From Parabacteroides chongii (lineage in GTDB: Bacteria; Bacteroidota; Bacteroidia; Bacteroidales; Tannerellaceae), in the NCBI RefSeq assembly GCF_029581355.1, contig NZ_CP120849.1, positions 5,798,501 through 5,862,500 on the forward strand: a stretch of 64,000 nucleotides of DNA, read 5' to 3'. A program made the translations under genes and the position numbers. The notes under the pieces were generated by a model. That model did no database searches and had not been told where the DNA came from. It saw only the letters and a list, made by a program, of their open reading frames with translations. Below are positions 1 through 64,000 of this stretch, in pieces (position 1 is the stretch's first letter; each line of letters starts with the position of its first letter).

Positions 1-2330
1 TATGTACCGGCTCCACGAACATTGAACTTGATCTGGTTGGTGGCATCCGGACAAAGGTTACCGTTTTTATCCACTACCCGTACATTAATGAAAGACAGAT
101 CTTTGCCATCGGCAGTCAGATTGTTACGATCGGCAGAAAGCTCGATATGATGAGGTTTGCCGGCTGTATGTACTTCCTCTTCAGCAACTGCGTTTCCATC
201 CTTATCGTAAGCAACCACTTTCAGCGTACCCGGCTCATATTTGGTATCCATCCACATCAGGCGATAGCGTTTCTGACGTTCGAAACTCTTCTGAGCCGCT
301 TCGGTATAGCTGCTGTCGATGCCGATGCTCAGATCTTTCGTACGTTTACCCTGGCTCTTTCCGTTGATGAACAGCTCGGCAGAAGGATAGTTGGTGTAAA
401 CGAATACCGGAGTCACTTCACCTTCGCGTCCCGGCCATGTCCAGTGAGGCAGGATATGTAACGTCTTTTCAGCCTTGTTCCAATGACTGCGATACAGATA
501 GTAGCGGTCCTTTGGAATACCGGCCAGGTCAATGATACCGAACAGGGAGCTATGGCTCGGCCAGTTAGTATAATACGGAGTCGGTTCACCCAGATAGTCG
601 AAACCAGTCCATACGAACTCGCCGATACAATAAGGCAGGTCTTCATGCTGGATGAAATCGTCTTCCGGCAGGTTTGACCAGCCGCAATGCTCTACGTCGT
701 AAGAAGAACTCTGATGATCGTCGTAGACAGCCATCGCCTTGCGTTCAACCGGGAATTTATAGACACCGCGTGAACTTACCGTTGAAGCCGTCTCACTTCC
801 CAGAATAATTTCCTGCGGTAGTTTCTTGTAATTGACCTGATATCTGAACGGACGGTAGTTGAAACCGGCTACGTCCATTACGGCTGCAAAGTTATTGTTT
901 ACGACAGCATCCGGTGCATCCATACCCTGGGTTACCGGGCGAGTCGGGTCTTCCCGGTGGCAGATATCCTGCAGGAAGCGGGCAATCTTGGCATCTCCCT
1001 CGTTCCACTGGTTCGGCACTTCATTACCGATACACCACATCACCACACTCGGGTTATTACGGAAATGGTGAACCAGGTTTACCATGTCTTTTTCCGCCCA
1101 TTCATCGAAGAAGAGATTGTAGCCGTTCTTACATTTAGCGACATTCCATTCGTCGAAGCTTTCAGCCATCAGCATCATACCCATCTCATCACAAGCCTTC
1201 ACCAGTTCAGGAGCAGGCATGTTGTGGGAAGTACGGATCGCATTACACCCCATCTCTTTTAGGATACGGATCTGGCGACGGATAGCGGCATCATTCACAG
1301 CTGCTCCCAACGGCCCCAGGTCATGGTGGTTACATACGCCTTTGAACACGGTCTTTTCACCGTTCAGGAAAAAGCCTTTACCCGGAATGATCTCGATGGA
1401 ACGGATACCGAACGGGGTCGTGTATTCGTCTTTCAACTCGGTTCCGTTCCGGTACAAACGGCTTTCTGCCACATACAGGGCCGGCATATCCGGTGACCAA
1501 AGTGTCGGAGTATGAACAATAAACTCCTGGTCGACCGAACCGTTATTATATTTAATGTCGGTCAATGGAAGCATTGTCTCTACCAGCATCTGTCCGTTCG
1601 GATTACGAAGGCTTGTTTTTACTGCATATTGTTTCGGGTCAGCTCCTGCCGGCAGGTTCACCTTCGTGTTTACATTCACTTTGGCAAATTCTTTCTTTAC
1701 GATAGGAGTTGTCACATACGTTCCCCAAACAGGGATATGTGCATCTTCCGTAACAATCACATGTACGTTCCGATACAGACCGGCTCCGGGATACCAGCGG
1801 GATGATTCCGGCAGGTTTTCCAGGCGGACAGCCAATGTATTCTTCTGTCCCGGTTTCAGATACTTCGTAATATCGAAATGGAACGAGTTGTATCCATAAG
1901 GCCAATACCCTACTTCTTCTCCGTTAATATACACTTTCGCATGGCTCATCGCTCCATCGAACAGGATGGATGCTTTTTTACCTTCAGCGAACTGGGGGAC
2001 TTCAAACTCGGTACGGTACCAACCGACACCAACAAAAGGCAGACCGCCTGTACGTCCGGCGTGTTCCATTGCCTCTTTCTGGCCATCCTGTGAAATGGCT
2101 ACTTCCTGCTTGTCGTTCTGGGAACTGAACGGACCGTATATCGCCCAATCGTGAGGGACTGTCACCGATTGCCATTTACTGTCGTCGAAAGCGGGTTTGA
2201 TAAAGTCGGGGTTATCCTCACGGGTGAACTTCCAGTTTTTCTCCAGAAGGAACTCACTGCGTACTTGTGCTGAAAGGTTGGTCAGCAGTCCGAATAACGC
2301 GACTAAAATAACTAAATTGAATCTTTTCAT
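1..2330 (-). CDS. Secreted beta-galactosidase, glycoside hydrolase family 2 (3' end outside window)
   Basis: At least 776 residues are visible and the C-terminus runs off the window start. An N-terminal signal peptide (MKRFNLVILVALFGLLTNLSAQ) points to export. A GH2 sugar-binding domain follows, with the segment WYRTEFEVP, then an immunoglobulin-like domain and the TIM barrel. Glu437 in CIGNEVPNQW is the expected acid/base and Glu513 in GSETAST the likely nucleophile. The later segment GEFVWTGFDYLGEPTPYY is typical of Bacteroidetes GH2 beta-galactosidases. It would release galactose from glycans in the periplasm or at the cell surface. The gene is transcribed divergently from the dicarboxylate transporter and has a well-formed promoter. 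Family assignment is firm; the exact substrate is not visible. Confidence 0.93.
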   Translation of the reverse strand, partial: MKRFNLVILVALFGLLTNLSAQVRSEFLLEKNWKFTREDNPDFIKPAFDDSKWQSVTVPHDWAIYGPFSSQNDKQEVAISQDGQKEAMEHAGRTGGLPFVGVGWYRTEFEVPQFAEGKKASILFDGAMSHAKVYINGEEVGYWPYGYNSFHFDITKYLKPGQKNTLAVRLENLPESSRWYPGAGLYRNVHVIVTEDAHIPVWGTYVTTPIVKKEFAKVNVNTKVNLPAGADPKQYAVKTSLRNPNGQMLVETMLPLTDIKYNNGSVDQEFIVHTPTLWSPDMPALYVAESRLYRNGTELKDEYTTPFGIRSIEIIPGKGFFLNGEKTVFKGVCNHHDLGPLGAAVNDAAIRRQIRILKEMGCNAIRTSHNMPAPELVKACDEMGMMLMAESFDEWNVAKCKNGYNLFFDEWAEKDMVNLVHHFRNNPSVVMWCIGNEVPNQWNEGDAKIARFLQDICHREDPTRPVTQGMDAPDAVVNNNFAAVMDVAGFNYRPFRYQVNYKKLPQEIILGSETASTVSSRGVYKFPVERKAMAVYDDHQSSSYDVEHCGWSNLPEDDFIQHEDLPYCIGEFVWTGFDYLGEPTPYYTNWPSHSSLFGIIDLAGIPKDRYYLYRSHWNKAEKTLHILPHWTWPGREGEVTPVFVYTNYPSAELFINGKSQGKRTKDLSIGIDSSYTEAAQKSFERQKRYRLMWMDTKYEPGTLKVVAYDKDGNAVAEEEVHTAGKPHHIELSADRNNLTADGKDLSFINVRVVDKNGNLCPDATNQIKFNVRGAGT

Positions 2331-2364
2331 GCGCATTTTAATGTTTTTGTAGTTCTTAGCGCAG

Positions 2365-2395
2365 CAAAAATAGCTAAATTTGCAGCTTTCACAAA
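2365..2395 (-). promoter_or_regulatory. Bacteroidetes-type promoter of the GH2 gene
   Basis: On the minus strand a TTTG (-33 box, 2392-2395) is followed after 19 bp by TATTTTTG (-7 box, 2365-2372). Element sequences and spacing both match the Bacteroides sigma-ABfr consensus. It overlaps the opposing dcuB -7 box. Confidence 0.75.
2375..2382 (+). promoter_or_regulatory. -7 box upstream of dcuB
   Basis: TAAATTTG matches TAnnTTTG and lies 41 bp before the dcuB start. A TTTG at 2346-2349 is 25 bp upstream, longer than usual. It interleaves with the divergent GH2 promoter, so the two may compete. Confidence 0.55.
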
Positions 2396-2423
2396 CTAAA
2401 TCTACAATAACAAGTTACTGAAT

Positions 2424-3728
2424 ATGTTAATTCAACTAGCGTTTGTACTAATTGCAATTATAATCGGAGCTCGCCTTGGTGGTATTGGGCTTGGTGTTTT
2501 AGGTGGGCTCGGGCTTGCCGTACTGACTTTTGTCTTCGGGCTCGAACCAACTTCTCCTCCTATCGACGTGATGTTGATGATCGTAGCCGTCATCGCTGCA
2601 GCCAGTTGCATGCAGGCAGCCGGTGGCCTGGACCTGATGGTGAAATGGGCAGAAAAACTTCTTCGTAAGAATCCTTCCAAAATTACAATATTAAGTCCGC
2701 TGGTTACCTATGTTTTCACGTTTATTGCCGGGACAGGACATGTGGCTTACTCGGTTTTACCGGTTATCGCGGAAGTGGCGACCGAAACGAAAATACGTCC
2801 GGAACGCCCGCTGGGTATTGCCGTGATCGCTTCACAGCAGGCTATTACAGCCAGTCCGATCTCTGCGGCGACCGTGGCTCTGTTGAGTATGCTGGTGGGA
2901 CAAGGATTCAATGTGACTCTATTCGATATTCTGATGATCTCCGTACCTTGTACGCTGGCAGGCGTGCTGGCTGGTGCTTTCTATTCCCTGCGTGTCGGTA
3001 AAGAGCTGGAAGACGATCCTGAATTTAAAAGACGTATTGCAGAAGGTGAATTCACAACCCAAAAGTATGAGTTGAAAGATGTAAAGAATCAGAAAGCGGC
3101 CGGCTGGTCGGTTATCATATTTATCCTGGCGACTATCGGTATCATCCTGTTCGGTTCCATCGAAAGTATCCGTCCGACATTCAACGGCCAGTCTCTGTCG
3201 ATGGCTTACATTATCGAGATATTGATGTTGTCGGCTGCCGCCATTATCCTGCTGGCAACCCGGACAGACGGGATCAAAGCCGTTCAGGGTTCGGTCTTTT
3301 CTGCCGGTATGCAGGCTGTTGTCGCCATCTTCGGTATTGCCTGGATGGGCGATACGTTTATCGGAGGGAATATGGCGGAGCTGAAAGGCTCGATTGAACA
3401 AATCGTTACCGAAATGCCTTGGTTATTCGGGATCGCCCTGTTTCTGATGTCTATCCTGCTATTCAGCCAGGCGGCAACCGTACGTGCTTTATTGCCGCTG
3501 GGAATCGCTCTGGGAATATCTCCTTATATGTTGATCGCCCTTTTCCCTGCCGTGAACGGTTACTTTTTCATACCGAACTACCCGACAGTCGTAGCTGCGA
3601 TCAATTTTGACCGTACAGGAACCACCCATATCGGGAAATATATCCTGAATCACTCTTTTATGATCCCCGGATTGATCGCGACAGGAGTTTCCGTAATGCT
3701 AGGCTTACTCCTTATACAGCTATTTTAA
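2424..3728 (+). CDS. dcuB: Anaerobic C4-dicarboxylate transporter, DcuA/DcuB family
   Basis: 434 residues, the normal Dcu length, almost entirely hydrophobic with about ten membrane segments. The N-terminal stretch rich in GARLGGIGLG and the segments AGTGHVAYSVLPVIAE and ASQQAITASPISAATVALLS are hallmarks of DcuA/DcuB antiporters. These exchange fumarate, malate or aspartate for succinate in fumarate respiration, which fits a succinate-producing Bacteroidales. A cytoplasmic loop near residues 190-230 is charged. The gene stands alone with its own promoter. DcuA and DcuB cannot be told apart by eye; the symbol follows usual Bacteroidetes naming. Confidence 0.88.
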   Translation: MLIQLAFVLIAIIIGARLGGIGLGVLGGLGLAVLTFVFGLEPTSPPIDVMLMIVAVIAAASCMQAAGGLDLMVKWAEKLLRKNPSKITILSPLVTYVFTFIAGTGHVAYSVLPVIAEVATETKIRPERPLGIAVIASQQAITASPISAATVALLSMLVGQGFNVTLFDILMISVPCTLAGVLAGAFYSLRVGKELEDDPEFKRRIAEGEFTTQKYELKDVKNQKAAGWSVIIFILATIGIILFGSIESIRPTFNGQSLSMAYIIEILMLSAAAIILLATRTDGIKAVQGSVFSAGMQAVVAIFGIAWMGDTFIGGNMAELKGSIEQIVTEMPWLFGIALFLMSILLFSQAATVRALLPLGIALGISPYMLIALFPAVNGYFFIPNYPTVVAAINFDRTGTTHIGKYILNHSFMIPGLIATGVSVMLGLLLIQLF

Positions 3729-3809
3729 TATACAGAGGCAGTAAAGCAATCCGGTAAAATTGACAAATATATTAGACATTTTGCTATCTCATCGCTTCTG
3801 AATCTTGTA

Positions 3810-3817
3810 TAATTTTG
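3810..3817 (+). promoter_or_regulatory. -7 box of the thioredoxin gene
   Basis: TAATTTTG fits TAnnTTTG and ends 25 bp before the ATG. No convincing -33 element at the usual distance. Confidence 0.55.
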
Positions 3818-3842
3818 CACTGTAAATAAAAACAATGAGCAT

Positions 3843-4202
3843 ATGAAACCAGTAGAATTGACAAAAGCAGATTTCATTCAGAAAGTTGGTAATTTTGAAG
3901 CAGATCCGAAAGATTGGAAATATATAGGAGACAAACCTTGTATCGTGGACTTCCAGGCACCGTGGTGCGGTTACTGCAAACGCCTGGATCCAATATTGGA
4001 TGAGTTCGCAGAAACATACGATGGAAAACTGACTATCTATAAAGTGAATGTAGATAATGAGGAAGCTCTGGAGACGGCATTCAATATCCGTACCATCCCG
4101 ACACTTCTTATCTGCAAACCGGACGGGACAAAAGAATTCATGCTCGGAACAATGCCCAAGCACGAGTTAAAAAAGATCATTGAAGAAAATATCCTGAAAT
4201 AA
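3843..4202 (+). CDS. Thioredoxin family protein
   Basis: 119 residues, a single thioredoxin fold. The redox motif is WCGYC (Cys42 and Cys45) instead of the classical WCGPC, with an extra Cys33 upstream. The cis-proline loop is present as TIPT and a glycine-rich turn lies near the C-terminus. There is no signal peptide, so it acts in the cytoplasm as a thiol-disulfide reductant. The Gly-Tyr active site is common in Bacteroidetes thioredoxins and should alter redox potential. The stop lies 15 bp from that of the convergent lipoprotein gene. Confidence 0.9.
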   Translation: MKPVELTKADFIQKVGNFEADPKDWKYIGDKPCIVDFQAPWCGYCKRLDPILDEFAETYDGKLTIYKVNVDNEEALETAFNIRTIPTLLICKPDGTKEFMLGTMPKHELKKIIEENILK

Positions 4203-4217
4203 GATTCACACAGTCTG

Positions 4218-4868
4218 TTATTTACGGACTGTGATATGGAAACAGCCTTGCTTGCGTTCGTGCTTGATATAACAGCGTTCAGCCTTTCGCTGATCGCGGA
4301 GCACAGACGCAAGTACCATTTTCAGACGGTCGCTATCGATATTCAACGTATCCTTTTCGTCTATTTTGGTGTAACGAACCCAAGATATATCAAAAGTAGT
4401 ACCATAACGGTGAGCTGAATTCATGGAAGCGTTATAGTTACGTTTTCCTAATTTCTTCACGTCATCGACCGTACGGGTAACGCTTGTCACCTTTACTTTA
4501 TAGATGGAAGCATTCAGGTTATAAAGGGAATCCTGAAAATTACGTCCGATATCTTCCAGTAATGTAGCAGCTTCGGGGATGAGATAAGGGATGGAATGTT
4601 TCAATTCTTCCACTTCATAATAATCACAGGTCTTGATCTCTTTCATTTTTTTAGAGGCATGTTCGGCATCATCCCGGTTACTGATAGGTTCTATCCCTAT
4701 TTTCTGCGCTACCGCCAACTGAACATCATTCAAGTCATTAAAGTCCCGGTTATAGCTACCATTATACCAAATAGTTTTCAACTCACCCCGCTTTTCCTTG
4801 CAAGAAGAAAAAGCACAAACAGCCAGCAATACGGCCACCAAACTTATTGTATTTATAAATAATTTCAT
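4218..4868 (-). CDS. Lipoprotein with M15-like (DUF5715-type) peptidase signature
   Basis: 216 residues with a lipoprotein signal (lipobox FSSC, Cys23). The C-terminal half carries SAHRYGTTFDI with His153 and Asp160, and a late GCFHITV with His211. This is the spacing of the zinc ligands in M15 D-Ala-D-Ala carboxypeptidases (SxHxxGxxxD then H). The usual acid of the ExWH motif is not in place; Glu204 is the nearest candidate. It is therefore probably a periplasmic, membrane-tethered cell-wall peptidase, or an inactive relative that binds peptidoglycan. The residue pattern is seen directly; the function is inferred. It overlaps no other gene and converges on the thioredoxin. Confidence 0.7.
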   Translation of the reverse strand: MKLFINTISLVAVLLAVCAFSSCKEKRGELKTIWYNGSYNRDFNDLNDVQLAVAQKIGIEPISNRDDAEHASKKMKEIKTCDYYEVEELKHSIPYLIPEAATLLEDIGRNFQDSLYNLNASIYKVKVTSVTRTVDDVKKLGKRNYNASMNSAHRYGTTFDISWVRYTKIDEKDTLNIDSDRLKMVLASVLRDQRKAERCYIKHERKQGCFHITVRK

Positions 4869-4887
4869 CCTTTTTGATTTAGGGAAA

Positions 4888-4895
4888 CAAAAATA
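4888..4895 (-). promoter_or_regulatory. -7 box of the M15-like lipoprotein gene
   Basis: The minus strand reads TATTTTTG, 19 bp upstream of the start codon, matching TAnnTTTG. No -33 element recognised. Confidence 0.5.
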
Positions 4896-4938
4896 AGAAA
4901 AATAACAGACTTAACAGGATAAGAGAAAAAAGATTTCG

Positions 4939-4946
4939 TACTTTTG
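4939..4946 (+). promoter_or_regulatory. -7 box of the toxin-antitoxin operon
   Basis: TACTTTTG matches TAnnTTTG and ends 22 bp before the antitoxin ATG. It is the only promoter-like element ahead of both genes. Confidence 0.55.
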
Positions 4947-4968
4947 TAAACAGCATAAATAAAAGAAT

Positions 4969-5223
4969 ATGGATATGAGTACTTTAGAACTAAGACTTTC
5001 ACTGATTGAACAATTGACTCAAATCGATGATGAGCAGTTGTTGCACAAGATCAAAAATCTTATCAGCCAGCACACAGGCAAGAAAGCCGAACGCCTGCCG
5101 GCACAAATGACGGTAGATGAGCTGAAAGAGGTGTTGAAGAAATCTATAGAAGAATCCAAACAAGGATTAGGCATGACTTCCGATGAATTACGAAAAAGAC
5201 ATCCGTTATGCCAACAAGATTAA
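4969..5223 (+). CDS. Putative antitoxin of a type II toxin-antitoxin pair
   Basis: 84 residues, highly charged and helical, with no recognisable DNA-binding motif in the N-terminal part (STLELRLSLIEQLTQIDDEQ). A basic-to-acidic C-terminal helix could wrap the toxin. The call comes mainly from context. The downstream ParE/RelE-like gene starts inside this gene with a 16-bp overlap, the usual antitoxin-first arrangement. A second in-frame ATG at 4975 is an alternative start. It would neutralise the toxin and possibly repress the operon; neither can be shown from sequence alone. Confidence 0.65.
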   Translation: MDMSTLELRLSLIEQLTQIDDEQLLHKIKNLISQHTGKKAERLPAQMTVDELKEVLKKSIEESKQGLGMTSDELRKRHPLCQQD

Positions 5224-5522
5224 AGTGGTTGCCACAAGCTATTACCTTACTTGAAAATATTTACGGTTATTACAGTAAGAGGAGTGAACGCTCTGCCGTT
5301 CGCTTATATAACAGAATCATTGATTCTGCTGAACCGTTAAAGACATTCCCTCACGCAGGACCTCTCGAACCTTTATTAAAGGATTTTCCACAGAATTTTC
5401 ATTCGTTTGTTGTCGAAAAACATTATAAGCTGATCTATACAATCAGCCCCGATCTCATCGAAATACATGCCATATGGGATTGCAGGCAAGACGACTGGAA
5501 ACTTAAAGAAATGTTCCGATAG
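5208..5522 (+). CDS. RelE/ParE-superfamily toxin
   Basis: 104 residues. The pattern of an N-terminal helix pair (ITLLENIYGYYSKRSERSAVRLYNRI), a central FPHAGPLEPLL, then VEKHYKLIYTIS and a final IHAIWDCRQD fits the ParE/RelE fold. The IW(D/N)xRQ ending is characteristic. Members either cleave mRNA on the ribosome or poison DNA gyrase; the ParE-like ending suggests gyrase, but this is inference. It starts within the antitoxin gene, implying translational coupling. Nothing suggests decay: length and conserved positions are intact. Confidence 0.78.
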   Translation: MPTRLKWLPQAITLLENIYGYYSKRSERSAVRLYNRIIDSAEPLKTFPHAGPLEPLLKDFPQNFHSFVVEKHYKLIYTISPDLIEIHAIWDCRQDDWKLKEMFR

Positions 5523-5571
5523 TTATTCTCAAAAAAAAACCCGAATCTATTTAGGAGACAAAGAATATTAC

Positions 5572-5579
5572 TAATTTTG
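5572..5579 (+). promoter_or_regulatory. -7 box upstream of phoH
   Basis: TAATTTTG matches TAnnTTTG about 60 bp before phoH. It probably drives the phoH-purC-ubiE-aroE run, whose gaps are 6 to 19 bp. Confidence 0.55.
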
Positions 5580-5640
5580 CGTACCTAAATAATAGATGGG
5601 ATAAAAACATAAAAATTATAAGGAAAAAGGAAAAGAACGG

Positions 5641-6645
5641 ATGATAGAACGAATATATATTCTGGAAAGCGTAGACCCGGTTATTTTTTACGGAGTGAAC
5701 AATGCGAACATGCAGCTTATCAAAACACTGTTTCCCAAGCTTCGCATCGTTGCCCGAGGAAATGTGATGAAAGTAATCGGAGACGAAGATGAATCCGAAC
5801 TGTTCCTGAAGAAAATCCGGGAAGTCGAGAAATACTGCGAGGAGTTCAATTCCCTGACCGAAGATGTCATACTCGACATTATCAAAGGTAAAGCCCCGAC
5901 CGTCGTTAAACAGGAGAACCTGATCATTCATGGGATGAACGGTAAGGCGATCGTTGCCCGTACCGAAAACCAGCAATTACTCGTGAAAGCGTTCGAAGAG
6001 AACGACCTGGTATTTGCCACCGGTCCGGCTGGGACAGGCAAGACTTTCGTTGCGATCGCCCTGGCCGTAAAAGCATTAAAGAACAAAGAAATAAGGAAGA
6101 TCATCCTGAGCCGACCTGCCGTCGAAGCCGGCGAGAAGCTGGGATTCCTTCCGGGAGAGATGAAAGACAAGCTCGATCCGTATCTCCAGCCGTTGTACGA
6201 TGCCCTGCAGGATATGATACCGGGAGCGAAACTCAAAGAATATATGGAAAATAACGTGATTCAGATCGCTCCACTGGCTTTTATGCGCGGACGTACGCTG
6301 AACGATGCCGTTATTATCCTCGATGAAGCACAAAATACGACTACGCACCAGATCAAGATGTTCCTCACCCGCCTGGGTATGAATGCTAAAATGATCATTA
6401 CCGGTGACGTAACGCAGATCGACCTTCCTCCCACAGCGACTTCCGGACTCGTGCAGGCCATGCAGATACTGAAAGGCGTAAAAGGGATCGGCAAGATTGA
6501 ATTCGATAAGAAAGATATCGTACGCCATAAACTGGTGCAACGCATCGTCGAAGCTTACGATAAATTCGACGAAAAGAAAAAAGCCGCGCATGCCGCCGCT
6601 AAGACAACAACAGAAAAGAACAACAAACTATCAGAAAACAATTAA
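5641..6645 (+). CDS. phoH: PhoH family ATPase
   Basis: 334 residues, the usual PhoH-like length. A Walker A motif GPAGTGKT lies near residue 130 and a Walker B segment [10 protein letters not shown] near residue 225, followed by the sensor-like region [11 protein letters not shown]. An N-terminal KH-like or small RNA-binding region precedes the ATPase domain. PhoH-like proteins are cytoplasmic P-loop ATPases linked to RNA metabolism and often encoded beside ybeY. Here the neighbours are purC and other housekeeping genes instead. The lysine-rich C-terminal tail is likely disordered. Confidence 0.92.
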
Positions 6646-6658
6646 AAATAAATTGGTC

Positions 6659-7609
6659 ATGAAGAAGGCGTTAGTTAAAACAGATTACAATTTCCCGGGA
6701 CAAAAGAGTGTCTATCATGGTAAAGTACGCGACGTGTACAATATCAATGACGAAGTATTGGTGATGGTCGCAACCGACCGTATTTCAGCTTTCGACGTAG
6801 TATTGCCGGAAGGTATTCCTTACAAAGGCCAGATGTTGAACCAGATTGCTGCCAAATTCCTTGACGCGACCACCGACATTTGTCCGAACTGGAAAATGGC
6901 TTCACCCGACCCAATGGTTACCGTTGGTGTGCAGTGCGAAGGTTTCCCTGTTGAAATGATCGTACGCGGTTACCTTTGCGGTAGCGCATGGCGTGCTTAC
7001 AAAAGCGGTGTACGCGAAATCTGCGGTGTGAAACTGCCGGAAGGGATGCGCGAAAACCAGCGTTTCCCGGAACCTATCATCACCCCGACAACGAAAGCTG
7101 CCATCGGTGCTCACGACGAAGATATCTCCAAAGAAGAAATCCTGAAACAGGGACTTGTTTCTGAAGCCGACTACGCCGTTCTTGAAAAATATACAATGGA
7201 GCTCTTCAAACGTGGTACAGAGATTGCAGCCGGACGCGGACTGATCCTGGTCGATACCAAATATGAATTCGGTCACCGTGACGGTAAGATCTACCTGATC
7301 GATGAGATCCATACACCGGACTCTTCCCGTTATTTCTATTCAGAAGGTTACGAAGACCGTTTCGCCAAAGGTGAACCGCAGAAACAGCTGTCTAAAGAAT
7401 TCGTTCGCGAATGGTTGATGGATAACGGCTTCCAGGGTAAAGCAGGCCAGGTGGTTCCTGAAATGACTCCGGCTATCGTCGAAGGTATCAGCGACCGCTA
7501 CATCGAGCTGTTCGAACATATCACCGGCGAAAAATTCGTGAAAGGCGATACAGACGACTTGCTTGCACGTATCGAAAAGAACGTTACAGATTATCTGAAC
7601 AATAAATAA
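6659..7609 (+). CDS. purC: Phosphoribosylaminoimidazole-succinocarboxamide synthase (SAICAR synthetase)
   Basis: 316 residues from the ATG at 6659. An in-frame ATG at 6497 exists but lies inside phoH, so the downstream start is chosen; it yields the expected N-terminus with [16 protein letters not shown] motifs are clear: [10 protein letters not shown], the ATP-binding region [16 protein letters not shown], and [28 protein letters not shown]. The enzyme joins aspartate to CAIR with ATP in de novo purine synthesis. It is the longer bacterial form. The gene follows phoH by 13 bp and precedes ubiE by 6 bp, so co-transcription is likely. Confidence 0.96.
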
Positions 7610-7615
7610 GAATGT

Positions 7616-8410
7616 ATGAAGTACGGTTCGGAACAGATTTTACCTTACAACAGGGAAGAACAAAAGAGCACACAAGTCAGACGTATGTTCGACTCGATTG
7701 CAGGCACCTATGATCTGCTGAACCATACGCTCTCGTTCGGAATTGATAAAATATGGCGCAGGAAAGGTATCGCTTTCCTGCGTCCTTTTTCTCCGAAGTC
7801 GATACTGGATATCGCAACCGGAACAGGCGACCTGGCCATCTCCATGCAAAAGAAACTGAAGGCGGACCGGATCATCGGCGCCGACATTTCGGAAGGTATG
7901 ATGCAGGTCGGACGTGAGAAAGTAGCCCGTGCCGGTCTTTCGGAGCATATCTCTTTCGAACAACAAGACTGTACGGCGCTTACTTATCCGGACAACTCGT
8001 TCGATGCCGTTACTGCCGCATTCGGAGTACGTAACTTTGAAAATATAGAACAAGGGATAGCAGAGATGTTCAGGGTCCTGAAACCCGGCGGCCATCTCAT
8101 GATCCTGGAGCTTTCCACCCCGGAACATTTTCCGATGAAACAGCTCTACCCTATTTATTCAAAGACGATTATTCCATTTATAGGCCGGTTGTTCTCAAAA
8201 GAAAAAGCGGCATACAGTTATTTGCCGGAATCCATCAAGGTCGTTCCTCAAGGAAAGGTTATGGAAGAACTACTCGCCCGTCAAGGTTTTACACAGGCGA
8301 AAGCACGCACCTTTACCTTTGGAATTTGTTCATTATATACAGCCTGTAAGGACAGTTCGCCCAGTAAGGGCAGTAGTAAGGGCAGTTCGCGAACTGCCCC
8401 TACAATTTAA
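7616..8410 (+). CDS. ubiE: Demethylmenaquinone methyltransferase (UbiE/MenG family) with extended C-terminus
   Basis: 264 residues. Class I methyltransferase motifs are present: [13 protein letters not shown] (SAM binding), [13 protein letters not shown] and [25 protein letters not shown], which is the UbiE/MenG signature. In a menaquinone-using anaerobe the product makes menaquinone from demethylmenaquinone, so menG is the better functional name. The conserved domain ends with [13 protein letters not shown]. The last 18 or so residues (Ser, Gly and Lys rich) are translated from a REP-like palindrome, and the stop codon falls just after it. The tail is unlikely to matter for catalysis. Confidence 0.93.
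8376..8403. repeat. REP-like palindrome, TTCGCGAA core, inside the 3' end of ubiE
   Basis: A 28-bp inverted repeat with one mismatched pair; its inner 20 bp, GGGCAGTTCGCGAACTGCCC, are a perfect palindrome. A partial upstream copy (GACAGTTCGCC near 8351) suggests tandem growth. It shares the TTCGCGAA core and GGGC/GCCC arms with the element at 36571-36608. It lies between co-directional genes and encodes the last residues of ubiE. RNA from it would form a strong hairpin just before aroE. Confidence 0.85.
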
Positions 8411-8429
8411 ACATAAAAAGAAGAAGGTT

Positions 8430-9173
8430 ATGCAGAAATATGGTTTATTGGGATATCCACTCGGGCATTCATTTTCCAAAACTTATTTCAACCAGAAGTT
8501 TGAGGCGGAAAAGATAGATGCTCAATATGTAAATTTCGAGATTCCGAACATCAAAGAGATAAAGAATGTTCTGAAAGAGAATCCCGAATTAAAAGGTTTG
8601 AACGTTACGATCCCTTATAAAGAACAGGTGATCCCTTATCTGGACGAGCTGGATGAAGATGCACGCCTGATCGGTGCCGTCAACGTGATCAAGTTTACAA
8701 AAGGTCTTTTCGGAAGAACAAAGCTGATCGGTTACAATTCCGATATCATCGGTTTCAAGCAATCGATCGAACCTTTCCTGAACGAAACGCACCGGAAAGC
8801 CCTGATCCTCGGAACAGGCGGAGCTTCAAAGGCAGTCTTCCAGGGATTGAAACAACTGGGAGTCGGCGCTACTTTAGTCTCACGCAAGCCGAAAGAATTC
8901 TGCATTACCTATGAGGAGATCACAGCCAAAACGATGGAACAATACACGGTTATTGTCAATACAACTCCGCTCGGAATGTTCCCTAATATCAATGATTGCC
9001 CTGATATTCCTTACGATCTGCTCACCCCTGACCATCTGTTATACGACCTGCTGTATAATCCGGATGAGACACTTTTCATGAAGAAAGGAAAAGAAAAAGG
9101 AGCTGTCGTCAAAAACGGACTTGAGATGCTGTTGTTGCAGGCATTTGCCGGCTGGGAAATCTGGCAGAAATAA
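8430..9173 (+). CDS. aroE: Shikimate dehydrogenase
   Basis: 247 residues from the ATG at 8430, preceded by AAGAAGG. A longer frame from 8319 would overlap ubiE by 92 bp and adds non-family sequence, so it is rejected. Conserved features include LLGYPLGHSFSKTYFN at the N-terminus, the catalytic-lysine segment NVTIPYKEQV, NSDIIGF with the substrate aspartate, and the nucleotide loop GTGGASKAV. It reduces 3-dehydroshikimate with NADPH in aromatic amino acid and menaquinone precursor synthesis. At about 247 residues it is slightly shorter than the E. coli enzyme, as usual in Bacteroidetes. Confidence 0.95.
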   Translation: MQKYGLLGYPLGHSFSKTYFNQKFEAEKIDAQYVNFEIPNIKEIKNVLKENPELKGLNVTIPYKEQVIPYLDELDEDARLIGAVNVIKFTKGLFGRTKLIGYNSDIIGFKQSIEPFLNETHRKALILGTGGASKAVFQGLKQLGVGATLVSRKPKEFCITYEEITAKTMEQYTVIVNTTPLGMFPNINDCPDIPYDLLTPDHLLYDLLYNPDETLFMKKGKEKGAVVKNGLEMLLLQAFAGWEIWQK

Positions 9174-9185
9174 AAAACTGAAAAA

Positions 9186-9289
9186 CAACTATCATACTAT
9201 CATAAACGATCAAGTACGCTTTGATATTTAAAGGATAAAACCAATGATAGTTGGTGTGATAGTACTATTTTCAACCATCATACTATCAC
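9186..9289. repeat. Repeated TATCATACTATCA motifs with a stem-loop after aroE
   Basis: CAACTATCATACTATCAT (9186-9203) recurs with two changes at 9272-9289, and a related copy lies on the opposite strand at 9245-9263. GTGATAGTA (9256-9264) pairs exactly with TACTATCAC (9281-9289), giving a stem-loop at the 3' side of aroE. It may act as a terminator or processing site, but no U-tract follows. Confidence 0.6.
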
Positions 9290-9356
9290 AAAACTACCCG
9301 ACAAAGTTGGTGATGTATATATCTTATTATTAACAACATAGTTAGATATCTTTCTT

Positions 9357-9415
9357 GAGACCCGGGTCTCTATACCCTTCACACCCGGGTCTTAGCATCG
9401 TTCACATCCGGATGT
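9357..9415. repeat. Array A: three palindromes at 23-bp spacing
   Basis: GAGACCCGGGTCTC (9357-9370), ACCCGGGT (9383-9390) and ACATCCGGATGT (9404-9415) are palindromes whose centres are exactly 23 bp apart. Between them TATACCCTTC and AGCATCGTTC share the TTCA(C) junction. The array sits between the convergent 3' ends of aroE and the DUF4130 gene. Confidence 0.8.
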
Positions 9416-9502
9416 AAAAGAGGGCAAAATGGGGGTCTAAACAAGAAGAACAAGCTATTTGCACGAAAAAAACAGCTTTATTCAGGCAAAAAAGATAGGA
9501 TG

Positions 9503-10267
9503 CTATTGCTTTTCCGTCATATACTTCCAGAAACGGACAGGCATATGCTGGCGGTGCAGCTTCGGATTGATACGTTCTTTGATGGCAATCGTCTTGAAAT
9601 ACTCTTTCCACATCTGCTGGAACAGTTTCTCATCTTTATCCATCAGGCTCTCATTGAGGAAGCCGGATAACAGATGCTCTTCCTTTTGTTCGAAACGAAC
9701 CTCGATCGTCTCTTTCAGATCATAATAATAGCCATACTCCCGGCGCATATCATAGATCAGCCATTTCTGATCGCCAAAACGATCGTTCAGATACGGAAGG
9801 ACAAGCGGCAATACATTATATATAGGCTCGACGGCAGAGAAGTAAGTACCATCCAATGCCTTTTGGAAACGGAGAAACTGCATGATGCGGAGACGTTCGT
9901 TGCTTACTTTCTTCCAAACCTTGGATATCTGTAGTACATCAGGATCACCGAAATTCATCTCAATAGATTTCGAATGGTCAAGCGCCTTGCGGATATAGCG
10001 GAACAACAGCATGTCGACCTCCGGCAGCTCCGACAGCCAGGAGACTGTCAGCCCCGACAGAGATAGTTTCGACACCTTCTTTTCAAGCCCTTTCCAAACC
10101 CGGTCCGCCTTTTTCTTGTCGGAATAAATCGTCACCGTTTCCTCGCAGAACAGAGGTAACGGCTCGCCCTCCGCCAGCAGCACATCGGGAAAAGACTTCC
10201 GGACGTAAGCGTCGAAGACGGCAGTCAGTAATCCCTCGAAAGTTTTGTCATATATAAAAGCAATCAC
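9503..10267 (-). CDS. DUF4130 (TIGR03915-type) DNA-metabolism protein
   Basis: 254 residues, starting at a GTG that gives the family N-terminus (IAFIYDKTFEGLLTAVFDAY). Internal segments such as FRYIRKALDHSKSIEMNFGDPDVLQISKVW, split here at roughly residues 95-130, and RREYGYYYDLKETIEVRF are typical. Family members almost always sit beside a particular radical SAM protein, and in some bacteria are fused to a uracil-DNA-glycosylase-like domain. That supports a role in DNA repair or modification, though the biochemistry is not settled. Here the radical SAM partner lies 63 bp upstream on the same strand, so the two should form one operon. Confidence 0.85.
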   Translation of the reverse strand: MIAFIYDKTFEGLLTAVFDAYVRKSFPDVLLAEGEPLPLFCEETVTIYSDKKKADRVWKGLEKKVSKLSLSGLTVSWLSELPEVDMLLFRYIRKALDHSKSIEMNFGDPDVLQISKVWKKVSNERLRIMQFLRFQKALDGTYFSAVEPIYNVLPLVLPYLNDRFGDQKWLIYDMRREYGYYYDLKETIEVRFEQKEEHLLSGFLNESLMDKDEKLFQQMWKEYFKTIAIKERINPKLHRQHMPVRFWKYMTEKQ

Positions 10268-10330
10268 AATATGTCCTGTTTCAATTCACGCATCCGTAAA
10301 GAATGCTACATTTCTACCTCTACATCACGT

Positions 10331-11596
10331 TCACAATACATCCTGAAATTGAATTGTTAGTTGACGGTCGTCCAGTTTCCTGCCTTTTTTCTGCGTCAGG
10401 ATATGGCGTACATTCTCCGGTGTCAGTTCGTTTACCGTCCGCATCGCCAGCTCATGGCAAGTGATGAAGTATTGCGCTTTCTTCATCACGACCCCGATCT
10501 TTTTCAATTGTTCCGATCCCAAACGGGAATAGCGGCGGGAGACAACGATCATCTTCGCCGATTTTACCCCGATACCGGGTACACGGAGAAGCAATTCATA
10601 GTCCGCCTTATTGATATCGACCGGAAACATATGCGGGTTCCGCAGTGCCCACGATAACTTCGGATCGACCTCCAGATCCAGTTCCGGATAAGCATCGTTC
10701 ACGATCTCATCCACCTTAAACTCATAAAAACGCAACAACCAATCCGCCTGATACAAGCGGTTTTCCCTCACCAAAGGCGGTTGCTTCAATGCCGGAAGCC
10801 GGTTATCATAATCATTCACAGGAATAAACCCCGAATAATAAACACGTTTCATCGTCGGACGCTGATAGAGAGCAGACGACAAACGGAGAATATCCTTGTC
10901 CGTATCGGCTGTCGCTCCGACAATCATCTGCGTGCTTTGCCCGGCAGGAGCAAAACGAGGAGCATGCCGGAAACGTTTCCTCTCCTCCGCACTTTGTAAT
11001 ACCCCCTGCTGAATGTAACGCATCGGGGTAAAGACGCTCTTAAAGTCCTTTTCCGGAGCAAGAGCCTGCAAACTTTTCTCATTGGGTATCTCGATATTCA
11101 CGCTGAGACGGTCGGCATACAATCCGGCTTCATTCACCAGTTCCTGGCTGGCTCCGGGAATGCTCTTCATATGGATATAGCCGTTGAAACGGTGTATCAG
11201 ACGCAGGTCTTTCACGACACGCACCAAACGCTCCATCGTATAATCCGGACTACGGACCACACCCGAACTCAGAAAGAGCCCTTCTATATAATTCCTCCGG
11301 TAAAACTCGATCGTCAGATTGACCAGCTCCGTCACGGAAAGCGTCGCCCGGGGCAGGTCATTGCTCCGACGGTTGATGCAGTAGGCGCAATCATACATAC
11401 AAAAATTGGTCAACATGATCTTCAGCAGGGAAATACATCGCCCGTCTTCCGCAAAACTATGGCAAATCCCCCACCCAGCCGCACTTCCGACCATTCCTTT
11501 CTTTCCGGAACGGGTTGTGCCGCTTGACGCGCAGGATACATCATACTTAGCTGATTCTGCTAATATTTTCAGTTTTTCGAGAACAGTTTCATTCAT
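10331..11596 (-). CDS. Putative DNA modification/repair radical SAM protein (TIGR03916 type)
   Basis: 421 residues. The radical SAM cluster motif is FCMYDCAYCINRR (CxxxCxxC), near residue 70. A helix-hairpin-helix DNA-binding segment, LLRVPGIGVKSAKMIVVSRR, lies near residues 330-350. The combination of a 4Fe-4S SAM-cleaving domain with HhH, followed by a DUF4130 gene, defines this conserved pair. A DNA-lesion repair or base-modification role is proposed for the family, but the reaction is unknown to me. It is transcribed divergently from an AraC regulator whose promoter interleaves with its own. Confidence 0.87.
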   Translation of the reverse strand: MNETVLEKLKILAESAKYDVSCASSGTTRSGKKGMVGSAAGWGICHSFAEDGRCISLLKIMLTNFCMYDCAYCINRRSNDLPRATLSVTELVNLTIEFYRRNYIEGLFLSSGVVRSPDYTMERLVRVVKDLRLIHRFNGYIHMKSIPGASQELVNEAGLYADRLSVNIEIPNEKSLQALAPEKDFKSVFTPMRYIQQGVLQSAEERKRFRHAPRFAPAGQSTQMIVGATADTDKDILRLSSALYQRPTMKRVYYSGFIPVNDYDNRLPALKQPPLVRENRLYQADWLLRFYEFKVDEIVNDAYPELDLEVDPKLSWALRNPHMFPVDINKADYELLLRVPGIGVKSAKMIVVSRRYSRLGSEQLKKIGVVMKKAQYFITCHELAMRTVNELTPENVRHILTQKKGRKLDDRQLTIQFQDVL

Positions 11597-11617
11597 ATTT
11601 CAGGAGGATATACTACA

Positions 11618-11625
11618 CAAAAATA
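11618..11625 (-). promoter_or_regulatory. -7 box of the radical SAM operon
   Basis: The minus strand reads TATTTTTG, 21 bp before the ATG, matching TAnnTTTG. It is 13 bp from the opposing box for the AraC gene. Confidence 0.5.
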
Positions 11626-11638
11626 AGGATTAAAAAGC

Positions 11639-11646
11639 TATCTTTG
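11639..11646 (+). promoter_or_regulatory. -7 box of the AraC-type regulator
   Basis: TATCTTTG matches TAnnTTTG and ends 17 bp before the ATG at 11664, implying a very short leader. Confidence 0.55.
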
Positions 11647-11663
11647 CGATAAAACAGAGTGAA

Positions 11664-12491
11664 ATGTTCTTAGATAATATTCCCGTACATAACCTGGATG
11701 AAACGGACTTCTTTGTCGTCGAACGGATTGAGAATTGCGCGCCTTTGAATTTCAGAGGATCACATCGGCATAATTTCTACGAACTGTTATTCTTCACGGA
11801 AACGGGAACAGACGAGAGCCACAGCATCGACTTTATCGAATACCCTTTACAGTCCAATCAGCTTTACCTGCTCCGCCCGGGACAAGTACATACGATGAAA
11901 CTAAAAGGACAAATGGGATTCCTGTTTGCCATCAATCCCGATTATTTCGAGCGCCTCTGCCTCCATATCGAGAGTTATGCAGATCATACATTTCCCAGCA
12001 TGCTTCTTCTCCCGGAGAAAGAAACCTCAGCGATCCGCCAAATCGCCCGTCTGATCTACACCGAACATGAAGGACTGCACCGGAAAAGCCTGCTCAACTC
12101 ATACATGCACGCTTTGATCACCCATCTGTTATTATTATATACCGATACCCGGGTCGACCAGGATATACGCGTCAGTAAAGTCTTGTCCCTGATAGACAAA
12201 CATTATATCAACGAGCGCTCCACCGACTTCTACGCCCGTGAAGTAAACCTCAGCAACAAACGGATGAACGAGCTGACAAAAAAGGCCGTCGGCCACACAG
12301 TCAAACAACTGATAGACCAACGGCTATTACTGGAAGCCAAACGCATGATCAGTTCCGGAGCTTCGAGCTTCAAGGAAATCGCGTTCAGCCTGGGATTCAG
12401 CGAAGCATCTTATTTCACCCGCTTCTTCAAGGAGCAAAGTGGCTGTACCCCCGAACAATTCCGGTCGTTATTGAAGAAAGACCTGTCATGA
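11664..12491 (+). CDS. AraC family transcriptional regulator
   Basis: 275 residues. The N-terminal half is cupin-like, with SHRHNFYELLFFTE and RPGQVHTMKLKG, the typical ligand-sensing pocket. The C-terminal 100 residues hold the two helix-turn-helix units; the second contains FKEIAFSLGFSEASYFTRFF and ends in SGCTPEQFR. It is a cytoplasmic activator or repressor, probably sensing a small hydrophobic or sugar-like ligand. The convergent MFS efflux gene overlaps its 3' end by 6 bp and is the obvious candidate target, but no operator was identified. Family call is firm; the regulon is inferred. Confidence 0.92.
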   Translation: MFLDNIPVHNLDETDFFVVERIENCAPLNFRGSHRHNFYELLFFTETGTDESHSIDFIEYPLQSNQLYLLRPGQVHTMKLKGQMGFLFAINPDYFERLCLHIESYADHTFPSMLLLPEKETSAIRQIARLIYTEHEGLHRKSLLNSYMHALITHLLLLYTDTRVDQDIRVSKVLSLIDKHYINERSTDFYAREVNLSNKRMNELTKKAVGHTVKQLIDQRLLLEAKRMISSGASSFKEIAFSLGFSEASYFTRFFKEQSGCTPEQFRSLLKKDLS

Positions 12492-13700
12492 ACGGACTTT
12501 GATCATCGCCAACCGTCGCCGTGTATCGACAAACAACAGCATAAAAGAGGTCAGTCCGCAAACGAACAGCCCGCACATCATCGGCACCACCGAGTTATTC
12601 TGCAGGAAACTGACTACAGCCGACAGTATTCCAGTAAACAATAATTGCAGGAATCCCATCAATGCCGAAGCCGCCCCGCTGTCTTCCTTAAAATAAGCGA
12701 GTCCAAGCGAAGTCGTTGCCGGTAGCAACAACCCGATCGGTATCAGATTCAGGAACACCAACACCAGCAAAGGCACAACGGAAGTCGACACCAACGAAGT
12801 CACCACCAGCAATACCCCGATCAGCAGTTGAAAGGCAAGCGTATATCTCACCAACTTCTTCAACGTCATATATTTCAGGAAGAAATTGATGATATAGGTA
12901 CCGAACATCAAACCCAACGAATTGACTGCAAAAATAATGGCAAACGTATCTCCCGACATTCCGCCCTTTTCCATGATCAGGAACGGAGCATTGGAAACAT
13001 ACACCATCAAACCGCCGTAAGCCATACAGCCAATAATCGTATAGACCATGAACGGCCATACTTTCATCACCCGCACATACCCTTTCACCATCTCCCGCAA
13101 CGAAGGTTTCTTCGCTTTCACACCTTCGGGTAAAGGCATCGGCTTACTATTCGGAAGAAACGCCCAGGTCAGCAAGATAGTACAAGCACCTAACAACGCC
13201 ATCGTATTGAAAACCCCGTGCCAATGCCATTGTTTCAACAGCAAATTACCAATAGTCGGAGCAATGACAGGGGCAATTCCTGAAATAATCACCAACAAAG
13301 AAAATACTTTTGTCCGTTGTTCATTCACAAACAGGTCGTTCACAGCTGCACGTCCGACCACAACACCGGCACATCCTCCGAAAGCCTGAAAGAAACGGAT
13401 CACCCAAAGTTGTTCAATCGAAGTCACATAGATGGAAGCAAACGAACTGACCGTATATAAAGCAGTCGCCAGCAAGATCGGATTTTTCCGTCCGTAATAA
13501 TCGGAAAGCGATCCCCAAAACAGTTGCCCGATAGCAAAACCAGCCAGGAAGATGGATAAGGATATTTGTACCTCACTCAGAGAAACCTGCAGACTTTCAG
13601 CAATATCCGTAAAAGCCGGAAGATAAAGGTCTATACTCAAAGGTTCCAGTGCCGCCAATAAAGAAAGGACCAGAACCACGATTCCCATTTTTCTATTCAT
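12486..13700 (-). CDS. Bcr/CflA-type multidrug efflux transporter (MFS)
   Basis: 404 residues from the ATG at 13700; a GTG one codon upstream is less likely. Twelve hydrophobic segments are visible. The N-terminal SIDLYLPAFTDIAESLQVS and the loop motif GQLFWGSLSDYYGRKNPILL are the marks of the Bcr/CflA drug:proton antiporter group. QAFGGCAGVVVGRAAVNDLF also fits. It would export antibiotics or other amphipathic compounds across the inner membrane. Its 3' end overlaps the AraC regulator by 6 bp on the other strand. Confidence 0.9.
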   Translation of the reverse strand: MNRKMGIVVLVLSLLAALEPLSIDLYLPAFTDIAESLQVSLSEVQISLSIFLAGFAIGQLFWGSLSDYYGRKNPILLATALYTVSSFASIYVTSIEQLWVIRFFQAFGGCAGVVVGRAAVNDLFVNEQRTKVFSLLVIISGIAPVIAPTIGNLLLKQWHWHGVFNTMALLGACTILLTWAFLPNSKPMPLPEGVKAKKPSLREMVKGYVRVMKVWPFMVYTIIGCMAYGGLMVYVSNAPFLIMEKGGMSGDTFAIIFAVNSLGLMFGTYIINFFLKYMTLKKLVRYTLAFQLLIGVLLVVTSLVSTSVVPLLVLVFLNLIPIGLLLPATTSLGLAYFKEDSGAASALMGFLQLLFTGILSAVVSFLQNNSVVPMMCGLFVCGLTSFMLLFVDTRRRLAMIKVRS

Positions 13701-13728
13701 CACATTATACCTATTAAAATTACCGCGA

Positions 13729-13736
13729 CAAAAGTA
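13729..13736 (-). promoter_or_regulatory. -7 box of the MFS efflux gene
   Basis: The minus strand reads TACTTTTG, 28 bp upstream of the ATG, matching TAnnTTTG. Confidence 0.5.
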
Positions 13737-13859
13737 CTGTCTTCCTTCCGTCCGCCTTTTACATTAATTGCACATTTACTGGTATAAATGGGAACATTCA
13801 GAAAAACAGACGAAACGGGATATTTCTTTTATGAGTGTGGTAATTAGGCAGGAAACATG

Positions 13860-13867
13860 TACATTTG
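13860..13867 (+). promoter_or_regulatory. -7 box of the glycosyltransferase gene; decides the start codon
   Basis: TACATTTG matches TAnnTTTG. Transcription would begin near 13873, downstream of an in-frame ATG at 13857, so translation must start at the next ATG, 13896. Confidence 0.6.
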
Positions 13868-13895
13868 TACGTTTTTTAAATTTACATCTTCAATA

Positions 13896-15059
13896 ATGAA
13901 CGACTTACTTATTTTCAACCATATAGAATTGATCCTGGCATCTACAACAGCCGGTCTTTTCATCATCCAGCTTTTGTATTATCTTGTCACCTATGCCCGC
14001 CCGTTGAGACAGGCAAAAAGGAGACAAATGGAGGCAGGACAGGCTAAACCCGCCGTTTCCGTGATTGTCTATGCCAAGAACGAATCGGAGAATCTTAGGA
14101 AACATCTTCCGGCCTTACTGAATCAGAACTATCCGGAATACGAAATTATCGTCGTCAACGACGGCTCTACAGACGAGAGTGACGAGGTTTTAAAAACATT
14201 CAAGAACGAATACGACCACCTCTATCATACCTATATCCCGGAAGACGTAAAATACCTGAGCCGCAAAAAACTGGCACTTACCGTCGGTATCAAAGCGGCC
14301 AAACACGAGATCCTCCTTTTCACCGAAGCCAATTGCGAACCGATGGGTAAAAACTGGATATCTGCCATGGCACGCAACTATACATCCCAGACAAGCATTA
14401 TTTTAGGCTTTTGTGCATATGGTCCCCATAAAGGATTTTTCCACAAACTGGTCGCTTATGATAACCTGATAACCGGACTGCAATACATCTCGTCCACCCT
14501 TGCCGGAAACCCTTATACCGGAAACGGCCGGAACCTCTCCTACCGGAAAGACTTGTTCTTTGCCCATAAAGGTTATTACAAATCGCTCAGTCTGCATGCC
14601 GGAGACGATGATCTGTTCATCAATGAATCCGCCACCAAACAAAACACCTGGGTGGAATACTCGCCGGAAAGCATCACTGAAATGGCAAAGATAGACCGTT
14701 TCAGTATGTGGAAAGAAATGAAAGTATCGCGAGCTGCGACCCAGCGTTATTATAAGGGCTGGAACCTGACCTTCTTCAGAATGGAGAGCCTAAGTTATTT
14801 CCTGTTCTTTATCGCGGTGATTGCCAGTATCGTATTCGGTATCCTGGGGAACTGGTTAATCTCCATACTGGCGGGCTTACTTTACATAATCCAGTTTTCC
14901 AGTAAAGCTGCCATCCTGCATAAATCCGCCAAGCTCCTGCAGCAGAAACCTGTAACAGGCTGGCTGTTTTTATTGGAATTAATCTTGCCCCTGTTCAATT
15001 TGTACGTAAGAATATACCGTATATTCAGAGGGAAGAACGACTATACATTCAGACTTTAA
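13896..15059 (+). CDS. Membrane-bound family 2 glycosyltransferase
   Basis: 387 residues from 13896, the start favoured by the promoter position. An N-terminal membrane helix (LILASTTAGLFIIQLLYYLV) is followed by a GT-A domain: VSVIVYAKNESENLRKHLPA, then IIVVNDGSTDES, the nucleotide-sugar binding aspartates. A QRYYKGW segment resembles the Q/RxxRW motif of processive enzymes. Two or three further membrane helices close the protein. It should add sugars to a lipid carrier or surface polysaccharide on the cytoplasmic face of the inner membrane. Donor and acceptor are not predictable. It converges on the LolC/E-like gene with 3 bp between stops. Confidence 0.88.
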   Translation: MNDLLIFNHIELILASTTAGLFIIQLLYYLVTYARPLRQAKRRQMEAGQAKPAVSVIVYAKNESENLRKHLPALLNQNYPEYEIIVVNDGSTDESDEVLKTFKNEYDHLYHTYIPEDVKYLSRKKLALTVGIKAAKHEILLFTEANCEPMGKNWISAMARNYTSQTSIILGFCAYGPHKGFFHKLVAYDNLITGLQYISSTLAGNPYTGNGRNLSYRKDLFFAHKGYYKSLSLHAGDDDLFINESATKQNTWVEYSPESITEMAKIDRFSMWKEMKVSRAATQRYYKGWNLTFFRMESLSYFLFFIAVIASIVFGILGNWLISILAGLLYIIQFSSKAAILHKSAKLLQQKPVTGWLFLLELILPLFNLYVRIYRIFRGKNDYTFRL

Positions 15060-15062
15060 ATA

Positions 15063-16307
15063 TTACTCGAACCGAATACTCTTGGCCGGGTCGATCTTGG
15101 TGATCAGGTAAGACGGGCCGAGCATCATCAGCATGGATGCACATAATGTTCCGATATTCAGCAGAACTAAAGAAAGTATACTCAGATCGATAGGCACTGC
15201 ATCCAGATAGTACGTAGACGGATCCAGTTTTATGACATGGAAATGAGACTGTATCAAGCAAATAGCAATTCCGATCACATTCCCCCAAAGCATCCCTTTC
15301 CCTATCAGGAAGAAAGAGATATAAAGAAATATCTTACGGATACTGGCGTTGTTCTCTCCCAACGCTTTCAGGATTCCGATCATATTGGTCCGCTCCAAAA
15401 TAATGATCAGCAGACCAGAGATCATGGTGAAACCGGCAACAGCAAATATCAGGATAAGGATAACGACCACATTCACGTCCAACACATCGAGCCAGTTAAA
15501 TATCATCGGATTCATCTCCTTGATGGAACGGGTAAAATAGGTATTTCCATGACGATCCTGCTTTTCTACTAAATTGAAATACAGGTCTTCCGCTATCTGA
15601 TCCAAATCGTCGTAATCATCGACAAGCAATTCCAGCCCGCTGACTTCATCTTTCTCCCAACCGTTCAGACGACGTATCTGCTTGATATCCGCCAGGACAA
15701 ATAACTTGTCGTAATCCATAAAACCGGTCTCGTAAATCCCGGCAATATTGAATTTGCGTGCACGGATATCTTCCTGAATAAAATAAGTCCGAACAGAATC
15801 CCCCAGTTTCAGATTTAATAAATCAGCTAAATATCGGGAAATAATGATATCGATCGAACTCTTATCCGGGTTTATCGTCAGTATCTCACCCTCTTTCAAA
15901 TTATTCCGGAAGAAACTCCAGTCATAATCCGTATCGACACCCTTCAATACGATTCCCTGAAAATCACTGTCTGTTTTCAGAATCCCCATCTTTGTGGCAT
16001 ATGCTTCTATATGCTTGATACCGGGGAACTCCTGAAGCGCCTGAAGCAATGAATCGCTCACTGCTATCGGTGTCGTTTCGTATGAACTGTTATTATCGAA
16101 ATTGGTGATCTGGATATGAGAACCGAAACCGATCACCTTATTACGGACCTCTTTTTTAAACCCGATTACAATAGCTACCGAAAGAATCATCACCGCCAGC
16201 CCGAGCGCAATCCCAATTATGGCAATACGAACAGCAGGAGGTGTAACCTGCCGGTCACCCTCCTTGCTGAAATGAATTCTTTGTGCTATAAATAATTCTA
16301 AGCGCAT
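15063..16307 (-). CDS. LolC/LolE-like ABC transporter permease (FtsX fold)
   Basis: 414 residues. One membrane helix near the N-terminus (IAIIGIALGLAVMILSVAIV) is followed by a large periplasmic MacB-like domain and three C-terminal helices, the LolC/E layout. The N-terminal LFIAQRIHF and the segment LIIILERTNMIGILKALGENN are typical of lipoprotein-release permeases. It would extract lipoproteins from the inner membrane together with a LolD ATPase, which is not encoded nearby. The A+T-rich inverted repeat at 16310-16400 lies directly upstream. Confidence 0.88.
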   Translation of the reverse strand: MRLELFIAQRIHFSKEGDRQVTPPAVRIAIIGIALGLAVMILSVAIVIGFKKEVRNKVIGFGSHIQITNFDNNSSYETTPIAVSDSLLQALQEFPGIKHIEAYATKMGILKTDSDFQGIVLKGVDTDYDWSFFRNNLKEGEILTINPDKSSIDIIISRYLADLLNLKLGDSVRTYFIQEDIRARKFNIAGIYETGFMDYDKLFVLADIKQIRRLNGWEKDEVSGLELLVDDYDDLDQIAEDLYFNLVEKQDRHGNTYFTRSIKEMNPMIFNWLDVLDVNVVVILILIFAVAGFTMISGLLIIILERTNMIGILKALGENNASIRKIFLYISFFLIGKGMLWGNVIGIAICLIQSHFHVIKLDPSTYYLDAVPIDLSILSLVLLNIGTLCASMLMMLGPSYLITKIDPAKSIRFE

Positions 16308-16309
16308 AG

Positions 16310-16400
16310 CAATTGAAAGTTGAAAATTGAAAATTGAGAATTAAGAATCAGCCTCCTCTCTCTCTAATTTTCAATTTTCAATTCTCCATTTTCAATTATT
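16310..16400. repeat. A+T-rich inverted repeat of TTGAAAA units (copy 1)
   Basis: The left arm (16310-16343) contains TTGAAAATTGAAAATTGAG; the right arm (16365-16400) contains its complement, TCAATTTTCAATT. The spacer is CT-rich. It lies between two co-directional minus-strand genes and touches the stop codon of the aminotransferase. Confidence 0.85.
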
Positions 16401-17598
16401 AAATGACTCTTCCCGGGTATGCTTCCAACGCCTTAGCCAACACAACCAACGCATTTGCCAAATCTTCTTTTTTCAGTACATAAGCAATACGCACTTCATT
16501 CTTACCCAAACCAGGCGTTGTATAGAAGCCGGAAGCCGGAGCCATCATAACTGTCTGCCCTTCATATTCAAATTCATCCAAACACCAGGCACAGAACTTA
16601 TCGGCATCATCCACGGGCAGTTTGGCAACCGTATAAAAAGCTCCCATAGGGATCGGAGAATAGCATCCCGGAATACGATTCAGGCCGTCGATCAGGAATT
16701 TGCGACGTTCCACATATTCGTTATACACCTCCAGCATATACTCTTCAGGCGTATCCAATGAAGCCTCGGCAATAATCTGTCCGATCAATGGAGGACTCAA
16801 ACGGGCCTGACACCATTTCATAACATTTTCCTTCACCATCTGGTTCTTCGTGATCAGCGCACCGATACGGATACCGCATTCGCTGTAACGTTTAGAAACA
16901 GAATCGACCAAGACCACATTATTCTCTATCCCTTTCAAATGAAAAGCAGAGATATAAGGTGCTCCGGTATAACAAAACTCGCGATACACCTCATCCGAGA
17001 AAAGGAACAGATCGTACTTCTTCACGATATCACGAATCTGATCCATCTCCTTTTGTGTATAGAGATAACCGGTCGGATTGTTCGGGTTACAAATCAGAAT
17101 CGCTTTTGTACGCGGTGTGATCAGTTCCTCAAAACGTTCTACGGATGGAAGAGCAAAACCCTCGTCGATAGTGGACGGAACCGTTTTGATCACAGCCCCA
17201 CTCGAAATGGCAAATGCCATATAGTTGGCATACGCAGGTTCGGGAACGATAATTTCATCCCCCGGATCCAAACAAGCCATAAAAGAGAAGAACACAGCTT
17301 CCGAACCACCGGTTGTGATGATTATATCGTCAACATCGACATTGATATTGAATTTCGCATAATATTTAACCAATTTCTCACGGAAACTACGAATCCCTTC
17401 ACTGGGTGAATATTCCAAAACCTTACGGTCAATACGGCGCATCGCCTCCATCGCGACCTCAGGAGTAGATAAATCCGGTTGACCGATATTCAGATGGTAC
17501 ACCTTGGTACCCTTTGCCTTAGCCTTATTGGCTAGCGGAACTAGTTTTCTAATGGGGGAAGCCGGCATATTGACACCCCGCTGTGAGATATTAGGCAT
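16399..17598 (-). CDS. PLP-dependent class I aminotransferase (aspartate aminotransferase-like)
   Basis: 399 residues from the ATG at 17598. An in-frame ATG at 17631 falls inside the -7 box and is rejected. Fold-type I motifs are clear: HLNIGQPDLSTPEVAMEA, ICNPNNPTGYLYTQKE, the Tyr-containing SDEVYREFCY, and the PLP lysine in SVSKRYSECGIRIGAL. The C-terminal arginine for the substrate carboxylate lies in NEVRIAYVL. It transfers amino groups between an amino acid and 2-oxoglutarate in the cytoplasm. Aspartate is the most likely substrate, but aromatic or branched substrates cannot be excluded. Confidence 0.9.
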   Translation of the reverse strand: MPNISQRGVNMPASPIRKLVPLANKAKAKGTKVYHLNIGQPDLSTPEVAMEAMRRIDRKVLEYSPSEGIRSFREKLVKYYAKFNINVDVDDIIITTGGSEAVFFSFMACLDPGDEIIVPEPAYANYMAFAISSGAVIKTVPSTIDEGFALPSVERFEELITPRTKAILICNPNNPTGYLYTQKEMDQIRDIVKKYDLFLFSDEVYREFCYTGAPYISAFHLKGIENNVVLVDSVSKRYSECGIRIGALITKNQMVKENVMKWCQARLSPPLIGQIIAEASLDTPEEYMLEVYNEYVERRKFLIDGLNRIPGCYSPIPMGAFYTVAKLPVDDADKFCAWCLDEFEYEGQTVMMAPASGFYTTPGLGKNEVRIAYVLKKEDLANALVVLAKALEAYPGRVI

Positions 17599-17628
17599 TA
17601 CTTTTCTGTATGTTAGTTTAAAGTTCGG

Positions 17629-17636
17629 CAAAGATA
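17629..17636 (-). promoter_or_regulatory. -7 box of the aminotransferase gene
   Basis: The minus strand reads TATCTTTG, matching TAnnTTTG, 30 bp before the chosen start. It rules out the ATG at 17631. Confidence 0.6.
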
Positions 17637-17640
17637 GGAA

Positions 17641-17722
17641 ATTATTGAAAATTGAAAGTTGAAAATTGAAAATTAATATCGGTTTGCATGTTTTCCCCTC
17701 ATTTAATTTTCAATTTTCAATA
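17641..17722. repeat. A+T-rich inverted repeat of TTGAAAA units (copy 2)
   Basis: Left arm 17641-17675 (TTGAAAATTGAAAGTTGAAA) and right arm 17701-17722 (TTAATTTTCAATTTTCAATA) flank a T-rich spacer. It lies between the co-directional YitT and aminotransferase genes. Confidence 0.85.
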
Positions 17723-17738
17723 ATCATTTCTCAATTCC

Positions 17739-18635
17739 TCAAATTCCCGGGCGGGGTGAATCTTTGCTGGCATGCATAGTCGAGATAAACGCATGCGGAT
17801 CTATCTCTTTAATCTCGTCTTTCAGACGCGGCATATCCTTACGTTCAGCGATAGTGAAAATGATCTCTTTCTCCTGTCCTTCATACATTCCGCGTCCATG
17901 CAGGAAAGTACCGCGCATCCCCATCTTGCCGACGATCAGGTCTTTTATTTCCTGTGTTTTCTTCGACACGATAAATACGGCACGGTTCGGATTCTCCGTC
18001 TGGAACATTTCAACCACCTTTCCATAGACAAAGATGGCAAACCAGGAATACAAAGGCACTGCCCAATCCTGAAACACGATCAAACCGAGCATTACGATGG
18101 CAGAGTCAAGCAATATGATCATATTACTTACTTTCAGGTTGGAATTATTGGCAATGACGCGGGCCAGTACATCAGTCCCCGCACTCGTACTTTGTGCCTT
18201 AAAGACGCAAGTCACACCAAGACCCAATATCGCCCCTCCATAGAAACAGGCAATAAAGGTATCATTTTCCACCAGCGGTTCCGTTCCGCAGAAATAAGAC
18301 AGCGTATCGGTGAAAACGGAGATAAGCACAAATGTCACTATCGTTTTCGGCCCCGAAGAAAGCCCGATTTTTTTCATTGCCAGTATCAGCAACGGCACGT
18401 TGAAGCACAAGGCTGTAGCACCCATCGGCAAACCATCAGGAAAAACAGAGAAAACTCCTTTCGTGACATAATGTAAAACAATGGAAATACCATATACCCC
18501 ACCTGGTACGATTTTATAAGGGGCAAGAAAAAGCACATAGCTCAGTGCCTGGAGAAAAGCTCCGACTACAATAAAAGAATAGTCGAAAACACTGCTTCTC
18601 AATGTAGCATTAGAAGGAAAACCTAGTTGTTTCAT
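17739..18635 (-). CDS. YitT family membrane protein (DUF161 plus DUF2179)
   Basis: 298 residues. Five to six hydrophobic helices make up the N-terminal two thirds, with the family segments APYKIVPGGVYGISIVLHY and STSAGTDVLARVI. The last 90 residues are a soluble DUF2179 domain (FIVSKKTQEIKDLIVGKMGMRGTFL, split at the turn, then EIDPHAFIST). YitT proteins are inner-membrane proteins of unsettled function, proposed as transporters. The pairing of domains and the length are normal. The gene has its own -7 box and follows a terminator. Confidence 0.9.
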   Translation of the reverse strand: MKQLGFPSNATLRSSVFDYSFIVVGAFLQALSYVLFLAPYKIVPGGVYGISIVLHYVTKGVFSVFPDGLPMGATALCFNVPLLILAMKKIGLSSGPKTIVTFVLISVFTDTLSYFCGTEPLVENDTFIACFYGGAILGLGVTCVFKAQSTSAGTDVLARVIANNSNLKVSNMIILLDSAIVMLGLIVFQDWAVPLYSWFAIFVYGKVVEMFQTENPNRAVFIVSKKTQEIKDLIVGKMGMRGTFLHGRGMYEGQEKEIIFTIAERKDMPRLKDEIKEIDPHAFISTMHASKDSPRPGI

Positions 18636-18672
18636 GATAAGATTAAATCATTATTTGTTCTTTTAAGTATTG

Positions 18673-18680
18673 CAAAGATA
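18673..18680 (-). promoter_or_regulatory. -7 box of the yitT-like gene
   Basis: The minus strand reads TATCTTTG, 37 bp upstream of the ATG. It lies just beyond the terminator of the preceding gene. Confidence 0.55.
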
Positions 18681-18689
18681 GATAAAAAA

Positions 18690-18726
18690 AGAAGAGACTA
18701 CACAAACTAATTGCGTAATCTCTTCT
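18690..18726 (-). terminator. Rho-independent terminator of the small secreted protein gene
   Basis: AGAAGAGA (18690-18697) pairs with TCTCTTCT (18719-18726). On the minus strand a run of Ts (18684-18690) follows, the layout of an intrinsic terminator. It separates this gene from yitT. Confidence 0.7.
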
Positions 18727-18780
18727 ATCTATTTTTAACAACCTCAATCCGGAATTAAACAATCCCGGTACCTTTTATTA

Positions 18781-19134
18781 TTAAAGGCTCAATGCGCGGT
18801 TATTATTATTTGTTACATTCAACAATGTTACATATTTGCGATACTGATCAGGAGTCAGAACCTGTTTCATCAATTTCAAGTTCCCATATACAGCCTGATG
18901 CATTTTCTTCTGTTGTTTGCTTTCGCTTGAACGAAGGCTTGCACGTTGCATATCAAGGAAATATTCATTTATATTTGCTACTTCATTTGTCTGAGATGGA
19001 GTTAATTGTAAATAATAACTCAGTTTTTCAAAGTTAATAGCAAACGGTTCTTTACTCATCTTACGGCTCTCGCGTGCAAAACCTACTGTTGCACATAATA
19101 AAATGGCTGCTACAGCCATACCTAAACGTCTCAT
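18781..19134 (-). CDS. Small secreted helical protein, Spy/CpxP-like layout
   Basis: 117 residues with a clear signal peptide (MRRLGMAVAAILLCATVGFA). The mature part is helical with two LTP-type turns (LQLTPSQTNEV and LTPDQYRKYVTLLN) about 60 residues apart. These resemble the LTxxQ repeats of the periplasmic Spy/CpxP chaperone-like proteins. No cysteine remains in the mature part. I do not recognise a characterised family. A periplasmic stress or chaperone role is only a suggestion. It stands alone, with a strong terminator downstream. Confidence 0.65.
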   Translation of the reverse strand: MRRLGMAVAAILLCATVGFARESRKMSKEPFAINFEKLSYYLQLTPSQTNEVANINEYFLDMQRASLRSSESKQQKKMHQAVYGNLKLMKQVLTPDQYRKYVTLLNVTNNNNRALSL

Positions 19135-19250
19135 AATACCTAAACATTAAATTAATAAACCTAAACATGGAGGCCGCTGCCTCCAATCTATCTCTCCTTT
19201 TGCGTTCATCTATATAACAGTATGTTTTATAACATTGTTCACAAACAGGT

Positions 19251-19775
19251 TTATTTATTCATCCAAATGATCGGATATCCCAGTCTCCGCTTGATTTCCT
19301 CCATCTCCGCGCTATGCCACATCTCATGTTTGAAGCACCAGGACAATGCCTCATATTTGTTTTCAGCAACCGGATGTCTAAAAGGAATAGGTTCTAACGG
19401 AGTATATAAAATATCATCACTTAAACCCGACAGGTTTTCAATACAAATTTCATGAACAGCGTCCAGCTGGCTTTTCAATACGGAAGCTGTTACAACATCC
19501 TCTTTGACAGACCGGTGCAACGTACCCATCCCGTTAAACTGTTTATTATACTGCGCCAAAGGAATCACCCGTTTTATTTTTTCATTCAATCCCGTTATCA
19601 CAGTTATTGCATGAAAGTTCTGGGCAACGATCAGATGTCCGATCTGCCAGGCGAAGTTTGAATCCGTATTTTCCGGTATGACAAACCATAAATCTTCGGG
19701 GAGTTCCGAAACCAGGCGATTGACAAAATTTCTTGCTTCAATGATCTGTTCTCTCAAAAATTCAATTCTACTCAT
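19251..19775 (-). CDS. DinB family protein (putative metal-dependent enzyme)
   Basis: 174 residues, a four-helix bundle of the DinB/YfiT type. Metal ligands are visible as His in WQIGHLIVAQNFH and the pair in CFKHEMWHSAEMEE (HxxxH). The family includes thiol-dependent S-transferases and proteins of unknown function. It follows the sigma factor by 64 bp on the same strand, in a likely MFS-sigma-DinB operon. That context suggests an effector of the sigma-controlled response, possibly detoxification, but the substrate is unknown. Confidence 0.85.
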   Translation of the reverse strand: MSRIEFLREQIIEARNFVNRLVSELPEDLWFVIPENTDSNFAWQIGHLIVAQNFHAITVITGLNEKIKRVIPLAQYNKQFNGMGTLHRSVKEDVVTASVLKSQLDAVHEICIENLSGLSDDILYTPLEPIPFRHPVAENKYEALSWCFKHEMWHSAEMEEIKRRLGYPIIWMNK

Positions 19776-19839
19776 AATGTCTACTTTTTTAAGTTATACA
19801 TTAATCATTAGTGAACAAAAGAGCAGGATATGTGACAAC

Positions 19840-20520
19840 TCAGTCCAAAAATTTTTCCCAATAATTCTTTCTTGGTAAATCTTTTTCGAATTTCTGATAC
19901 AGATCGGCCAGCCGTATCATTTTCGCTACAGTAGAATATTCTTTGTTCAGATCGATATGGTAAACTTGTTTGCAAATTCGGCATTTACATGTCCCGGCAG
20001 GGTTATATAACGGACAGGTTTCATTCATAAAGTGGCTGATCTTAGTGATAGAACGAGAGGATATCTGCCGGACATTCTCCTCCGACATCTCCATAATACG
20101 ACTGATCTGTTTATGGGAAAGACCTATATTTTCCTTAAAGATGAAGATCAGACGAGCATCATTATTCAAACAGTGGTTCAATGCAGTCAGGCACCAGTCA
20201 CACCTTTCTTTCACCCATTCTTTCCGATCCTCGTCAGAGCCGGAATATTCAATTTCCTCCAATCCTCTGAATTGCTCCAGCTTCAGCAGTGTCGCTACCT
20301 TTTCATTTTGAGCATACCGTAAAATAGTCCGTTTCGCAACCGTGTAAATCCAGGTAGACAATTCAGAATCTCCATTAAAAGAAGACAGGCTTTTAAAGAC
20401 TTCATACCAGACTTCCTGTGCTGCCTCTTTCGCAATCTCCTTATTCTGGATCATCCGGTGAGCAATGGTAGCAACCAGTCTCCCGTATTGTTCAACTAAA
20501 TCTTTACGATCTAAATCCAT
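19840..20520 (-). CDS. ECF-like sigma-70 family factor with cysteine-rich C-terminus
   Basis: 226 residues. Region 2 is visible as EAAQEVWYEVFKSLSSFNG and STWIYTVAKRTILRYAQ. Region 4 has the helix-turn-helix GLSHKQISRIMEMSEENVRQ. Beyond region 4 comes an unusual 60-residue extension with Cys at CPLYNPAGTCKCRICKQVYH, a probable zinc or redox site. Factors of this kind redirect RNA polymerase in response to stress. No anti-sigma gene is adjacent, so the cysteine cluster may itself sense redox or metal. It starts 6 bp after the MFS gene stop, implying co-translation. Confidence 0.88.
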   Translation of the reverse strand: MDLDRKDLVEQYGRLVATIAHRMIQNKEIAKEAAQEVWYEVFKSLSSFNGDSELSTWIYTVAKRTILRYAQNEKVATLLKLEQFRGLEEIEYSGSDEDRKEWVKERCDWCLTALNHCLNNDARLIFIFKENIGLSHKQISRIMEMSEENVRQISSRSITKISHFMNETCPLYNPAGTCKCRICKQVYHIDLNKEYSTVAKMIRLADLYQKFEKDLPRKNYWEKFLD

Positions 20521-20526
20521 AGGTAA

Positions 20527-21702
20527 TCAGTCTATCAGTTTATTCTTCTCATACGACGACCGTACCCAACGCAGATAAACCAGAAGCGACACCAGACAGC
20601 AACCCGAACCGACTAAATAAGCTGTTGCCAGATCAGCACGCGAAGCAATAAAACCGGCAGCAAGCATACCGATCCCCACACCGAAATCGAAAGAAGTCAG
20701 ATAAGTAGAAGTAGCCGTCCCACGCATATGATGTGGAGCAACATTCACAAAAAGACATTGAATAGCCGGTACACAAACACCAAACCCGATACCGATAGCC
20801 AACGCAGAAGCGAAGAAAACAATCTCATTATGGAAAAGGGCAAAAACGGCAAACGAAAGTGTCAGGAACGTCAGTGCACTGATCGAGACCAGATGAATCT
20901 TTCCGTGATCGACCAAACGTCCGGAAATAAGACGGGCCACTCCGACTCCTATCGCCATGAAAATAAAGAAATAACCCGGATTTGCTACATTGATTTCTTT
21001 TCCGTACAACACCACAAAAGAGGTCACCATCCCATAAGGAATAGCACTCAACAGATAGGCCAAAGCCGTCGGCAATGCTTTCACCAGGATAAAACGATCC
21101 AGTGAAAAAGTTGGTCTCGGCACTTTCTCCCGCTTCGGATAACGAATCAGACAAACCGAACCGACACCCACCAAAGCGATTACCAATCCAGCAAACACCA
21201 CAGGATGAAAGCCGAACCGATCATAGATAAACACGGCTACCAACGGCGAGAGCGACATCGCCAGATTGATCGTCAACCCATAAAAGCCCATTCCCTCCCC
21301 TCTTCGTTTGGAAGGAATCACATCGATCGCTATGGTATTTCCGGCAACGGAAGTCATTCCCATAAACCCACCCTGAATAAAACGAACTGCCATAATAGTC
21401 AACATCGTCGTTGCAAACAAATAACCGGTAAACATACAGGCAAAAACCATAAAGGCAAACAAATATAATGGTTTACGGGAAAAACAATCCACCAGATATC
21501 CGGAGAACGGACGAACGCATAACAGACCGATCGAATAACTGGAAAGGGCGATTCCCACTTCCGACGGGTTAATCTTCAGAACTTCCACCAAGTAAACCGG
21601 CATAGTTGGCATCAACATATAGAATGAGAAGTTCATCAGGAAATAAGAGATACAACACTGAATGAAATTCCGGTTCCAGAGCACAGGTTTCGCTTCGTTC
21701 AT
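20527..21702 (-). CDS. MFS transporter (arabinose-efflux-like)
   Basis: 391 residues from the ATG at 21702 (MNEAKPVLWNRNFIQCC); an in-frame ATG at 21747 adds an atypical hydrophilic extension. Twelve membrane segments are visible, with the MFS loop motif SGYLVDCFSRKPLYLFAF after helix 2 and RRGEGMGFYGLTINLAMSLSP in helix 5. These point to a drug or sugar efflux permease in the inner membrane. It is the first gene of a probable operon with the sigma factor and DinB protein. Substrate cannot be read from the sequence. Confidence 0.87.
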   Translation of the reverse strand: MNEAKPVLWNRNFIQCCISYFLMNFSFYMLMPTMPVYLVEVLKINPSEVGIALSSYSIGLLCVRPFSGYLVDCFSRKPLYLFAFMVFACMFTGYLFATTMLTIMAVRFIQGGFMGMTSVAGNTIAIDVIPSKRRGEGMGFYGLTINLAMSLSPLVAVFIYDRFGFHPVVFAGLVIALVGVGSVCLIRYPKREKVPRPTFSLDRFILVKALPTALAYLLSAIPYGMVTSFVVLYGKEINVANPGYFFIFMAIGVGVARLISGRLVDHGKIHLVSISALTFLTLSFAVFALFHNEIVFFASALAIGIGFGVCVPAIQCLFVNVAPHHMRGTATSTYLTSFDFGVGIGMLAAGFIASRADLATAYLVGSGCCLVSLLVYLRWVRSSYEKNKLID

Positions 21703-21770
21703 ATCTTTAGTAATTAAATACGGATGGAAATACTCCCACCCGTACATTATATTATATATGTAATATCGTA

Positions 21771-23654
21771 TTAAGCTAATTCACTTAGCTCCAGCCAACG
21801 CATTGTCTTTTCGTCGATTTCTTCAATTACTTTCGCAATACGTTCCGACTTAGTCATCAATTCATCGTTGCTAAGAGTTCCGCTGCTCATTGCCGTTTCC
21901 AGTTCAGTTTTTTCGGCTTCAAGCTGCGGTATTTCCGCTTCCAGAGCTTCGAACTCCTTCCGCTCCTTGAAAGTAAGTTTCTTTTTCTGCTCAGGCTGCG
22001 GACGGTTATTCTTTTCAGGAGCCGGTGTTTGTTTGGGCTGACGGGCTGCTTCAGCCTCTTTCTCCAACTGATCCTGCACCTCTTTCCAGTCACGGTATTG
22101 GGTATAATTACCAGGGAAATCCTTCAAATCGGCATTACCACGGAATACTAACAAGTGATCGACTACTTTATCCATAAAGTAACGGTCGTGCGAAACAACG
22201 ATTACACAACCCTTAAAGTTTCGCAGGTACTCTTCCAATACATTCAGGGTCACGATATCCAGATCATTGGTCGGCTCATCCAGTACCAGGAAGTTCGGGT
22301 TGCGCATCAGGACGGTACACAGATATAAACGACGTTTTTCTCCGCCACTCAGCTTATAGACATAGCTATGCTGCTTTTCGGGAGTGAACAGGAAATAATT
22401 CAGAAATTGGGAAACACCCAACTTCTTACCGTCCCCAAGATCGACATATTCGGCTATATCCTGCACGACATCGATCACCTTCATCTGCTCGTCAAACTGC
22501 AGACCATCCTGACTGTAATAGCCGAAACGGACTGTTTCGCCGACATCGAAGCGTCCGCTATCCGGTTCCACTTCGCCCATCAGCATTTTAATAAAGGTAG
22601 ACTTCCCTGTTCCGTTGTTACCTACGATACCCATCTTTTCGTAACGGGCAAAAATATAATTGAAATCTTCTACAATCTTGATACTGCCGAAGCTTTTCGT
22701 AACATGCTCCGCTTCAAATATTTTCGATCCGATATAGGATGCTTTCACATCCAGATTCACATTACCGTTGTCCCGTTGCTGCTTGGCTTTCTTTTCCAGC
22801 TCATAAAAAGCATCGATACGGTATTTAGCTTTCGTACCGCGTGCCTGCGGCTGACGACGCATCCATTCCAACTCTTTCCTTAACAGGTTGTTGGCACGTT
22901 CCACCTCTGTGTTCATCGTCTCCATCCGTTCCTGACGTTTTTCCAGATAATAGCTGTAATTACCTTTATACTGGTAAATTTGCTGACGGTCTATTTCGAT
23001 AATCTCGCTGCAGACACGATCCAGGAAATAACGGTCGTGTGTAACCATCAGGATACTGATATTGGCACGGCTCAGGTAACCTTCCAGCCATTCGGTCATT
23101 TCCAGGTCGAGGTGGTTGGTCGGCTCATCGAGAATGATCAGTTCGGGGTCGGTGATCAGAACGTTAGCCAATGCCACACGTTTCAACTGCCCACCGGACA
23201 GATGTTCTACTTTCTGATCGAAGTTTGTGATCTTCAACTGCGAAAGGATCTGTTTGGCCCGTTGTTCATAATCCCAGGCTTTCAGGTTATCCATACGCAT
23301 CAGGATATCCTCCAGGTTGGAATGATCATCGCTGGCCATAGCTTCTTCATACTCGGCAATCAGGCGAACCGTCTCATTGGGAGAATAGAAACAAGCCTGC
23401 AGCACAGTCAACCCTTCCGGATAAACAGGTGTCTGCTCCAGATAACCGACACGCAGGTCGTTGCGAAACACAACTGCCCCATTATCATAATCCTCCTTTC
23501 CGGCAATGATATTCAGTAAAGTTGTTTTACCTGTACCGTTCTTTGCAATAAGGCCCACTTTCTGACCTTGTGCAATACCAAATGTAATATCCTCAAAAAG
23601 AACCAAATCGCCGAAGCTTTTGGTCAGTCCGTCTATCTGTAAATAACTGATCAT
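21771..23654 (-). CDS. ABC-F family ATPase (Uup-like)
   Basis: 627 residues with two ABC domains and no membrane segment. Walker A motifs are AKNGTGKTT (about residue 38) and GNNGTGKST (about 345). Signatures are LSGGQLKRVALA and LSGGEKRRLYLC, and the Walker B boxes end in LDEPTNHLD and LDEPTNDLD. The linker is charged (KGNYSYYLEKRQERMETM), and the C-terminus forms a coiled coil rich in Glu and Leu, as in Uup. ABC-F proteins act on the ribosome or on branched DNA in the cytoplasm. Known resistance-type members differ in the linker, so housekeeping Uup function is preferred. Confidence 0.92.
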   Translation of the reverse strand: MISYLQIDGLTKSFGDLVLFEDITFGIAQGQKVGLIAKNGTGKTTLLNIIAGKEDYDNGAVVFRNDLRVGYLEQTPVYPEGLTVLQACFYSPNETVRLIAEYEEAMASDDHSNLEDILMRMDNLKAWDYEQRAKQILSQLKITNFDQKVEHLSGGQLKRVALANVLITDPELIILDEPTNHLDLEMTEWLEGYLSRANISILMVTHDRYFLDRVCSEIIEIDRQQIYQYKGNYSYYLEKRQERMETMNTEVERANNLLRKELEWMRRQPQARGTKAKYRIDAFYELEKKAKQQRDNGNVNLDVKASYIGSKIFEAEHVTKSFGSIKIVEDFNYIFARYEKMGIVGNNGTGKSTFIKMLMGEVEPDSGRFDVGETVRFGYYSQDGLQFDEQMKVIDVVQDIAEYVDLGDGKKLGVSQFLNYFLFTPEKQHSYVYKLSGGEKRRLYLCTVLMRNPNFLVLDEPTNDLDIVTLNVLEEYLRNFKGCVIVVSHDRYFMDKVVDHLLVFRGNADLKDFPGNYTQYRDWKEVQDQLEKEAEAARQPKQTPAPEKNNRPQPEQKKKLTFKERKEFEALEAEIPQLEAEKTELETAMSSGTLSNDELMTKSERIAKVIEEIDEKTMRWLELSELA

Positions 23655-23968
23655 ATTGCCTTGTGTACTTTACTTTGAATGGCAAAGATACAAAAATTCG
23701 GTGGAGAGGAGCTAATAATACGTAACAGTCTATTCTTGTAAAAACCAACCATTCCCTAAAAGTTACAGAATTCTTTACAGAAGTTCAATGTTAGAAAAAA
23801 CTGACCCATTACATAAATATTCATCTAAAAAGAAGTTACGCAATCAGATTTTAATGCTAATTTCGTCACTGTATACTGATGTTTTCTAACCAACGCATAT
23901 CTTTATAGATTACAATCGGTTAATTTTCATAACATTCACACTGCTAACTACAGATTTTAAATATAATT
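23655..23968. other. Gene-free border between core genome and restriction island
   Basis: 314 bp. The ABC-F promoter is at its left end. From about 23,700 the sequence becomes A+T-rich and stays so to about 30,950. A weak -7-like TATCTTTA (23898-23905) is the only promoter candidate for the restriction gene. I see no attachment-site duplication, RNA gene or short reading frame. Confidence 0.55.
23683..23690 (-). promoter_or_regulatory. -7 box of the ABC-F gene
   Basis: The minus strand reads TATCTTTG, 28 bp upstream of the ATG, matching TAnnTTTG. Confidence 0.55.
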
Positions 23969-26900
23969 ATGGGACAATTAAAGCCAACTCAAGTACTAAA
24001 TAAAGCCTATAGACAAGTTACTATAGAAACAGCGAAGTTCAACCATTTTAAGAATGCCTTACAAATACTATTAGAAAATGTTTCAGATGGACAAAGAGAA
24101 GAAACTCAAAAAGAACATTTAAGAAATTTTCTTAGTGACACATTCTATAAATCCTACTATATAGCTCCAGAGGAAGATATTGATTTAGCTATTAGACTAG
24201 ATAAGACTACAAAATCAAATATTGGATTATTGATAGAAGTCAAAAGTACAACAAATAAAAGCGAAATGATTTCTGTCGACAATTTAAATAAAAAGGCACT
24301 TCAAGAACTTTTACTCTATTACTTAAAAGAGAGAATAACTAAAAAAAATACAGATATCAAATACCTAATTACCACCAACATACATGAATTTTTCATTTTC
24401 GATGCACAGGAATTTGAACAAAAGTTCTATCAAAACAAGAAGTTGCGGAAAGAGTTCCAGGACTTTCAGGATGGAAGAAAGACAAGTAGCAAAACAGATT
24501 TTTTCTATGCAGAGATTGCCTCTCCTTTCATTGAGGAAGTACAGGAAAGTCTCGAATATACTTATTTCGATATATATGACTATCGTAAATCTCTTAACAA
24601 CAAGAATGTCTCCTCTAAAAAACTAATAGAACTATATAAAGTATTCAGTGATACCCATTTGTTAAAACTTCCTTTTCAAAATGATAGCAATTCTTTAAAC
24701 AAAAGTTTTTATTCTGAATTACTACACATTATAGGTATAGAAGAACAGAAAGAGGGAAGTAAAACTGTAATAGTGCGTAAAACTACAGAAAAAAGAAATG
24801 AAGCTTCATTATTGGAAAACACAATTAACCAACTTGATGCTGAAGAGTGTTTGCGTAAAGTTCCTAACACAGCAATATATGGGAGTACATATGACGAACG
24901 ACTTTTCAATGTAGCAATGGAATTGTGTATCACATGGATCAATAGGATTCTGTTTTTGAAACTTTTAGAAGCACAATTATTAAAGTATCACAACGGAAAA
25001 CTTTGCTACAAATTTCTCACTAATAAAAAGATACGTGATTTTGACGATTTAAACACACTTTTCTTCCAGGTATTAGCTCGTGATTTCAATCATAGAACAT
25101 CATCCATATTAAAAGACTTTGAACATGTTCCTTATTTGAACAGTTCTCTTTTTGAAGTGACCGACCTTGAAAGTGATACTATTAAAATCAATAGTCTATC
25201 CCAACGTGAAGAGCTACCATTGTTATCAAATAGTATTTTAAGAAACAAGAAAAATAATCTTCGTGTCAACAGTTTGCCTACATTAGAATATTTGTTTGCT
25301 TTTTTGGATGCATATAATTTTGCAAGCGAGGGAAGCGAAGAGATCCAGGAAGAAGCCAAAACGTTAATTAACGCTTCGGTTCTTGGGCTTATCTTTGAAA
25401 AAATCAACGGCCATAAAGAGGGGGCAGTATTTACTCCTGGTTTCATCACGATGTACATGTGTCGTGAATCAATCCTGAAAACAGTATTGCAAAAGTTCAA
25501 TCGCTTTTATGGTTGGAACTGTTCTTCAACCACAGAATTGTATAATAAAATAGACGATATAGCCAAAGCAAATGAATTGATTAATAGCATTAAGATTTGC
25601 GATCCCGCTGTCGGTTCAGGACATTTTCTTGTTTCTGCACTGAACGAGTTAATACTTTTGAAATATGAATTGGGGATATTAGTTGATGCCAATGGTAAGC
25701 GCATAAAAGGATCAGATTATACACTATCCATTGAGAATGACGAACTTATTATAACAGATGCCGACAATAACCTTTTTGCATATAATCCTTTAAATAAAGA
25801 AAGCTATCGTATGCAAGAAACATTGTTTCACGAAAAAAAGCAGATTATAGAGAATTGTCTGTTTGGTGTCGATATTAATCCTAATTCTGTAAAAATATGT
25901 CGCCTTCGCCTATGGATTGAATTACTTAAGAATGCCTATTACACAGCTGAGAGTAATTTTCGCCATTTGGAAACTTTACCTAATATTGACATAAATATAA
26001 AACAAGGAAACTCTTTATTACATCGTTTTAATCTCCAAGACAGCATTAAGTCCATTTTAAAAGAAACGGGGATTAATATTGAGCAATATAAAAATGCAGT
26101 CACTAAATATAAGAATGCTCAAGACAAGGGTGAAAAGAGAGAATTGGAATCCTTGATATCAACAATTAAATCAAAGCTAAAAACAGAAATAGGACAAAAA
26201 GAACCTAAACGGATAAAATTGAATAAGTACCGTGCTGAGTTAATAGATTTGCAAGCCCCTCAGTTATTTGAATTTACAAAGAAAGAGCAAAAGGAAAGAC
26301 AAAAGCAAATTGAAGTTTTAAATAAAGAAACAAAAAAATTAGAAGAATATTTCAAAGAAGTTCGTTCTAACAAAATGTATTTAGGTGCCTTTGAATGGCG
26401 TATTGAATTTCCAGAAGTATTAGATGAAGAGGGGAATTTTATAGGTTTCGATTGTATTATTGGAAATCCTCCATATATTCAGTTACAATCTATGGGAGAT
26501 GACGCGGATATACTAGAACAGATGGAATACGAAACATATGCTCGCACTGGAGACATTTATTGTTTATTCTATGAACAAGGGATGAACGTTTTAAAAGAAG
26601 CAGGTTGTTTATGCTACATTACCTCAAATAAATGGATGAGGGCTAGTTATGGTGAAAATCTACGTAATTATTTTGCAACGAAAACAAATCCGATTTTATT
26701 AGTCGATTTTGCAGGTGTTAAAATATTTGATTCAGCAACAGTAGAAACAAATATTCTTTTAATCAATAAAGAGGTTAATAGACATAGTACATTAGCCTGT
26801 ACATTTCCCAATGCTAATGGATTAAATAAAATGAGCGTTTTTGTTCAGCAATGCGGGTCGTTATGCGAGTTCAGTAGTTCTGATTCGTGGGTTATATTAT

Positions 26901-27757
26901 CGCCAATAGAGCAAAGCATTAAACGAAAAATAGAAGCTGTCGGTACTCCTCTCAAGGATTGGGATATAAATATCTATCGTGGTGTGCTTACTGGTTATAA
27001 TGAAGCATTCATCATTTCCACAGAGAAACGTGATGAGATTCTTGCCAACTGTCATACGGACGAGGAACGTTCCAGAACGGCTGAACTTATACGACCGATT
27101 CTTCGAGGCCGGGATATAAAGAGATATGGCTATGAGTGGGCAAATTTGTGGTTAATCTGGATTCCTTGGCATTTTCCATTGCACTTAGATAGTACAATTG
27201 AAGGTGCTTCAAAAAAAGCAGAGATGGAGTTTGAAAAACAATACTCTGCTGTGTATAATCATCTGTTTGAATATAAAGAGCCTTTATCAAAACGTAACAA
27301 AGCAGAAACAGGAATTCGTTACGAATGGTATGCATTACAAAGATGGGGTTCTAAATATTGGGAGGATTTTTTGCAGCCAAAAATTGTATGGAAGAGAGTT
27401 GGTTCAATATTACGTTTTTCTTACAATGAAAATGGAGCAATGGCATTGGATAGTACTTGTTTTGCAACGGGAAAAGACATTAAATTTCTAGTGGGTATTC
27501 TTAATTCAAAAATGGGACATTATTTACTAAAGGATGCACCTAAAACAGGTACTGGAGATTTGCTTATAAGTGTTCAGGCTGTGGAACCATTAAAGATTCC
27601 AATCCTTAATAAAGGTATAAAGGAGGAACTAGAAGTCCTATTAAATAAACAATTATATTCTGTATCAAAAGAACGAGATAAAGAAATAAACCGTATAGTG
27701 TTCAAGCTATACGGTTTACTTGATGAAGAAATTATATTTATTGAAAATTCTCTATAA
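23969..27757 (+). CDS. Type IIG restriction-modification protein (Eco57I-like), expressed orientation of an invertible specificity domain
   Basis: 1262 residues. The N-terminus carries a PD-(D/E)xK nuclease pattern: EDIDLAIRL then GLLIEVKST. The central gamma-class N6-adenine methylase has motif I DPAVGSGHF (near residue 543) and motif IV IIGNPPYIQL (near 831). Residues 955-1262 form the target-recognition domain and lie on the invertible segment. This domain begins with MSVFVQQCGSLCEFSSSDSW, which is repeated exactly in the opposite-strand gene. It would methylate one adenine specificity and cut unmethylated DNA. Base composition is visibly A+T-richer than flanking genes, suggesting transfer. 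No frameshift is seen. The swap of residues 955 onward is inferred from the repeats. Confidence 0.9.
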   Translation: MGQLKPTQVLNKAYRQVTIETAKFNHFKNALQILLENVSDGQREETQKEHLRNFLSDTFYKSYYIAPEEDIDLAIRLDKTTKSNIGLLIEVKSTTNKSEMISVDNLNKKALQELLLYYLKERITKKNTDIKYLITTNIHEFFIFDAQEFEQKFYQNKKLRKEFQDFQDGRKTSSKTDFFYAEIASPFIEEVQESLEYTYFDIYDYRKSLNNKNVSSKKLIELYKVFSDTHLLKLPFQNDSNSLNKSFYSELLHIIGIEEQKEGSKTVIVRKTTEKRNEASLLENTINQLDAEECLRKVPNTAIYGSTYDERLFNVAMELCITWINRILFLKLLEAQLLKYHNGKLCYKFLTNKKIRDFDDLNTLFFQVLARDFNHRTSSILKDFEHVPYLNSSLFEVTDLESDTIKINSLSQREELPLLSNSILRNKKNNLRVNSLPTLEYLFAFLDAYNFASEGSEEIQEEAKTLINASVLGLIFEKINGHKEGAVFTPGFITMYMCRESILKTVLQKFNRFYGWNCSSTTELYNKIDDIAKANELINSIKICDPAVGSGHFLVSALNELILLKYELGILVDANGKRIKGSDYTLSIENDELIITDADNNLFAYNPLNKESYRMQETLFHEKKQIIENCLFGVDINPNSVKICRLRLWIELLKNAYYTAESNFRHLETLPNIDINIKQGNSLLHRFNLQDSIKSILKETGINIEQYKNAVTKYKNAQDKGEKRELESLISTIKSKLKTEIGQKEPKRIKLNKYRAELIDLQAPQLFEFTKKEQKERQKQIEVLNKETKKLEEYFKEVRSNKMYLGAFEWRIEFPEVLDEEGNFIGFDCIIGNPPYIQLQSMGDDADILEQMEYETYARTGDIYCLFYEQGMNVLKEAGCLCYITSNKWMRASYGENLRNYFATKTNPILLVDFAGVKIFDSATVETNILLINKEVNRHSTLACTFPNANGLNKMSVFVQQCGSLCEFSSSDSWVILSPIEQSIKRKIEAVGTPLKDWDINIYRGVLTGYNEAFIISTEKRDEILANCHTDEERSRTAELIRPILRGRDIKRYGYEWANLWLIWIPWHFPLHLDSTIEGASKKAEMEFEKQYSAVYNHLFEYKEPLSKRNKAETGIRYEWYALQRWGSKYWEDFLQPKIVWKRVGSILRFSYNENGAMALDSTCFATGKDIKFLVGILNSKMGHYLLKDAPKTGTGDLLISVQAVEPLKIPILNKGIKEELEVLLNKQLYSVSKERDKEINRIVFKLYGLLDEEIIFIENSL
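26829..26967 (+). repeat. Left copy of the 139-bp inverted repeat (crossover site)
   Basis: Identical, in inverted orientation, to 28489-28627. It encodes residues 955-1000 of the restriction protein, in frame from AAATGAGCG to GGATTGGGATAT. Identity stops abruptly at both ends. It is the probable site for invertase or homologous recombination. Confidence 0.92.
27050..27141 (+). repeat. Second inverted identity patch, 92 bp (left copy)
   Basis: Identical in inverted orientation to 28315-28406. It encodes CHTDEERSRTAELIRPILRG and the following residues through KRYGYEWA. It divides each recognition domain into two variable parts, one between the repeats and one after this patch. Confidence 0.88.
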
Positions 27758-28625
27758 AACTAATTTCTTCATCATTTAATCCATAGATATTATACATTAA
27801 ATTATTGCTATAATATTTAAACTCCCGAATAGTTATCTTGTTGTTTTTTAGTTTGTTGAAAACTGCAAGATGTTCATTTAGCTGTTCAATAGTTGGTTTA
27901 GCAACAATAAGTTGTTCTATAGTATATTTTTTCCATCTTATAGTACCTACTCCTGTTGTTGTTCCGACTTTTGAAAATAGCCATTCAGCTACTGAAGAGT
28001 TTAAAGCAGTCAAAAGGAACTCTATGTATTCTCCTCTCATATAGAAAGCTGTTGCCTCTGGCATGTATTTCCCCAAAAAATCAAAGGCAAACTTTGATTT
28101 GTCAGAAATTTCGCCCCATACAATTTTTGGCTGCAAAAAATCCTCCATATAAGCGCAGTTACGTAAATTATAAGGGGTATCTCCTTTGTCTGCACGTTTT
28201 GAAATTTTATCCCAATATTGGTCTAAATGAGCTTTAACCGCTGGAAAATCTTCAATATGAATCCGTTCAAATTTCCCCTTAACGCCATTGTGTGTGTTAA
28301 TTAACCATAGTTTAGCCCACTCATAGCCATATCTCTTTATATCCCGGCCTCGAAGAATCGGTCGTATAAGTTCAGCCGTTCTGGAACGTTCCTCGTCCGT
28401 ATGACAATTCGCCAATATCTCATCACGCTTTTCCGTGTTTATGATAAACGCATCGTTGAAACCAGTCTTAATCCCATAGTTTATTTGAATATCCCAATCC
28501 TTGAGAGGAGTACCGACAGCTTCTATTTTTCGTTTAATGCTTTGCTCTATTGGCGATAATATAACCCACGAATCAGAACTACTGAACTCGCATAACGACC
28601 CGCATTGCTGAACAAAAACGCTCAT
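27738..28625 (-). CDS. Silent alternative specificity domain of the type IIG system
   Basis: 295 residues, homologous only to the C-terminal part of the 1262-residue protein. The first 46 residues are identical (MSVFVQQCGSLCEFSSSDSW onward), a variable part follows, then the shared CHTDEERSRTAELIRPILRG, then a different C-terminal half. It lacks nuclease and methylase domains, so alone it is not an enzyme. Inversion between the 139-bp repeats would fuse it in frame to residue 954, giving a 1249-residue protein with new specificity. Its ATG overlaps the invertase stop (ATGA), so a free fragment could be made by translational coupling. Its 3' end overlaps the active gene by 20 bp. Confidence 0.88.
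   Translation of the reverse strand: MSVFVQQCGSLCEFSSSDSWVILSPIEQSIKRKIEAVGTPLKDWDIQINYGIKTGFNDAFIINTEKRDEILANCHTDEERSRTAELIRPILRGRDIKRYGYEWAKLWLINTHNGVKGKFERIHIEDFPAVKAHLDQYWDKISKRADKGDTPYNLRNCAYMEDFLQPKIVWGEISDKSKFAFDFLGKYMPEATAFYMRGEYIEFLLTALNSSVAEWLFSKVGTTTGVGTIRWKKYTIEQLIVAKPTIEQLNEHLAVFNKLKNNKITIREFKYYSNNLMYNIYGLNDEEISFIENFQ
28315..28406 (-). repeat. Second inverted identity patch, 92 bp (right copy)
   Basis: Exact inverted copy of 27050-27141 within the silent specificity domain. Confidence 0.88.
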
Positions 28626-28627
28626 TT
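28489..28627 (-). repeat. Right copy of the 139-bp inverted repeat (crossover site)
   Basis: Exact inverted copy of 26829-26967. Its outer end contains the last codon and stop of the invertase gene, so exchange leaves the invertase sequence unchanged. Confidence 0.92.
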
Positions 28628-29233
28628 ATATTCAACCAAAACATTCTTCAAAAATCGAGCAAGAGTATTTCTATCTACCTGACATATTTTCGCTATTTTT
28701 CGTTGAGAAACTCCTACTGCTAGTAATTCTTTTATTAATATTTTCTTTTCTGATAATTTATATTTATCAGGATCACTTCGTCGTCCCTTAGGTCGACCTA
28801 AGATTAGACCTTCCGATTTTTTTCGAGCCAAAGCTTCTTTTGTCCTCTGACTAATAAGATTGCGTTCTATTTCTGCCGATAATCCAAAAGCAAATGCTAA
28901 AACCTTACTTTGAATATCCTCTCCCAATCGATAATTATCTTTAATAGTCCACACTCGACATTCTTTCCCCATACAAACATTTAATATTTCCATGATCATA
29001 AACAAATTACGTCCCAAACGAGATAATTCCGCACATATAATCAAGTCATCCTTTTGAACACGTTTCAACAAATCTCCAAGCTCTCGTTTATTATAAGCTT
29101 TTGTTCCACTTATTGTTTCTTCTATCCAGCCATCGACACTTAATTGCTCACGCTTACAGAAATTATTAATTTCAAATCGCTGATTTTCTACTGTTTGTTT
29201 GTCACTACTAACTCTAATGTATCCGTATACCAT
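28622..29233 (-). CDS. Serine recombinase (resolvase/DNA invertase family)
   Basis: 203 residues, the size of Hin/Pin-type invertases. The catalytic serine is Ser9 in YGYIRVSSDKQ. The further active-site segment is AELSRLGRNLFMIMEIL, followed by the long E helix (AFGLSAEIERNLISQRTKEA) and the basic GRPKGRR hinge. A C-terminal helix-turn-helix reads VSQRKIAKICQVDRNTLARF. Such enzymes invert DNA between short sites, usually with an enhancer. Lying immediately beside the inverted specificity domains, it is the obvious switch for this system. Its stop overlaps the start of the silent domain by 4 bp. Confidence 0.93.
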   Translation of the reverse strand: MVYGYIRVSSDKQTVENQRFEINNFCKREQLSVDGWIEETISGTKAYNKRELGDLLKRVQKDDLIICAELSRLGRNLFMIMEILNVCMGKECRVWTIKDNYRLGEDIQSKVLAFAFGLSAEIERNLISQRTKEALARKKSEGLILGRPKGRRSDPDKYKLSEKKILIKELLAVGVSQRKIAKICQVDRNTLARFLKNVLVEYK

Positions 29234-29419
29234 ATCTTTTTTTCGGATAACATACTAAAAAAAATCAAAATATCCACCCTATACAGCAATCGATTTTCAA
29301 AACTTCACACAGAATTCAAAAATATCAGTAACAAATTTTCACAGATCGTATCGTAAACTTAAACCGAACTACCAATCTACTATCAGATTACCCCTCAAGA
29401 AAAATCACATATCAATTTA

Positions 29420-30832
29420 TCAAATCAACCCTCTATCTTTTTTTATATGATACCACATTCCCTCTTTTGGAGAATCAGGCAACTTGGTCAAACGGTTTTG
29501 AATATATCTCAAATGAATTAAATTTAACTCCCGATTTACATTAACTAAGTATTCATCAAATTTATAATAAGCCGATATTGGTTTATGCCCTTTATCCAAA
29601 GCCCATACCAGAAAAGACTCAAACACCAACAAATCTTCAGTTTCCTGAGTCAGTTCTATTAATTCCATTCCTTCAACCTGTTGAGGAACATGAGCTTCCC
29701 GAATTATTCCATCCTGATCCATCGCGACAAACACTGGTTCTAGAGATTCACAACGTTTACGTTTTTTCTTTCCTTCAAGTGTCCATATTCTGCCTTGTTG
29801 ACAAAATCCATGTTCTAGCCAAAGCCCTGCATTATCTAAAACAAGACCTTCCTCTTTTCCTGGAGACGGACGCATACAACGACCGACTTGTTGTAAATAT
29901 AATGCCAGTGATTTTGTAGGACGGGCTAACTGTACTGCCTCACAATCAGGAACGTCAAATCCTTCCGATACAATATCAACATTACTCAAAACCAATGTTT
30001 CTCCTTTTCTAAATCGCTTTAGTATTTGTTCACGTTCCTTTTTGGACGTATTAGCATCAATATGTTCTGCGGCGATACCCTCCCGGCAATACTCTTCTAC
30101 TATTTGTTGACTATGCTCTATGTTTACCGCAAAAACAATCATCTTTTTACCATCCGCTCTTTTATGATAGCTCTCAACCAAATCAGCCATCAATTCTTTA
30201 TCTTGCATTAATTCTCCTAATTCATCCTGGGCATAATCATTCATCTTCACTTTTATAGAAGATAAATCAGGAGTAACACCTACAAAATGTTTTACCTTTA
30301 CCAAATAGCCATGCTCAACAAAATAACTCAATTGTCCACTATTAATAAGAGTATCAAATAAATCAGAAAAACCTTCTCCACTCATTCGGATAGGAGTAGC
30401 TGTTACACCTAAAAAACGAGCTTTCGGATAAATATCCCACAGCTTTTTATAAGTACTGGCTTTAGCATGATGACATTCATCTATAATAACTATGTCAGCA
30501 ACAGGATATTCTCTTTTTGACAAACTCTGAATAGTTGCAACCTGTACTTCTTTTGTCGCATCAGGTGGTATAGCTCCAGATATAATACCCGCATCTACAT
30601 CAAAGCAGAATAGACGTTCAACTATTTGCTCTACTAATTCTTTCCGATGAACGACTATCAACACTTTTTTTTCTTTCAAACGAGCACGACGCACTATCTC
30701 TGAAAAAACGGTAGTCTTCCCTGTTCCGGTTGGCATTTGAAATAAGACATTCATCAGATTTTGCGTAAGAGGATTCCACGCATCGAATATATCTCGTATG
30801 CCATTAGTTTGATATGGACGTAATTCAACCAA
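29420..30832 (-). CDS. SF2 DEAD/DEAH-type helicase of the restriction island
   Basis: 470 residues. Helicase motifs in order: LRPYQTNGI (Q-like), MPTGTGKTTVFSEIV (Walker A), VVHRKELVEQIV (Ia), IIDECHHA (Walker B), VTATPIR (III), SNVDIVSEGFDVPDCEAV (V) and QQVGRCMRPSPGK (VI). It resembles the ResIII group of translocases. The only start that keeps the first motif is TTG at 30832, with no ATG available upstream. It precedes the invertase on the same strand by 186 bp and shares the A+T-rich composition of the island. A role as DNA translocase partner of the type IIG enzyme is inferred; an unrelated repair role is possible. Confidence 0.85.
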   Translation of the reverse strand: MVELRPYQTNGIRDIFDAWNPLTQNLMNVLFQMPTGTGKTTVFSEIVRRARLKEKKVLIVVHRKELVEQIVERLFCFDVDAGIISGAIPPDATKEVQVATIQSLSKREYPVADIVIIDECHHAKASTYKKLWDIYPKARFLGVTATPIRMSGEGFSDLFDTLINSGQLSYFVEHGYLVKVKHFVGVTPDLSSIKVKMNDYAQDELGELMQDKELMADLVESYHKRADGKKMIVFAVNIEHSQQIVEEYCREGIAAEHIDANTSKKEREQILKRFRKGETLVLSNVDIVSEGFDVPDCEAVQLARPTKSLALYLQQVGRCMRPSPGKEEGLVLDNAGLWLEHGFCQQGRIWTLEGKKKRKRCESLEPVFVAMDQDGIIREAHVPQQVEGMELIELTQETEDLLVFESFLVWALDKGHKPISAYYKFDEYLVNVNRELNLIHLRYIQNRLTKLPDSPKEGMWYHIKKDRGLI

Positions 30833-30990
30833 TTTATATATTTTTTATGTTGCTATAAAAATAGTGTTTTTTCGGGATATAGTTTGATTGGTCAACCATA
30901 AAAAACAACCTCTGAATGCTTTTTATTTACCTCACACTCTCCATATTCCAAAAATAAACCGTAAGTTTACCTCAACTAAATACAACACAT

Positions 30991-31425
30991 ATGACACCTG
31001 AATCTAAATACGAATCCGTCCCTTATAGTTTTGCTTACTGCCTGAATGAGCAATGCAAGCACTCTACAAAGTGCCTGCGTTATCTCGTTTCGAAACAACT
31101 CACACCGGAACGGACTGTTTTCTCGATCGTAAACCCGGCTTGCACAACGCCACAAGCAGATAGCTGTCCCTTTTTCAAAGCAGATCAAAAGGACAGGTAC
31201 GCTTTGGGGATTACTTATTTACTGGACGATCTGCCTCATAACAAAGCTGTTGCCATCAAACGGGCAATGAATGCAAATTTTAGTAAAGGAACCCTTTACC
31301 GCATCCAGAAGAAAGAACGATTAATTACCCCTGACGAACAAAAGATCATTCGTATGATCTTTATGCGACAAGGTATCCATACCGATCCGCTTTTCGACCA
31401 ATATGTAGAGCAATACGATTGGTAA
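30991..31425 (+). CDS. DUF6078-like protein with cysteine-rich N-terminus
   Basis: 144 residues, no signal peptide. The N-terminal half has cysteines in YCLNEQCKHSTKCLRY and later CTTPQADSCPFF, arranged like a small metal-binding site. The C-terminal half (AIKRAMNANFSKGTLYRIQK and PDEQKIIRMIF) looks helical, possibly DNA-binding. I recognise it as a Bacteroidales family of unknown function. It lies just right of the restriction island, divergent from the helicase. A regulatory role is only a guess. Confidence 0.7.
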   Translation: MTPESKYESVPYSFAYCLNEQCKHSTKCLRYLVSKQLTPERTVFSIVNPACTTPQADSCPFFKADQKDRYALGITYLLDDLPHNKAVAIKRAMNANFSKGTLYRIQKKERLITPDEQKIIRMIFMRQGIHTDPLFDQYVEQYDW

Positions 31426-31460
31426 GAAATTGTATACTTTTAGGCCTTTATTACTTATAA

Positions 31461-31556
31461 TCCCCACTTAATTGGGTAATATTCCCCACACCAGTGGGCA
31501 GTATTCCCCATAGTAGTGGGAATAATTCCCCACGTGGATAAAAATTGTGGGGAAAA
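31461..31556. repeat. Array B: four CCCAC/GTGGG palindromes at 22-bp spacing
   Basis: TCCCCA units begin at 31461, 31483, 31505 and 31527, exactly 22 bp apart, and the first three each close with a TGGG arm, for example CCCACACCAGTGGG. The final half unit at 31546-31553 is inverted (TTGTGGGG). It lies between the convergent DUF6078 and pldA genes. Confidence 0.82.
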
Positions 31557-31620
31557 AGACAAGTCAGAACGCTTGCAGATTAATGAAAGAAGAACATCAA
31601 TAACTCTATGAAACAGACTC

Positions 31621-32460
31621 TCAATAGATACTGAAATCCTGCGGTTTTATCACGAAACCGAGCCGTAGCATACTCTTAAAGTGATTATATTCCAACAGGT
31701 TTTCTCCGTAGCCATTATAATATTGAAGGAAGAAATATTGGTTTTCGTTATTATTGAATTTATAGCTCAGTTCTACCTGGGTATTAAAGCTGAACCATGT
31801 TTTACGTTTCGTCAGAATCACTCCGCAGTTAAAGCGTTTATTATCTGTTCGGAAATTCGTTGCCACCTGGAATATACCGTTATATTTCAGTAAGTCTTTA
31901 TTATACTTTCCATCGACAATCGGTATCCATGTTTTGAACTGAGCTTCCCAGTTCTTGTTAAGGACAACGGCCGCTGCAAATGTGACCTTATTCCAGCTAC
32001 GGGAAGCCATACTATCTTTCCCGTTCGACTCATGTTCAAGCATCAGATATCCTTTACCGATATATTTGTTGTGATGGATAATCAGGTGCCCGAGCCCTAT
32101 TCCCGGATTGAAGTTCAGGTCGCGCATAGGAAGAGATTCCTGAAAAACATTCCAGAAAGCTTTCTGAGTATACTGGATGAAAAGATACGTATCGAAGGGT
32201 AACTTACTCTTGGTCAGACGTTGCGCAATACTTAACTGAAATTTGACATCCGAATTGGCAGCAGTCGGTTTATGCCCGATCGTCGTTCCTCCAATGAAAT
32301 AATTATCTTTAAACAAAGTAAAATAAGGAGCTTTATCCAATACCGCACGTACACTGTCTGCATTATATTCCAGCTTGGGATCCTGAACCAATACCTGGGA
32401 GAAAACGGAGACAAAGCCGGACAGAAACAAGACAAACAGAAATATAGTTATCCTTTTCAT
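31621..32460 (-). CDS. pldA: Outer-membrane phospholipase A
   Basis: 279 residues from the ATG at 32460 (MKRITIFLFVLFLSGFVSVF, a signal peptide). An in-frame ATG at 32526 lies upstream of the -7 box and is rejected. The OMPLA signature is present: QYTQKAFWNVF, NFNPGIGLGH, HESNGKDS with the active-site His and Ser, and SRSWNKV with the Asn of the triad. A 12-strand barrel is expected, and the terminal aromatic residue supports it. It hydrolyses phospholipids misplaced in the outer leaflet. The gene is single with its own promoter. Confidence 0.93.
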   Translation of the reverse strand: MKRITIFLFVLFLSGFVSVFSQVLVQDPKLEYNADSVRAVLDKAPYFTLFKDNYFIGGTTIGHKPTAANSDVKFQLSIAQRLTKSKLPFDTYLFIQYTQKAFWNVFQESLPMRDLNFNPGIGLGHLIIHHNKYIGKGYLMLEHESNGKDSMASRSWNKVTFAAAVVLNKNWEAQFKTWIPIVDGKYNKDLLKYNGIFQVATNFRTDNKRFNCGVILTKRKTWFSFNTQVELSYKFNNNENQYFFLQYYNGYGENLLEYNHFKSMLRLGFVIKPQDFSIY

Positions 32461-32498
32461 ATATAATATTATTGTATGTAAAATCAATAAAAACAAAG

Positions 32499-32506
32499 CA
32501 AAGATA
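32499..32506 (-). promoter_or_regulatory. -7 box of pldA
   Basis: The minus strand reads TATCTTTG, 38 bp before the chosen start, matching TAnnTTTG. Confidence 0.6.
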
Positions 32507-32611
32507 ACAAGCGTACCATCAAACAATTCTCCCCGATTCCCTGAATTATGGTCAATTCAGTTACCTTTTCTTTATTAATAACCAATTCTTATCCGGTAAG
32601 TTCATTTTTTA

Positions 32612-32619
32612 TATCTTTG
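32612..32619 (+). promoter_or_regulatory. -7 box of the MutS-like gene
   Basis: TATCTTTG matches TAnnTTTG but ends only 5 bp before the ATG, so the transcript could be leaderless or nearly so. Confidence 0.5.
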
Positions 32620-32624
32620 TCCGC

Positions 32625-34418
32625 ATGGAAAAAGTATATCAATATTATCAGGATACAATAGCAGCATACACACGCCGCTCGGACAATCTAAGAAAGAAAA
32701 TACATTTGATAGGAACAATACGCCTGCTGCTCGTAGCCGGACTTCTTGCCGCCATATGGTTTTTAAAAGCTGAAAACTGGATGATGCTTGCAGGAGCTGT
32801 GGTCCTGTTCCTTATTCCTTTTGTCGGGCTGATGGTCTATCATACGTTTTTGTCATCGAAAAAATCGTATGCCGATGTTCTTATATCACTCTGCAACAAT
32901 GAGCTGAAAGGACTGGATTATGACTTCAGCGCTTTCGACGGAGCACCTGAAAAAAGCAGCGGAGAACATTCTTTCAGCCTGGACCTGGACCTTTTCGGAA
33001 ATCGTTCCATCTTCCAATCGATCAATCGTACGGTCACTTCCGTAGGAAAAGAGAGGCTTGCCGACTGGTTTATCAATCCTCTCACCGATAAAGAGGAAAT
33101 TCTCAAACGGCAGGAAGCAATCCTCGAACTCAGCGAAATGACGCAGTTGAGACAACATTTCTATGTTACCGGCATGCTGCATCCCGGAGAAAAAGGAGAT
33201 ATCCGCACGCTGATCTCACTGACGGACTATCAGCCGGCGTTTATCACCAGTTTGCTTTGGAAAAGCCTGATGTGGATCATTCCGACACTATGGATTGTTC
33301 TGATCGTGGGAGCATCGGTCGGCTCAATCCCTTTTGCTCCGTTAGGCATATTCTTCGCCATTGCATTTCTTATTTCCAACCTGCGGGCAAAACAGATCAG
33401 CACACTTCACAATTCAGTGAATAAGATGGAAAAAATACTATACACCTATTCTTCACTGATCAAAAGTATTGAAGGCGATATTTTCAAATCCTCCGAACTG
33501 GCAACGATCAGCAGTCGATTCAACGGACCGGAGGGAACAGCTTCCCGTTCATTGAAAAAGTTATCCCGCTGTATCGGAGCCCTCGACCAACGAATCAGCT
33601 TTATGGGAATCATCCTGAACATATTCATCCTGCGTGATACCCGGACGGCCATCCGACTGGAACGCTGGATACAGGCACATGCCAAAGATATTCCTTTGTG
33701 GTTCGACGCTTTGGAGAAGTTCGATGCGTATAGTTCGCTGGGCGGCTTCGCATTCAATCATCCAAGTTACATTTATCCGGAAATTGCAGACACTTACTTC
33801 AAGATGAGCGGCAAGGCTTTGGGACATCCTCTCCTTCGTCGGGAAGTCTGTGTAAGAAACGATATATCCATCGAGAAAAGTCCCTGGTTCCTGATTATTA
33901 CCGGAGCGAATATGGCAGGAAAAAGTACTTACCTGCGAACTATCGGGGTCAATTATTTGCTGGCTTGTATCGGTGCTCCGGTTTGTGCGGAGGCTTTAAC
34001 CGTCTATCCGGCAAAGATGGTGACCAGCCTGCGTACTTCCGACTCGCTGGTCAGCAACGAATCTTATTTCTTCGCCGAACTGAAACGGTTGAAGATGATC
34101 ATCGACCGCCTGCAGCAAGGCGAACAATTATTCATCATCCTGGATGAAATCCTGAAAGGAACCAATTCCATCGACAAGCAGAAAGGTTCGATCGCCCTGA
34201 TGAAACAGCTTGTTTCTTATCAGGCTTGCGGCATCATCGCCACACACGACCTGGTATTAGGTGAACTGGAAAAGGAATTTCCTGATCAGATTAAAAACTA
34301 CCGTTTTGAAGCAGATATCAAAAACGAAGAACTAACGTTCTCCTATCAATTAAGGGAAGGCATTGCCCAAAATATGAATGCTTGCTTCCTGATGAAGAAA
34401 ATGGGAATCACTATTTAA
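32625..34418 (+). CDS. Membrane-anchored MutS-family ATPase
   Basis: 597 residues. Two N-terminal membrane helices (LLLVAGLLAAIWFL and MMLAGAVVLFLIPFVGLMVY) and two central ones (WIIPTLWIVLIVGASVG, then FFAIAFLI) precede a C-terminal MutS domain V. The latter has Walker A GANMAGKSTYLRTIG, Walker B LFIILDEILKGTNSIDK and the His switch IATHDLVLGEL. Mismatch-recognition domain I and its Phe-x-Glu motif are absent, so it is not MutS proper. Family members in Bacteroidetes are annotated as MutS-like with unknown role. A membrane location would be unusual for a mismatch repair protein. Confidence 0.87.
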   Translation: MEKVYQYYQDTIAAYTRRSDNLRKKIHLIGTIRLLLVAGLLAAIWFLKAENWMMLAGAVVLFLIPFVGLMVYHTFLSSKKSYADVLISLCNNELKGLDYDFSAFDGAPEKSSGEHSFSLDLDLFGNRSIFQSINRTVTSVGKERLADWFINPLTDKEEILKRQEAILELSEMTQLRQHFYVTGMLHPGEKGDIRTLISLTDYQPAFITSLLWKSLMWIIPTLWIVLIVGASVGSIPFAPLGIFFAIAFLISNLRAKQISTLHNSVNKMEKILYTYSSLIKSIEGDIFKSSELATISSRFNGPEGTASRSLKKLSRCIGALDQRISFMGIILNIFILRDTRTAIRLERWIQAHAKDIPLWFDALEKFDAYSSLGGFAFNHPSYIYPEIADTYFKMSGKALGHPLLRREVCVRNDISIEKSPWFLIITGANMAGKSTYLRTIGVNYLLACIGAPVCAEALTVYPAKMVTSLRTSDSLVSNESYFFAELKRLKMIIDRLQQGEQLFIILDEILKGTNSIDKQKGSIALMKQLVSYQACGIIATHDLVLGELEKEFPDQIKNYRFEADIKNEELTFSYQLREGIAQNMNACFLMKKMGITI

Positions 34419-34420
34419 AT

Positions 34421-34457
34421 AAAAAGGCAGCCAGATTGATAACGTGACTGCCTTTTT
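34421..34457. terminator. Bidirectional intrinsic terminator
   Basis: AAAAAGGCAG pairs with CTGCCTTTTT across a 17-base loop. The A and T tracts allow termination in both directions between the convergent MutS-like and M48 genes. Confidence 0.85.
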
Positions 34458-34473
34458 GTTTGCTAAACCGATA

Positions 34474-35271
34474 TTATTTAGTTTTATATTTTGCCTTAAT
34501 CTCCGGCAGCGCCCGCTGTATCTCGGAGATACGGGTCGCATCGCTCGGGTGAGTACTCATAAATTCCGGAGTCGCCCCACTCTTTCCGGCAGACATTTTC
34601 TGCCAGAAGTTTACTGCAACATCCGGATTATATCCTGCCATTGTCATAAATACCAGTCCCATATAATCCGCTTCCGATTCATGTTTGCGGGAGAAAGGCA
34701 ACATAACACCATATTGTGCTCCCACTCCATACACCGTATTTGCCAGATTCTGAACCGCCGCACTTTTATTGCTTACCGCCTGTCCCAGGATAGCTGCGCC
34801 ATACTGTGCCATCAGTTGCTGGCTCATTCGTTCGTTACTATGTTTTGCGACAGCGTGAGCCACCTCATGCCCCACTACAACTGCCAGTTCATCGTCCGAC
34901 GAAACCAAAGACATCAGACCTTCATACACGACGATCTTTCCACCCGGCATACAAAAAGCATTGATCTGGTTGTCTTTTACCAGATTGAACTCCCATTGGA
35001 AATTCTTGATTTCGCTCTCCATCCCGTTGGCTTTCAGATAAGCCTCCGTAGCCGCAGCAATCTTTTTACCGACACGGGTCACCATTGCACTCTCGTTCTT
35101 GTCTGTCGATTTTGTGGCTGATTTCATATAATCGCTATATTGCGTTAAACTGGAAGTCAGCACCTCCTGGTCGGAAACCAACAACACCTGTTTTCTTCCT
35201 GTCAAAGGAACGCTTCCGCAAGCACTCAGCATCAGAAGCATAACCATTAATAAACCTGTAATCTTTTTCAT
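34474..35271 (-). CDS. M48 family metalloprotease, lipoprotein
   Basis: 265 residues from the ATG at 35271, which has GAGAGAG upstream; an ATG three codons earlier is possible. The lipobox LSACG (Cys near residue 18) follows MKKITGLLMVMLLML. The zinc motif is VVGHEVAHAVAKHS (HExxH), and the third ligand is the Glu in RKHESEADYMGL. The segment VPLTGRKQVLLVS is typical of BepA/LoiP-type periplasmic proteases. It probably helps outer-membrane protein quality control. The gene faces the MutS-like gene across a shared terminator. Confidence 0.92.
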   Translation of the reverse strand: MKKITGLLMVMLLMLSACGSVPLTGRKQVLLVSDQEVLTSSLTQYSDYMKSATKSTDKNESAMVTRVGKKIAAATEAYLKANGMESEIKNFQWEFNLVKDNQINAFCMPGGKIVVYEGLMSLVSSDDELAVVVGHEVAHAVAKHSNERMSQQLMAQYGAAILGQAVSNKSAAVQNLANTVYGVGAQYGVMLPFSRKHESEADYMGLVFMTMAGYNPDVAVNFWQKMSAGKSGATPEFMSTHPSDATRISEIQRALPEIKAKYKTK

Positions 35272-35296
35272 CTCTCTCATTTAGTTTTTACGAATA

Positions 35297-35304
35297 CAAA
35301 ATTA
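35297..35304 (-). promoter_or_regulatory. -7 box of the M48 protease gene
   Basis: The minus strand reads TAATTTTG, matching TAnnTTTG, 25 bp upstream of the start at 35271. Confidence 0.5.
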
Positions 35305-35395
35305 TCATTTCTTTATAAGAATAGAACAAATCCAAAGGCATTTTTGCTCAATAGACGTATATGACAAATAATTATGCAAAAAAACCAGAGCAGAA

Positions 35396-35451
35396 TGTAT
35401 ATTTATTCAATTATTCGATTTATATTTGCATCCGTTTTGCATAAATATACA
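35396..35451. promoter_or_regulatory. Candidate ArgR operators flanking the argR promoter
   Basis: TGTATATTTATTCAA (35396-35410) and TTGCATAAATATACA (35437-35451) are near-exact inverted copies. Both resemble the ARG box (TGAATAAATATTCA type). The -7 box TATATTTG (35421-35428) lies between them, so binding would block transcription. Autoregulation of argR and control of the arg genes is inferred. Confidence 0.6.
35421..35428 (+). promoter_or_regulatory. -7 box of argR
   Basis: TATATTTG matches TAnnTTTG and ends 26 bp before the ATG at 35455. Confidence 0.6.
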
Positions 35452-35454
35452 AAC

Positions 35455-35898
35455 ATGAGTACAAAGAAGGAACGATTGGACGCTATCTGCCGCATCATAC
35501 AAACGAAGGCGATATGTAACCAGGAAGAGCTGCTGAAAGAATTGGAAGCCAGCGGATTTCAGGTTACACAAGCCACCTTGTCACGCGACATAAAGCAACT
35601 GAAAGTAGCCAAAGTACATGATGCGAACGGCGATTATGTATATTGTCTGCCAGATTATTCAGCTTTGATACAGCCGAACAAGGTGCAGACACAACATCAT
35701 CCGAACATTGAATTTTCCGGAAACCTGGCAGTAGTCAAGACACGTCCGGGATATGCGATGGGGATTGCATCCGATATCGACACCCATGCTCCGCACGAGA
35801 TACTGGGAACGATTGCCGGAGACGACACGATCCTGATCATTCCCCGCGAAGGGATCAGCAGGGACCGGATAGTAAAAGCATTATCACATTTTATATAA
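35455..35898 (+). CDS. argR: Arginine repressor
   Basis: 147 residues from the ATG at 35455; an in-frame ATG at 35374 would place the promoter inside the gene and is rejected. The winged helix contains [20 protein letters not shown], with the SR segment that reads ARG boxes. The C-terminal hexamerisation and arginine-binding region has [14 protein letters not shown]. It represses arginine synthesis when arginine is present. It heads the argR-GNAT-argG-argC-argD cluster, and two candidate operators flank its own promoter. Confidence 0.95.
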
Positions 35899-35963
35899 GG
35901 GCGATTAAGGGAGACAACAGTTCTTCCGTTTATAAACAAAAGAAGATTAAGAACAATCGTAAA

Positions 35964-36557
35964 ATGAAACAAGAAACAGAAATCGATGTAATGATTGCTG
36001 ACGCCTCTCACGAGATATACGTAGACAAGATATTGACTACCATTGAAGAGGCTGCCAAAGTACGCGGAACAGGTATCGCTAAGCGTACGCATGAATATGT
36101 AGCCCAGAAAATGAAAGAGGGGAAAGCAGTCATCGCACTGGCCGGAGATCAGTTTGCCGGTTTCAGCTATATCGAATCGTGGGGGAACAAACAGTATGTA
36201 ACGACCTCCGGGTTAATTGTTCACCCGGATTTCCGAGGTTTGGGTATTGCCAAACGGATCAAGGATATGACGTTTCAACTGGCTCGCATGCGTTGGCCGA
36301 AAGCGAAGGTATTCAGTCTTACTTCGGGTGCAGCGGTGATGAAGATGAACACCGAACTAGGTTATGTACCTGTAACCTTTTCCGATCTGACCGACGACGA
36401 ATCGTTCTGGCGCGGTTGCATCGGTTGCGTAAACCATGATATTCTGGAACGTACGAACCGGAAATATTGTATCTGTACAGCGATGTTGTTCGACCCGGCC
36501 GATCCGCACCGTGCCAAACGGGAAGCAGACGAAAGAGAAAAAAATAATAATAAATAA
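35964..36557 (+). CDS. GNAT acyltransferase of the arginine cluster, probable N-acylglutamate (N-succinylglutamate) synthase
   Basis: 197 residues. The acyl-CoA binding motif is VHPDFRGLGIAKRIKD (Q/RxxGxG/A type) near residue 90. A C-terminal region with CIGCVNHDIL and KYCICTAM is cysteine-rich. No argA or argJ homologue lies in the cluster, so this is the natural candidate for the first step of ornithine synthesis. Bacteroides species use N-succinyl intermediates, and I recall a homologue in the same position being proposed as N-succinylglutamate synthase; I cannot verify that here. It follows argR by 65 bp. Confidence 0.78.
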   Translation: MKQETEIDVMIADASHEIYVDKILTTIEEAAKVRGTGIAKRTHEYVAQKMKEGKAVIALAGDQFAGFSYIESWGNKQYVTTSGLIVHPDFRGLGIAKRIKDMTFQLARMRWPKAKVFSLTSGAAVMKMNTELGYVPVTFSDLTDDESFWRGCIGCVNHDILERTNRKYCICTAMLFDPADPHRAKREADEREKNNNK

Positions 36558-36570
36558 ATCATACGGGGCT

Positions 36571-36608
36571 TTCCGGTGAGGGCGTTTCGCGAAACGCCCT
36601 CACCGGAA
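36571..36608. repeat. REP-like perfect 38-bp palindrome, TTCGCGAA core
   Basis: Every base pairs across the centre at 36589/36590. Inner arms read GGGCGTTTCG/CGAAACGCCC and outer arms TTCCGGTGA/TCACCGGAA. It shares core and arm pattern with 8376-8403. It lies between the GNAT gene and argG, 20 bp before the argG start, and could attenuate or process the operon mRNA. Confidence 0.9.
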
Positions 36609-36628
36609 CCCACAAAAACAAACAGACA

Positions 36629-37828
36629 ATGAAAAAGAAAGTAGTAGTTGCATTCAGCGGAGGTTTGGATACCTCTTTCACAGTGATGTACCTTGCCAAA
36701 GAAAAAGGCTACGAAGTATATGCAGCTTGTGCCAACACTGGTGGATTCAGCGAAGAACAGTTGAAGCAGAACGAAGAAAATGCTTATAAACTGGGCGCTA
36801 CCAAATATGTAACGATCGACGTTACAAAAGAATATTACGAAAAGAGCTTGAAATATATGGTATTCGGCAATGTATTGCGTAACGGTACCTATCCTATCTC
36901 CGTTAGCTCCGAACGTATCTTCCAGGCATTGGCTATTGCCCGTTATGCCAACGAGATCGGTGCCGACGCGATCGCCCACGGCTCAACCGGTGCAGGTAAC
37001 GACCAGATTCGTTTCGACATGACTTTCCTGGTACTGGCCCCGAACGTGGAGATCATCACACTGACCCGCGACATGGCGCTGACCCGCGATTATGAAATCA
37101 ACTACCTGAAAGAACACGGCTTCGTTGCCGATTTCACAAAACTGAAATATTCTTACAACGTCGGCCTGTGGGGAACTTCCATCTGTGGAGGCGAAATTCT
37201 GGATTCAGCTCAGGGATTACCGGAAAGTGCTTATCTGAAACAGGTGGAAAAGACCGGCAGTGAAGAATTACGCATCGAGTTCAAAAAGGGTGAAATTCAT
37301 GCTGTGAACGGCGAAGTATTCGAAGATAAGATTGCCGCCATCCAAAAAGTTGAAGAGATCGGTGCTGCTTACGGTATCGGCCGCGATATGCACGTTGGTG
37401 ATACAATTATCGGTATCAAGGGACGTGTCGGTTTTGAAGCTGCTGCTCCTATGCTGATCATCGGTGCACACCGCTTCCTTGAAAAATATACATTGAGCAA
37501 ATGGCAGCAGTACTGGAAAGACCAGGTTGCGAACTGGTACGGCATGTTCCTGCACGAAAGCCAGTATCTGGAACCGGTTATGCGTGACATCGAAGCCATG
37601 TTGCAAGAATCACAGCGTAACGTAAACGGAACGGCTATCCTCGAACTCCGCCCGCTTTCTTTCTCAACCGTCGGTGTTGAATCGGAAGACGACCTGGTGA
37701 AAACTAAATTCGGTGAATACGGTGAAATGCAAAAAGGCTGGACGGCAGAAGATGCCAAAGGCTTTATCAAAGTAACTTCTACACCGTTACGTGTTTATTA
37801 TAACAACCATAAGGACGAAGAAATATGA
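36629..37828 (+). CDS. argG: Argininosuccinate synthase
   Basis: 399 residues, standard length. The N-type ATP pyrophosphatase loop is AFSGGLDTSFTVMYLAKEKG. Citrulline and aspartate binding segments include AHGSTGAGNDQIRFDMTF and SYNVGLWGTSICGGEI. It condenses citrulline and aspartate with ATP in arginine synthesis. It is preceded by a strong palindrome and overlaps argC by 4 bp (ATGA), implying translational coupling. The codon choice looks like that of a well-expressed gene. Confidence 0.97.
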   Translation: MKKKVVVAFSGGLDTSFTVMYLAKEKGYEVYAACANTGGFSEEQLKQNEENAYKLGATKYVTIDVTKEYYEKSLKYMVFGNVLRNGTYPISVSSERIFQALAIARYANEIGADAIAHGSTGAGNDQIRFDMTFLVLAPNVEIITLTRDMALTRDYEINYLKEHGFVADFTKLKYSYNVGLWGTSICGGEILDSAQGLPESAYLKQVEKTGSEELRIEFKKGEIHAVNGEVFEDKIAAIQKVEEIGAAYGIGRDMHVGDTIIGIKGRVGFEAAAPMLIIGAHRFLEKYTLSKWQQYWKDQVANWYGMFLHESQYLEPVMRDIEAMLQESQRNVNGTAILELRPLSFSTVGVESEDDLVKTKFGEYGEMQKGWTAEDAKGFIKVTSTPLRVYYNNHKDEEI

Positions 37829-38793
37829 TAAAGATCGGAATTATAGGTGGTGCGGGATATACGGCAGGCGAATTGATCCGCCTGCTGCTTAATCACCCGG
37901 ACGCCGAGATTACATTTGTGAATAGTACCAGTAACGCCGGAAATTTGATCACTGACGTTCATAGCGGCCTGTTCGGCGAAACCGAAATGCGTTTTACCGA
38001 CGAGTTGCCGTTGAACAGCATTGACCTTCTGTTCTTCTGCACCGCCCACGGCGACACGAAGAAGTTCATGGAAAGCCATACTGTACCCGAGAACGTGAAG
38101 ATCATCGACCTCAGCATGGATTACCGTATCGAAAGCGACGAGCATGATTTCGTTTACGGTCTGCCGGAATTGAACCGACGACGTATCTGCAATTCCCGAC
38201 ACATTGCGAACCCCGGTTGTTTTGCCACCTGTATCCAGTTAGCCGTTTTGCCACTGGCTAAACACCTGATGTTGAATTCAGAGCTGCATGTGAATGCGAT
38301 CACCGGATCGACAGGAGCCGGTGTTAAGCCTTCGTCGACTTCTCATTTCAGCTGGCGAAACGATAACATTTCAATTTATAAACCGTTCACACACCAGCAC
38401 CTGGCTGAGATTGGCCAGAGCCTGCGCCAGTTGCAGAATAGTTTCGAAAGTAATATCAACTTTATTCCGGTACGGGGCAATTTCTCACGCGGTATTTTTG
38501 CAACGACTTATGTCGACTGTAAAGTAGGATTGGATGAAATCCGCCGTATTTATGAAGAATACTACGACGATCATTCATTCACTTTCATTACAGATAAAAA
38601 TCCGGATCTGAAACAGGTAGTCAACACAAACAAATGTCTCCTGTATCTCCAAAAATATGATAACAAATTGCTGATCGTATCTATGATCGACAACTTGTTG
38701 AAAGGCGCCAGCGGACAAGCTGTGCATAATATGAATTTGCTGTTCGGTTTGGAAGAGACTGTAGGATTACATTTGAAGCCTTCGGCTTTTTAA
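37825..38793 (+). CDS. argC: N-acyl-gamma-glutamyl-phosphate reductase
   Basis: 322 residues. The NADP-binding loop is GIIGGAGYTAGELIRLLLNH and the catalytic cysteine lies in NPGCFATCIQLAV. HxPF-type substrate segments appear as PFTHQHLAEI. It reduces N-acyl-glutamyl phosphate to the semialdehyde; the acyl group in Bacteroidetes is probably succinyl. It overlaps argG by 4 bp. An 84-bp A+T-rich inverted repeat separates it from argD. Confidence 0.96.
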   Translation: MIKIGIIGGAGYTAGELIRLLLNHPDAEITFVNSTSNAGNLITDVHSGLFGETEMRFTDELPLNSIDLLFFCTAHGDTKKFMESHTVPENVKIIDLSMDYRIESDEHDFVYGLPELNRRRICNSRHIANPGCFATCIQLAVLPLAKHLMLNSELHVNAITGSTGAGVKPSSTSHFSWRNDNISIYKPFTHQHLAEIGQSLRQLQNSFESNINFIPVRGNFSRGIFATTYVDCKVGLDEIRRIYEEYYDDHSFTFITDKNPDLKQVVNTNKCLLYLQKYDNKLLIVSMIDNLLKGASGQAVHNMNLLFGLEETVGLHLKPSAF

Positions 38794-38879
38794 TTGATAA
38801 TGGAAAATTGAAAATTGAAAATTATTTTCAGTTTCCTGTTTTCCATGTTACTAATTTTCAATTATCAATTTTCAATTAT
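38793..38879. repeat. A+T-rich inverted repeat of TTGAAAA units (copy 3), covering the argD start region
   Basis: Left arm 38793-38824 contains GGAAAATTGAAAATTGAAAA; right arm 38851-38879 contains TTTTCAATTATCAATTTTCA and ends at the argD ATG. In mRNA the right arm, which holds the ribosome-binding region, would pair with the left. Confidence 0.82.
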
Positions 38880-40005
38880 GAATTTATTCGACGTATACCC
38901 TTTATTTAATATAGAAATAGTAAAAGGCAAAGGATGCCATGTATGGGACAGCGAAGGTACAGAATACCTCGACCTGTATGGCGGCCATGCCGTTATCTCC
39001 GTCGGTCATAGCCATCCTACTTATGTAGCTGCTATCACCGATCAAGTGAACAAATTGGGATTTTATTCCAACTCCGTCATCAATAGCCTGCAACAAAAAC
39101 TGGCTGACAAGTTGGGAAAAGCTTCCGGTTATGACGATTATTCCTTGTTCCTGATCAACTCCGGTGCCGAAGCAAACGAAAATGCGTTGAAACTGGCTTC
39201 CTTCCACAATGGGAAGAAACGGGTAATCGCTTTCAAGCACGCTTTCCACGGACGTACTTCTGCTGCCGTTCGCGTCACTGATAATCCGAAGATCATCGCT
39301 CCGGTCAACGAAGACTTGGCTGTTACTTACCTGCCGTTAAACGATGCGGTAGCTGTTGAAGCCGAATTGCAGAAAGGGGACGTTTCTTCCGTTATTATTG
39401 AAGGTATCCAGGGTGTCGGCGGTATCCAGCTTCCGACAGACGACTTCATGAAGGAATTGCGTGCTTTATGTACCAAATATGAAGCATGTTTGATCCTGGA
39501 TGAAATCCAGTCCGGTTACGGTAGAAGCGGAAAGTTCTTTGCCCATCAATATGCTGGTATCCAGCCGGATTTGATTTCGGTAGCCAAAGGGATCGGTAAC
39601 GGTTTCCCGATGAGCGGTTTGCTGATCAGTCCGATGTTTAAACCTGTTTACGGCATGCTGGGAACGACTTTCGGAGGTAACCATCTGGCTTGTGCTGCTG
39701 CTATCGCTGTATTGGATATCATGGAAAACGAGAAGTTGGTTGACAATGCAGCCAAAGTCGGAGAATTCCTGATCGAAGAGTTACACAAACTGCCGGGAAT
39801 CAAGGAAGTTCGTGGTCGCGGTCTGATGATCGGTATCGAGTTTGAAGAATCGATCAAAGAAGTACGTAGCCAGCTTCTTTTCGAAGAAAAAGTATTCACC
39901 GGGGTTGCCGGAACCAATACAATCCGCCTGCTTCCGCCGCTTTGCCTGACAATGGATGAAGCGAAAGAATTCCTTGCCCGTTTCAAAAAAGTACTGAATA
40001 AATAA
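38878..40005 (+). CDS. argD: N-acylornithine (acetyl/succinyl) aminotransferase
   Basis: 375 residues from the ATG at 38878 (MNLFDVYPLFNIEIVKGKG). An in-frame ATG at 38815 lies within the repeat and adds a spurious hydrophobic stretch. Class III aminotransferase features include NSGAEANENALKLA, HGRTSAAVRVT, LDEIQSGYGRSG and the PLP lysine in ISVAKGIGNGFPMSG. It moves an amino group from glutamate to N-acylglutamate semialdehyde. No Shine-Dalgarno-like sequence precedes the start. A terminator follows, closing the cluster. Confidence 0.95.
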   Translation: MNLFDVYPLFNIEIVKGKGCHVWDSEGTEYLDLYGGHAVISVGHSHPTYVAAITDQVNKLGFYSNSVINSLQQKLADKLGKASGYDDYSLFLINSGAEANENALKLASFHNGKKRVIAFKHAFHGRTSAAVRVTDNPKIIAPVNEDLAVTYLPLNDAVAVEAELQKGDVSSVIIEGIQGVGGIQLPTDDFMKELRALCTKYEACLILDEIQSGYGRSGKFFAHQYAGIQPDLISVAKGIGNGFPMSGLLISPMFKPVYGMLGTTFGGNHLACAAAIAVLDIMENEKLVDNAAKVGEFLIEELHKLPGIKEVRGRGLMIGIEFEESIKEVRSQLLFEEKVFTGVAGTNTIRLLPPLCLTMDEAKEFLARFKKVLNK

Positions 40006-40028
40006 ATACTTAATTGCATCTTTATATA

Positions 40029-40065
40029 AGAAATCCACCTCCGGGCTCCCGGTCGGTGGATTTCT
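40029..40065 (+). terminator. Intrinsic terminator after argD
   Basis: AGAAATCCACC pairs exactly with GGTGGATTTCT across a 15-base loop, followed by TTCGTTT. It ends the arginine cluster. Confidence 0.8.
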
Positions 40066-40138
40066 TTCGTTTATGTTTGACCATCTCATAAAACATTCCG
40101 TTCTTTGTAGGTATAAAACATTTAATAAACAAATATAT

Positions 40139-42445
40139 ATGAAACTTTATAAACTCATCTTTCCGGTAGCCTGTTTCCTGTTAGCCGGAAACATAAGCAA
40201 CGCACAAATCATGCCTTGGGAAAACCGGACGGAAACAGACGAGTATTCACTTGCCTCCAATGAAAAGACAGAAATACGGGGCAAACTATACCTGGAAGAT
40301 GTACTTACCGGACGTTTGATCCAAACCAAAGGGGTCGGAGCCATGAACTGGATGAAAGACGGAGAACGGTACAGTCGCCTGGAGCAAAATAAAAAAGACG
40401 GCGGCATGGATGTGGTAGCCTACCGGGCCAAAGATAATACCCGTGAAGTGATTATCCCCTCCACCCTATTTATAAACCCATTAACCGGAAAACGTATTGG
40501 AATGGGTAGCCTCTCCTGGAGTAATAACAACGACAAGGTACTGATATTTAACAATACCAAACGGGTTTGGCGGTATAACACCCGTGGCGATTATTGGGTA
40601 CTCGACCTCACCGATAAAAGTCTTCGCCAATTGGGTAAAGGACTACCCGAATCGTCTATGATGTTCGCCAAGTTCTCCCCCGACGGAACTCGGGTAGCAT
40701 ACGTCTTTGAGAATAATATATATGTAGAAGATATCAATACCGGCAAAAGAACACAGTTAACCAGCGATGGAAGTCAAACAATCGTAAACGGCACGTTCGA
40801 CTGGGTATATGAAGAAGAATTCAGCTGCCGCGACGGTTTCCGCTGGAGTCCGGACGGTAAGTACATAGCCTACTGGCAAAGCGACACGGAAGGGACAGGT
40901 GTATTCGATATTATCAATAATATAGACTCCATCTATCCAACCATCCAGCATTTTCCCTATCCGAAAGCCGGTACTGCCAATTCTGCCGTAAAAGTAGGAT
41001 ACATCCCGGCTGAAGGAGGAACAACTACCTGGATCGATATCCCCGGAGATCCCCGCAACAATTACATCCCCCGCATGGATTTTATCCCGGAAAGCAATGA
41101 ACTGTTCATCCAGCAACTGAACCGGGAACAGAATACCAACAAAGTATGGATCGCCCGAATCGGCAGCGCCACACCGGAAAATATCTTTACCGACAAAGAT
41201 GCCGCATGGCTGGATACGAACGACAACATCCTGTGGCTGAAGAATAACCAATTTTTCACCTGGGAAAGTGAACGCAGCGGATGGCGTCATTTATATCGCA
41301 TTAGTCGTGACGGAAAAGAAATAGCACCCATTACCAAAGGTGATTTCGACTATATCCAACCGGTTGGAACCGATCTTCAAAAGGGACTGGTTTATTTTAT
41401 CGCTTCACCGGAAAACTATACCCAACGTTACCTGTACAGTGCTAACCTGTTCGGTAAAGGAGATGTGAAACGTCTGAGTCCGGAAAGCCAGCCGGGACAA
41501 CACCGCTATAACATGTCACCGACGGGAAAATGGGCGGTACACACCTACAGCAATTCAGTGACACCACCGATGATCGATATGGTATCATTCCCCAAAAACC
41601 AATCCGTCCGTATACTGGAAGACAATGCAAAGGCTAAAGAACAATATGAAGCTCTGGGATTGAATCCGAAAGAGTTTGTCAAAGTAAAATCAGGCGACCT
41701 GCTACTGGATGCCTGCATGATCAAACCTGTAGGCTTCGATCCGTCAAAGAAATATCCGGTAATCATCGAAGTCTATGGCGAACCGGCGGGATCGACCGTA
41801 CAGGACGTATGGAACGGCGGTGACCTTTGGAATCAATATATGACCAACCTGGGATATATCTATGTCAGCATCGAAAACCGTGGAGCGAATGCACCACGCG
41901 GGCGTGAATGGCGCAAATGTATCTATGGAGAAGTCGGCACATTCGCATCCGAAGATCAGGCACGCGGCATACAAGACCTGGGACGACAATATTCGTTTAT
42001 CGACCTGTCCCGCATCGGCATCAACGGATGGAGCGGCGGCGGCAGCCAGACCCTGAACTGCATGTTCCGTTATCCTGAAGTATTCCATACCGGTATTGCG
42101 ATCGCAGCTGTTGCCGACCAGCGTCTGTACGATACCGTTTATCAGGAACGTTACATGAATACGCCACAAAACAATCCGGAAGGCTATCGCAAAGGTTCGC
42201 CCATCACCTATGCCGATGGATTGAAAGGAAACTTACTGATGATACACGGCACCGGTGACGACAACGTACATTACCAAGCCTGCGAAATGGTAGTGAACGA
42301 ACTGGTCAAACACGGGAAGATATTCAGCCAGATCAGCTATCCGATGCGTAGCCACGGTATCTACGAACGCGAAGGTACGACACTGCATCTGCGGAAAAGT
42401 ATGGCTGATTACTGGTTAAAACATTTGCCTGCCGGAGGTAAATAA
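40139..42445 (+). CDS. Secreted dipeptidyl peptidase IV (S9B)
   Basis: 768 residues from the ATG at 40139 (MKLYKLIFPVACFLLAGNIS, a signal peptide). An ATG at 40073 lies in the upstream terminator area. The N-terminal eight-bladed propeller contains the conserved Glu pair in DWVYEEEFSCRDGFRWSPDG. The C-terminal hydrolase has the nucleophile in GWSGGGSQ, the Asp in GTGDDNVHYQ and the His in RSHGIYE. It removes Xaa-Pro dipeptides from peptides in the periplasm. The family is active in incretin and host-peptide cleavage in gut Bacteroidetes. It is followed after 35 bp by the mechanosensitive channel. Confidence 0.94.
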   Translation: MKLYKLIFPVACFLLAGNISNAQIMPWENRTETDEYSLASNEKTEIRGKLYLEDVLTGRLIQTKGVGAMNWMKDGERYSRLEQNKKDGGMDVVAYRAKDNTREVIIPSTLFINPLTGKRIGMGSLSWSNNNDKVLIFNNTKRVWRYNTRGDYWVLDLTDKSLRQLGKGLPESSMMFAKFSPDGTRVAYVFENNIYVEDINTGKRTQLTSDGSQTIVNGTFDWVYEEEFSCRDGFRWSPDGKYIAYWQSDTEGTGVFDIINNIDSIYPTIQHFPYPKAGTANSAVKVGYIPAEGGTTTWIDIPGDPRNNYIPRMDFIPESNELFIQQLNREQNTNKVWIARIGSATPENIFTDKDAAWLDTNDNILWLKNNQFFTWESERSGWRHLYRISRDGKEIAPITKGDFDYIQPVGTDLQKGLVYFIASPENYTQRYLYSANLFGKGDVKRLSPESQPGQHRYNMSPTGKWAVHTYSNSVTPPMIDMVSFPKNQSVRILEDNAKAKEQYEALGLNPKEFVKVKSGDLLLDACMIKPVGFDPSKKYPVIIEVYGEPAGSTVQDVWNGGDLWNQYMTNLGYIYVSIENRGANAPRGREWRKCIYGEVGTFASEDQARGIQDLGRQYSFIDLSRIGINGWSGGGSQTLNCMFRYPEVFHTGIAIAAVADQRLYDTVYQERYMNTPQNNPEGYRKGSPITYADGLKGNLLMIHGTGDDNVHYQACEMVVNELVKHGKIFSQISYPMRSHGIYEREGTTLHLRKSMADYWLKHLPAGGK

Positions 42446-42480
42446 AATACAATTAATTAAAAGTAGAGAGTAAAAGCGCT

Positions 42481-44337
42481 ATGAAACGTTTGGTGTTATG
42501 TTTTGCCGCCCTTGCGGTTATATTCCTTATGCCGGGTCGGGCTGCATCCCAGATCAGAGAAAAGGCCGAAGGATTACTGAATGCTGTTATTGCAGAGAAT
42601 AAGACAGATGAGATCCCAGCCGATTCTTTATCTATCCTGGCAGAAATGCATCGCAAAGATTCTATCAGGATGCAGGAGCTGGAACTTCAGTTACAGGAGA
42701 TGAAGCTAAATGAAATCATGCTCCGCTCCGAACGGGATGATGCGTTATACAAACATATCACAACCGATTCGCTGAAAAAAGAAGAGCAACGCCGCAGTAT
42801 CGATTCACTGAGGACACTGACACCCGGTGTTCCTCTTATTATCGACGGTGATACACTTCTTACTTTTTATGCCAAAAGAGGGGGTGTATCCGCCTATGAC
42901 CGGACAGAGAATGCCGTCAATATGATCCTGAAGATCGGCAAAGACCTCAGCCTGAAAAACGACTCCGTATATTTGTTCAGAAGCGAATACCAAACGGATA
43001 TCATGTATGGGGAAAAGGTGATACTAAGTGTCACTGACCAGGATGCTCTTTGGCTGAACACGGAAAGGGATGAACTAGCCAAAACATACCTGTTTGTCGT
43101 CAGTGATAAAATACAGTCACTGAAAAAAGAACATGGTATTCTCCAGGTTACCAAACGAGTTGCCTTGTTTATCCTGGTGCTGGTTGTCCAGTATCTCCTG
43201 TTCAAGCTGACCAACTATCTGTTCAGAAAACTACGCCGTCGTATCATCTGGCTGAAACAGAACAAACTCAAGTCCATCACCATACGGGATTACGAATTTC
43301 TGAATACCCATCGGCAAGGAAGGATACTTATATTCCTGAACAACATCCTTCGTTATATAGTATTGCTGATACAGCTCATGTTCAGTGTCCCGATGCTGTT
43401 TGCCATATTCCCGCAAACAGAGAATCTGGCAATGAGATTATTCACTTATATTATCGAACCGATCAAAATGGTTCTCAAATCTGTAGTTGAATATATTCCT
43501 AATCTGTTCATCATCATTGTCATTTATTACTGCGTAAAATATATCATTAAGGGTATTCAGTATATAGCGAATGAGATCGAAAGCGAGAAACTGAAAATCA
43601 CCGGATTCTATCCGGACTGGGCACAGCCCTCTTTCAATATTATACGTTTCCTGCTGTATGCGTTTATGATCGCCATGATCTATCCCTATCTGCCGGGGTC
43701 TGACTCAGGCGTATTCCAGGGTATTTCAGTCTTTGTCGGACTGATCGTTTCTTTGGGATCAAGTACGGTTATCGGAAATATCATCGCAGGTCTGGTCATT
43801 ACTTATATGCGTCCGTTCAAACTGGGTGACCGCATCAAGTTAAACGAGACAACAGGGAATGTGATTGAAAAAACACCGTTCGTCACCCGTATCCGCACAC
43901 CGAAGAATGAAGTGGTTACCATTCCGAACTCATTCATCATGTCGTCACATACAGTCAATTACAGCGCGTCCGCCCGTCAGTTCGGCCTGATCATTCACTC
44001 GACCGTCAGTATCGGATATGATGTTCCCTGGCGCCAGGTCCACCAATTACTGATCGATGCGGCACGTTCCACTCCGGGTGTTATGCCACATCCGAAACCT
44101 TTCGTTCTGGAAACGGAATTGCAGGACTATTATCCCTGCTATCAAATAAATGCCTATATAAAGGAGGCTGATCAATTATCGCAGATATATTCCGATCTGC
44201 ATCAGAACATACAGGATATATTCAATGAAGCGGGCATAGAGATCATGTCGCCTCATTATTATGCAGAACGTGACGGAAGTGCCATCACGATTCCTTCTGA
44301 GTATCAGAAGAAGCCGGACAGCCCGGATAAAAAATAA
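42481..44337 (+). CDS. MscS family mechanosensitive ion channel
   Basis: 618 residues with a signal peptide and a long, charged periplasmic N-terminal part with coiled-coil tendency (residues 40-110). About five membrane helices lead to the pore helix VGLIVSLGSSTVIGNIIAGL. The beta domain reads RPFKLGDRIKLNETTGNVIE and VTIPNSFIMSSHTVNYS, both MscS hallmarks. It opens on membrane tension to release solutes during osmotic downshock. It resembles the larger MscK/YbdG type more than minimal MscS. It lies 35 bp after DPP IV on the same strand, and a terminator follows. Confidence 0.92.
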   Translation: MKRLVLCFAALAVIFLMPGRAASQIREKAEGLLNAVIAENKTDEIPADSLSILAEMHRKDSIRMQELELQLQEMKLNEIMLRSERDDALYKHITTDSLKKEEQRRSIDSLRTLTPGVPLIIDGDTLLTFYAKRGGVSAYDRTENAVNMILKIGKDLSLKNDSVYLFRSEYQTDIMYGEKVILSVTDQDALWLNTERDELAKTYLFVVSDKIQSLKKEHGILQVTKRVALFILVLVVQYLLFKLTNYLFRKLRRRIIWLKQNKLKSITIRDYEFLNTHRQGRILIFLNNILRYIVLLIQLMFSVPMLFAIFPQTENLAMRLFTYIIEPIKMVLKSVVEYIPNLFIIIVIYYCVKYIIKGIQYIANEIESEKLKITGFYPDWAQPSFNIIRFLLYAFMIAMIYPYLPGSDSGVFQGISVFVGLIVSLGSSTVIGNIIAGLVITYMRPFKLGDRIKLNETTGNVIEKTPFVTRIRTPKNEVVTIPNSFIMSSHTVNYSASARQFGLIIHSTVSIGYDVPWRQVHQLLIDAARSTPGVMPHPKPFVLETELQDYYPCYQINAYIKEADQLSQIYSDLHQNIQDIFNEAGIEIMSPHYYAERDGSAITIPSEYQKKPDSPDKK

Positions 44338-44360
44338 GAAACAGCCTGTCATATAGTTAA

Positions 44361-44399
44361 AAAAGTCCTCCTGCAAAACAAAATGCAGGGGGACTTTTG
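44361..44399 (+). terminator. Intrinsic terminator after the MscS gene
   Basis: AAAAGTCCTCCTGCA pairs with TGCAGGGGGACTTTT (one G-T pair) around an 8-base loop and ends in Ts. Confidence 0.85.
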
Positions 44400-44439
44400 T
44401 TATAACGGCAAAGTCACTAATAAATAAAAACGCAGAATA

Positions 44440-44997
44440 ATGAAAAAGTATTTTATCGCAGTAGCAGCTCTGGCTTTATTAGCTGCATGTAGCGGGAAGA
44501 AAACAACCGAACCCGCTTTAATAGAAGAAGAAAGCGTAACAGTAGCTGAAGCGGTACCTGATGCACCGGCTTTACCTGAAATAACAGGGAAAACAACCAA
44601 GCCTGTGAATATGCGTGATTCGCTGAAGGTTGACCCTAAAAAAGGAACTGTTATCCAAAAAAAATACAAGGGTACATTCCCGGCAGCAGATGGCCCCGGC
44701 ATCGTTTATGACCTGACTTTGTTCTATCAGCAGGATAGCGACGACGGTGTTTACGAAATGGATGCCACTTACCTGGAAGCCGAAAACGGACAGGACAAGA
44801 CATTCTCTTCTACCGGTAAACGCCAGGTAAAACATGGCACACCGAACGATTCAGAAGCTGTTGTTTATGAATTGATCCCCAGCGACGGAAGTATGACATT
44901 CTATTTCCAGGCAGAGGGCGACAGTCTGACACTATTGAATCAGGAATTGCAAAAAGCAGCATCCGATCTGAATTATACCCTGATATTAGTTCCGTAA
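44440..44997 (+). CDS. NlpE-like lipoprotein
   Basis: 185 residues with lipobox LAACS (Cys17) after MKKYFIAVAALALL. The C-terminal 110 residues fit the NlpE N-terminal barrel: KYKGTFPAADGPGIVYDLTL, then DDGVYEMDATYLE and VVYELIPSDGSMTFYFQAEG. The CxxC copper/redox motif of E. coli NlpE is missing; the only cysteine is the lipidated one. It may sense envelope stress or lipoprotein traffic, but the signalling partner is unknown. The linker after the lipid anchor is rich in Glu, Ala and Pro. It is a single gene between two terminators. Confidence 0.82.
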   Translation: MKKYFIAVAALALLAACSGKKTTEPALIEEESVTVAEAVPDAPALPEITGKTTKPVNMRDSLKVDPKKGTVIQKKYKGTFPAADGPGIVYDLTLFYQQDSDDGVYEMDATYLEAENGQDKTFSSTGKRQVKHGTPNDSEAVVYELIPSDGSMTFYFQAEGDSLTLLNQELQKAASDLNYTLILVP

Positions 44998-45036
44998 ATA
45001 AGCAGATCTTTAAATAAGCACATCTTTGTATAAATA

Positions 45037-45077
45037 GAAAAGAGGCGCCCCAACTCCTACCGGGAACGCCTCTTTTC
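45037..45077. terminator. Bidirectional intrinsic terminator
   Basis: GAAAAGAGGCG pairs with CGCCTCTTTTC between the convergent NlpE-like and C1 peptidase genes. A and T tracts on both sides serve both directions. Confidence 0.85.
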
Positions 45078-45097
45078 ACATTTTATGATACAAATAA

Positions 45098-46312
45098 TTA
45101 CTTGATACCTAATTTAGATTTAATAGCTTTAGGCAGTGCATCTTTGTGAACAACAATATTCATCGTTTTGTAACGTACGAATGCTTTTGAAGCATACCAA
45201 ATACCGTTATATTTATTAGATGTCCCCCAAGAGTTTTTCACCATGTAATATTCGTTTCCTTCCTGATCTTTGGCAATACCGTAGATCTGCATGCCATGGT
45301 CGTCGGTAGTTTCCCAATTATCGTAAGCCAACTGGCGTTCTGCCTGCGTACACCATTTCTGCGGTTGCGGTTTCGTATTCAATTTCTTTTCTTCCGGTTT
45401 CATCTTCAACCAATGAGCCATGTCCGATCCGCTCAGTTCCTGTACCTTTTCGTTGTCAGGCATAACAGCTACACCGTCGCGGGTAAAGCCGGACTCACTT
45501 ACGTCGGATCCCCAGGCAATCGTATAACCTGTATTGATCGCATTGTCGAACACTTCCATGAACTCGTCGATCGGCAGGTTGTAAGACAATGCGTGACGCC
45601 AGTTATCCTGGATTTCCAGCGAAAACTGCGTATAGAACGGATGATGCGTATAAGAAGTCAACGATACATAATCCGACGGTTTTAATCCTGTAGATTCATA
45701 GAATGACTTCGGAGTGTATTCCTTTCCCTTATAAGTAAACTTTTCCGGAGCTTTTCCCAGATAGATTTCATGTACGGCAGCTACAGCCTTTTTCCACAAC
45801 AGGTTGTAATTCTCGTCATACTGGAATTTTTTTACTTTACCGCCGGCCATAGCACCTACCATAGCATCTGTGAGGGCAGACAACTCTCCATGGTTACTCA
45901 ATGTATCGCTATACATCACCCCGGGGCGCATTTCTTCTTCCGGCACCAAACCGAAAGCTTCCATTCCGTAAATCACATCATAGAAAGACCCACCCTGCGA
46001 GAATGAAGCATCACCATGAGTACGGACAGCCATATCGGCACGATCCTGATAAGTGTGGTAAACGGTAAACATCTCTGAAAGATCATATTCTCCCTTTCCC
46101 ATACGAAGCAATTCCGATTCCAGGAAAGCCATGGTAGAGTAGCACCAGCAAGTACCTGCCCGGTTCTGATTCTTAATGGATGTAATCGGGTTTTCCTTTA
46201 CGGTCGTAAAAATGAAACCTTCTTCTTTTTCTCCTTCTTTTTCTTGTGCTCCGACATTTGTTGTAGAGAACGCACAAGCCAGCATCAGGCTGGCAGCAAT
46301 AAGTTTCTTCAT
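45098..46312 (-). CDS. Secreted C1 family (bleomycin hydrolase/PepC-like) cysteine peptidase
   Basis: 404 residues with a signal peptide ending near GAQEK. The active-site Gln and Cys are in NQNRAGTCWCYSTMAFLESE. The His lies in TTDDHGMQIYGIAKDQ, and the Asn in VKNSWGTSNKYNGIW. This is the C1B order of bleomycin hydrolase, although the cytoplasmic members have no signal. It is likely a periplasmic aminopeptidase acting on peptides, complementing the nearby DPP IV. It faces proC divergently and has its own -7 box. Confidence 0.9.
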   Translation of the reverse strand: MKKLIAASLMLACAFSTTNVGAQEKEGEKEEGFIFTTVKENPITSIKNQNRAGTCWCYSTMAFLESELLRMGKGEYDLSEMFTVYHTYQDRADMAVRTHGDASFSQGGSFYDVIYGMEAFGLVPEEEMRPGVMYSDTLSNHGELSALTDAMVGAMAGGKVKKFQYDENYNLLWKKAVAAVHEIYLGKAPEKFTYKGKEYTPKSFYESTGLKPSDYVSLTSYTHHPFYTQFSLEIQDNWRHALSYNLPIDEFMEVFDNAINTGYTIAWGSDVSESGFTRDGVAVMPDNEKVQELSGSDMAHWLKMKPEEKKLNTKPQPQKWCTQAERQLAYDNWETTDDHGMQIYGIAKDQEGNEYYMVKNSWGTSNKYNGIWYASKAFVRYKTMNIVVHKDALPKAIKSKLGIK

Positions 46313-46352
46313 CTTTTGTTTTCGATTATATTAGCAATTATACATTTTGAGG

Positions 46353-46360
46353 CAAATGTA
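46353..46360 (-). promoter_or_regulatory. -7 box of the C1 peptidase gene
   Basis: The minus strand reads TACATTTG, 40 bp before the ATG, matching TAnnTTTG. Confidence 0.5.
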
Positions 46361-46382
46361 CGGGTTTTATTCCTTTTTTCCA

Positions 46383-46390
46383 TACTTTTG
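46383..46390 (+). promoter_or_regulatory. -7 box of proC
   Basis: TACTTTTG matches TAnnTTTG, 36 bp upstream of the ATG. It lies back to back with the peptidase promoter. Confidence 0.6.
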
Positions 46391-46426
46391 CAACTCATGA
46401 TTTTACAATTATAAATAAACGGAGAC

Positions 46427-47230
46427 ATGAAAATAACTATTATCGGAGCCGGAAATATCGGTGGTGCTATTGCCCGGGGACTGGCAAAAGGAAATATGTT
46501 CAAAGCATCGGATATCACCTGTACGGCACAGTCGCAAGCAACATTGGATAAGATCAAAGCTGCCAATCCTGATTTTGTCGTATTATCCGACAACATCGAA
46601 GCCGTGAAAGGAGCCGACATCATTGTCATAGCAGTAAAGCCCTGGCGGGTGGAAGAAATTATCGACCAGATAAAAGGCGTACTCGATTCCGACAAACAGA
46701 TCATTGTTTCAGTAGCTGCAGGAATCACTTTCGAGACACTGAATGCCTATCTTACGAAGAAAACCAGTTACGAAGACTGGGTGACACCGGCGCTTTTCCG
46801 CATCATGCCCAATACGGCTATCGAAGTATTGAGCAGCATGACCTTTGTCTCTGCACACAATGCATCGAAAGAGCAATGTGACCTGATCATCAATATATTT
46901 AATGAACTGGGAAATGCCATGCTGGTGGAAGAACGTCTGATGGGTGCCGGAACAGCGTTGGCTTCCAGTGGTATTGCTTTTGCCCTCCGCTATATCCGTG
47001 CTGCGATCGAAGGCGGTGTAGAACTCGGCTTCTACCCGAAACAGGCACAGGAGATCGTTGTTCACACGGTAAAAGGGGCTACGGACCTGTTACTGGAGAA
47101 TAAAAGTAATCCCGAAATGGAAATAGATAAAGTGACTACTCCGGGCGGCATTACGATCAAAGGTTTAAATGAAATGGAAATGTCCGGCTTCACCTCATCT
47201 GTGATCAAAGGATTGAAAGCAAGCAAGTAA
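46427..47230 (+). CDS. proC: Pyrroline-5-carboxylate reductase
   Basis: 267 residues. The NAD(P)-binding loop is IIGAGNIGGAIARGLAKG, followed by VIAVKPWRVEEI. The C-terminal signature is TTPGGITIKGLNEMEMSGF, typical of ProC dimers. It reduces P5C to proline in the cytoplasm. Its stop faces the proline-catabolic pair across palindrome array C, so proline synthesis and degradation genes lie end to end. Confidence 0.95.
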   Translation: MKITIIGAGNIGGAIARGLAKGNMFKASDITCTAQSQATLDKIKAANPDFVVLSDNIEAVKGADIIVIAVKPWRVEEIIDQIKGVLDSDKQIIVSVAAGITFETLNAYLTKKTSYEDWVTPALFRIMPNTAIEVLSSMTFVSAHNASKEQCDLIINIFNELGNAMLVEERLMGAGTALASSGIAFALRYIRAAIEGGVELGFYPKQAQEIVVHTVKGATDLLLENKSNPEMEIDKVTTPGGITIKGLNEMEMSGFTSSVIKGLKASK

Positions 47231-47256
47231 ATTCCGTACAACATACTTTCAAAAAA

Positions 47257-47348
47257 GTGTTTCACCCTAATGGAACAACTGTTTCTTCCTAATGGAACAA
47301 CTGTTTCTTCCCAATGAAACAACTGTTTCACTAGGGTGAAACACTTTT
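47257..47348. repeat. Array C: four GTTTC/GAAAC units at 22-bp spacing
   Basis: GTTTC units start at 47259, 47281, 47303 and 47325, exactly 22 bp apart. Units two and three read GTTTCTTCCTAATGGAACAA and GTTTCTTCCCAATGAAACAA. The outer halves (AGTGTTTCACCCTA and TAGGGTGAAACACT) are inverted copies, so the whole array can fold as one stem. It lies between the convergent proC and proline dehydrogenase genes. Confidence 0.85.
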
Positions 47349-47412
47349 AGCAACATAGCAACCGTTTAATCCATCAATAAATTTATCAGCCTTTCCTAGT
47401 TATGACGGCTGA

Positions 47413-48588
47413 TTATTGTTTTACTTTTTTACGGCGATTCAACTCAGACTGCAACATTTTCAGTTCACGACTGGTCTGTCCGGCTACCGACGTATTTTCT
47501 TCTGCCCGGCGGATCAGGTAAGGCAAAACTTCCCTTACCGCTGCATAAGGTACATATTTCGTCACGTTATATCCTTCATGTGCCAGATTGAATGAGATAT
47601 TATCACTCATTCCCAACAACTGGGCAAAAAAGATACGCGAATCATTCCTGTCAAGCCCCTTTTCATCTATCAGTTTTGCCAATTTATAATTACTCTCCTC
47701 ATTATGTGTCCCCATAAACATTTCCATATGATCCAAATGATCCATAGTAAACCGCACGGCTGCATCAAAATTCTCATCCGTTGCCTTTTTATCTTTACAG
47801 ATCGGATCGGGATAGCCTAAAGCAGCTGCACGTGCACGTTCGGCTTCCATATAAGCACCCCTCACAAACTTGACTCCGGCAATATACCCTTTTTCCGTGG
47901 CATCATCCAGGATACGGCGCAGATAAGGCATACGGTCGTGGCGGTACATTTGCAAAGTGGCAAATACGATCGCCCGCTTTTTATTGAATTTCCGCATCGC
48001 TTCATCAGTCAGTTCATCCAGGGCATCCTGGAAACAGTAATCCTCTGCATCGACGATCAAACGGACATCATTCTCATACGCCTGCTGGCAAAAAGCCATG
48101 AAACGTTCTTTGAATTTACGAAATTCCACCACCTCCTCGATAGTCAGTTCGCTGCGTTTTTCGGAAGCCTTTGCCAGTAATTCATCCGTTATAATAGTAG
48201 AAGGTTTGAATACGGCATAAGCCAAGTTGTCGTTTCCCTTGGCAAAGTCGATCGAACGTATCGTCTCTTCAAAGGTAGCCTGAATCCCCTCGGGAGTCTG
48301 TTCACCCTCGGCAGAGAAATCGAGCGTAGAACGCACATTGAACTTGCGAAGATGGTCAATAGCCTTCGTACAATCCTGCAAGGTCTCACCACCGACAAAC
48401 TGTTTATACAAGGTTGGCTTTACTGCCCACGCAAGGGGAAAATGAATTTTTAAGGCGATATTACTAGCGAAGCTGGCACATTTTACCAACCACGGATATT
48501 TGATTGTGTTGAATAGTAAGTAAGCGTTTTTCAGTTCAGACTGCGATTTGGATGAAAATGCAATCTCGGTATTATTAAAGTCTAACAT
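47413..48588 (-). CDS. Proline dehydrogenase
   Basis: 391 residues, a single FAD-binding TIM barrel. Conserved parts are VDAEDYCFQDALDELTDEAM, TLQMYRHDRMPYLRRILD, AGVKFVRGAYMEAERARA and the C-terminal YVPYAAVREVLPYLIRRAEEN with the substrate arginines. It oxidises proline to P5C and passes electrons to the quinone pool. It corresponds to the PRODH half of PutA, kept as a separate gene. It follows pruA by 107 bp, with an A+T-rich inverted repeat between. Confidence 0.93.
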   Translation of the reverse strand: MLDFNNTEIAFSSKSQSELKNAYLLFNTIKYPWLVKCASFASNIALKIHFPLAWAVKPTLYKQFVGGETLQDCTKAIDHLRKFNVRSTLDFSAEGEQTPEGIQATFEETIRSIDFAKGNDNLAYAVFKPSTIITDELLAKASEKRSELTIEEVVEFRKFKERFMAFCQQAYENDVRLIVDAEDYCFQDALDELTDEAMRKFNKKRAIVFATLQMYRHDRMPYLRRILDDATEKGYIAGVKFVRGAYMEAERARAAALGYPDPICKDKKATDENFDAAVRFTMDHLDHMEMFMGTHNEESNYKLAKLIDEKGLDRNDSRIFFAQLLGMSDNISFNLAHEGYNVTKYVPYAAVREVLPYLIRRAEENTSVAGQTSRELKMLQSELNRRKKVKQ

Positions 48589-48600
48589 AGTATTTGAGTT

Positions 48601-48691
48601 AATTGAAATTTGAGAATTGAAAATTGAAAATTAAGAACCGGGATTAGTATTTCTTCTAATTATCCATTCTCAATTTTCAATTTTCAATTTG
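48601..48691. repeat. A+T-rich inverted repeat of TTGAAAA units (copy 4)
   Basis: Left arm 48601-48634 contains GAATTGAAAATTGAAAATTA; right arm 48657-48691 contains TCTCAATTTTCAATTTTCAA. It lies inside the likely pruA-proline dehydrogenase operon. Confidence 0.85.
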
Positions 48692-48695
48692 TAAA

Positions 48696-50327
48696 CTATT
48701 TTTCTCCTAAGAACGGATAGCCGTAAGAAGTAGGCGGGACCAAAGCCTCTTTGATACAACGAGGATTCGTCCAGCGGATCAGGTTCAACGGACCACCAGC
48801 CTTGTCGTTCGTACCGGAAGCTCTCGAACCGCCGAACGGCTGCTGTGCAATAACGGCACCGGTCGGCTTATCATTGATATAGAAGTTACCTGCCGCATAA
48901 CGGAGCTTATTGAAAGCTGTGTCGATCGCATACCGGTCGCGTGCAAAGATTGAACCGGTCAGACCGTACGGAGAAGTGCGGTCGCACAGTTCGAGCGTTT
49001 CTTCATATTTATCGTCATCATAGACAAAAATAGTAATGACCGGCCCGAAGATCTCTTCCACCATGCTCTTGAACATCGGATCAGTCGTCTTGATAACAGT
49101 CGGTTCAACAAAATAGCCTACCGATTTATCACCATTACCGCCAAAGACGATCTCTGCATCCGGTGATTGTTTCGCATAATTGATATAGCTCATGATATTA
49201 TCGAACGAAGCCTCATCGATAACAGCATTGATAAAGTTCGTAAAGTCCTGTACATCTCCCATCTTGATCTCTTTCAGCATATCCCCTACCAGGTCTTTTA
49301 CTTCTTTCCACATGGAAGCAGGAATATAAGCACGTGATCCGGCAGAACATTTCTGTCCCTGATATTCAAAAGCACCGCGAACGATAGCCGTTGCCACGTC
49401 CAAAGCCGGAGCAGACGGATGAACAAAGATAAAGTTCTTTCCTCCTGTTTCACCGACAATCTTCGGATAAGATTTATAATGGCCGAGGTTTTCCCCCATC
49501 TGACGCCATAGCGTATTGAATGTTGCAGTAGAACCCGTGAAATGGAAACCAGCCAAATCACGGCTGCCTGTTACCACCTTACCGATCACACTGCCCTGTC
49601 CCGGAATAAAATTGACTACGCCGTCCGGAAGCCCGGCTTCCTGGAACACCTTCATCAACAAATAATTCGAATGGATAGCTGTTGTAGATGGTTTCCATAC
49701 AGCCACATTCCCCATCATAGCCGGAGCCATATTCAAGTTGCAGGCGATAGAGGTAAAGTTGAACGGTGTCAACGAGAACACAAAACCTTCCAGGGCACGA
49801 TATTCCATCCGGTTCAGGATGCCCGGTTCAGAATAAGGCTGGTCGGCATACACCTGACTCGCATAGAACGTGCTGAAACGCAGAAAGTCGATCAGTTCGC
49901 AAGGAGCGTCGATCTCCGCCTGGAACGGATTCTTGCTTTGTCCCAGCATGACAGAGGCATTCAACAGATAACGATATTTTGTAGTAAAAAGCTCCGCCAC
50001 CCTTAGCATTACGGAAGCACGTTCGACCCAAGGCAGTTCCGACCAGTCTTTGTGCGCTTTCATAGCGGCATCGATGGCCATTTGTACCTCTTTCTCACCA
50101 GCTTTATGGTAAGTTGCCAATACATGGTGGTGATCGTGTGGCATAACCACTTTACCGGTATTTCCGGTACGAACTTCTTTTCCTCCGATGATTAATGGGA
50201 TATCCCATTCTTCATCCGACAATTGCGCTAATGTCTTTTTCAATGCTGCTTTTTCACTCGATCCGGGTGCATACGATTTTACCGGCTCATTACCAGGCTT
50301 AGGAAATCTAAAAATAGCGTTATCCAT
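48696..50327 (-). CDS. pruA: L-glutamate gamma-semialdehyde (P5C) dehydrogenase
   Basis: 543 residues, an aldehyde dehydrogenase of the P5CDH group. The catalytic Cys is in FEYQGQKCSAGSRAYIP and the general base Glu in IVGETGGKNFIFVH. The NAD pocket reads GFHFTGSTATFNTL, and the C-terminal PFGGSRASGTNDKAGG is typical. It oxidises P5C semialdehyde to glutamate. With the downstream proline dehydrogenase it forms the two-step proline degradation route that PutA fuses in proteobacteria. Confidence 0.95.
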   Translation of the reverse strand: MDNAIFRFPKPGNEPVKSYAPGSSEKAALKKTLAQLSDEEWDIPLIIGGKEVRTGNTGKVVMPHDHHHVLATYHKAGEKEVQMAIDAAMKAHKDWSELPWVERASVMLRVAELFTTKYRYLLNASVMLGQSKNPFQAEIDAPCELIDFLRFSTFYASQVYADQPYSEPGILNRMEYRALEGFVFSLTPFNFTSIACNLNMAPAMMGNVAVWKPSTTAIHSNYLLMKVFQEAGLPDGVVNFIPGQGSVIGKVVTGSRDLAGFHFTGSTATFNTLWRQMGENLGHYKSYPKIVGETGGKNFIFVHPSAPALDVATAIVRGAFEYQGQKCSAGSRAYIPASMWKEVKDLVGDMLKEIKMGDVQDFTNFINAVIDEASFDNIMSYINYAKQSPDAEIVFGGNGDKSVGYFVEPTVIKTTDPMFKSMVEEIFGPVITIFVYDDDKYEETLELCDRTSPYGLTGSIFARDRYAIDTAFNKLRYAAGNFYINDKPTGAVIAQQPFGGSRASGTNDKAGGPLNLIRWTNPRCIKEALVPPTSYGYPFLGEK

Positions 50328-50515
50328 GTTGTTTTAGTTTATGAATGGTTAATCAATGATTTTATCTATGCTGTAAACGTAGTAAAATAATTTTAAATCA
50401 GAGGGTTTAATGCGTTAAATTAGTTTTAATCGGACAACTGTCTTTGTACCGGACACATCAACATTTTCTTTGCTATATCTGTTATTAGGATATAATCATC
50501 TTAAATGTATAAAGT

Positions 50516-50704
50516 ATGGCAATTAAAAGTGTTTGGATAGAAGAAGACTGCATCGCTTGCGGTACTTGTGAAGGCATATGCCCGGAAGTTTTTCATGTAA
50601 CCGACCGTTCCCATGTAAATGAAGGAGTAAACTTCAACGATTTTGAGGAAGGGATCAAAGAAGCTGCAGAAAGCTGTCCGGTCAGCGTTATTAAATATGA
50701 TTAA
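50516..50704 (+). CDS. Single-cluster 4Fe-4S ferredoxin
   Basis: 62 residues. Cluster ligands are in DCIACGTCEGICPEVF (CxxCxxC) and SCPVSVI. The layout matches the monocluster ferredoxins of Thermotoga and Pyrococcus. The extra cysteine in GICPEVF is present, but its usual disulfide partner in the second helix is absent (FEEGIKEAAE). It carries single electrons in the cytoplasm for an unidentified oxidoreductase. The gene is single, and a terminator follows. Confidence 0.92.
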   Translation: MAIKSVWIEEDCIACGTCEGICPEVFHVTDRSHVNEGVNFNDFEEGIKEAAESCPVSVIKYD

Positions 50705-50745
50705 GTGAGGATGGACCACTCACCGTTTGACAGAGTAAAAAGTAG

Positions 50746-50777
50746 AGAGGTTATTCCATCCGGGATAACCTCTTTTT
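50746..50777 (+). terminator. Intrinsic terminator after the ferredoxin gene
   Basis: AGAGGTTAT pairs with ATAACCTCT around a 10-base loop and is followed by TTTT. Confidence 0.85.
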
Positions 50778-50837
50778 CTGACGGTATTCGCGGTTATTCC
50801 GATAAAAAACCGTATATTCACAAAAAAGATAATTGGG

Positions 50838-51842
50838 ATGAAAAGAGCTGTTATATTTCCGGTATTCTGTCTTATTCTGTTTAGCTACTGTACGACAAAA
50901 ACGGACAGAGCGGTCTCCAGCGGAGAAGCTCTCCCGGACTCGACGACCATAGTAACAGTGGAAGAGATCGATACGTTCCCTAAAGAGATCATCCTGGAAA
51001 AAGAGTTACTTTACGACCAGCATACCCTGGCGGACACATACCCTTATAAAGATACCACTCGGGAATTTCAGTGGGACAAAATAAAAGAACGTCTCTCCTG
51101 GCTGGAATCTATCCAGAAGAAACCGGCGACCTGGTCAGTCCTGCAGAATTACAGGAATAAAAACGGAGAAGCCCCGCTGGTAAAAAATTATCACAGGGAT
51201 TCCTACCGGCGTATTGCAGATTCTTTAGGTGTCGAACGTTTCCAGGGCGTTCCTCTTTACCTGACGGCGGACACCTCCGTACCTGAACTCTACGGCAGAG
51301 ACGGTGCTCTGGTTAAACATTTGGAAGATTATACGAATTTCACGAAAGTAGCCTCCGTACATACCGGAAAGGAATGGATGATCCCTAAAAAATATATTAA
51401 GACCATTCCCGACACAATCATATTCAGAAAAGCCATCTTCGTCGATACAAAGAATCAAAACATCGCCACATTGGAACAGGATGGCGATAAGTGGCTGGTT
51501 AGAAGTATGAATCCGGCAACTACCGGGTTACACAGACCACCTTACGCCCAGGAAACACCTCCCGGCGTATATGTGGTCCAGGAAAAGAAACCCCGTATGA
51601 TCTATTTGGTAGACGGGACAACTGAAACCGGAGGATTTGCGCCTTACGCCAGCCGCTTCACGAATGGAGGGTATATCCACGGCGTACCGGTCAATGCCCC
51701 ACGCAAAACATTTATCGAATACAGCCCATCGCTGGGCACGACTCCCCGCTCCCATATGTGTGTCCGGAACGCCACTTCGCATGCTAAATTTATTTACGAC
51801 TGGGCACCGGTTTATGAGGCACTCGTTTTTGTTTTCGATTAA
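50838..51842 (+). CDS. L,D-transpeptidase (YkuD domain) lipoprotein-like protein
   Basis: 334 residues. The N-terminus MKRAVIFPVFCLILFSYCTT has a lipobox-like FSYC, so it is probably a lipoprotein. The C-terminal catalytic domain has YIHGVPVN and SHMCVRN, the HxxC-type motif of YkuD enzymes, with Met in place of the usual Gly of SHGCVR. A central IFVDTKNQNIATLEQDGDKW starts the domain. It would form 3-3 crosslinks in peptidoglycan or attach proteins to it. A second, distinct L,D-transpeptidase gene follows 33 bp later. Confidence 0.85.
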   Translation: MKRAVIFPVFCLILFSYCTTKTDRAVSSGEALPDSTTIVTVEEIDTFPKEIILEKELLYDQHTLADTYPYKDTTREFQWDKIKERLSWLESIQKKPATWSVLQNYRNKNGEAPLVKNYHRDSYRRIADSLGVERFQGVPLYLTADTSVPELYGRDGALVKHLEDYTNFTKVASVHTGKEWMIPKKYIKTIPDTIIFRKAIFVDTKNQNIATLEQDGDKWLVRSMNPATTGLHRPPYAQETPPGVYVVQEKKPRMIYLVDGTTETGGFAPYASRFTNGGYIHGVPVNAPRKTFIEYSPSLGTTPRSHMCVRNATSHAKFIYDWAPVYEALVFVFD

Positions 51843-51856
51843 AAATTCTAACTTTG
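51828..51856 (+). promoter_or_regulatory. Promoter of the second L,D-transpeptidase gene
   Basis: TTTG (51828-51831) and TAACTTTG (51849-51856) are 17 bp apart, close to the Bacteroides -33/-7 consensus. It overlaps the end of the preceding gene. Confidence 0.6.
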
Positions 51857-51875
51857 CAGTCTGATTCACACAGAC

Positions 51876-52565
51876 ATGCACAAAATTTTCATCTACCTGC
51901 TGCTCCTGTTCATACCTGTGAAATTCTCCCAAATGAGAAGTTCAGAACCTGTCATGCGCGAAGTTTCAAGCTGCCGGCAATTATACCAGGAGATGCAACT
52001 GGAAGGGATCGTCAACTTCACGGCATTCGAACAAGCAATCGCCGGATATAATAAAATCGAAGAAAAGTCAAAAGAGATACTGACCCTGGTCGACTTCAGC
52101 AAGCCTTCTACCGAAGAACGTTTTTATGTATTCGATATGAGACATAAAAAGTTGCTATTCTCTTCCCTGGTGTCACATGGAAAGAACAGCGGCGGAAATT
52201 ACGCCACCTCTTTCTCCAACGAGAACGGTTCGCTGAAAAGTTCGCTGGGATTCTTTCTGACGGAGAATACCTATCAAGGAAAAAACGGTTATTCGCTTGT
52301 CCTGAACGGACTGGAAAAAGGGATCAACGACCGTGCCAAAGAACGGGCAATCGTGATCCACGGAGCAGCCTACTCCAACCCTTCTGTCATAGCTTCATCC
52401 GGTCGTTTGGGACGCAGTTTCGGTTGTCCGGCACTGCCACAAGCTGTAAGCAAGCCTATTATCAACACGATCAAAGGCGGTTCTTTGCTCTTTATCTATG
52501 CCAATAATCAAAACTACCTCGCCTACAGCCCTATTTTATCCAAACAACAGGTTGCTTCCATGTAG
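51876..52565 (+). CDS. L,D-transpeptidase-like murein protein (YkuD_2 type)
   Basis: 229 residues with an N-terminal hydrophobic signal (IFIYLLLLFIPVKF). The catalytic domain contains RFYVFDMRHKKLLFSSLVSH, then IVIHGAAYSN and the cysteine in GRSFGCPALPQ. This is the YkuD_2 pattern found in putative murein L,D-transpeptidases of Bacteroidetes, only distantly related to the preceding gene. It acts in the periplasm on peptidoglycan, probably as crosslinker or carboxypeptidase. It has its own promoter and converges on the fucosidase gene with a single base between stops. Confidence 0.85.
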   Translation: MHKIFIYLLLLFIPVKFSQMRSSEPVMREVSSCRQLYQEMQLEGIVNFTAFEQAIAGYNKIEEKSKEILTLVDFSKPSTEERFYVFDMRHKKLLFSSLVSHGKNSGGNYATSFSNENGSLKSSLGFFLTENTYQGKNGYSLVLNGLEKGINDRAKERAIVIHGAAYSNPSVIASSGRLGRSFGCPALPQAVSKPIINTIKGGSLLFIYANNQNYLAYSPILSKQQVASM

Positions 52566-52566
52566 A

Positions 52567-54117
52567 TCATTCATCCCCGTGCTTAAACGGGATGTCGATC
52601 ATCTCCGATTCCAAATGGCTTCCTGCTTTCTTATCGAAACTGATCTTAAAAGCATAAGCATATTCACACGGCTTCTCTGCCGGAACAGATAGTTTCAAAC
52701 CTTGGTCGGTCTGCTTCCAGCTGATCTTCGCATCGGATCCCAACAACTTCACATCCAGTATCTTTGCATCGGCAACAGTAGTCTTATCCAGCGATTTTAT
52801 TAAAACACCGGCCTTATCCCAATTCAGAACAATCGCATAAAGATCGTTTCCTTTGGTTGTAAAACGCATATCACGGGCGGTATAAGCGGTCGCTTCATTA
52901 TCGGTGAAGGTACCGGCAGTACCGGCAATATCTCCTTCTCCTGATTTTATCCAGCAACGAGTTCCGTAGATCGCTTCTCCGTTCACTTTTAGCCAGTCAC
53001 CGATAGAAAGCAACACTGATTTTTGTTCTTCCGTAATCGTTCCGTCCGCACGGGGACCGATATTCAGCAACAGGTTACCGTTTTTACTGACAATATCGAT
53101 CAGGTCGTGTACAATCTGTTCCGGGGTCTTATTCTCTTCCCCATCGGTATAACACCACGAATGCTTACCGACGGAAGTATCTGTTTGCCAGGGATATTTA
53201 CGCATCTTATCCAATTTACCACGCTCTACGTCGCCAACCTGGATATTTGTCGGGTAACCATGCTTGGTATTTACCACAACACCTCTTCCCCAATCTATCG
53301 AATTATTATAATAGTAAGCCATAAACTTGTTGAAGTAAGGACGTATAACCGGATTATTCACTGTCCAGTCAAACCAGATCAACTGAGGCTGATACTTATC
53401 TATCAGTTCATGAGTATGTGCCAAGAAGTCCAGACCGACCTCATCCGTATATTTCTCCTGTTCCAGTCGACGGCCATATAGAGAGACCGACTTATCCTGC
53501 ACATCCGAAGGAAACTCCATTCCTCCATTGTAAAACCAGGAGTTTTCCAGCCGGTGGCTCGACAGGCCGAAAATGAGTCCTTCCTTCTCGGTTGCTTTCT
53601 TCAACAAACCGATAATATCTTTCTTAGGTCCCATCTTTACGGCATTCCACGGATTCAGATCGCTGTCATACATAGCAAAACCGTCATGATGCTCCGCAAC
53701 AGGCACCACATATTTTGCACCGGCAGCCTTGAACAACGACACCCATTCATCCGCATTAAACTTCTCCGCCCCGAACATCGGTATAAAGTCTTTATAACCG
53801 AACTTTACATGATCGCCGTATTTTTCAATATGGTACTTATATTCCTTAGAATCTTTCTGATACATATTTCTCGGATACCATTCATTTACATAGGCCGGAA
53901 CTGCATAAACACCCCAATGGATAAATATACCGAACTTTGCATCCGAAAACCATGCAGGAAACTGGTAATTCTCACCCATATTTTCCCAGTTATCCTGAAA
54001 CACAGCCGTCCCCTTCGGAGAGGCTACCGAAAGAACATCCTTTGCCGGTGTACCGGCCTGCTTGCATGACATAAACAAGGATAATGCAATGAATAGAAAA
54101 GAAGTGTGTTTGCCCAT
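52567..54117 (-). CDS. Alpha-L-fucosidase, glycoside hydrolase family 29, lipoprotein
   Basis: 516 residues with lipobox LFMSC (Cys near residue 18). GH29 landmarks are WFSDAKFGIFIHWGVYAVPA, VPVAEHHDGFAMYDS and the nucleophile Asp in PQLIWFDWTVNN. A beta-sandwich domain ends the protein. It cleaves alpha-linked L-fucose from host or plant glycans at the cell surface or in the periplasm. It forms a small locus with a GH141-like enzyme, an AraC regulator and a mutarotase, which fits fucoside use. No SusC/SusD pair is nearby. Confidence 0.93.
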   Translation of the reverse strand: MGKHTSFLFIALSLFMSCKQAGTPAKDVLSVASPKGTAVFQDNWENMGENYQFPAWFSDAKFGIFIHWGVYAVPAYVNEWYPRNMYQKDSKEYKYHIEKYGDHVKFGYKDFIPMFGAEKFNADEWVSLFKAAGAKYVVPVAEHHDGFAMYDSDLNPWNAVKMGPKKDIIGLLKKATEKEGLIFGLSSHRLENSWFYNGGMEFPSDVQDKSVSLYGRRLEQEKYTDEVGLDFLAHTHELIDKYQPQLIWFDWTVNNPVIRPYFNKFMAYYYNNSIDWGRGVVVNTKHGYPTNIQVGDVERGKLDKMRKYPWQTDTSVGKHSWCYTDGEENKTPEQIVHDLIDIVSKNGNLLLNIGPRADGTITEEQKSVLLSIGDWLKVNGEAIYGTRCWIKSGEGDIAGTAGTFTDNEATAYTARDMRFTTKGNDLYAIVLNWDKAGVLIKSLDKTTVADAKILDVKLLGSDAKISWKQTDQGLKLSVPAEKPCEYAYAFKISFDKKAGSHLESEMIDIPFKHGDE

Positions 54118-54327
54118 AAGATTAACAGATTAAATTAGATATACAAAAGAACTATTATTAATATGAAATGAGTGATACAAAAAAGAGAAGGAATAACACG
54201 ATTTCGACATTTTATCATTCATACCCGGAATAGTATAGTTATTTTTCATAAAAAAACTCTATCTTGCAAACGTTAAAGAAAAGAGATAGAACACACTTAC
54301 ATAACAATTTAAATCTAATAAGTAACA

Positions 54328-56700
54328 ATGATGAGTAAAGTACTAAATGCTCTGTCGGTAATATTACTGACCCTTATAACATTACCGATATCGGCACAAT
54401 CAGAATTTTACGTTGCCGAGACAGGCAAAAACACAGGCGACGGAAGTATAAGGAATCCGTTGAACAGTATCCCTGCCGCTTTGGAAAAGGCTCGGACGGA
54501 AAAAGGAGACGTGGTCATTTATATCCGGGAAGGGAAATATATTCTTGACAAACCGGTCATATTCACCCCGCAAGATGGAAACGACAGCCGGCAACTCTCC
54601 GTAAAAGCCTACCCGGGAGAAAAAGTAATCCTCTCTTCAGGTATCCCTTTAACCCTAAAATGGGAACCTTATAAAAAAGGAATTATGAAAGCCCAAATAG
54701 ATGGTAACCCCGTAATGGATATGCTGGTTGCAGACGGCCAGCTCCGCCACATGGCCCGTTACCCGAACTTCGATGAAAAAGCAGTCCGTTTCAATGGAAC
54801 ATCAGCTCAGGCTACCGCTCCCGAACGGGTCAAAAAATGGAAAAATCCTATAGGAGGATATCTGCATGCCATGCACAATCATGACTGGGGTGACTTCCAT
54901 TACCGCATTACGGGGAAAAATAAGAAAGGAGAATTAGAGATGGAAGGAGGCTGGCAAAATAACCGCCAGTCCGGTCTTCACCCGGATAACCGGATGGTGG
55001 AAAATATATTTGAAGAACTCGATGCACCGGGCGAATGGTATTATGCTGCCGGTGAACATACATTATATTACTATCCATTGGAAGGCGAAAATGTATCTAA
55101 AGTTCTTTTTGAATCTCCTCAACTCAAACACCTGATCGAATTTCGGGGAACAGAAGCCACCCCGGTAAAGAATATCACACTGGAAGGTTTGGAATTGACA
55201 CAAACACTGCGTACGTTCATGGAACCGTATGAACAACTGCTCCGCTCGGACTGGACGGTCTACCGGGGGGCTGCCGTATTCTTTGAAGGAACCGAGCATT
55301 GTGCATTACGCAACTGTTACTTGCATAACCTGGGAGGAAACGCTATTTTCTTTTCCAATTATAACCGTCATTCAGAAGTATCCGGTTCTCATCTCACCCG
55401 GATCGGTGCCAGTGCCATTTGTTTTGTCGGTGATCCGGATGCGGTCCGTTCACCGAGTTTTGAATACGGAGAATTTGTTCCATATGAACAACTGGATCAT
55501 ACCAAAGGCCCCAAAAGCAATAACTATCCGGCTCAATGCCTGGTATACGATAACCTGATCCACTCGATCGGCCTGTTTGAAAAACAGATCACCGGAGTTG
55601 AACTATCCATGTCGCAAGCTATCACCGTCAGCCACAACAGTATCTACGACACCCCCCGCGCCGGAATCAATATCAGCGAGGGAACATGGGGAGGACATAT
55701 CCTGGAATTCAACGACATTTTCGATACGGTGAAAGAAACCGGCGACCACGGTTCTTTCAATTCCTGGGGACGCGACCGTTACTGGCATCCGAGCTACAAA
55801 ACAATGGAATCCATCGTAGCCAAAGACCCGGCCCTTATTCTGGCGGATGCTGTCCGGACGACCGTAATCAGAAATAACCGTTTCCGCTGTGACAGGGGTT
55901 GGGATATCGATCTGGACGACGGTTCCAGTAATTACCACATATATAACAACCTATGCCTCAACGGAGGGATCAAGCTACGGGAAGGTTTTTACCGTGTAGT
56001 AGAAAACAACATCATGGTCAATAACTCTTTCCATCCGCATGTCTGGTTTATAAACAGCGGCGATGTCTTTACACGCAATATCGTCATGACAGAATACAAA
56101 CCGATCGGTGTACGGGAATGGGGATTGATGGTAGACTATAATATTTTCACTGATAGCCTCTCCTGTGCTACCGCCCGAAAAAACAATACGGATGAACACT
56201 CCATTGTGACTTCCGTACAATTCAGTAATCCATCAGAAGGAGATTTTACCGTTACCGATGATTCCGAAGCCATAACCAAAGGCGGCTTCCGCAATTTTGT
56301 TATGGACCAGTTCGGAGTGGTCTCTTCTCGTCTGAAAGCGATCGCACATACTCCCAAAATGCCTACTCCCATCATCATCGCCACTCATGCAGATGACGAA
56401 ATAATCAACTGGAGCGGAGCAACGATCAAAAGCCTGCAAACACTCGGAGAACGGTCGGCAACAGGAATGGACTCAGAACGGGGAGTATATGTAGTATCGG
56501 TCAATGCTCTAGGCGGTAAACTACGGGATTATATCCGCCCGAATGACGTGATCCTGAAAATAGGAACTGTCACCGTCAACAACCTGAAAGAAATGCAGGA
56601 TGCTCTTCAGAAGATCGATAAGTCGAAAGATATCGAATTTATTATCTTCCGGACACAAAAAGAAAACAAAATAGTTATCCCCGGCAAGTTATTGGACTAA
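54328..56700 (+). CDS. Secreted beta-helix glycosidase, GH141-like, with C-terminal PDZ domain
   Basis: 790 residues with a signal peptide ending at ISAQS. The N-terminus FYVAETGKNTGDGSIRNPL and VIYIREGKYILDKPV is the standard entry into a right-handed parallel beta-helix. Helix rungs follow to about residue 640 (YHIYNNLCLNGGIKLREGFY). The whole resembles GH141, whose characterised members act on fucosides or xylans. The last 90 residues (SERGVYVVSVNALGGKLRDY, then IRPNDVILKIGTVTVNNLKE) are a PDZ domain, an unusual addition. The AraC gene starts 21 bp downstream, so the two are probably co-transcribed. Confidence 0.82.
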   Translation: MMSKVLNALSVILLTLITLPISAQSEFYVAETGKNTGDGSIRNPLNSIPAALEKARTEKGDVVIYIREGKYILDKPVIFTPQDGNDSRQLSVKAYPGEKVILSSGIPLTLKWEPYKKGIMKAQIDGNPVMDMLVADGQLRHMARYPNFDEKAVRFNGTSAQATAPERVKKWKNPIGGYLHAMHNHDWGDFHYRITGKNKKGELEMEGGWQNNRQSGLHPDNRMVENIFEELDAPGEWYYAAGEHTLYYYPLEGENVSKVLFESPQLKHLIEFRGTEATPVKNITLEGLELTQTLRTFMEPYEQLLRSDWTVYRGAAVFFEGTEHCALRNCYLHNLGGNAIFFSNYNRHSEVSGSHLTRIGASAICFVGDPDAVRSPSFEYGEFVPYEQLDHTKGPKSNNYPAQCLVYDNLIHSIGLFEKQITGVELSMSQAITVSHNSIYDTPRAGINISEGTWGGHILEFNDIFDTVKETGDHGSFNSWGRDRYWHPSYKTMESIVAKDPALILADAVRTTVIRNNRFRCDRGWDIDLDDGSSNYHIYNNLCLNGGIKLREGFYRVVENNIMVNNSFHPHVWFINSGDVFTRNIVMTEYKPIGVREWGLMVDYNIFTDSLSCATARKNNTDEHSIVTSVQFSNPSEGDFTVTDDSEAITKGGFRNFVMDQFGVVSSRLKAIAHTPKMPTPIIIATHADDEIINWSGATIKSLQTLGERSATGMDSERGVYVVSVNALGGKLRDYIRPNDVILKIGTVTVNNLKEMQDALQKIDKSKDIEFIIFRTQKENKIVIPGKLLD

Positions 56701-56721
56701 CCGGATTATAGTCAAAGAAAT

Positions 56722-57573
56722 ATGAAAGAAAAAGAGAACACAGACCTGATCCTGCTGAATATCGGATATGCGGTTCATTGTGCCGACTGGAATTACAAAA
56801 ATGTAAACAGCCCGTTCGCCCGCATTTATCTGGTCAGGCAAGGCATAGCCAAACTGCATTTACAGGATCAGGTCCAGTCTCTTACCCCCGGACATCTTTA
56901 CCTGATTCCTCCATTCACGCTGCATAGTTATGAATGCGACGATTTCTATACATTATATTATATACATATTTATGAGAACCCGCTATCCAACCAACGTATC
57001 CTGGAAGATTATATTTTTCCGGTGGAAGTGGATGCGACCCCGCTGGACAGTCAACTGGTGGAACAACTGGCCGTCATCAATCCCGAAAGAAACCTGAAAG
57101 AATACGATCCTTCCAATTACGACAATTCATCCACCCTGATGCAAAATATCCTGCTTCACACTAAAAACCCAACCTATACCATGATGGAAACACAGGGAAT
57201 TTTGCTTCAACTATTGTCACGTTTTATGAAAGAGGCGACACACAAATACGAGATTACCGATAACCGGATACGAAAAACGATCCGATATATACGTAAAAAC
57301 ATCGACAAGAACATAACCATCGATGAACTGACCGAGATTTGTTGCCTCTCTAAAGATCATTTCATCCGGCTTTTCAAAGAGGAAATGCATATCACTCCGG
57401 TGCAATACATCAACCAAAAGAAAATAGAAAAAGCCCAGTTGTTAATCATTACCGACAATCGTCCAGTCAAAGACATTGCTTATACACTTTCTTTCGAGAA
57501 CGTATCTTACTTCAACCGGCTTTTCAAAAGATACACGGGGCTGACTCCCGTCATGTATAAAAGTAAATTATAA
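56722..57573 (+). CDS. AraC family transcriptional regulator of the fucoside locus
   Basis: 283 residues. The N-terminal cupin has FARIYLVRQGIAKLHL and LTPGHLYLIPPFTLHSYE. The C-terminal double helix-turn-helix has CCLSKDHFIRLFKEEMHITP and VKDIAYTLSFENVSYFNRLF. Unlike many Bacteroides polysaccharide loci, control is by a one-protein AraC activator instead of a hybrid two-component system. It likely senses fucose or a derivative and controls the neighbouring enzymes; this is inferred from position. It follows the GH141-like gene by 21 bp. Confidence 0.92.
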   Translation: MKEKENTDLILLNIGYAVHCADWNYKNVNSPFARIYLVRQGIAKLHLQDQVQSLTPGHLYLIPPFTLHSYECDDFYTLYYIHIYENPLSNQRILEDYIFPVEVDATPLDSQLVEQLAVINPERNLKEYDPSNYDNSSTLMQNILLHTKNPTYTMMETQGILLQLLSRFMKEATHKYEITDNRIRKTIRYIRKNIDKNITIDELTEICCLSKDHFIRLFKEEMHITPVQYINQKKIEKAQLLIITDNRPVKDIAYTLSFENVSYFNRLFKRYTGLTPVMYKSKL

Positions 57574-57574
57574 G

Positions 57575-57964
57575 TTATTCATACAAATGGAAAATACGTT
57601 CCATCAACTGCCATTTTTCGGCAGAACTGGCATTCAGATCAGCTTGTTGGAAAACCGACATATATTCCTCCCACTCAGCCTGTCGCGGTAAACCCGCCAG
57701 ACGAGCGAAAGCTGTATCCCAATCAAAATCGGCCGGAGTCTCCACGATCATGAACAATCGGTTCCCACACAGATAAATTTCCATTTCCAATATCCCGACG
57801 CTCTTGATTCCTTCACCTATTTCAGGCCAATAACATGCTTGTCCATGTCTTTTCTTATATTCTTCGATCAATTCCGGATCGTCTTTCAAATCCAGCGTCT
57901 GACAATAACGCTTGGTCGGGAAATCATATCGCTTGCTCTTGTATCCATTCTTTTTATCTTCCAT
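57575..57964 (-). CDS. L-rhamnose/L-fucose mutarotase family protein (DUF718)
   Basis: 129 residues, the small alpha/beta barrel of the RhaM family. Landmarks are KRYCQTLDLKDDPELIEEYK with the active-site Tyr, HGQACYWPEIGEGIKSVGIL and NRLFMIVETPADFDWD. These enzymes interconvert alpha and beta anomers of deoxy-hexoses. RhaM acts on rhamnose, but given the adjacent fucosidase, fucose is the more likely substrate here. It converges on the AraC gene with one base between stops. Confidence 0.85.
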   Translation of the reverse strand: MEDKKNGYKSKRYDFPTKRYCQTLDLKDDPELIEEYKKRHGQACYWPEIGEGIKSVGILEMEIYLCGNRLFMIVETPADFDWDTAFARLAGLPRQAEWEEYMSVFQQADLNASSAEKWQLMERIFHLYE

Positions 57965-58137
57965 AAACTGTATTATTTAATAAAATCATCCGACAGAAAT
58001 AAACTAGATACAAATAAAACAAATATTCCAATAACACAATAATATTATTCCGGCAAGGGATAAACCGATATCGATACAAGCATCGTAAAATACGGATCAA
58101 AATAGCTATCTTTATCCGCTTATAAAAACAAAATACA

Positions 58138-58785
58138 ATGAAGATAACATCTCCCCGCATAACCAAGGTATTGAAAGAAGACAATTCACTCGACGAAACG
58201 CTCCTGCAGACAGGAGAAGACCTGACGGAATACTCGTTCAGGAACCAAAGATTGTTCGAGGTTAAAACAGAAAATATCGGCATGCAATCCTGTGTGTTTT
58301 CGAACTGCCTGCTGATCGGTTGCCACATAAAAAAGTCGCAGTTCAGCGATATTATCTTCCGAAACTGCGACTTATCAAATGTCAATTTCTCCGGTTCAGG
58401 TTTTCACCGAATCGAATTTATCGAATGTAAACTGATCGGAGCTAATTTTTCCGAATCAGCATTAAACCACCTGGTTTTCAGTAACTGCAAAGCCGAATAT
58501 CTGAATCTGACCATGAGCAAGCTCAAATATGTCGACTTCGACCGGTGCGACCTGCGAAACAGCTCTCTTGAGAATTGCCAGTTTGCCAGCGTCAGCTTCA
58601 ATGCCAGCGACCTCAAAGAGGCGGAATTTTATCGTACGTCTTTAAAAGGCACCGACTTCAGCAACTGCGACATATCCGGCATCCGAATAAGTCCCATAGT
58701 AGGTTGTGAATTACGCGGAGCTACCGTCACTTCTTTACAAGCACTCGAACTAGCCCATCTACTGGGGGTGACTATCAAAGGATAG
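58138..58785 (+). CDS. Pentapeptide repeat protein
   Basis: 215 residues, with no signal peptide. From about residue 50, five-residue repeats of the A(D/N)LxX type run to residue 200: FSNCLLIGCHIKKSQFSDII, then NCDLSNVNFSGSG and DLKEAEFYRTSLKGTDFSNC. They form a right-handed quadrilateral beta-helix. Some family members (Qnr, MfpA, AlbG) mimic DNA and protect gyrase, but most have no known role. The fold is certain; function is unknown. A -7-like TATCTTTA lies about 25 bp upstream. Confidence 0.88.
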   Translation: MKITSPRITKVLKEDNSLDETLLQTGEDLTEYSFRNQRLFEVKTENIGMQSCVFSNCLLIGCHIKKSQFSDIIFRNCDLSNVNFSGSGFHRIEFIECKLIGANFSESALNHLVFSNCKAEYLNLTMSKLKYVDFDRCDLRNSSLENCQFASVSFNASDLKEAEFYRTSLKGTDFSNCDISGIRISPIVGCELRGATVTSLQALELAHLLGVTIKG

Positions 58786-58803
58786 TCTTCATTTTCAAAC
58801 TGA

Positions 58804-59070
58804 TTATCTTGCATATTCCTGATGTCTTTTAAGCCAGGCGACTGCATAGGAGCAGATTGCCCGCGGTTTCAACTGATTTTCTAGCGCATAGTCGAAAGCC
58901 GCTTTCACCAGCGAGGCGGCTATTCCCTGACCTTCGAGAGGTTCCGGCACTATCGTGTGAATAATATCCAGATTATTGCCTACAAGCCTGTACTGCACAA
59001 AGGCAGTTAAACCATCCTGCTTCAATTCAAAGCGATACTTTTCAGGACAGTGAATAATATTATATTCCAT
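58804..59070 (-). CDS. Small GNAT-type N-acetyltransferase (YjdJ/NATD1 group)
   Basis: 88 residues. The core acetyl-CoA loop is PEPLEGQGIAASLVKAAFDY, followed by KPRAICSYAVAWLKRHQEY, a segment typical of this minimal GNAT group. At this length it is complete for the group, which lacks the N-terminal strands of larger acetyltransferases. Substrate is unknown. Its stop lies 18 bp from that of the pentapeptide gene. Confidence 0.87.
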   Translation of the reverse strand: MEYNIIHCPEKYRFELKQDGLTAFVQYRLVGNNLDIIHTIVPEPLEGQGIAASLVKAAFDYALENQLKPRAICSYAVAWLKRHQEYAR

Positions 59071-59118
59071 ATTCTATTTTTTTATCGACAATACAACACC
59101 CTATATTGTTAAAACAGT

Positions 59119-62100
59119 TTAGTCCGGGTTTGGTTCACCGTCCGGAGCATTTTGTCCGGAAACTTTATCCTCCTGCCGCTTTTTCTTTTTCGGATGGAAA
59201 AAGTTCTTCACTTTGGCGAAAAAGCCGGTGACTTCCTTAGCCATATCCTGCGTCTTTTTAGAGACACCCACCGATTCGGTCAGTGCCGGACGAAGTATCT
59301 GCCACAGGTAATTGAATGTGGAATGATACGGATCACGTTCGATGCTCAGACGGGAATACCGCGGGCGGTGCGTTCCCCGTTCCGGATGATCGGGATTATC
59401 ATGTTTCAGTACCAGATTTGCCAGGCGGGAAAGGAACTTATTGTCGGTCACCTCGCCGTTTTTCTCCTTCATGATTTCCGCCTTCAGGTCCCTGTAAAGG
59501 AATAGCATCCCGACAGTGGCACCTTTGGAAGAGGCTTCGGTACTGAATGTAAAGTCCGTCAGCCTGCCGCTTTCCACCTTGGCAAAAGCCAGGGGAGTGA
59601 TCAGTTCGTTGAGCGCAGTCAGGTCAAAGTCAGTCAGATGTGCATCCAGCAGGAAACGGTCGTTCAGGGAATCGACCGGGAGCATCCAGGTGGCAGTAAA
59701 ATACCCTTTCCCCATCAATTTACCGTTTGCGTCCAGACGGATATACTGGTCCGGACGGGAAACGATATTGGTAAAGCCGGAAAACTGCCCGTTCATCTCC
59801 GTGAAAAAGAGTTTGCCCGGTTCCGTCCCTTTCTTGGATAATTCTTCATAAACGACGGTAAGGTTATTCACGACAAGACTGTCGACCGCTACTTTCACCG
59901 GTGCTTTCTGCAAACCGGAGTAAATCATCGAAACGATATGGCGGGGAACGGCAATCTGCTGGTTCTTGAAGTTCTGAAGTTCCGCATCGTCGATCTGTAC
60001 ATTCCTGATCCGGACGGTTTGATCCGAGAAGTAAGCCGGCAAATCGATTCCCGACAATCCCAGCTTACCGACCTTCACATCAAACCAATCCTGGTGTTTG
60101 GGCTGCCGGTAAGCAAATTCCATTTTCGGCCAGGCAGAAACGAGACGGATATTTTCCAGACTCAGATCGGTATTATCCAAATGAACCTTTCCTATCTTCA
60201 ACGTATAAGAACCATTATCCAACGGGAATGCCAGGTCGCGGGTGTCGAACCGGACGGTTTTCAACCCGAAAGTCCGGTCTTTTGCATTGATATGCAGTCC
60301 TTCCAAGTACAGGCTTGCCGTATCGCTGTTCCAAACGGCATTGGAAACAGCCAGTTTCCCCAACGATAGGTCGGGAGTGAAACGGTTAACTGCTTCATAG
60401 ATATCATTCGATATGATCAGAGGAGATTTCTTTTTTACCTTTATCGTATCAGGTGAGTTTCCGGCCTGATAGCGGATAACTGGTTCAGACAGATCTATCG
60501 AACCGACAGAAAAATGCAAGCTATCCCAGGCGATCTTACCAATTTCCAAATCATGGAGTGTGAGATGCAATAAACTGCCATCCTTTTTCAACATTCGTAT
60601 ATCAGGCGATTCGACATGTAGGGAGGCTGCATCCAGATGTTGAAGCAACTTTTGAGGCAAATGGCTCAATCCTGTAGCATAGACCATCGGAGTTTCTACA
60701 CTAATATATGAATTCGCCCCCAGCTGCCATAAAGAATCCTGTGGAAGCAGTTTCACGTCCTGCAAACTCAATACACCTTTTGATGTTGAGAAATTTCCTT
60801 TCCTCACAGCCAGGCGATAGGCTTTACCCGGTAAATAATTATCGAAATCGCTGAAACTAAAACCGAAATGATCGCAGGCAAAGAATAGACTGCCGCTCCG
60901 GTTTGTACTGTCATTCATCAGAAAACGGGTTGCATAAAAATTAAAATCTTTCAATTTGTAGACAACCGGATCAGGAACACTCCGGTCATTCAACGTAACA
61001 TAGGCATGATTCAGATCGATCCGCTTGATAGACAAATATTGTAATAAAGGATTCAGGATACTTTCAACATCTGCCCTCGGATCGACCGGCGCTTTCACTT
61101 CTTTATTTTTTTTCGCATAAGACGGTGATTTATAATAATAAATTACCGGACGGTCTATCTTGAACAGGTCTGTACTGATTCCTTTATCATAAAGCAAACC
61201 TTTCATAGCCAATGTGTCAATACTGCCGGACATATAATCTTTCCGGGAGTTGACGGATATCGGTTTCAGACGGATATTCCCGATACTGAAATCACCCGTC
61301 TCCGTATCCAGCGCCATACGTTCGATATCGAAACGATGGTTACGTGCCGTCATATTGCCGCTGATGCCGGTTGCCTCAAAAGCAAAGTTTTGGGAATACC
61401 AAAGCCCGTGTTTCTCTTCGGCAAGCGAATCGATCCGGAAACCGGTTGCCCGGAAATTAAAATTATCCAGCCGATAGACTTCCACCGAATCGTTTACAAC
61501 TTGCGAATAGGCAACTTTGGCTGTATCGATCCCTATTGTCCCGATAGAAACACTGTGCAGCACAGGCGAAATAATATCATAAAGCGACAACGCCTGTACC
61601 AGCGAATCGGTATCGATTCTGGCAGTGGAGTCAGCCGGTTTATCCGCCTGCGGATCGCTGCCCGCCAGGTTAAATATTTGAATATCCGAAGAGGATATTT
61701 CAAACGAACGTGCCGTCAGATAATTCAAAGCCTCCTCCCGCTTAAAATGAATGCCGTCAATCTCTACGGTTCTGACCTGTGCATCGACATAACTGTCCGG
61801 ACGTTGTTTATTTTCCGTCCACAAACTGTCCTGCGGGATCAGACGGATCTTCTCTATATAAATAATCGAATCCTGCGTACTGAGTTTTATACTGTCCGTA
61901 CGGAGAAGAAAGTCGTTGTTGGCAAGCAGGGTCTGCGGCTGGTGCGTGACAAACTCGAAGTTATCACAATAGAGCAACTTGCCGCTCTGCGACGAGTTTT
62001 TATCCAACAGGAAACCATATGCATGGAAACTGACATCATCCAGCGCGTAAACAATCGGCGTGACAGGATTCTCGACCGTATAGAATACGCTGGCATCAGA

Positions 62101-62619
62101 CAGGTTCAGCGTCCTTACACTCAACACATTGATATAAGGGGAGATTACTTCATACAAAGATTTCGTTTCGGCATGCCGGCTCTTTTTCTCCGTGCGCCCC
62201 GAATAATAAGAATCAAAAACTTCTATCCGCGGGTCTTTTATCTCGAATGAATTAAAATGCAGTTCTTTATAACTCCACCGCCAGGTAAGGTTCACGCCTT
62301 TGAAGTCTATCACACCGACTTCAGCCTTCACATAGGTGCGGGGAAGACTGTCGTTAGCTTTCCACTGCCCGAACACGGTTGAATCGGGCAGCAGCCTGAC
62401 TCCTTCGATCTTCAGCTCACCTTTCACGAAACCGATAGACAGGTCATCGAACGTCAGGTTATAAAAGCCGTCTGTCGCTTCAGCCGTACGGCGGCTCAGT
62501 TCCTTCTTCAGATACCGTTCCAGCCGGTGACTCAGATACAGGTTCAGGACTGTAAGCAGCACGACCAGCAATCCGATTGCCGGGAATATATATTTTGCTA
62601 TTTTCTTTTTCCGCCCCAT
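59119..62619 (-). CDS. AsmA-like large envelope protein
   Basis: 1166 residues with one N-terminal membrane helix (YIFPAIGLLVVLLTVLNLYL). The rest is predominantly beta, built of repeated units of about 200 residues that begin with a DSLWxxxxNxxxSYVDAQVRT-like strand and contain a YKLKDFNFYATRF-like strand. This repetition and the single anchor fit the AsmA/DUF748 or bridge-like lipid-transfer families, which carry phospholipids across the periplasm. The C-terminus is lysine-rich (KNFFHPKKKKRQED). No catalytic motif is seen. The assignment rests on architecture, so the exact family is uncertain. Confidence 0.68.
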   Translation of the reverse strand: MGRKKKIAKYIFPAIGLLVVLLTVLNLYLSHRLERYLKKELSRRTAEATDGFYNLTFDDLSIGFVKGELKIEGVRLLPDSTVFGQWKANDSLPRTYVKAEVGVIDFKGVNLTWRWSYKELHFNSFEIKDPRIEVFDSYYSGRTEKKSRHAETKSLYEVISPYINVLSVRTLNLSDASVFYTVENPVTPIVYALDDVSFHAYGFLLDKNSSQSGKLLYCDNFEFVTHQPQTLLANNDFLLRTDSIKLSTQDSIIYIEKIRLIPQDSLWTENKQRPDSYVDAQVRTVEIDGIHFKREEALNYLTARSFEISSSDIQIFNLAGSDPQADKPADSTARIDTDSLVQALSLYDIISPVLHSVSIGTIGIDTAKVAYSQVVNDSVEVYRLDNFNFRATGFRIDSLAEEKHGLWYSQNFAFEATGISGNMTARNHRFDIERMALDTETGDFSIGNIRLKPISVNSRKDYMSGSIDTLAMKGLLYDKGISTDLFKIDRPVIYYYKSPSYAKKNKEVKAPVDPRADVESILNPLLQYLSIKRIDLNHAYVTLNDRSVPDPVVYKLKDFNFYATRFLMNDSTNRSGSLFFACDHFGFSFSDFDNYLPGKAYRLAVRKGNFSTSKGVLSLQDVKLLPQDSLWQLGANSYISVETPMVYATGLSHLPQKLLQHLDAASLHVESPDIRMLKKDGSLLHLTLHDLEIGKIAWDSLHFSVGSIDLSEPVIRYQAGNSPDTIKVKKKSPLIISNDIYEAVNRFTPDLSLGKLAVSNAVWNSDTASLYLEGLHINAKDRTFGLKTVRFDTRDLAFPLDNGSYTLKIGKVHLDNTDLSLENIRLVSAWPKMEFAYRQPKHQDWFDVKVGKLGLSGIDLPAYFSDQTVRIRNVQIDDAELQNFKNQQIAVPRHIVSMIYSGLQKAPVKVAVDSLVVNNLTVVYEELSKKGTEPGKLFFTEMNGQFSGFTNIVSRPDQYIRLDANGKLMGKGYFTATWMLPVDSLNDRFLLDAHLTDFDLTALNELITPLAFAKVESGRLTDFTFSTEASSKGATVGMLFLYRDLKAEIMKEKNGEVTDNKFLSRLANLVLKHDNPDHPERGTHRPRYSRLSIERDPYHSTFNYLWQILRPALTESVGVSKKTQDMAKEVTGFFAKVKNFFHPKKKKRQEDKVSGQNAPDGEPNPD

Positions 62620-62714
62620 ATCTTAACTAAAACATTATCCGATAAAGCAAAGACTCTATAATTTAAAACAAGATAACGGATATTATGTTTAGCTTCTCAG
62701 GCAGCCGGAAGCTT

Positions 62715-62840
62715 TGACACCGTATTGGCACGACTTTGCCACCGTATTGGCAGAGCATTGCCATTATGATGGCAGGACACTGCCACTATGATGGCAAAAC
62801 TCTGCCAACAGCATGGCAAAACACTGTCAAAAGGAGGAAA
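62715..62840. repeat. Array D: six TGCCA/TGGCA palindromes at 22-bp spacing
   Basis: Units start at 62715, 62737, 62759, 62781, 62803 and 62825, exactly 22 bp apart. Four perfect TGCCA-N6-TGGCA palindromes, such as TGCCATTATGATGGCA, are flanked by one-base variants (TGACA and TGTCA). It lies between the phosphopantetheinyl transferase stop and the AsmA-like start on the same strand. Confidence 0.9.
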
Positions 62841-62849
62841 CAAACTTAT

Positions 62850-63476
62850 TTACGGCAAGACGCTATAGACAAGTATAAAGGCGGGATAGACTTCGTAGTG
62901 CAAGGTATAAGACGCAGTGTGCGGCGTACGGGTTTCGTAAGCGCGGATCTGTCCGGACTCGGCATAGGTAAAAGGTTCGATATGCAGATGTCCGATAAAG
63001 TCGACATCCTGCTGGCGGATCATTTTAAACAGAGCTTCTTTGGCACACCAGTGGATAAGCAGATGCTCCGTTACATGGTCAGGACAGACAGAAGCATCTT
63101 CTTCCGGAGACATGAAGCGACTCCGTATTTTTAAGACCCGATTAGAGTGATATTCAATATCTATACCGGCGTCCCCCCGATCCTGCAACAACACTGCCGC
63201 ATAACCGTTTGTATGGGAAATACTCAGGGAGAAAGACGAACCGGGCAAGTAAGGTGCCCCATCGGCATGATAAGCGACCTGTAACTCCTCTCCTGCCAAT
63301 TCCTTTAAAAGAACACGCGATGCCAGCCATTCCTGACGACGTTTTTCCGTTTTTATCTGCTGCAGAAAAGGTTGATATTCAGATTGCAGCTCCAACATGG
63401 CAAGCAGTTCATCCGAAGTTTCATCCATCTTCCAGACTCCCAGCAACGGCTCCGTATGTTTGAACAGGAGAGGCAT
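62850..63476 (-). CDS. 4'-phosphopantetheinyl transferase superfamily protein
   Basis: 208 residues, the Sfp-like size. The magnesium site is AGIDIEYHSNRV and the second signature is WCAKEALFKMI. It transfers phosphopantetheine from CoA to a carrier protein serine. A Sfp-type enzyme beside gldD is a common Bacteroidetes arrangement. No carrier or synthase gene lies in the window, so the partner is unknown. It overlaps the gldD stop by one base (TAATG), implying translational coupling. Confidence 0.9.
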   Translation of the reverse strand: MPLLFKHTEPLLGVWKMDETSDELLAMLELQSEYQPFLQQIKTEKRRQEWLASRVLLKELAGEELQVAYHADGAPYLPGSSFSLSISHTNGYAAVLLQDRGDAGIDIEYHSNRVLKIRSRFMSPEEDASVCPDHVTEHLLIHWCAKEALFKMIRQQDVDFIGHLHIEPFTYAESGQIRAYETRTPHTASYTLHYEVYPAFILVYSVLP

Positions 63477-64000
63477 TATTTTTTCCAGGTAAAAGATTGT
63501 ATCAACTCAATAATATCTTTCCGCAGATAGTCCGTAACCGGAGCCAGCGAATCGGCATTCGGCACGCAATCATAATATAAGGCACCCCGGAAGAAATTCG
63601 AAACACTGTCGGTCAACATGAACTGGACCGGTGAAGCCGCCTCCCCATCCAACAGGAAAAGAGAGCCGTACACCCGTTCTTCCGGATTGCTATAGGCTTG
63701 TTCCTTCACCGCTTCCGCCTGTTTTATCTGACGGGCAACCAGCGAACGGGATTCGTTTTCCGCAACCGGTAATGTCGCCCGCGTCACCGGCAAATAACTG
63801 CAATAGATTTTTACCCCCAAAGAGGGATAAGATAAATTAATCCATCCTTCGGGACTGCCTACTTCCGGCAACTCGACGGTAACTAACCGGGAAACACGAA
63901 AGGAATAGGGCAAACTGTCCAACGACAAGACCTGATAATCCGCCCGCGGTGGCTCGATACGAAAATAACCGCGCGGCTTCGGCGTATATTCCGTACAGGA
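63476..64000 (-). CDS. gldD: GldD-like lipoprotein (5' end outside window)
   Basis: 175 residues are visible. The frame stays open to the window edge; the first visible residues are SCTEYTPKPRGYFRIEPP, where the Cys is probably the lipidated residue after an unseen signal peptide. YTPKPRGYFRI is the GldD hallmark. Conserved later parts include WINLSYPSLGVKIYCSYLPV and FFRGALYYDCVPNADSLAPV. GldD was first linked to gliding and type IX secretion, but homologues occur in non-gliding Bacteroidetes. The next gene on the strand is the phosphopantetheinyl transferase. Confidence 0.92.
   Translation of the reverse strand, partial: SCTEYTPKPRGYFRIEPPRADYQVLSLDSLPYSFRVSRLVTVELPEVGSPEGWINLSYPSLGVKIYCSYLPVTRATLPVAENESRSLVARQIKQAEAVKEQAYSNPEERVYGSLFLLDGEAASPVQFMLTDSVSNFFRGALYYDCVPNADSLAPVTDYLRKDIIELIQSFTWKK

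Follow-up and report, generated by a model that had tools for sequence, protein, structure and literature searches.

A probable specificity switch at three sites inside a single-chain type IIG restriction-methylase gene with an adjacent Mpi-family invertase

The window, that is, the whole 64-kb stretch of Parabacteroides chongii DNA that was analyzed, contains three neighboring genes, which the first-pass annotation had located correctly. The largest of these (23969..27757, plus strand) is an open reading frame for a predicted type IIG restriction-methylase of 1262 residues. Pfam assigns it an Eco57I methylase and a TaqI_C specificity domain, with PF07669 and PF12950 above cut-off, and PDLC03612 spans residues 5-1260 (E 2.6e-293). 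The methylase motifs DPAVGSGHF and NPPY stand at residues 545 and 833, and the target-recognition domain, which we call the attached copy or copy A, runs from residue 955. This organization, in which Eco57I-type m6A methylase motifs and a C-terminal recognition domain share a single chain, points to a type IIG enzyme. No Pfam nuclease model matched the 1262-residue protein; from its motif, we read the segment DIDLAIR...LLIEVKS at residues 70-93, within DUF7149, as PD-(D/E)XK-like and hence as a putative nuclease. On the opposite strand, at 27738..28625, lies a second, silent target-recognition domain of 295 residues (copy B), in which Pfam finds TaqI_C alone, in keeping with the earlier description of this fragment as a recognition domain and nothing else. 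The serine DNA invertase reported beside the fragment is also present, as a 203-residue protein encoded at 28622..29233 on the minus strand, with an ATGA in which its stop codon and the copy B start codon overlap. Pfam assigns this protein to Resolvase, and the NCBIfam model for the master DNA invertase Mpi family (NF009949) matches it at 338.8 bits against a cut-off of 272. Together with the motifs YIRVSS at residue 5 and ELSRLGRN at residue 69, the family model above its cut-off and the catalytic serine motif support that this is an Mpi-family serine invertase. A helicase gene adjoins the invertase (29420-30832, minus strand); its product matches a RadD/YejH model far under cut-off (166 vs 720 bits) and the HsdR model TIGR00348 at 57.9, under the cut-off of 284.55. 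A DUF6078 protein (PF19555) is encoded near the locus at 30991-31425 on the plus strand.

Copies A and B are connected by exact inverted repeats at three places. The 139-bp block noted previously was confirmed at 26829..26967 (plus strand, attached copy) and 28489..28627 (minus strand, silent copy), where it sits in a 339-nt arm that is 88% complementary. The earlier account of the shared sequence had missed two further exact blocks, one of 92 bp (27050..27141, plus, and 28315..28406, minus) and one of 31 bp (27361..27391, plus, and 28116..28146, minus). All three stand in register between the two copies, which at a single locus is in our judgement far beyond chance. The 139-bp block holds site 1, GAGCGTTTTTGTTCAGCA, at 26833-26850 in the attached copy, with an inferred core dinucleotide GC at 26835-26836, and at 28606-28623 in the silent copy. 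The 92-bp block holds site 2, CTTATACGACCGATTCTTCG, with an inferred core CC at 27095-27096 and its counterpart at 28361-28360, and the 31-bp block holds site 3, GGAGGATTTTTTGCAGCCAAAAATTGTATGG, in both copies. With boundaries taken over from relatives, the domain in the window divides into module N from site 1 to site 2 (26829..27094 in copy A; 28362..28627 in copy B), module M from site 2 to site 3 (27095..27360; 28147..28361) and module C from site 3 to the stop codon (27361..27757; 27738..28146), those of copy A lying on the plus strand and those of copy B on the minus strand. Within module N, an 82-bp stretch between sites 1 and 2 differs between the copies (26968-27049, INIYRGVLTGYNEAF, vs 28407-28488, QINYGIKTGFNDAF). 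Two comparable versions of this stretch recur in Leyella-type proteins, and module N may therefore have two alleles. Elsewhere in the 64-kb window, matches to the patterns of site 1 and site 2 need 3 mismatches, and none with fewer was found.

Inversion of 26829-28627 in silico keeps the reading frame, as had been claimed, and yields an open frame of 1249 residues, the first 1000 of which are identical to the native protein. Domain A moves to the invertase side as a 308-residue frame and the invertase remains intact. All eight N-M-C combinations that can be built in silico from the two copies are open frames of 1245-1266 residues; module M inverted in place gives a protein that stops at 1055. 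The window locus thus contains, on the opposite strand, an alternative specificity cassette that has inverted repeats at its bounds and comes into frame when inverted. Among the 120 listed of 7,983 database matches, none carries domain B attached at more than 82% identity, as the switched form of the window strain would.

An inverted second domain accompanied by an invertase is also present in related genomes. A scan of named genomes covered 536 relatives, and in six of the best 80 that were kept (L001-L005 and L007) an opposite-strand copy of the domain lies directly downstream. These six come from Bacteroides ndongoniae, Epilithonimonas caeni, two Chryseobacterium, an Azovibrio MAG and a Bacteroidota MAG, and the layout is thus found in Bacteroidaceae, in Weeksellaceae and in an Azovibrio MAG. 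Five of the six loci have an Mpi-like invertase; in the remaining one, L002, the contig ends there first. L021, another of the best 80, has the invertase and lacks the inverted copy. In the family of B. ndongoniae (G001), 45 of 399 genomes match the enzyme at 1e-30, and 20 wider regions were taken from 17 of these 45. An array with modules on both strands plus an invertase is found in nine genomes, namely eight of the 17 and G001 itself. A piece of the enzyme or of the domain lies at or near a contig end in eight more (G082, G083, G099, G131, G146, G171, G184, and G318), with the invertase beside it in four of them (G082, G099, G131, and G184); one of the two G082 contigs continues into sequence that matches no module. 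Breakage of contigs inside the array is the effect that a rearranging region would have on short-read assembly. The wider region of G294 contains no inverted copy.

The array occurs on at least two enzyme backbones, one of ~1250 residues with DUF7149/DUF7814 and one of ~1110 residues with PF02384; L116 and L121 fall apart from the main group of the latter. On a tree of 55 core rows, the array label needs six changes, of which at least four are forced, and the array therefore appears to move or be lost repeatedly among cores, a call that long branches make unsure. A 5,978-bp type IIG stretch is 99.9% identical between L115 (Bacteroides finegoldii plasmid 58, NZ_OY725960.1) and L134 (genome G263), and thus spans a plasmid record and a chromosome contig. 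L134 has the site 1 and site 2 sequences, with neither an invertase nor a domain copy on the opposite strand in the ~5 kb that follow, and the L115 record ends just past the enzyme gene; the two are perhaps a frozen form that moves. Around site 1 of L112 (8392-10184), module N is split or duplicated in both copies.

Comparison of the two copies within each locus placed site 1 at the start of the domain. In 13 rows with both copies of the site, among which are the close relatives L113 and L133, identity between the copies begins 0-4 bases before GA-GC. The exact repeat at site 1 is 23-25 bp in L003, L004, and L005, the Chryseobacterium and Azovibrio loci, a length that is short for homologous recombination, and the invertase is still adjacent in these loci. 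Database proteins that share a core led to the other two sites. In 7 of 19 core groups such proteins differ in blocks, the edges of which often fall at ELIRPILRGRD and WEDF; these edges are sites 2 and 3, which in the window fall within the 92-bp and 31-bp exact blocks. It is likely, judging from these alignments, that recombination occurs at three sites, the first where the domain starts and the others within it, so that the domain falls into the modules N, M and C.

Several relatives carry natural products of recombination at these sites. Apart from a 268-bp block, module M, which is inverted at 99.6% identity, L133 (G263) and the metagenome contig L113 align collinearly at 97-98.5% identity. 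The junctions read TACGA-CC-CAATA and GAATC-GG-AGGAT, where the parents have TACGA-CC-GATTC and TATTG-GG-AGGAT. The CC/GG dinucleotide is the sole sequence shared at these junctions, as would be expected of a serine recombinase. A junction of site 2 with site 3 like that of L113 is found in L119 (G123, 4512-9020), where the enzyme is cut short after module N, an OFF state, and where a multi-cassette array holds extra C and M modules in alternating orientation. In L122 (G394), the copy on the invertase side begins with a hybrid of two sites that have ~8 bp in common, its left half from site 1 and its right half from site 2. The database protein P0090 has attached to it the M and C modules that stand inverted in L122 (91% and 97% identity). 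Similarly, the C module of P0011 is identical to the one that stands inverted in L001; the P0011 group (P0003 and others) has this module attached, on enzymes 90-91% identical to that of L001. These comparisons indicate that rearranged forms exist in nature, in relatives of the window locus.

Codon choice at the sites hardly varies, whereas conserved codons elsewhere drift. Of 85 homologues without an array that were examined, 59 yielded the site 2 motif, 55 of them with Lys. Array-class loci have Arg there, encoded by CGA in 14 of 16 (19 examined) vs 12% among all Arg codons of these genes, and the Pro of the same site is CCG in 13 of 16 vs 14%. The Glu of site 3 is GAG in all 14 loci with an array (35% over these genes) vs one of seven without. 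The counts at sites 2 and 3 exclude five contig-broken loci as well as L115 and L134, both of which have CGACCGATT yet show no array; in a cruder earlier count, four domain copies classed as lacking an array had CGACCGATT too. In an alignment of 27 domain copies from 14 loci, 75 conserved columns are free to vary in codon. The mean normalised codon entropy is 0.35 in the 13 site columns vs 0.83 in the 62 other conserved columns, and a value as low occurred in 0 of 100,000 random draws, for site windows that had been picked with the breakpoints and repeats known and for rows related by descent. We read this as a strong indication of codon constraint on the sites, and not as a clean probability.

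The extent of shuffling is best seen in database proteins that match residues 1-790 of P0131, a core for which three partial proteins and one entry bear the name Leyella stercorea. Among the 120 listed of 8,000 matches, 44 (P0131 included) are identical over these residues. All three modules are present in 85 of the 120, where 2 N, 3 M and 18 C clusters occur in 39 combinations; with only the 10 C clusters judged intact, 74 proteins among the 120 show 29 combinations, and 33 intact proteins with an identical core still show 17. Thirteen of the 120 listed are OFF forms that end alike ~12 residues past site 1. With the junction DNA deduced from the protein sequence, these endings would result from a crossover that fuses site 1, out of frame, with the right half of site 2; the first residue past the junction is Ser in nine and Thr in four, which fits the core dinucleotides GC and CC. 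Two more of the 120 listed fit site 1 joined to site 3. Some module combinations from metagenomes could reflect recombination between strains or chimeric assembly across conserved blocks, since it is at conserved blocks that the modules meet; L113, which has the clearest inversion, is a metagenome contig too. Assembly chimeras hardly explain the junctions between unlike sites, however, because those share 2 to ~8 bp. As the relatives shuffle the recognition domain in pieces, one gene can probably read several DNA targets. The first-pass annotation had proposed an invertible type IIG specificity locus with a single swap at residue 954. Its general claim holds up, given the anatomy, the invertase, the layout in relatives, the conserved sites, the natural inversion and the many domains per core, but the single swap is too simple because relatives also recombine at two further sites inside the domain.

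Based on these comparisons of sequence, it seems very probable that the locus switches the specificity of a single-chain type IIG restriction-methylase from inside its gene, and probably does so as a small shufflon. In this reading, short sites within the coding sequence occur as inverted copies, between which the neighboring Mpi-family serine invertase recombines. Recombination at site 1 (GA-GC-GATT in most relatives, GA-GC-GTTT in the window) would exchange the whole domain, recombination at site 2 (CGA-CC-GATT) the M and C part, and recombination at site 3 (GGAGGATTTTT) the C part. The two copies in the window, A attached and B silent, would thereby give eight in-frame N-M-C combinations, and exchange between unlike sites would give a truncated enzyme (OFF). 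Each form would methylate and cut a different sequence, and a clonal population would carry mixed methylation together with mixed restriction. We infer the role of the invertase as the agent, the occurrence of switching in the window strain and its effects on methylation, restriction and gene expression.

Published motifs from Prevotella intermedia may represent such switching. According to the part of the study available, strain 17F has a type IIG gene, Pin17FIII, at 22231-25584, followed at 25608-26525 by the opposite-strand gene Pin17FORF9595, which has 306 codons with the stop and is termed a type IIG protein too (PMC5608340). This arrangement of an enzyme gene and an opposite-strand gene is its likeness to the window, and to it the Prevotella case adds several related motifs. 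Strain 17F shows GGYGAB, GGNYAG and CCNYAG. Of these, GGYGAB was obtained from the cloned enzyme by itself and was also the sole motif with both genes present; no motif came from the fragment gene by itself (PMC5608340). GGNYAG and CCNYAG were left without an assigned gene, for which the authors considered a combination of genes, perhaps with the upstream helicase, and inversion at the locus is not proposed in the available part of the paper (PMC5608340). The P. intermedia locus is said to have a helicase upstream, and in the window a helicase gene adjoins the invertase. Pairing GG or CC with YGAB or NYAG allows four motifs, and the strain shows three of them. A fixed clone with one motif, and a population with those of its recombinations, is what inversion of the M or C module predicts. 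The additional motifs look like products of shuffling at a locus of the same layout, one that is known from its gene coordinates. The Rikenella motifs CCGACY, CCRGAG and SCCAAB, as quoted in the available part of the same study, form a less clean set of half-combinations (PMC5608340).

With moderate confidence, we extend this to the hypothesis that the locus is a combinatorial specificity generator, in which the serine invertase shuffles the N, M and C sub-domains that make up a single recognition domain, acting at three short sites; the DNA sequence of these sites would be kept within the reading frame even at an amino-acid cost (Lys to Arg). M and C would read different halves of the target and the half-specificities would combine freely, as GG/CC with YGAB/NYAG may do in Prevotella. 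Exchanges between unlike sites would represent a programmed OFF state, and the whole array would move between type IIG backbones.

A simpler alternative is a two-state switch, in which the invertase acts at site 1 only, sites 2 and 3 are conserved protein motifs and the mosaics among relatives stem from ordinary homologous recombination between strains. Site 1 alone does account for the layout in the window, and residues encoded by the blocks at sites 2 and 3 are, in the alignment, conserved across the domain family. Nevertheless, the synonymous codons at these two sites are nearly frozen, and loci with arrays have Arg CGA where homologues without them have Lys. Moreover, site 2 is joined to site 3 in L113, where the junction shares 2 bp, and in L119, and homologous recombination does not make such junctions; in L122, site 1 is joined to site 2 with ~8 bp in common. 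We consider the two-state switch unlikely.

Still less probable, in our view, is that RecA-dependent inversion or gene conversion operates between the identical blocks and that the invertase works elsewhere. The crossover in L113 with its 2 shared bp argues against this, as do the 23-25 bp exact repeats of the Chryseobacterium and Azovibrio loci, beside which the invertase is still found, and the absence from the rest of the window of matches to either site 1 or site 2 at under 3 mismatches. In its favor, the blocks of 139, 92 and 31 bp in the window are long enough for homologous recombination, and the Mpi invertase of Bacteroides fragilis acts at distant promoters. Most improbable is a reading of the opposite-strand fragment as the decayed remnant of a partial duplication, or as a half-subunit translated on its own to act in trans. 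The overlap of its start with the invertase stop (ATGA) means that it could be translated, but the fragment is open and in frame at the site, and the pair recurs with the invertase across genera. In P. intermedia, as reported in the available part of the study, the fragment alone gave no motif and with the enzyme nothing beyond the motif of the enzyme (PMC5608340).

If the locus is indeed a specificity switch driven by the adjacent invertase, a single restriction-methylase could change its specificity quickly and among many combinations, with consequences for phage defence, gene uptake and possibly gene expression. It would also offer a testable explanation for published methylation motifs that have no assigned enzyme, and its naturally interchangeable recognition modules could be used to assign the bases of a target to the parts of a type IIG domain that read them.

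Known systems share individual features with this locus. In pglX (BREX) inversions, the C-terminal part of a single-chain methylase is swapped by inversion; we reject BREX PglX as an identification here, the best NCBIfam PglX score being 81.5 bits vs a cut-off of 500. Mpi of B. fragilis, which controls invertible promoters at many places, belongs to the same invertase family (NF009949), but it flips promoters whereas the invertase of the window would flip coding modules at a local array. A phase-variable type IIG enzyme of Campylobacter jejuni, reportedly the subject of work by Anjum et al. in 2016, is said to turn ON and OFF by a repeat tract; it phase-varies too, although not by domain inversion. 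Our literature search turned up no account of a type IIG switch that is driven by an invertase. Inverting type I hsdS loci are described for S. pneumoniae, S. suis and E. faecalis in the available part of PMC7394358. Such loci are alike in their silent inverted specificity cassettes, in repeats before and between recognition modules, in a recombinase gene within the locus and in combinatorial alleles, and they differ in that HsdS, as this source presents it, is a separate subunit with two recognition domains (PMC7394358). In the window, by contrast, it is the C-terminal domain of a single-chain, putative nuclease-methylase that is split, at three sites in the coding sequence and with an Mpi-family invertase adjacent. 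No hsdM or hsdS model is among the families listed for the five proteins tested, and we reject a type I hsdS shufflon because methylase and specificity domain form one chain. We conclude that the locus is probably an analogue of the type I hsdS shufflon, built into a single chain and with three sites; it would work like such a shufflon and is not one.
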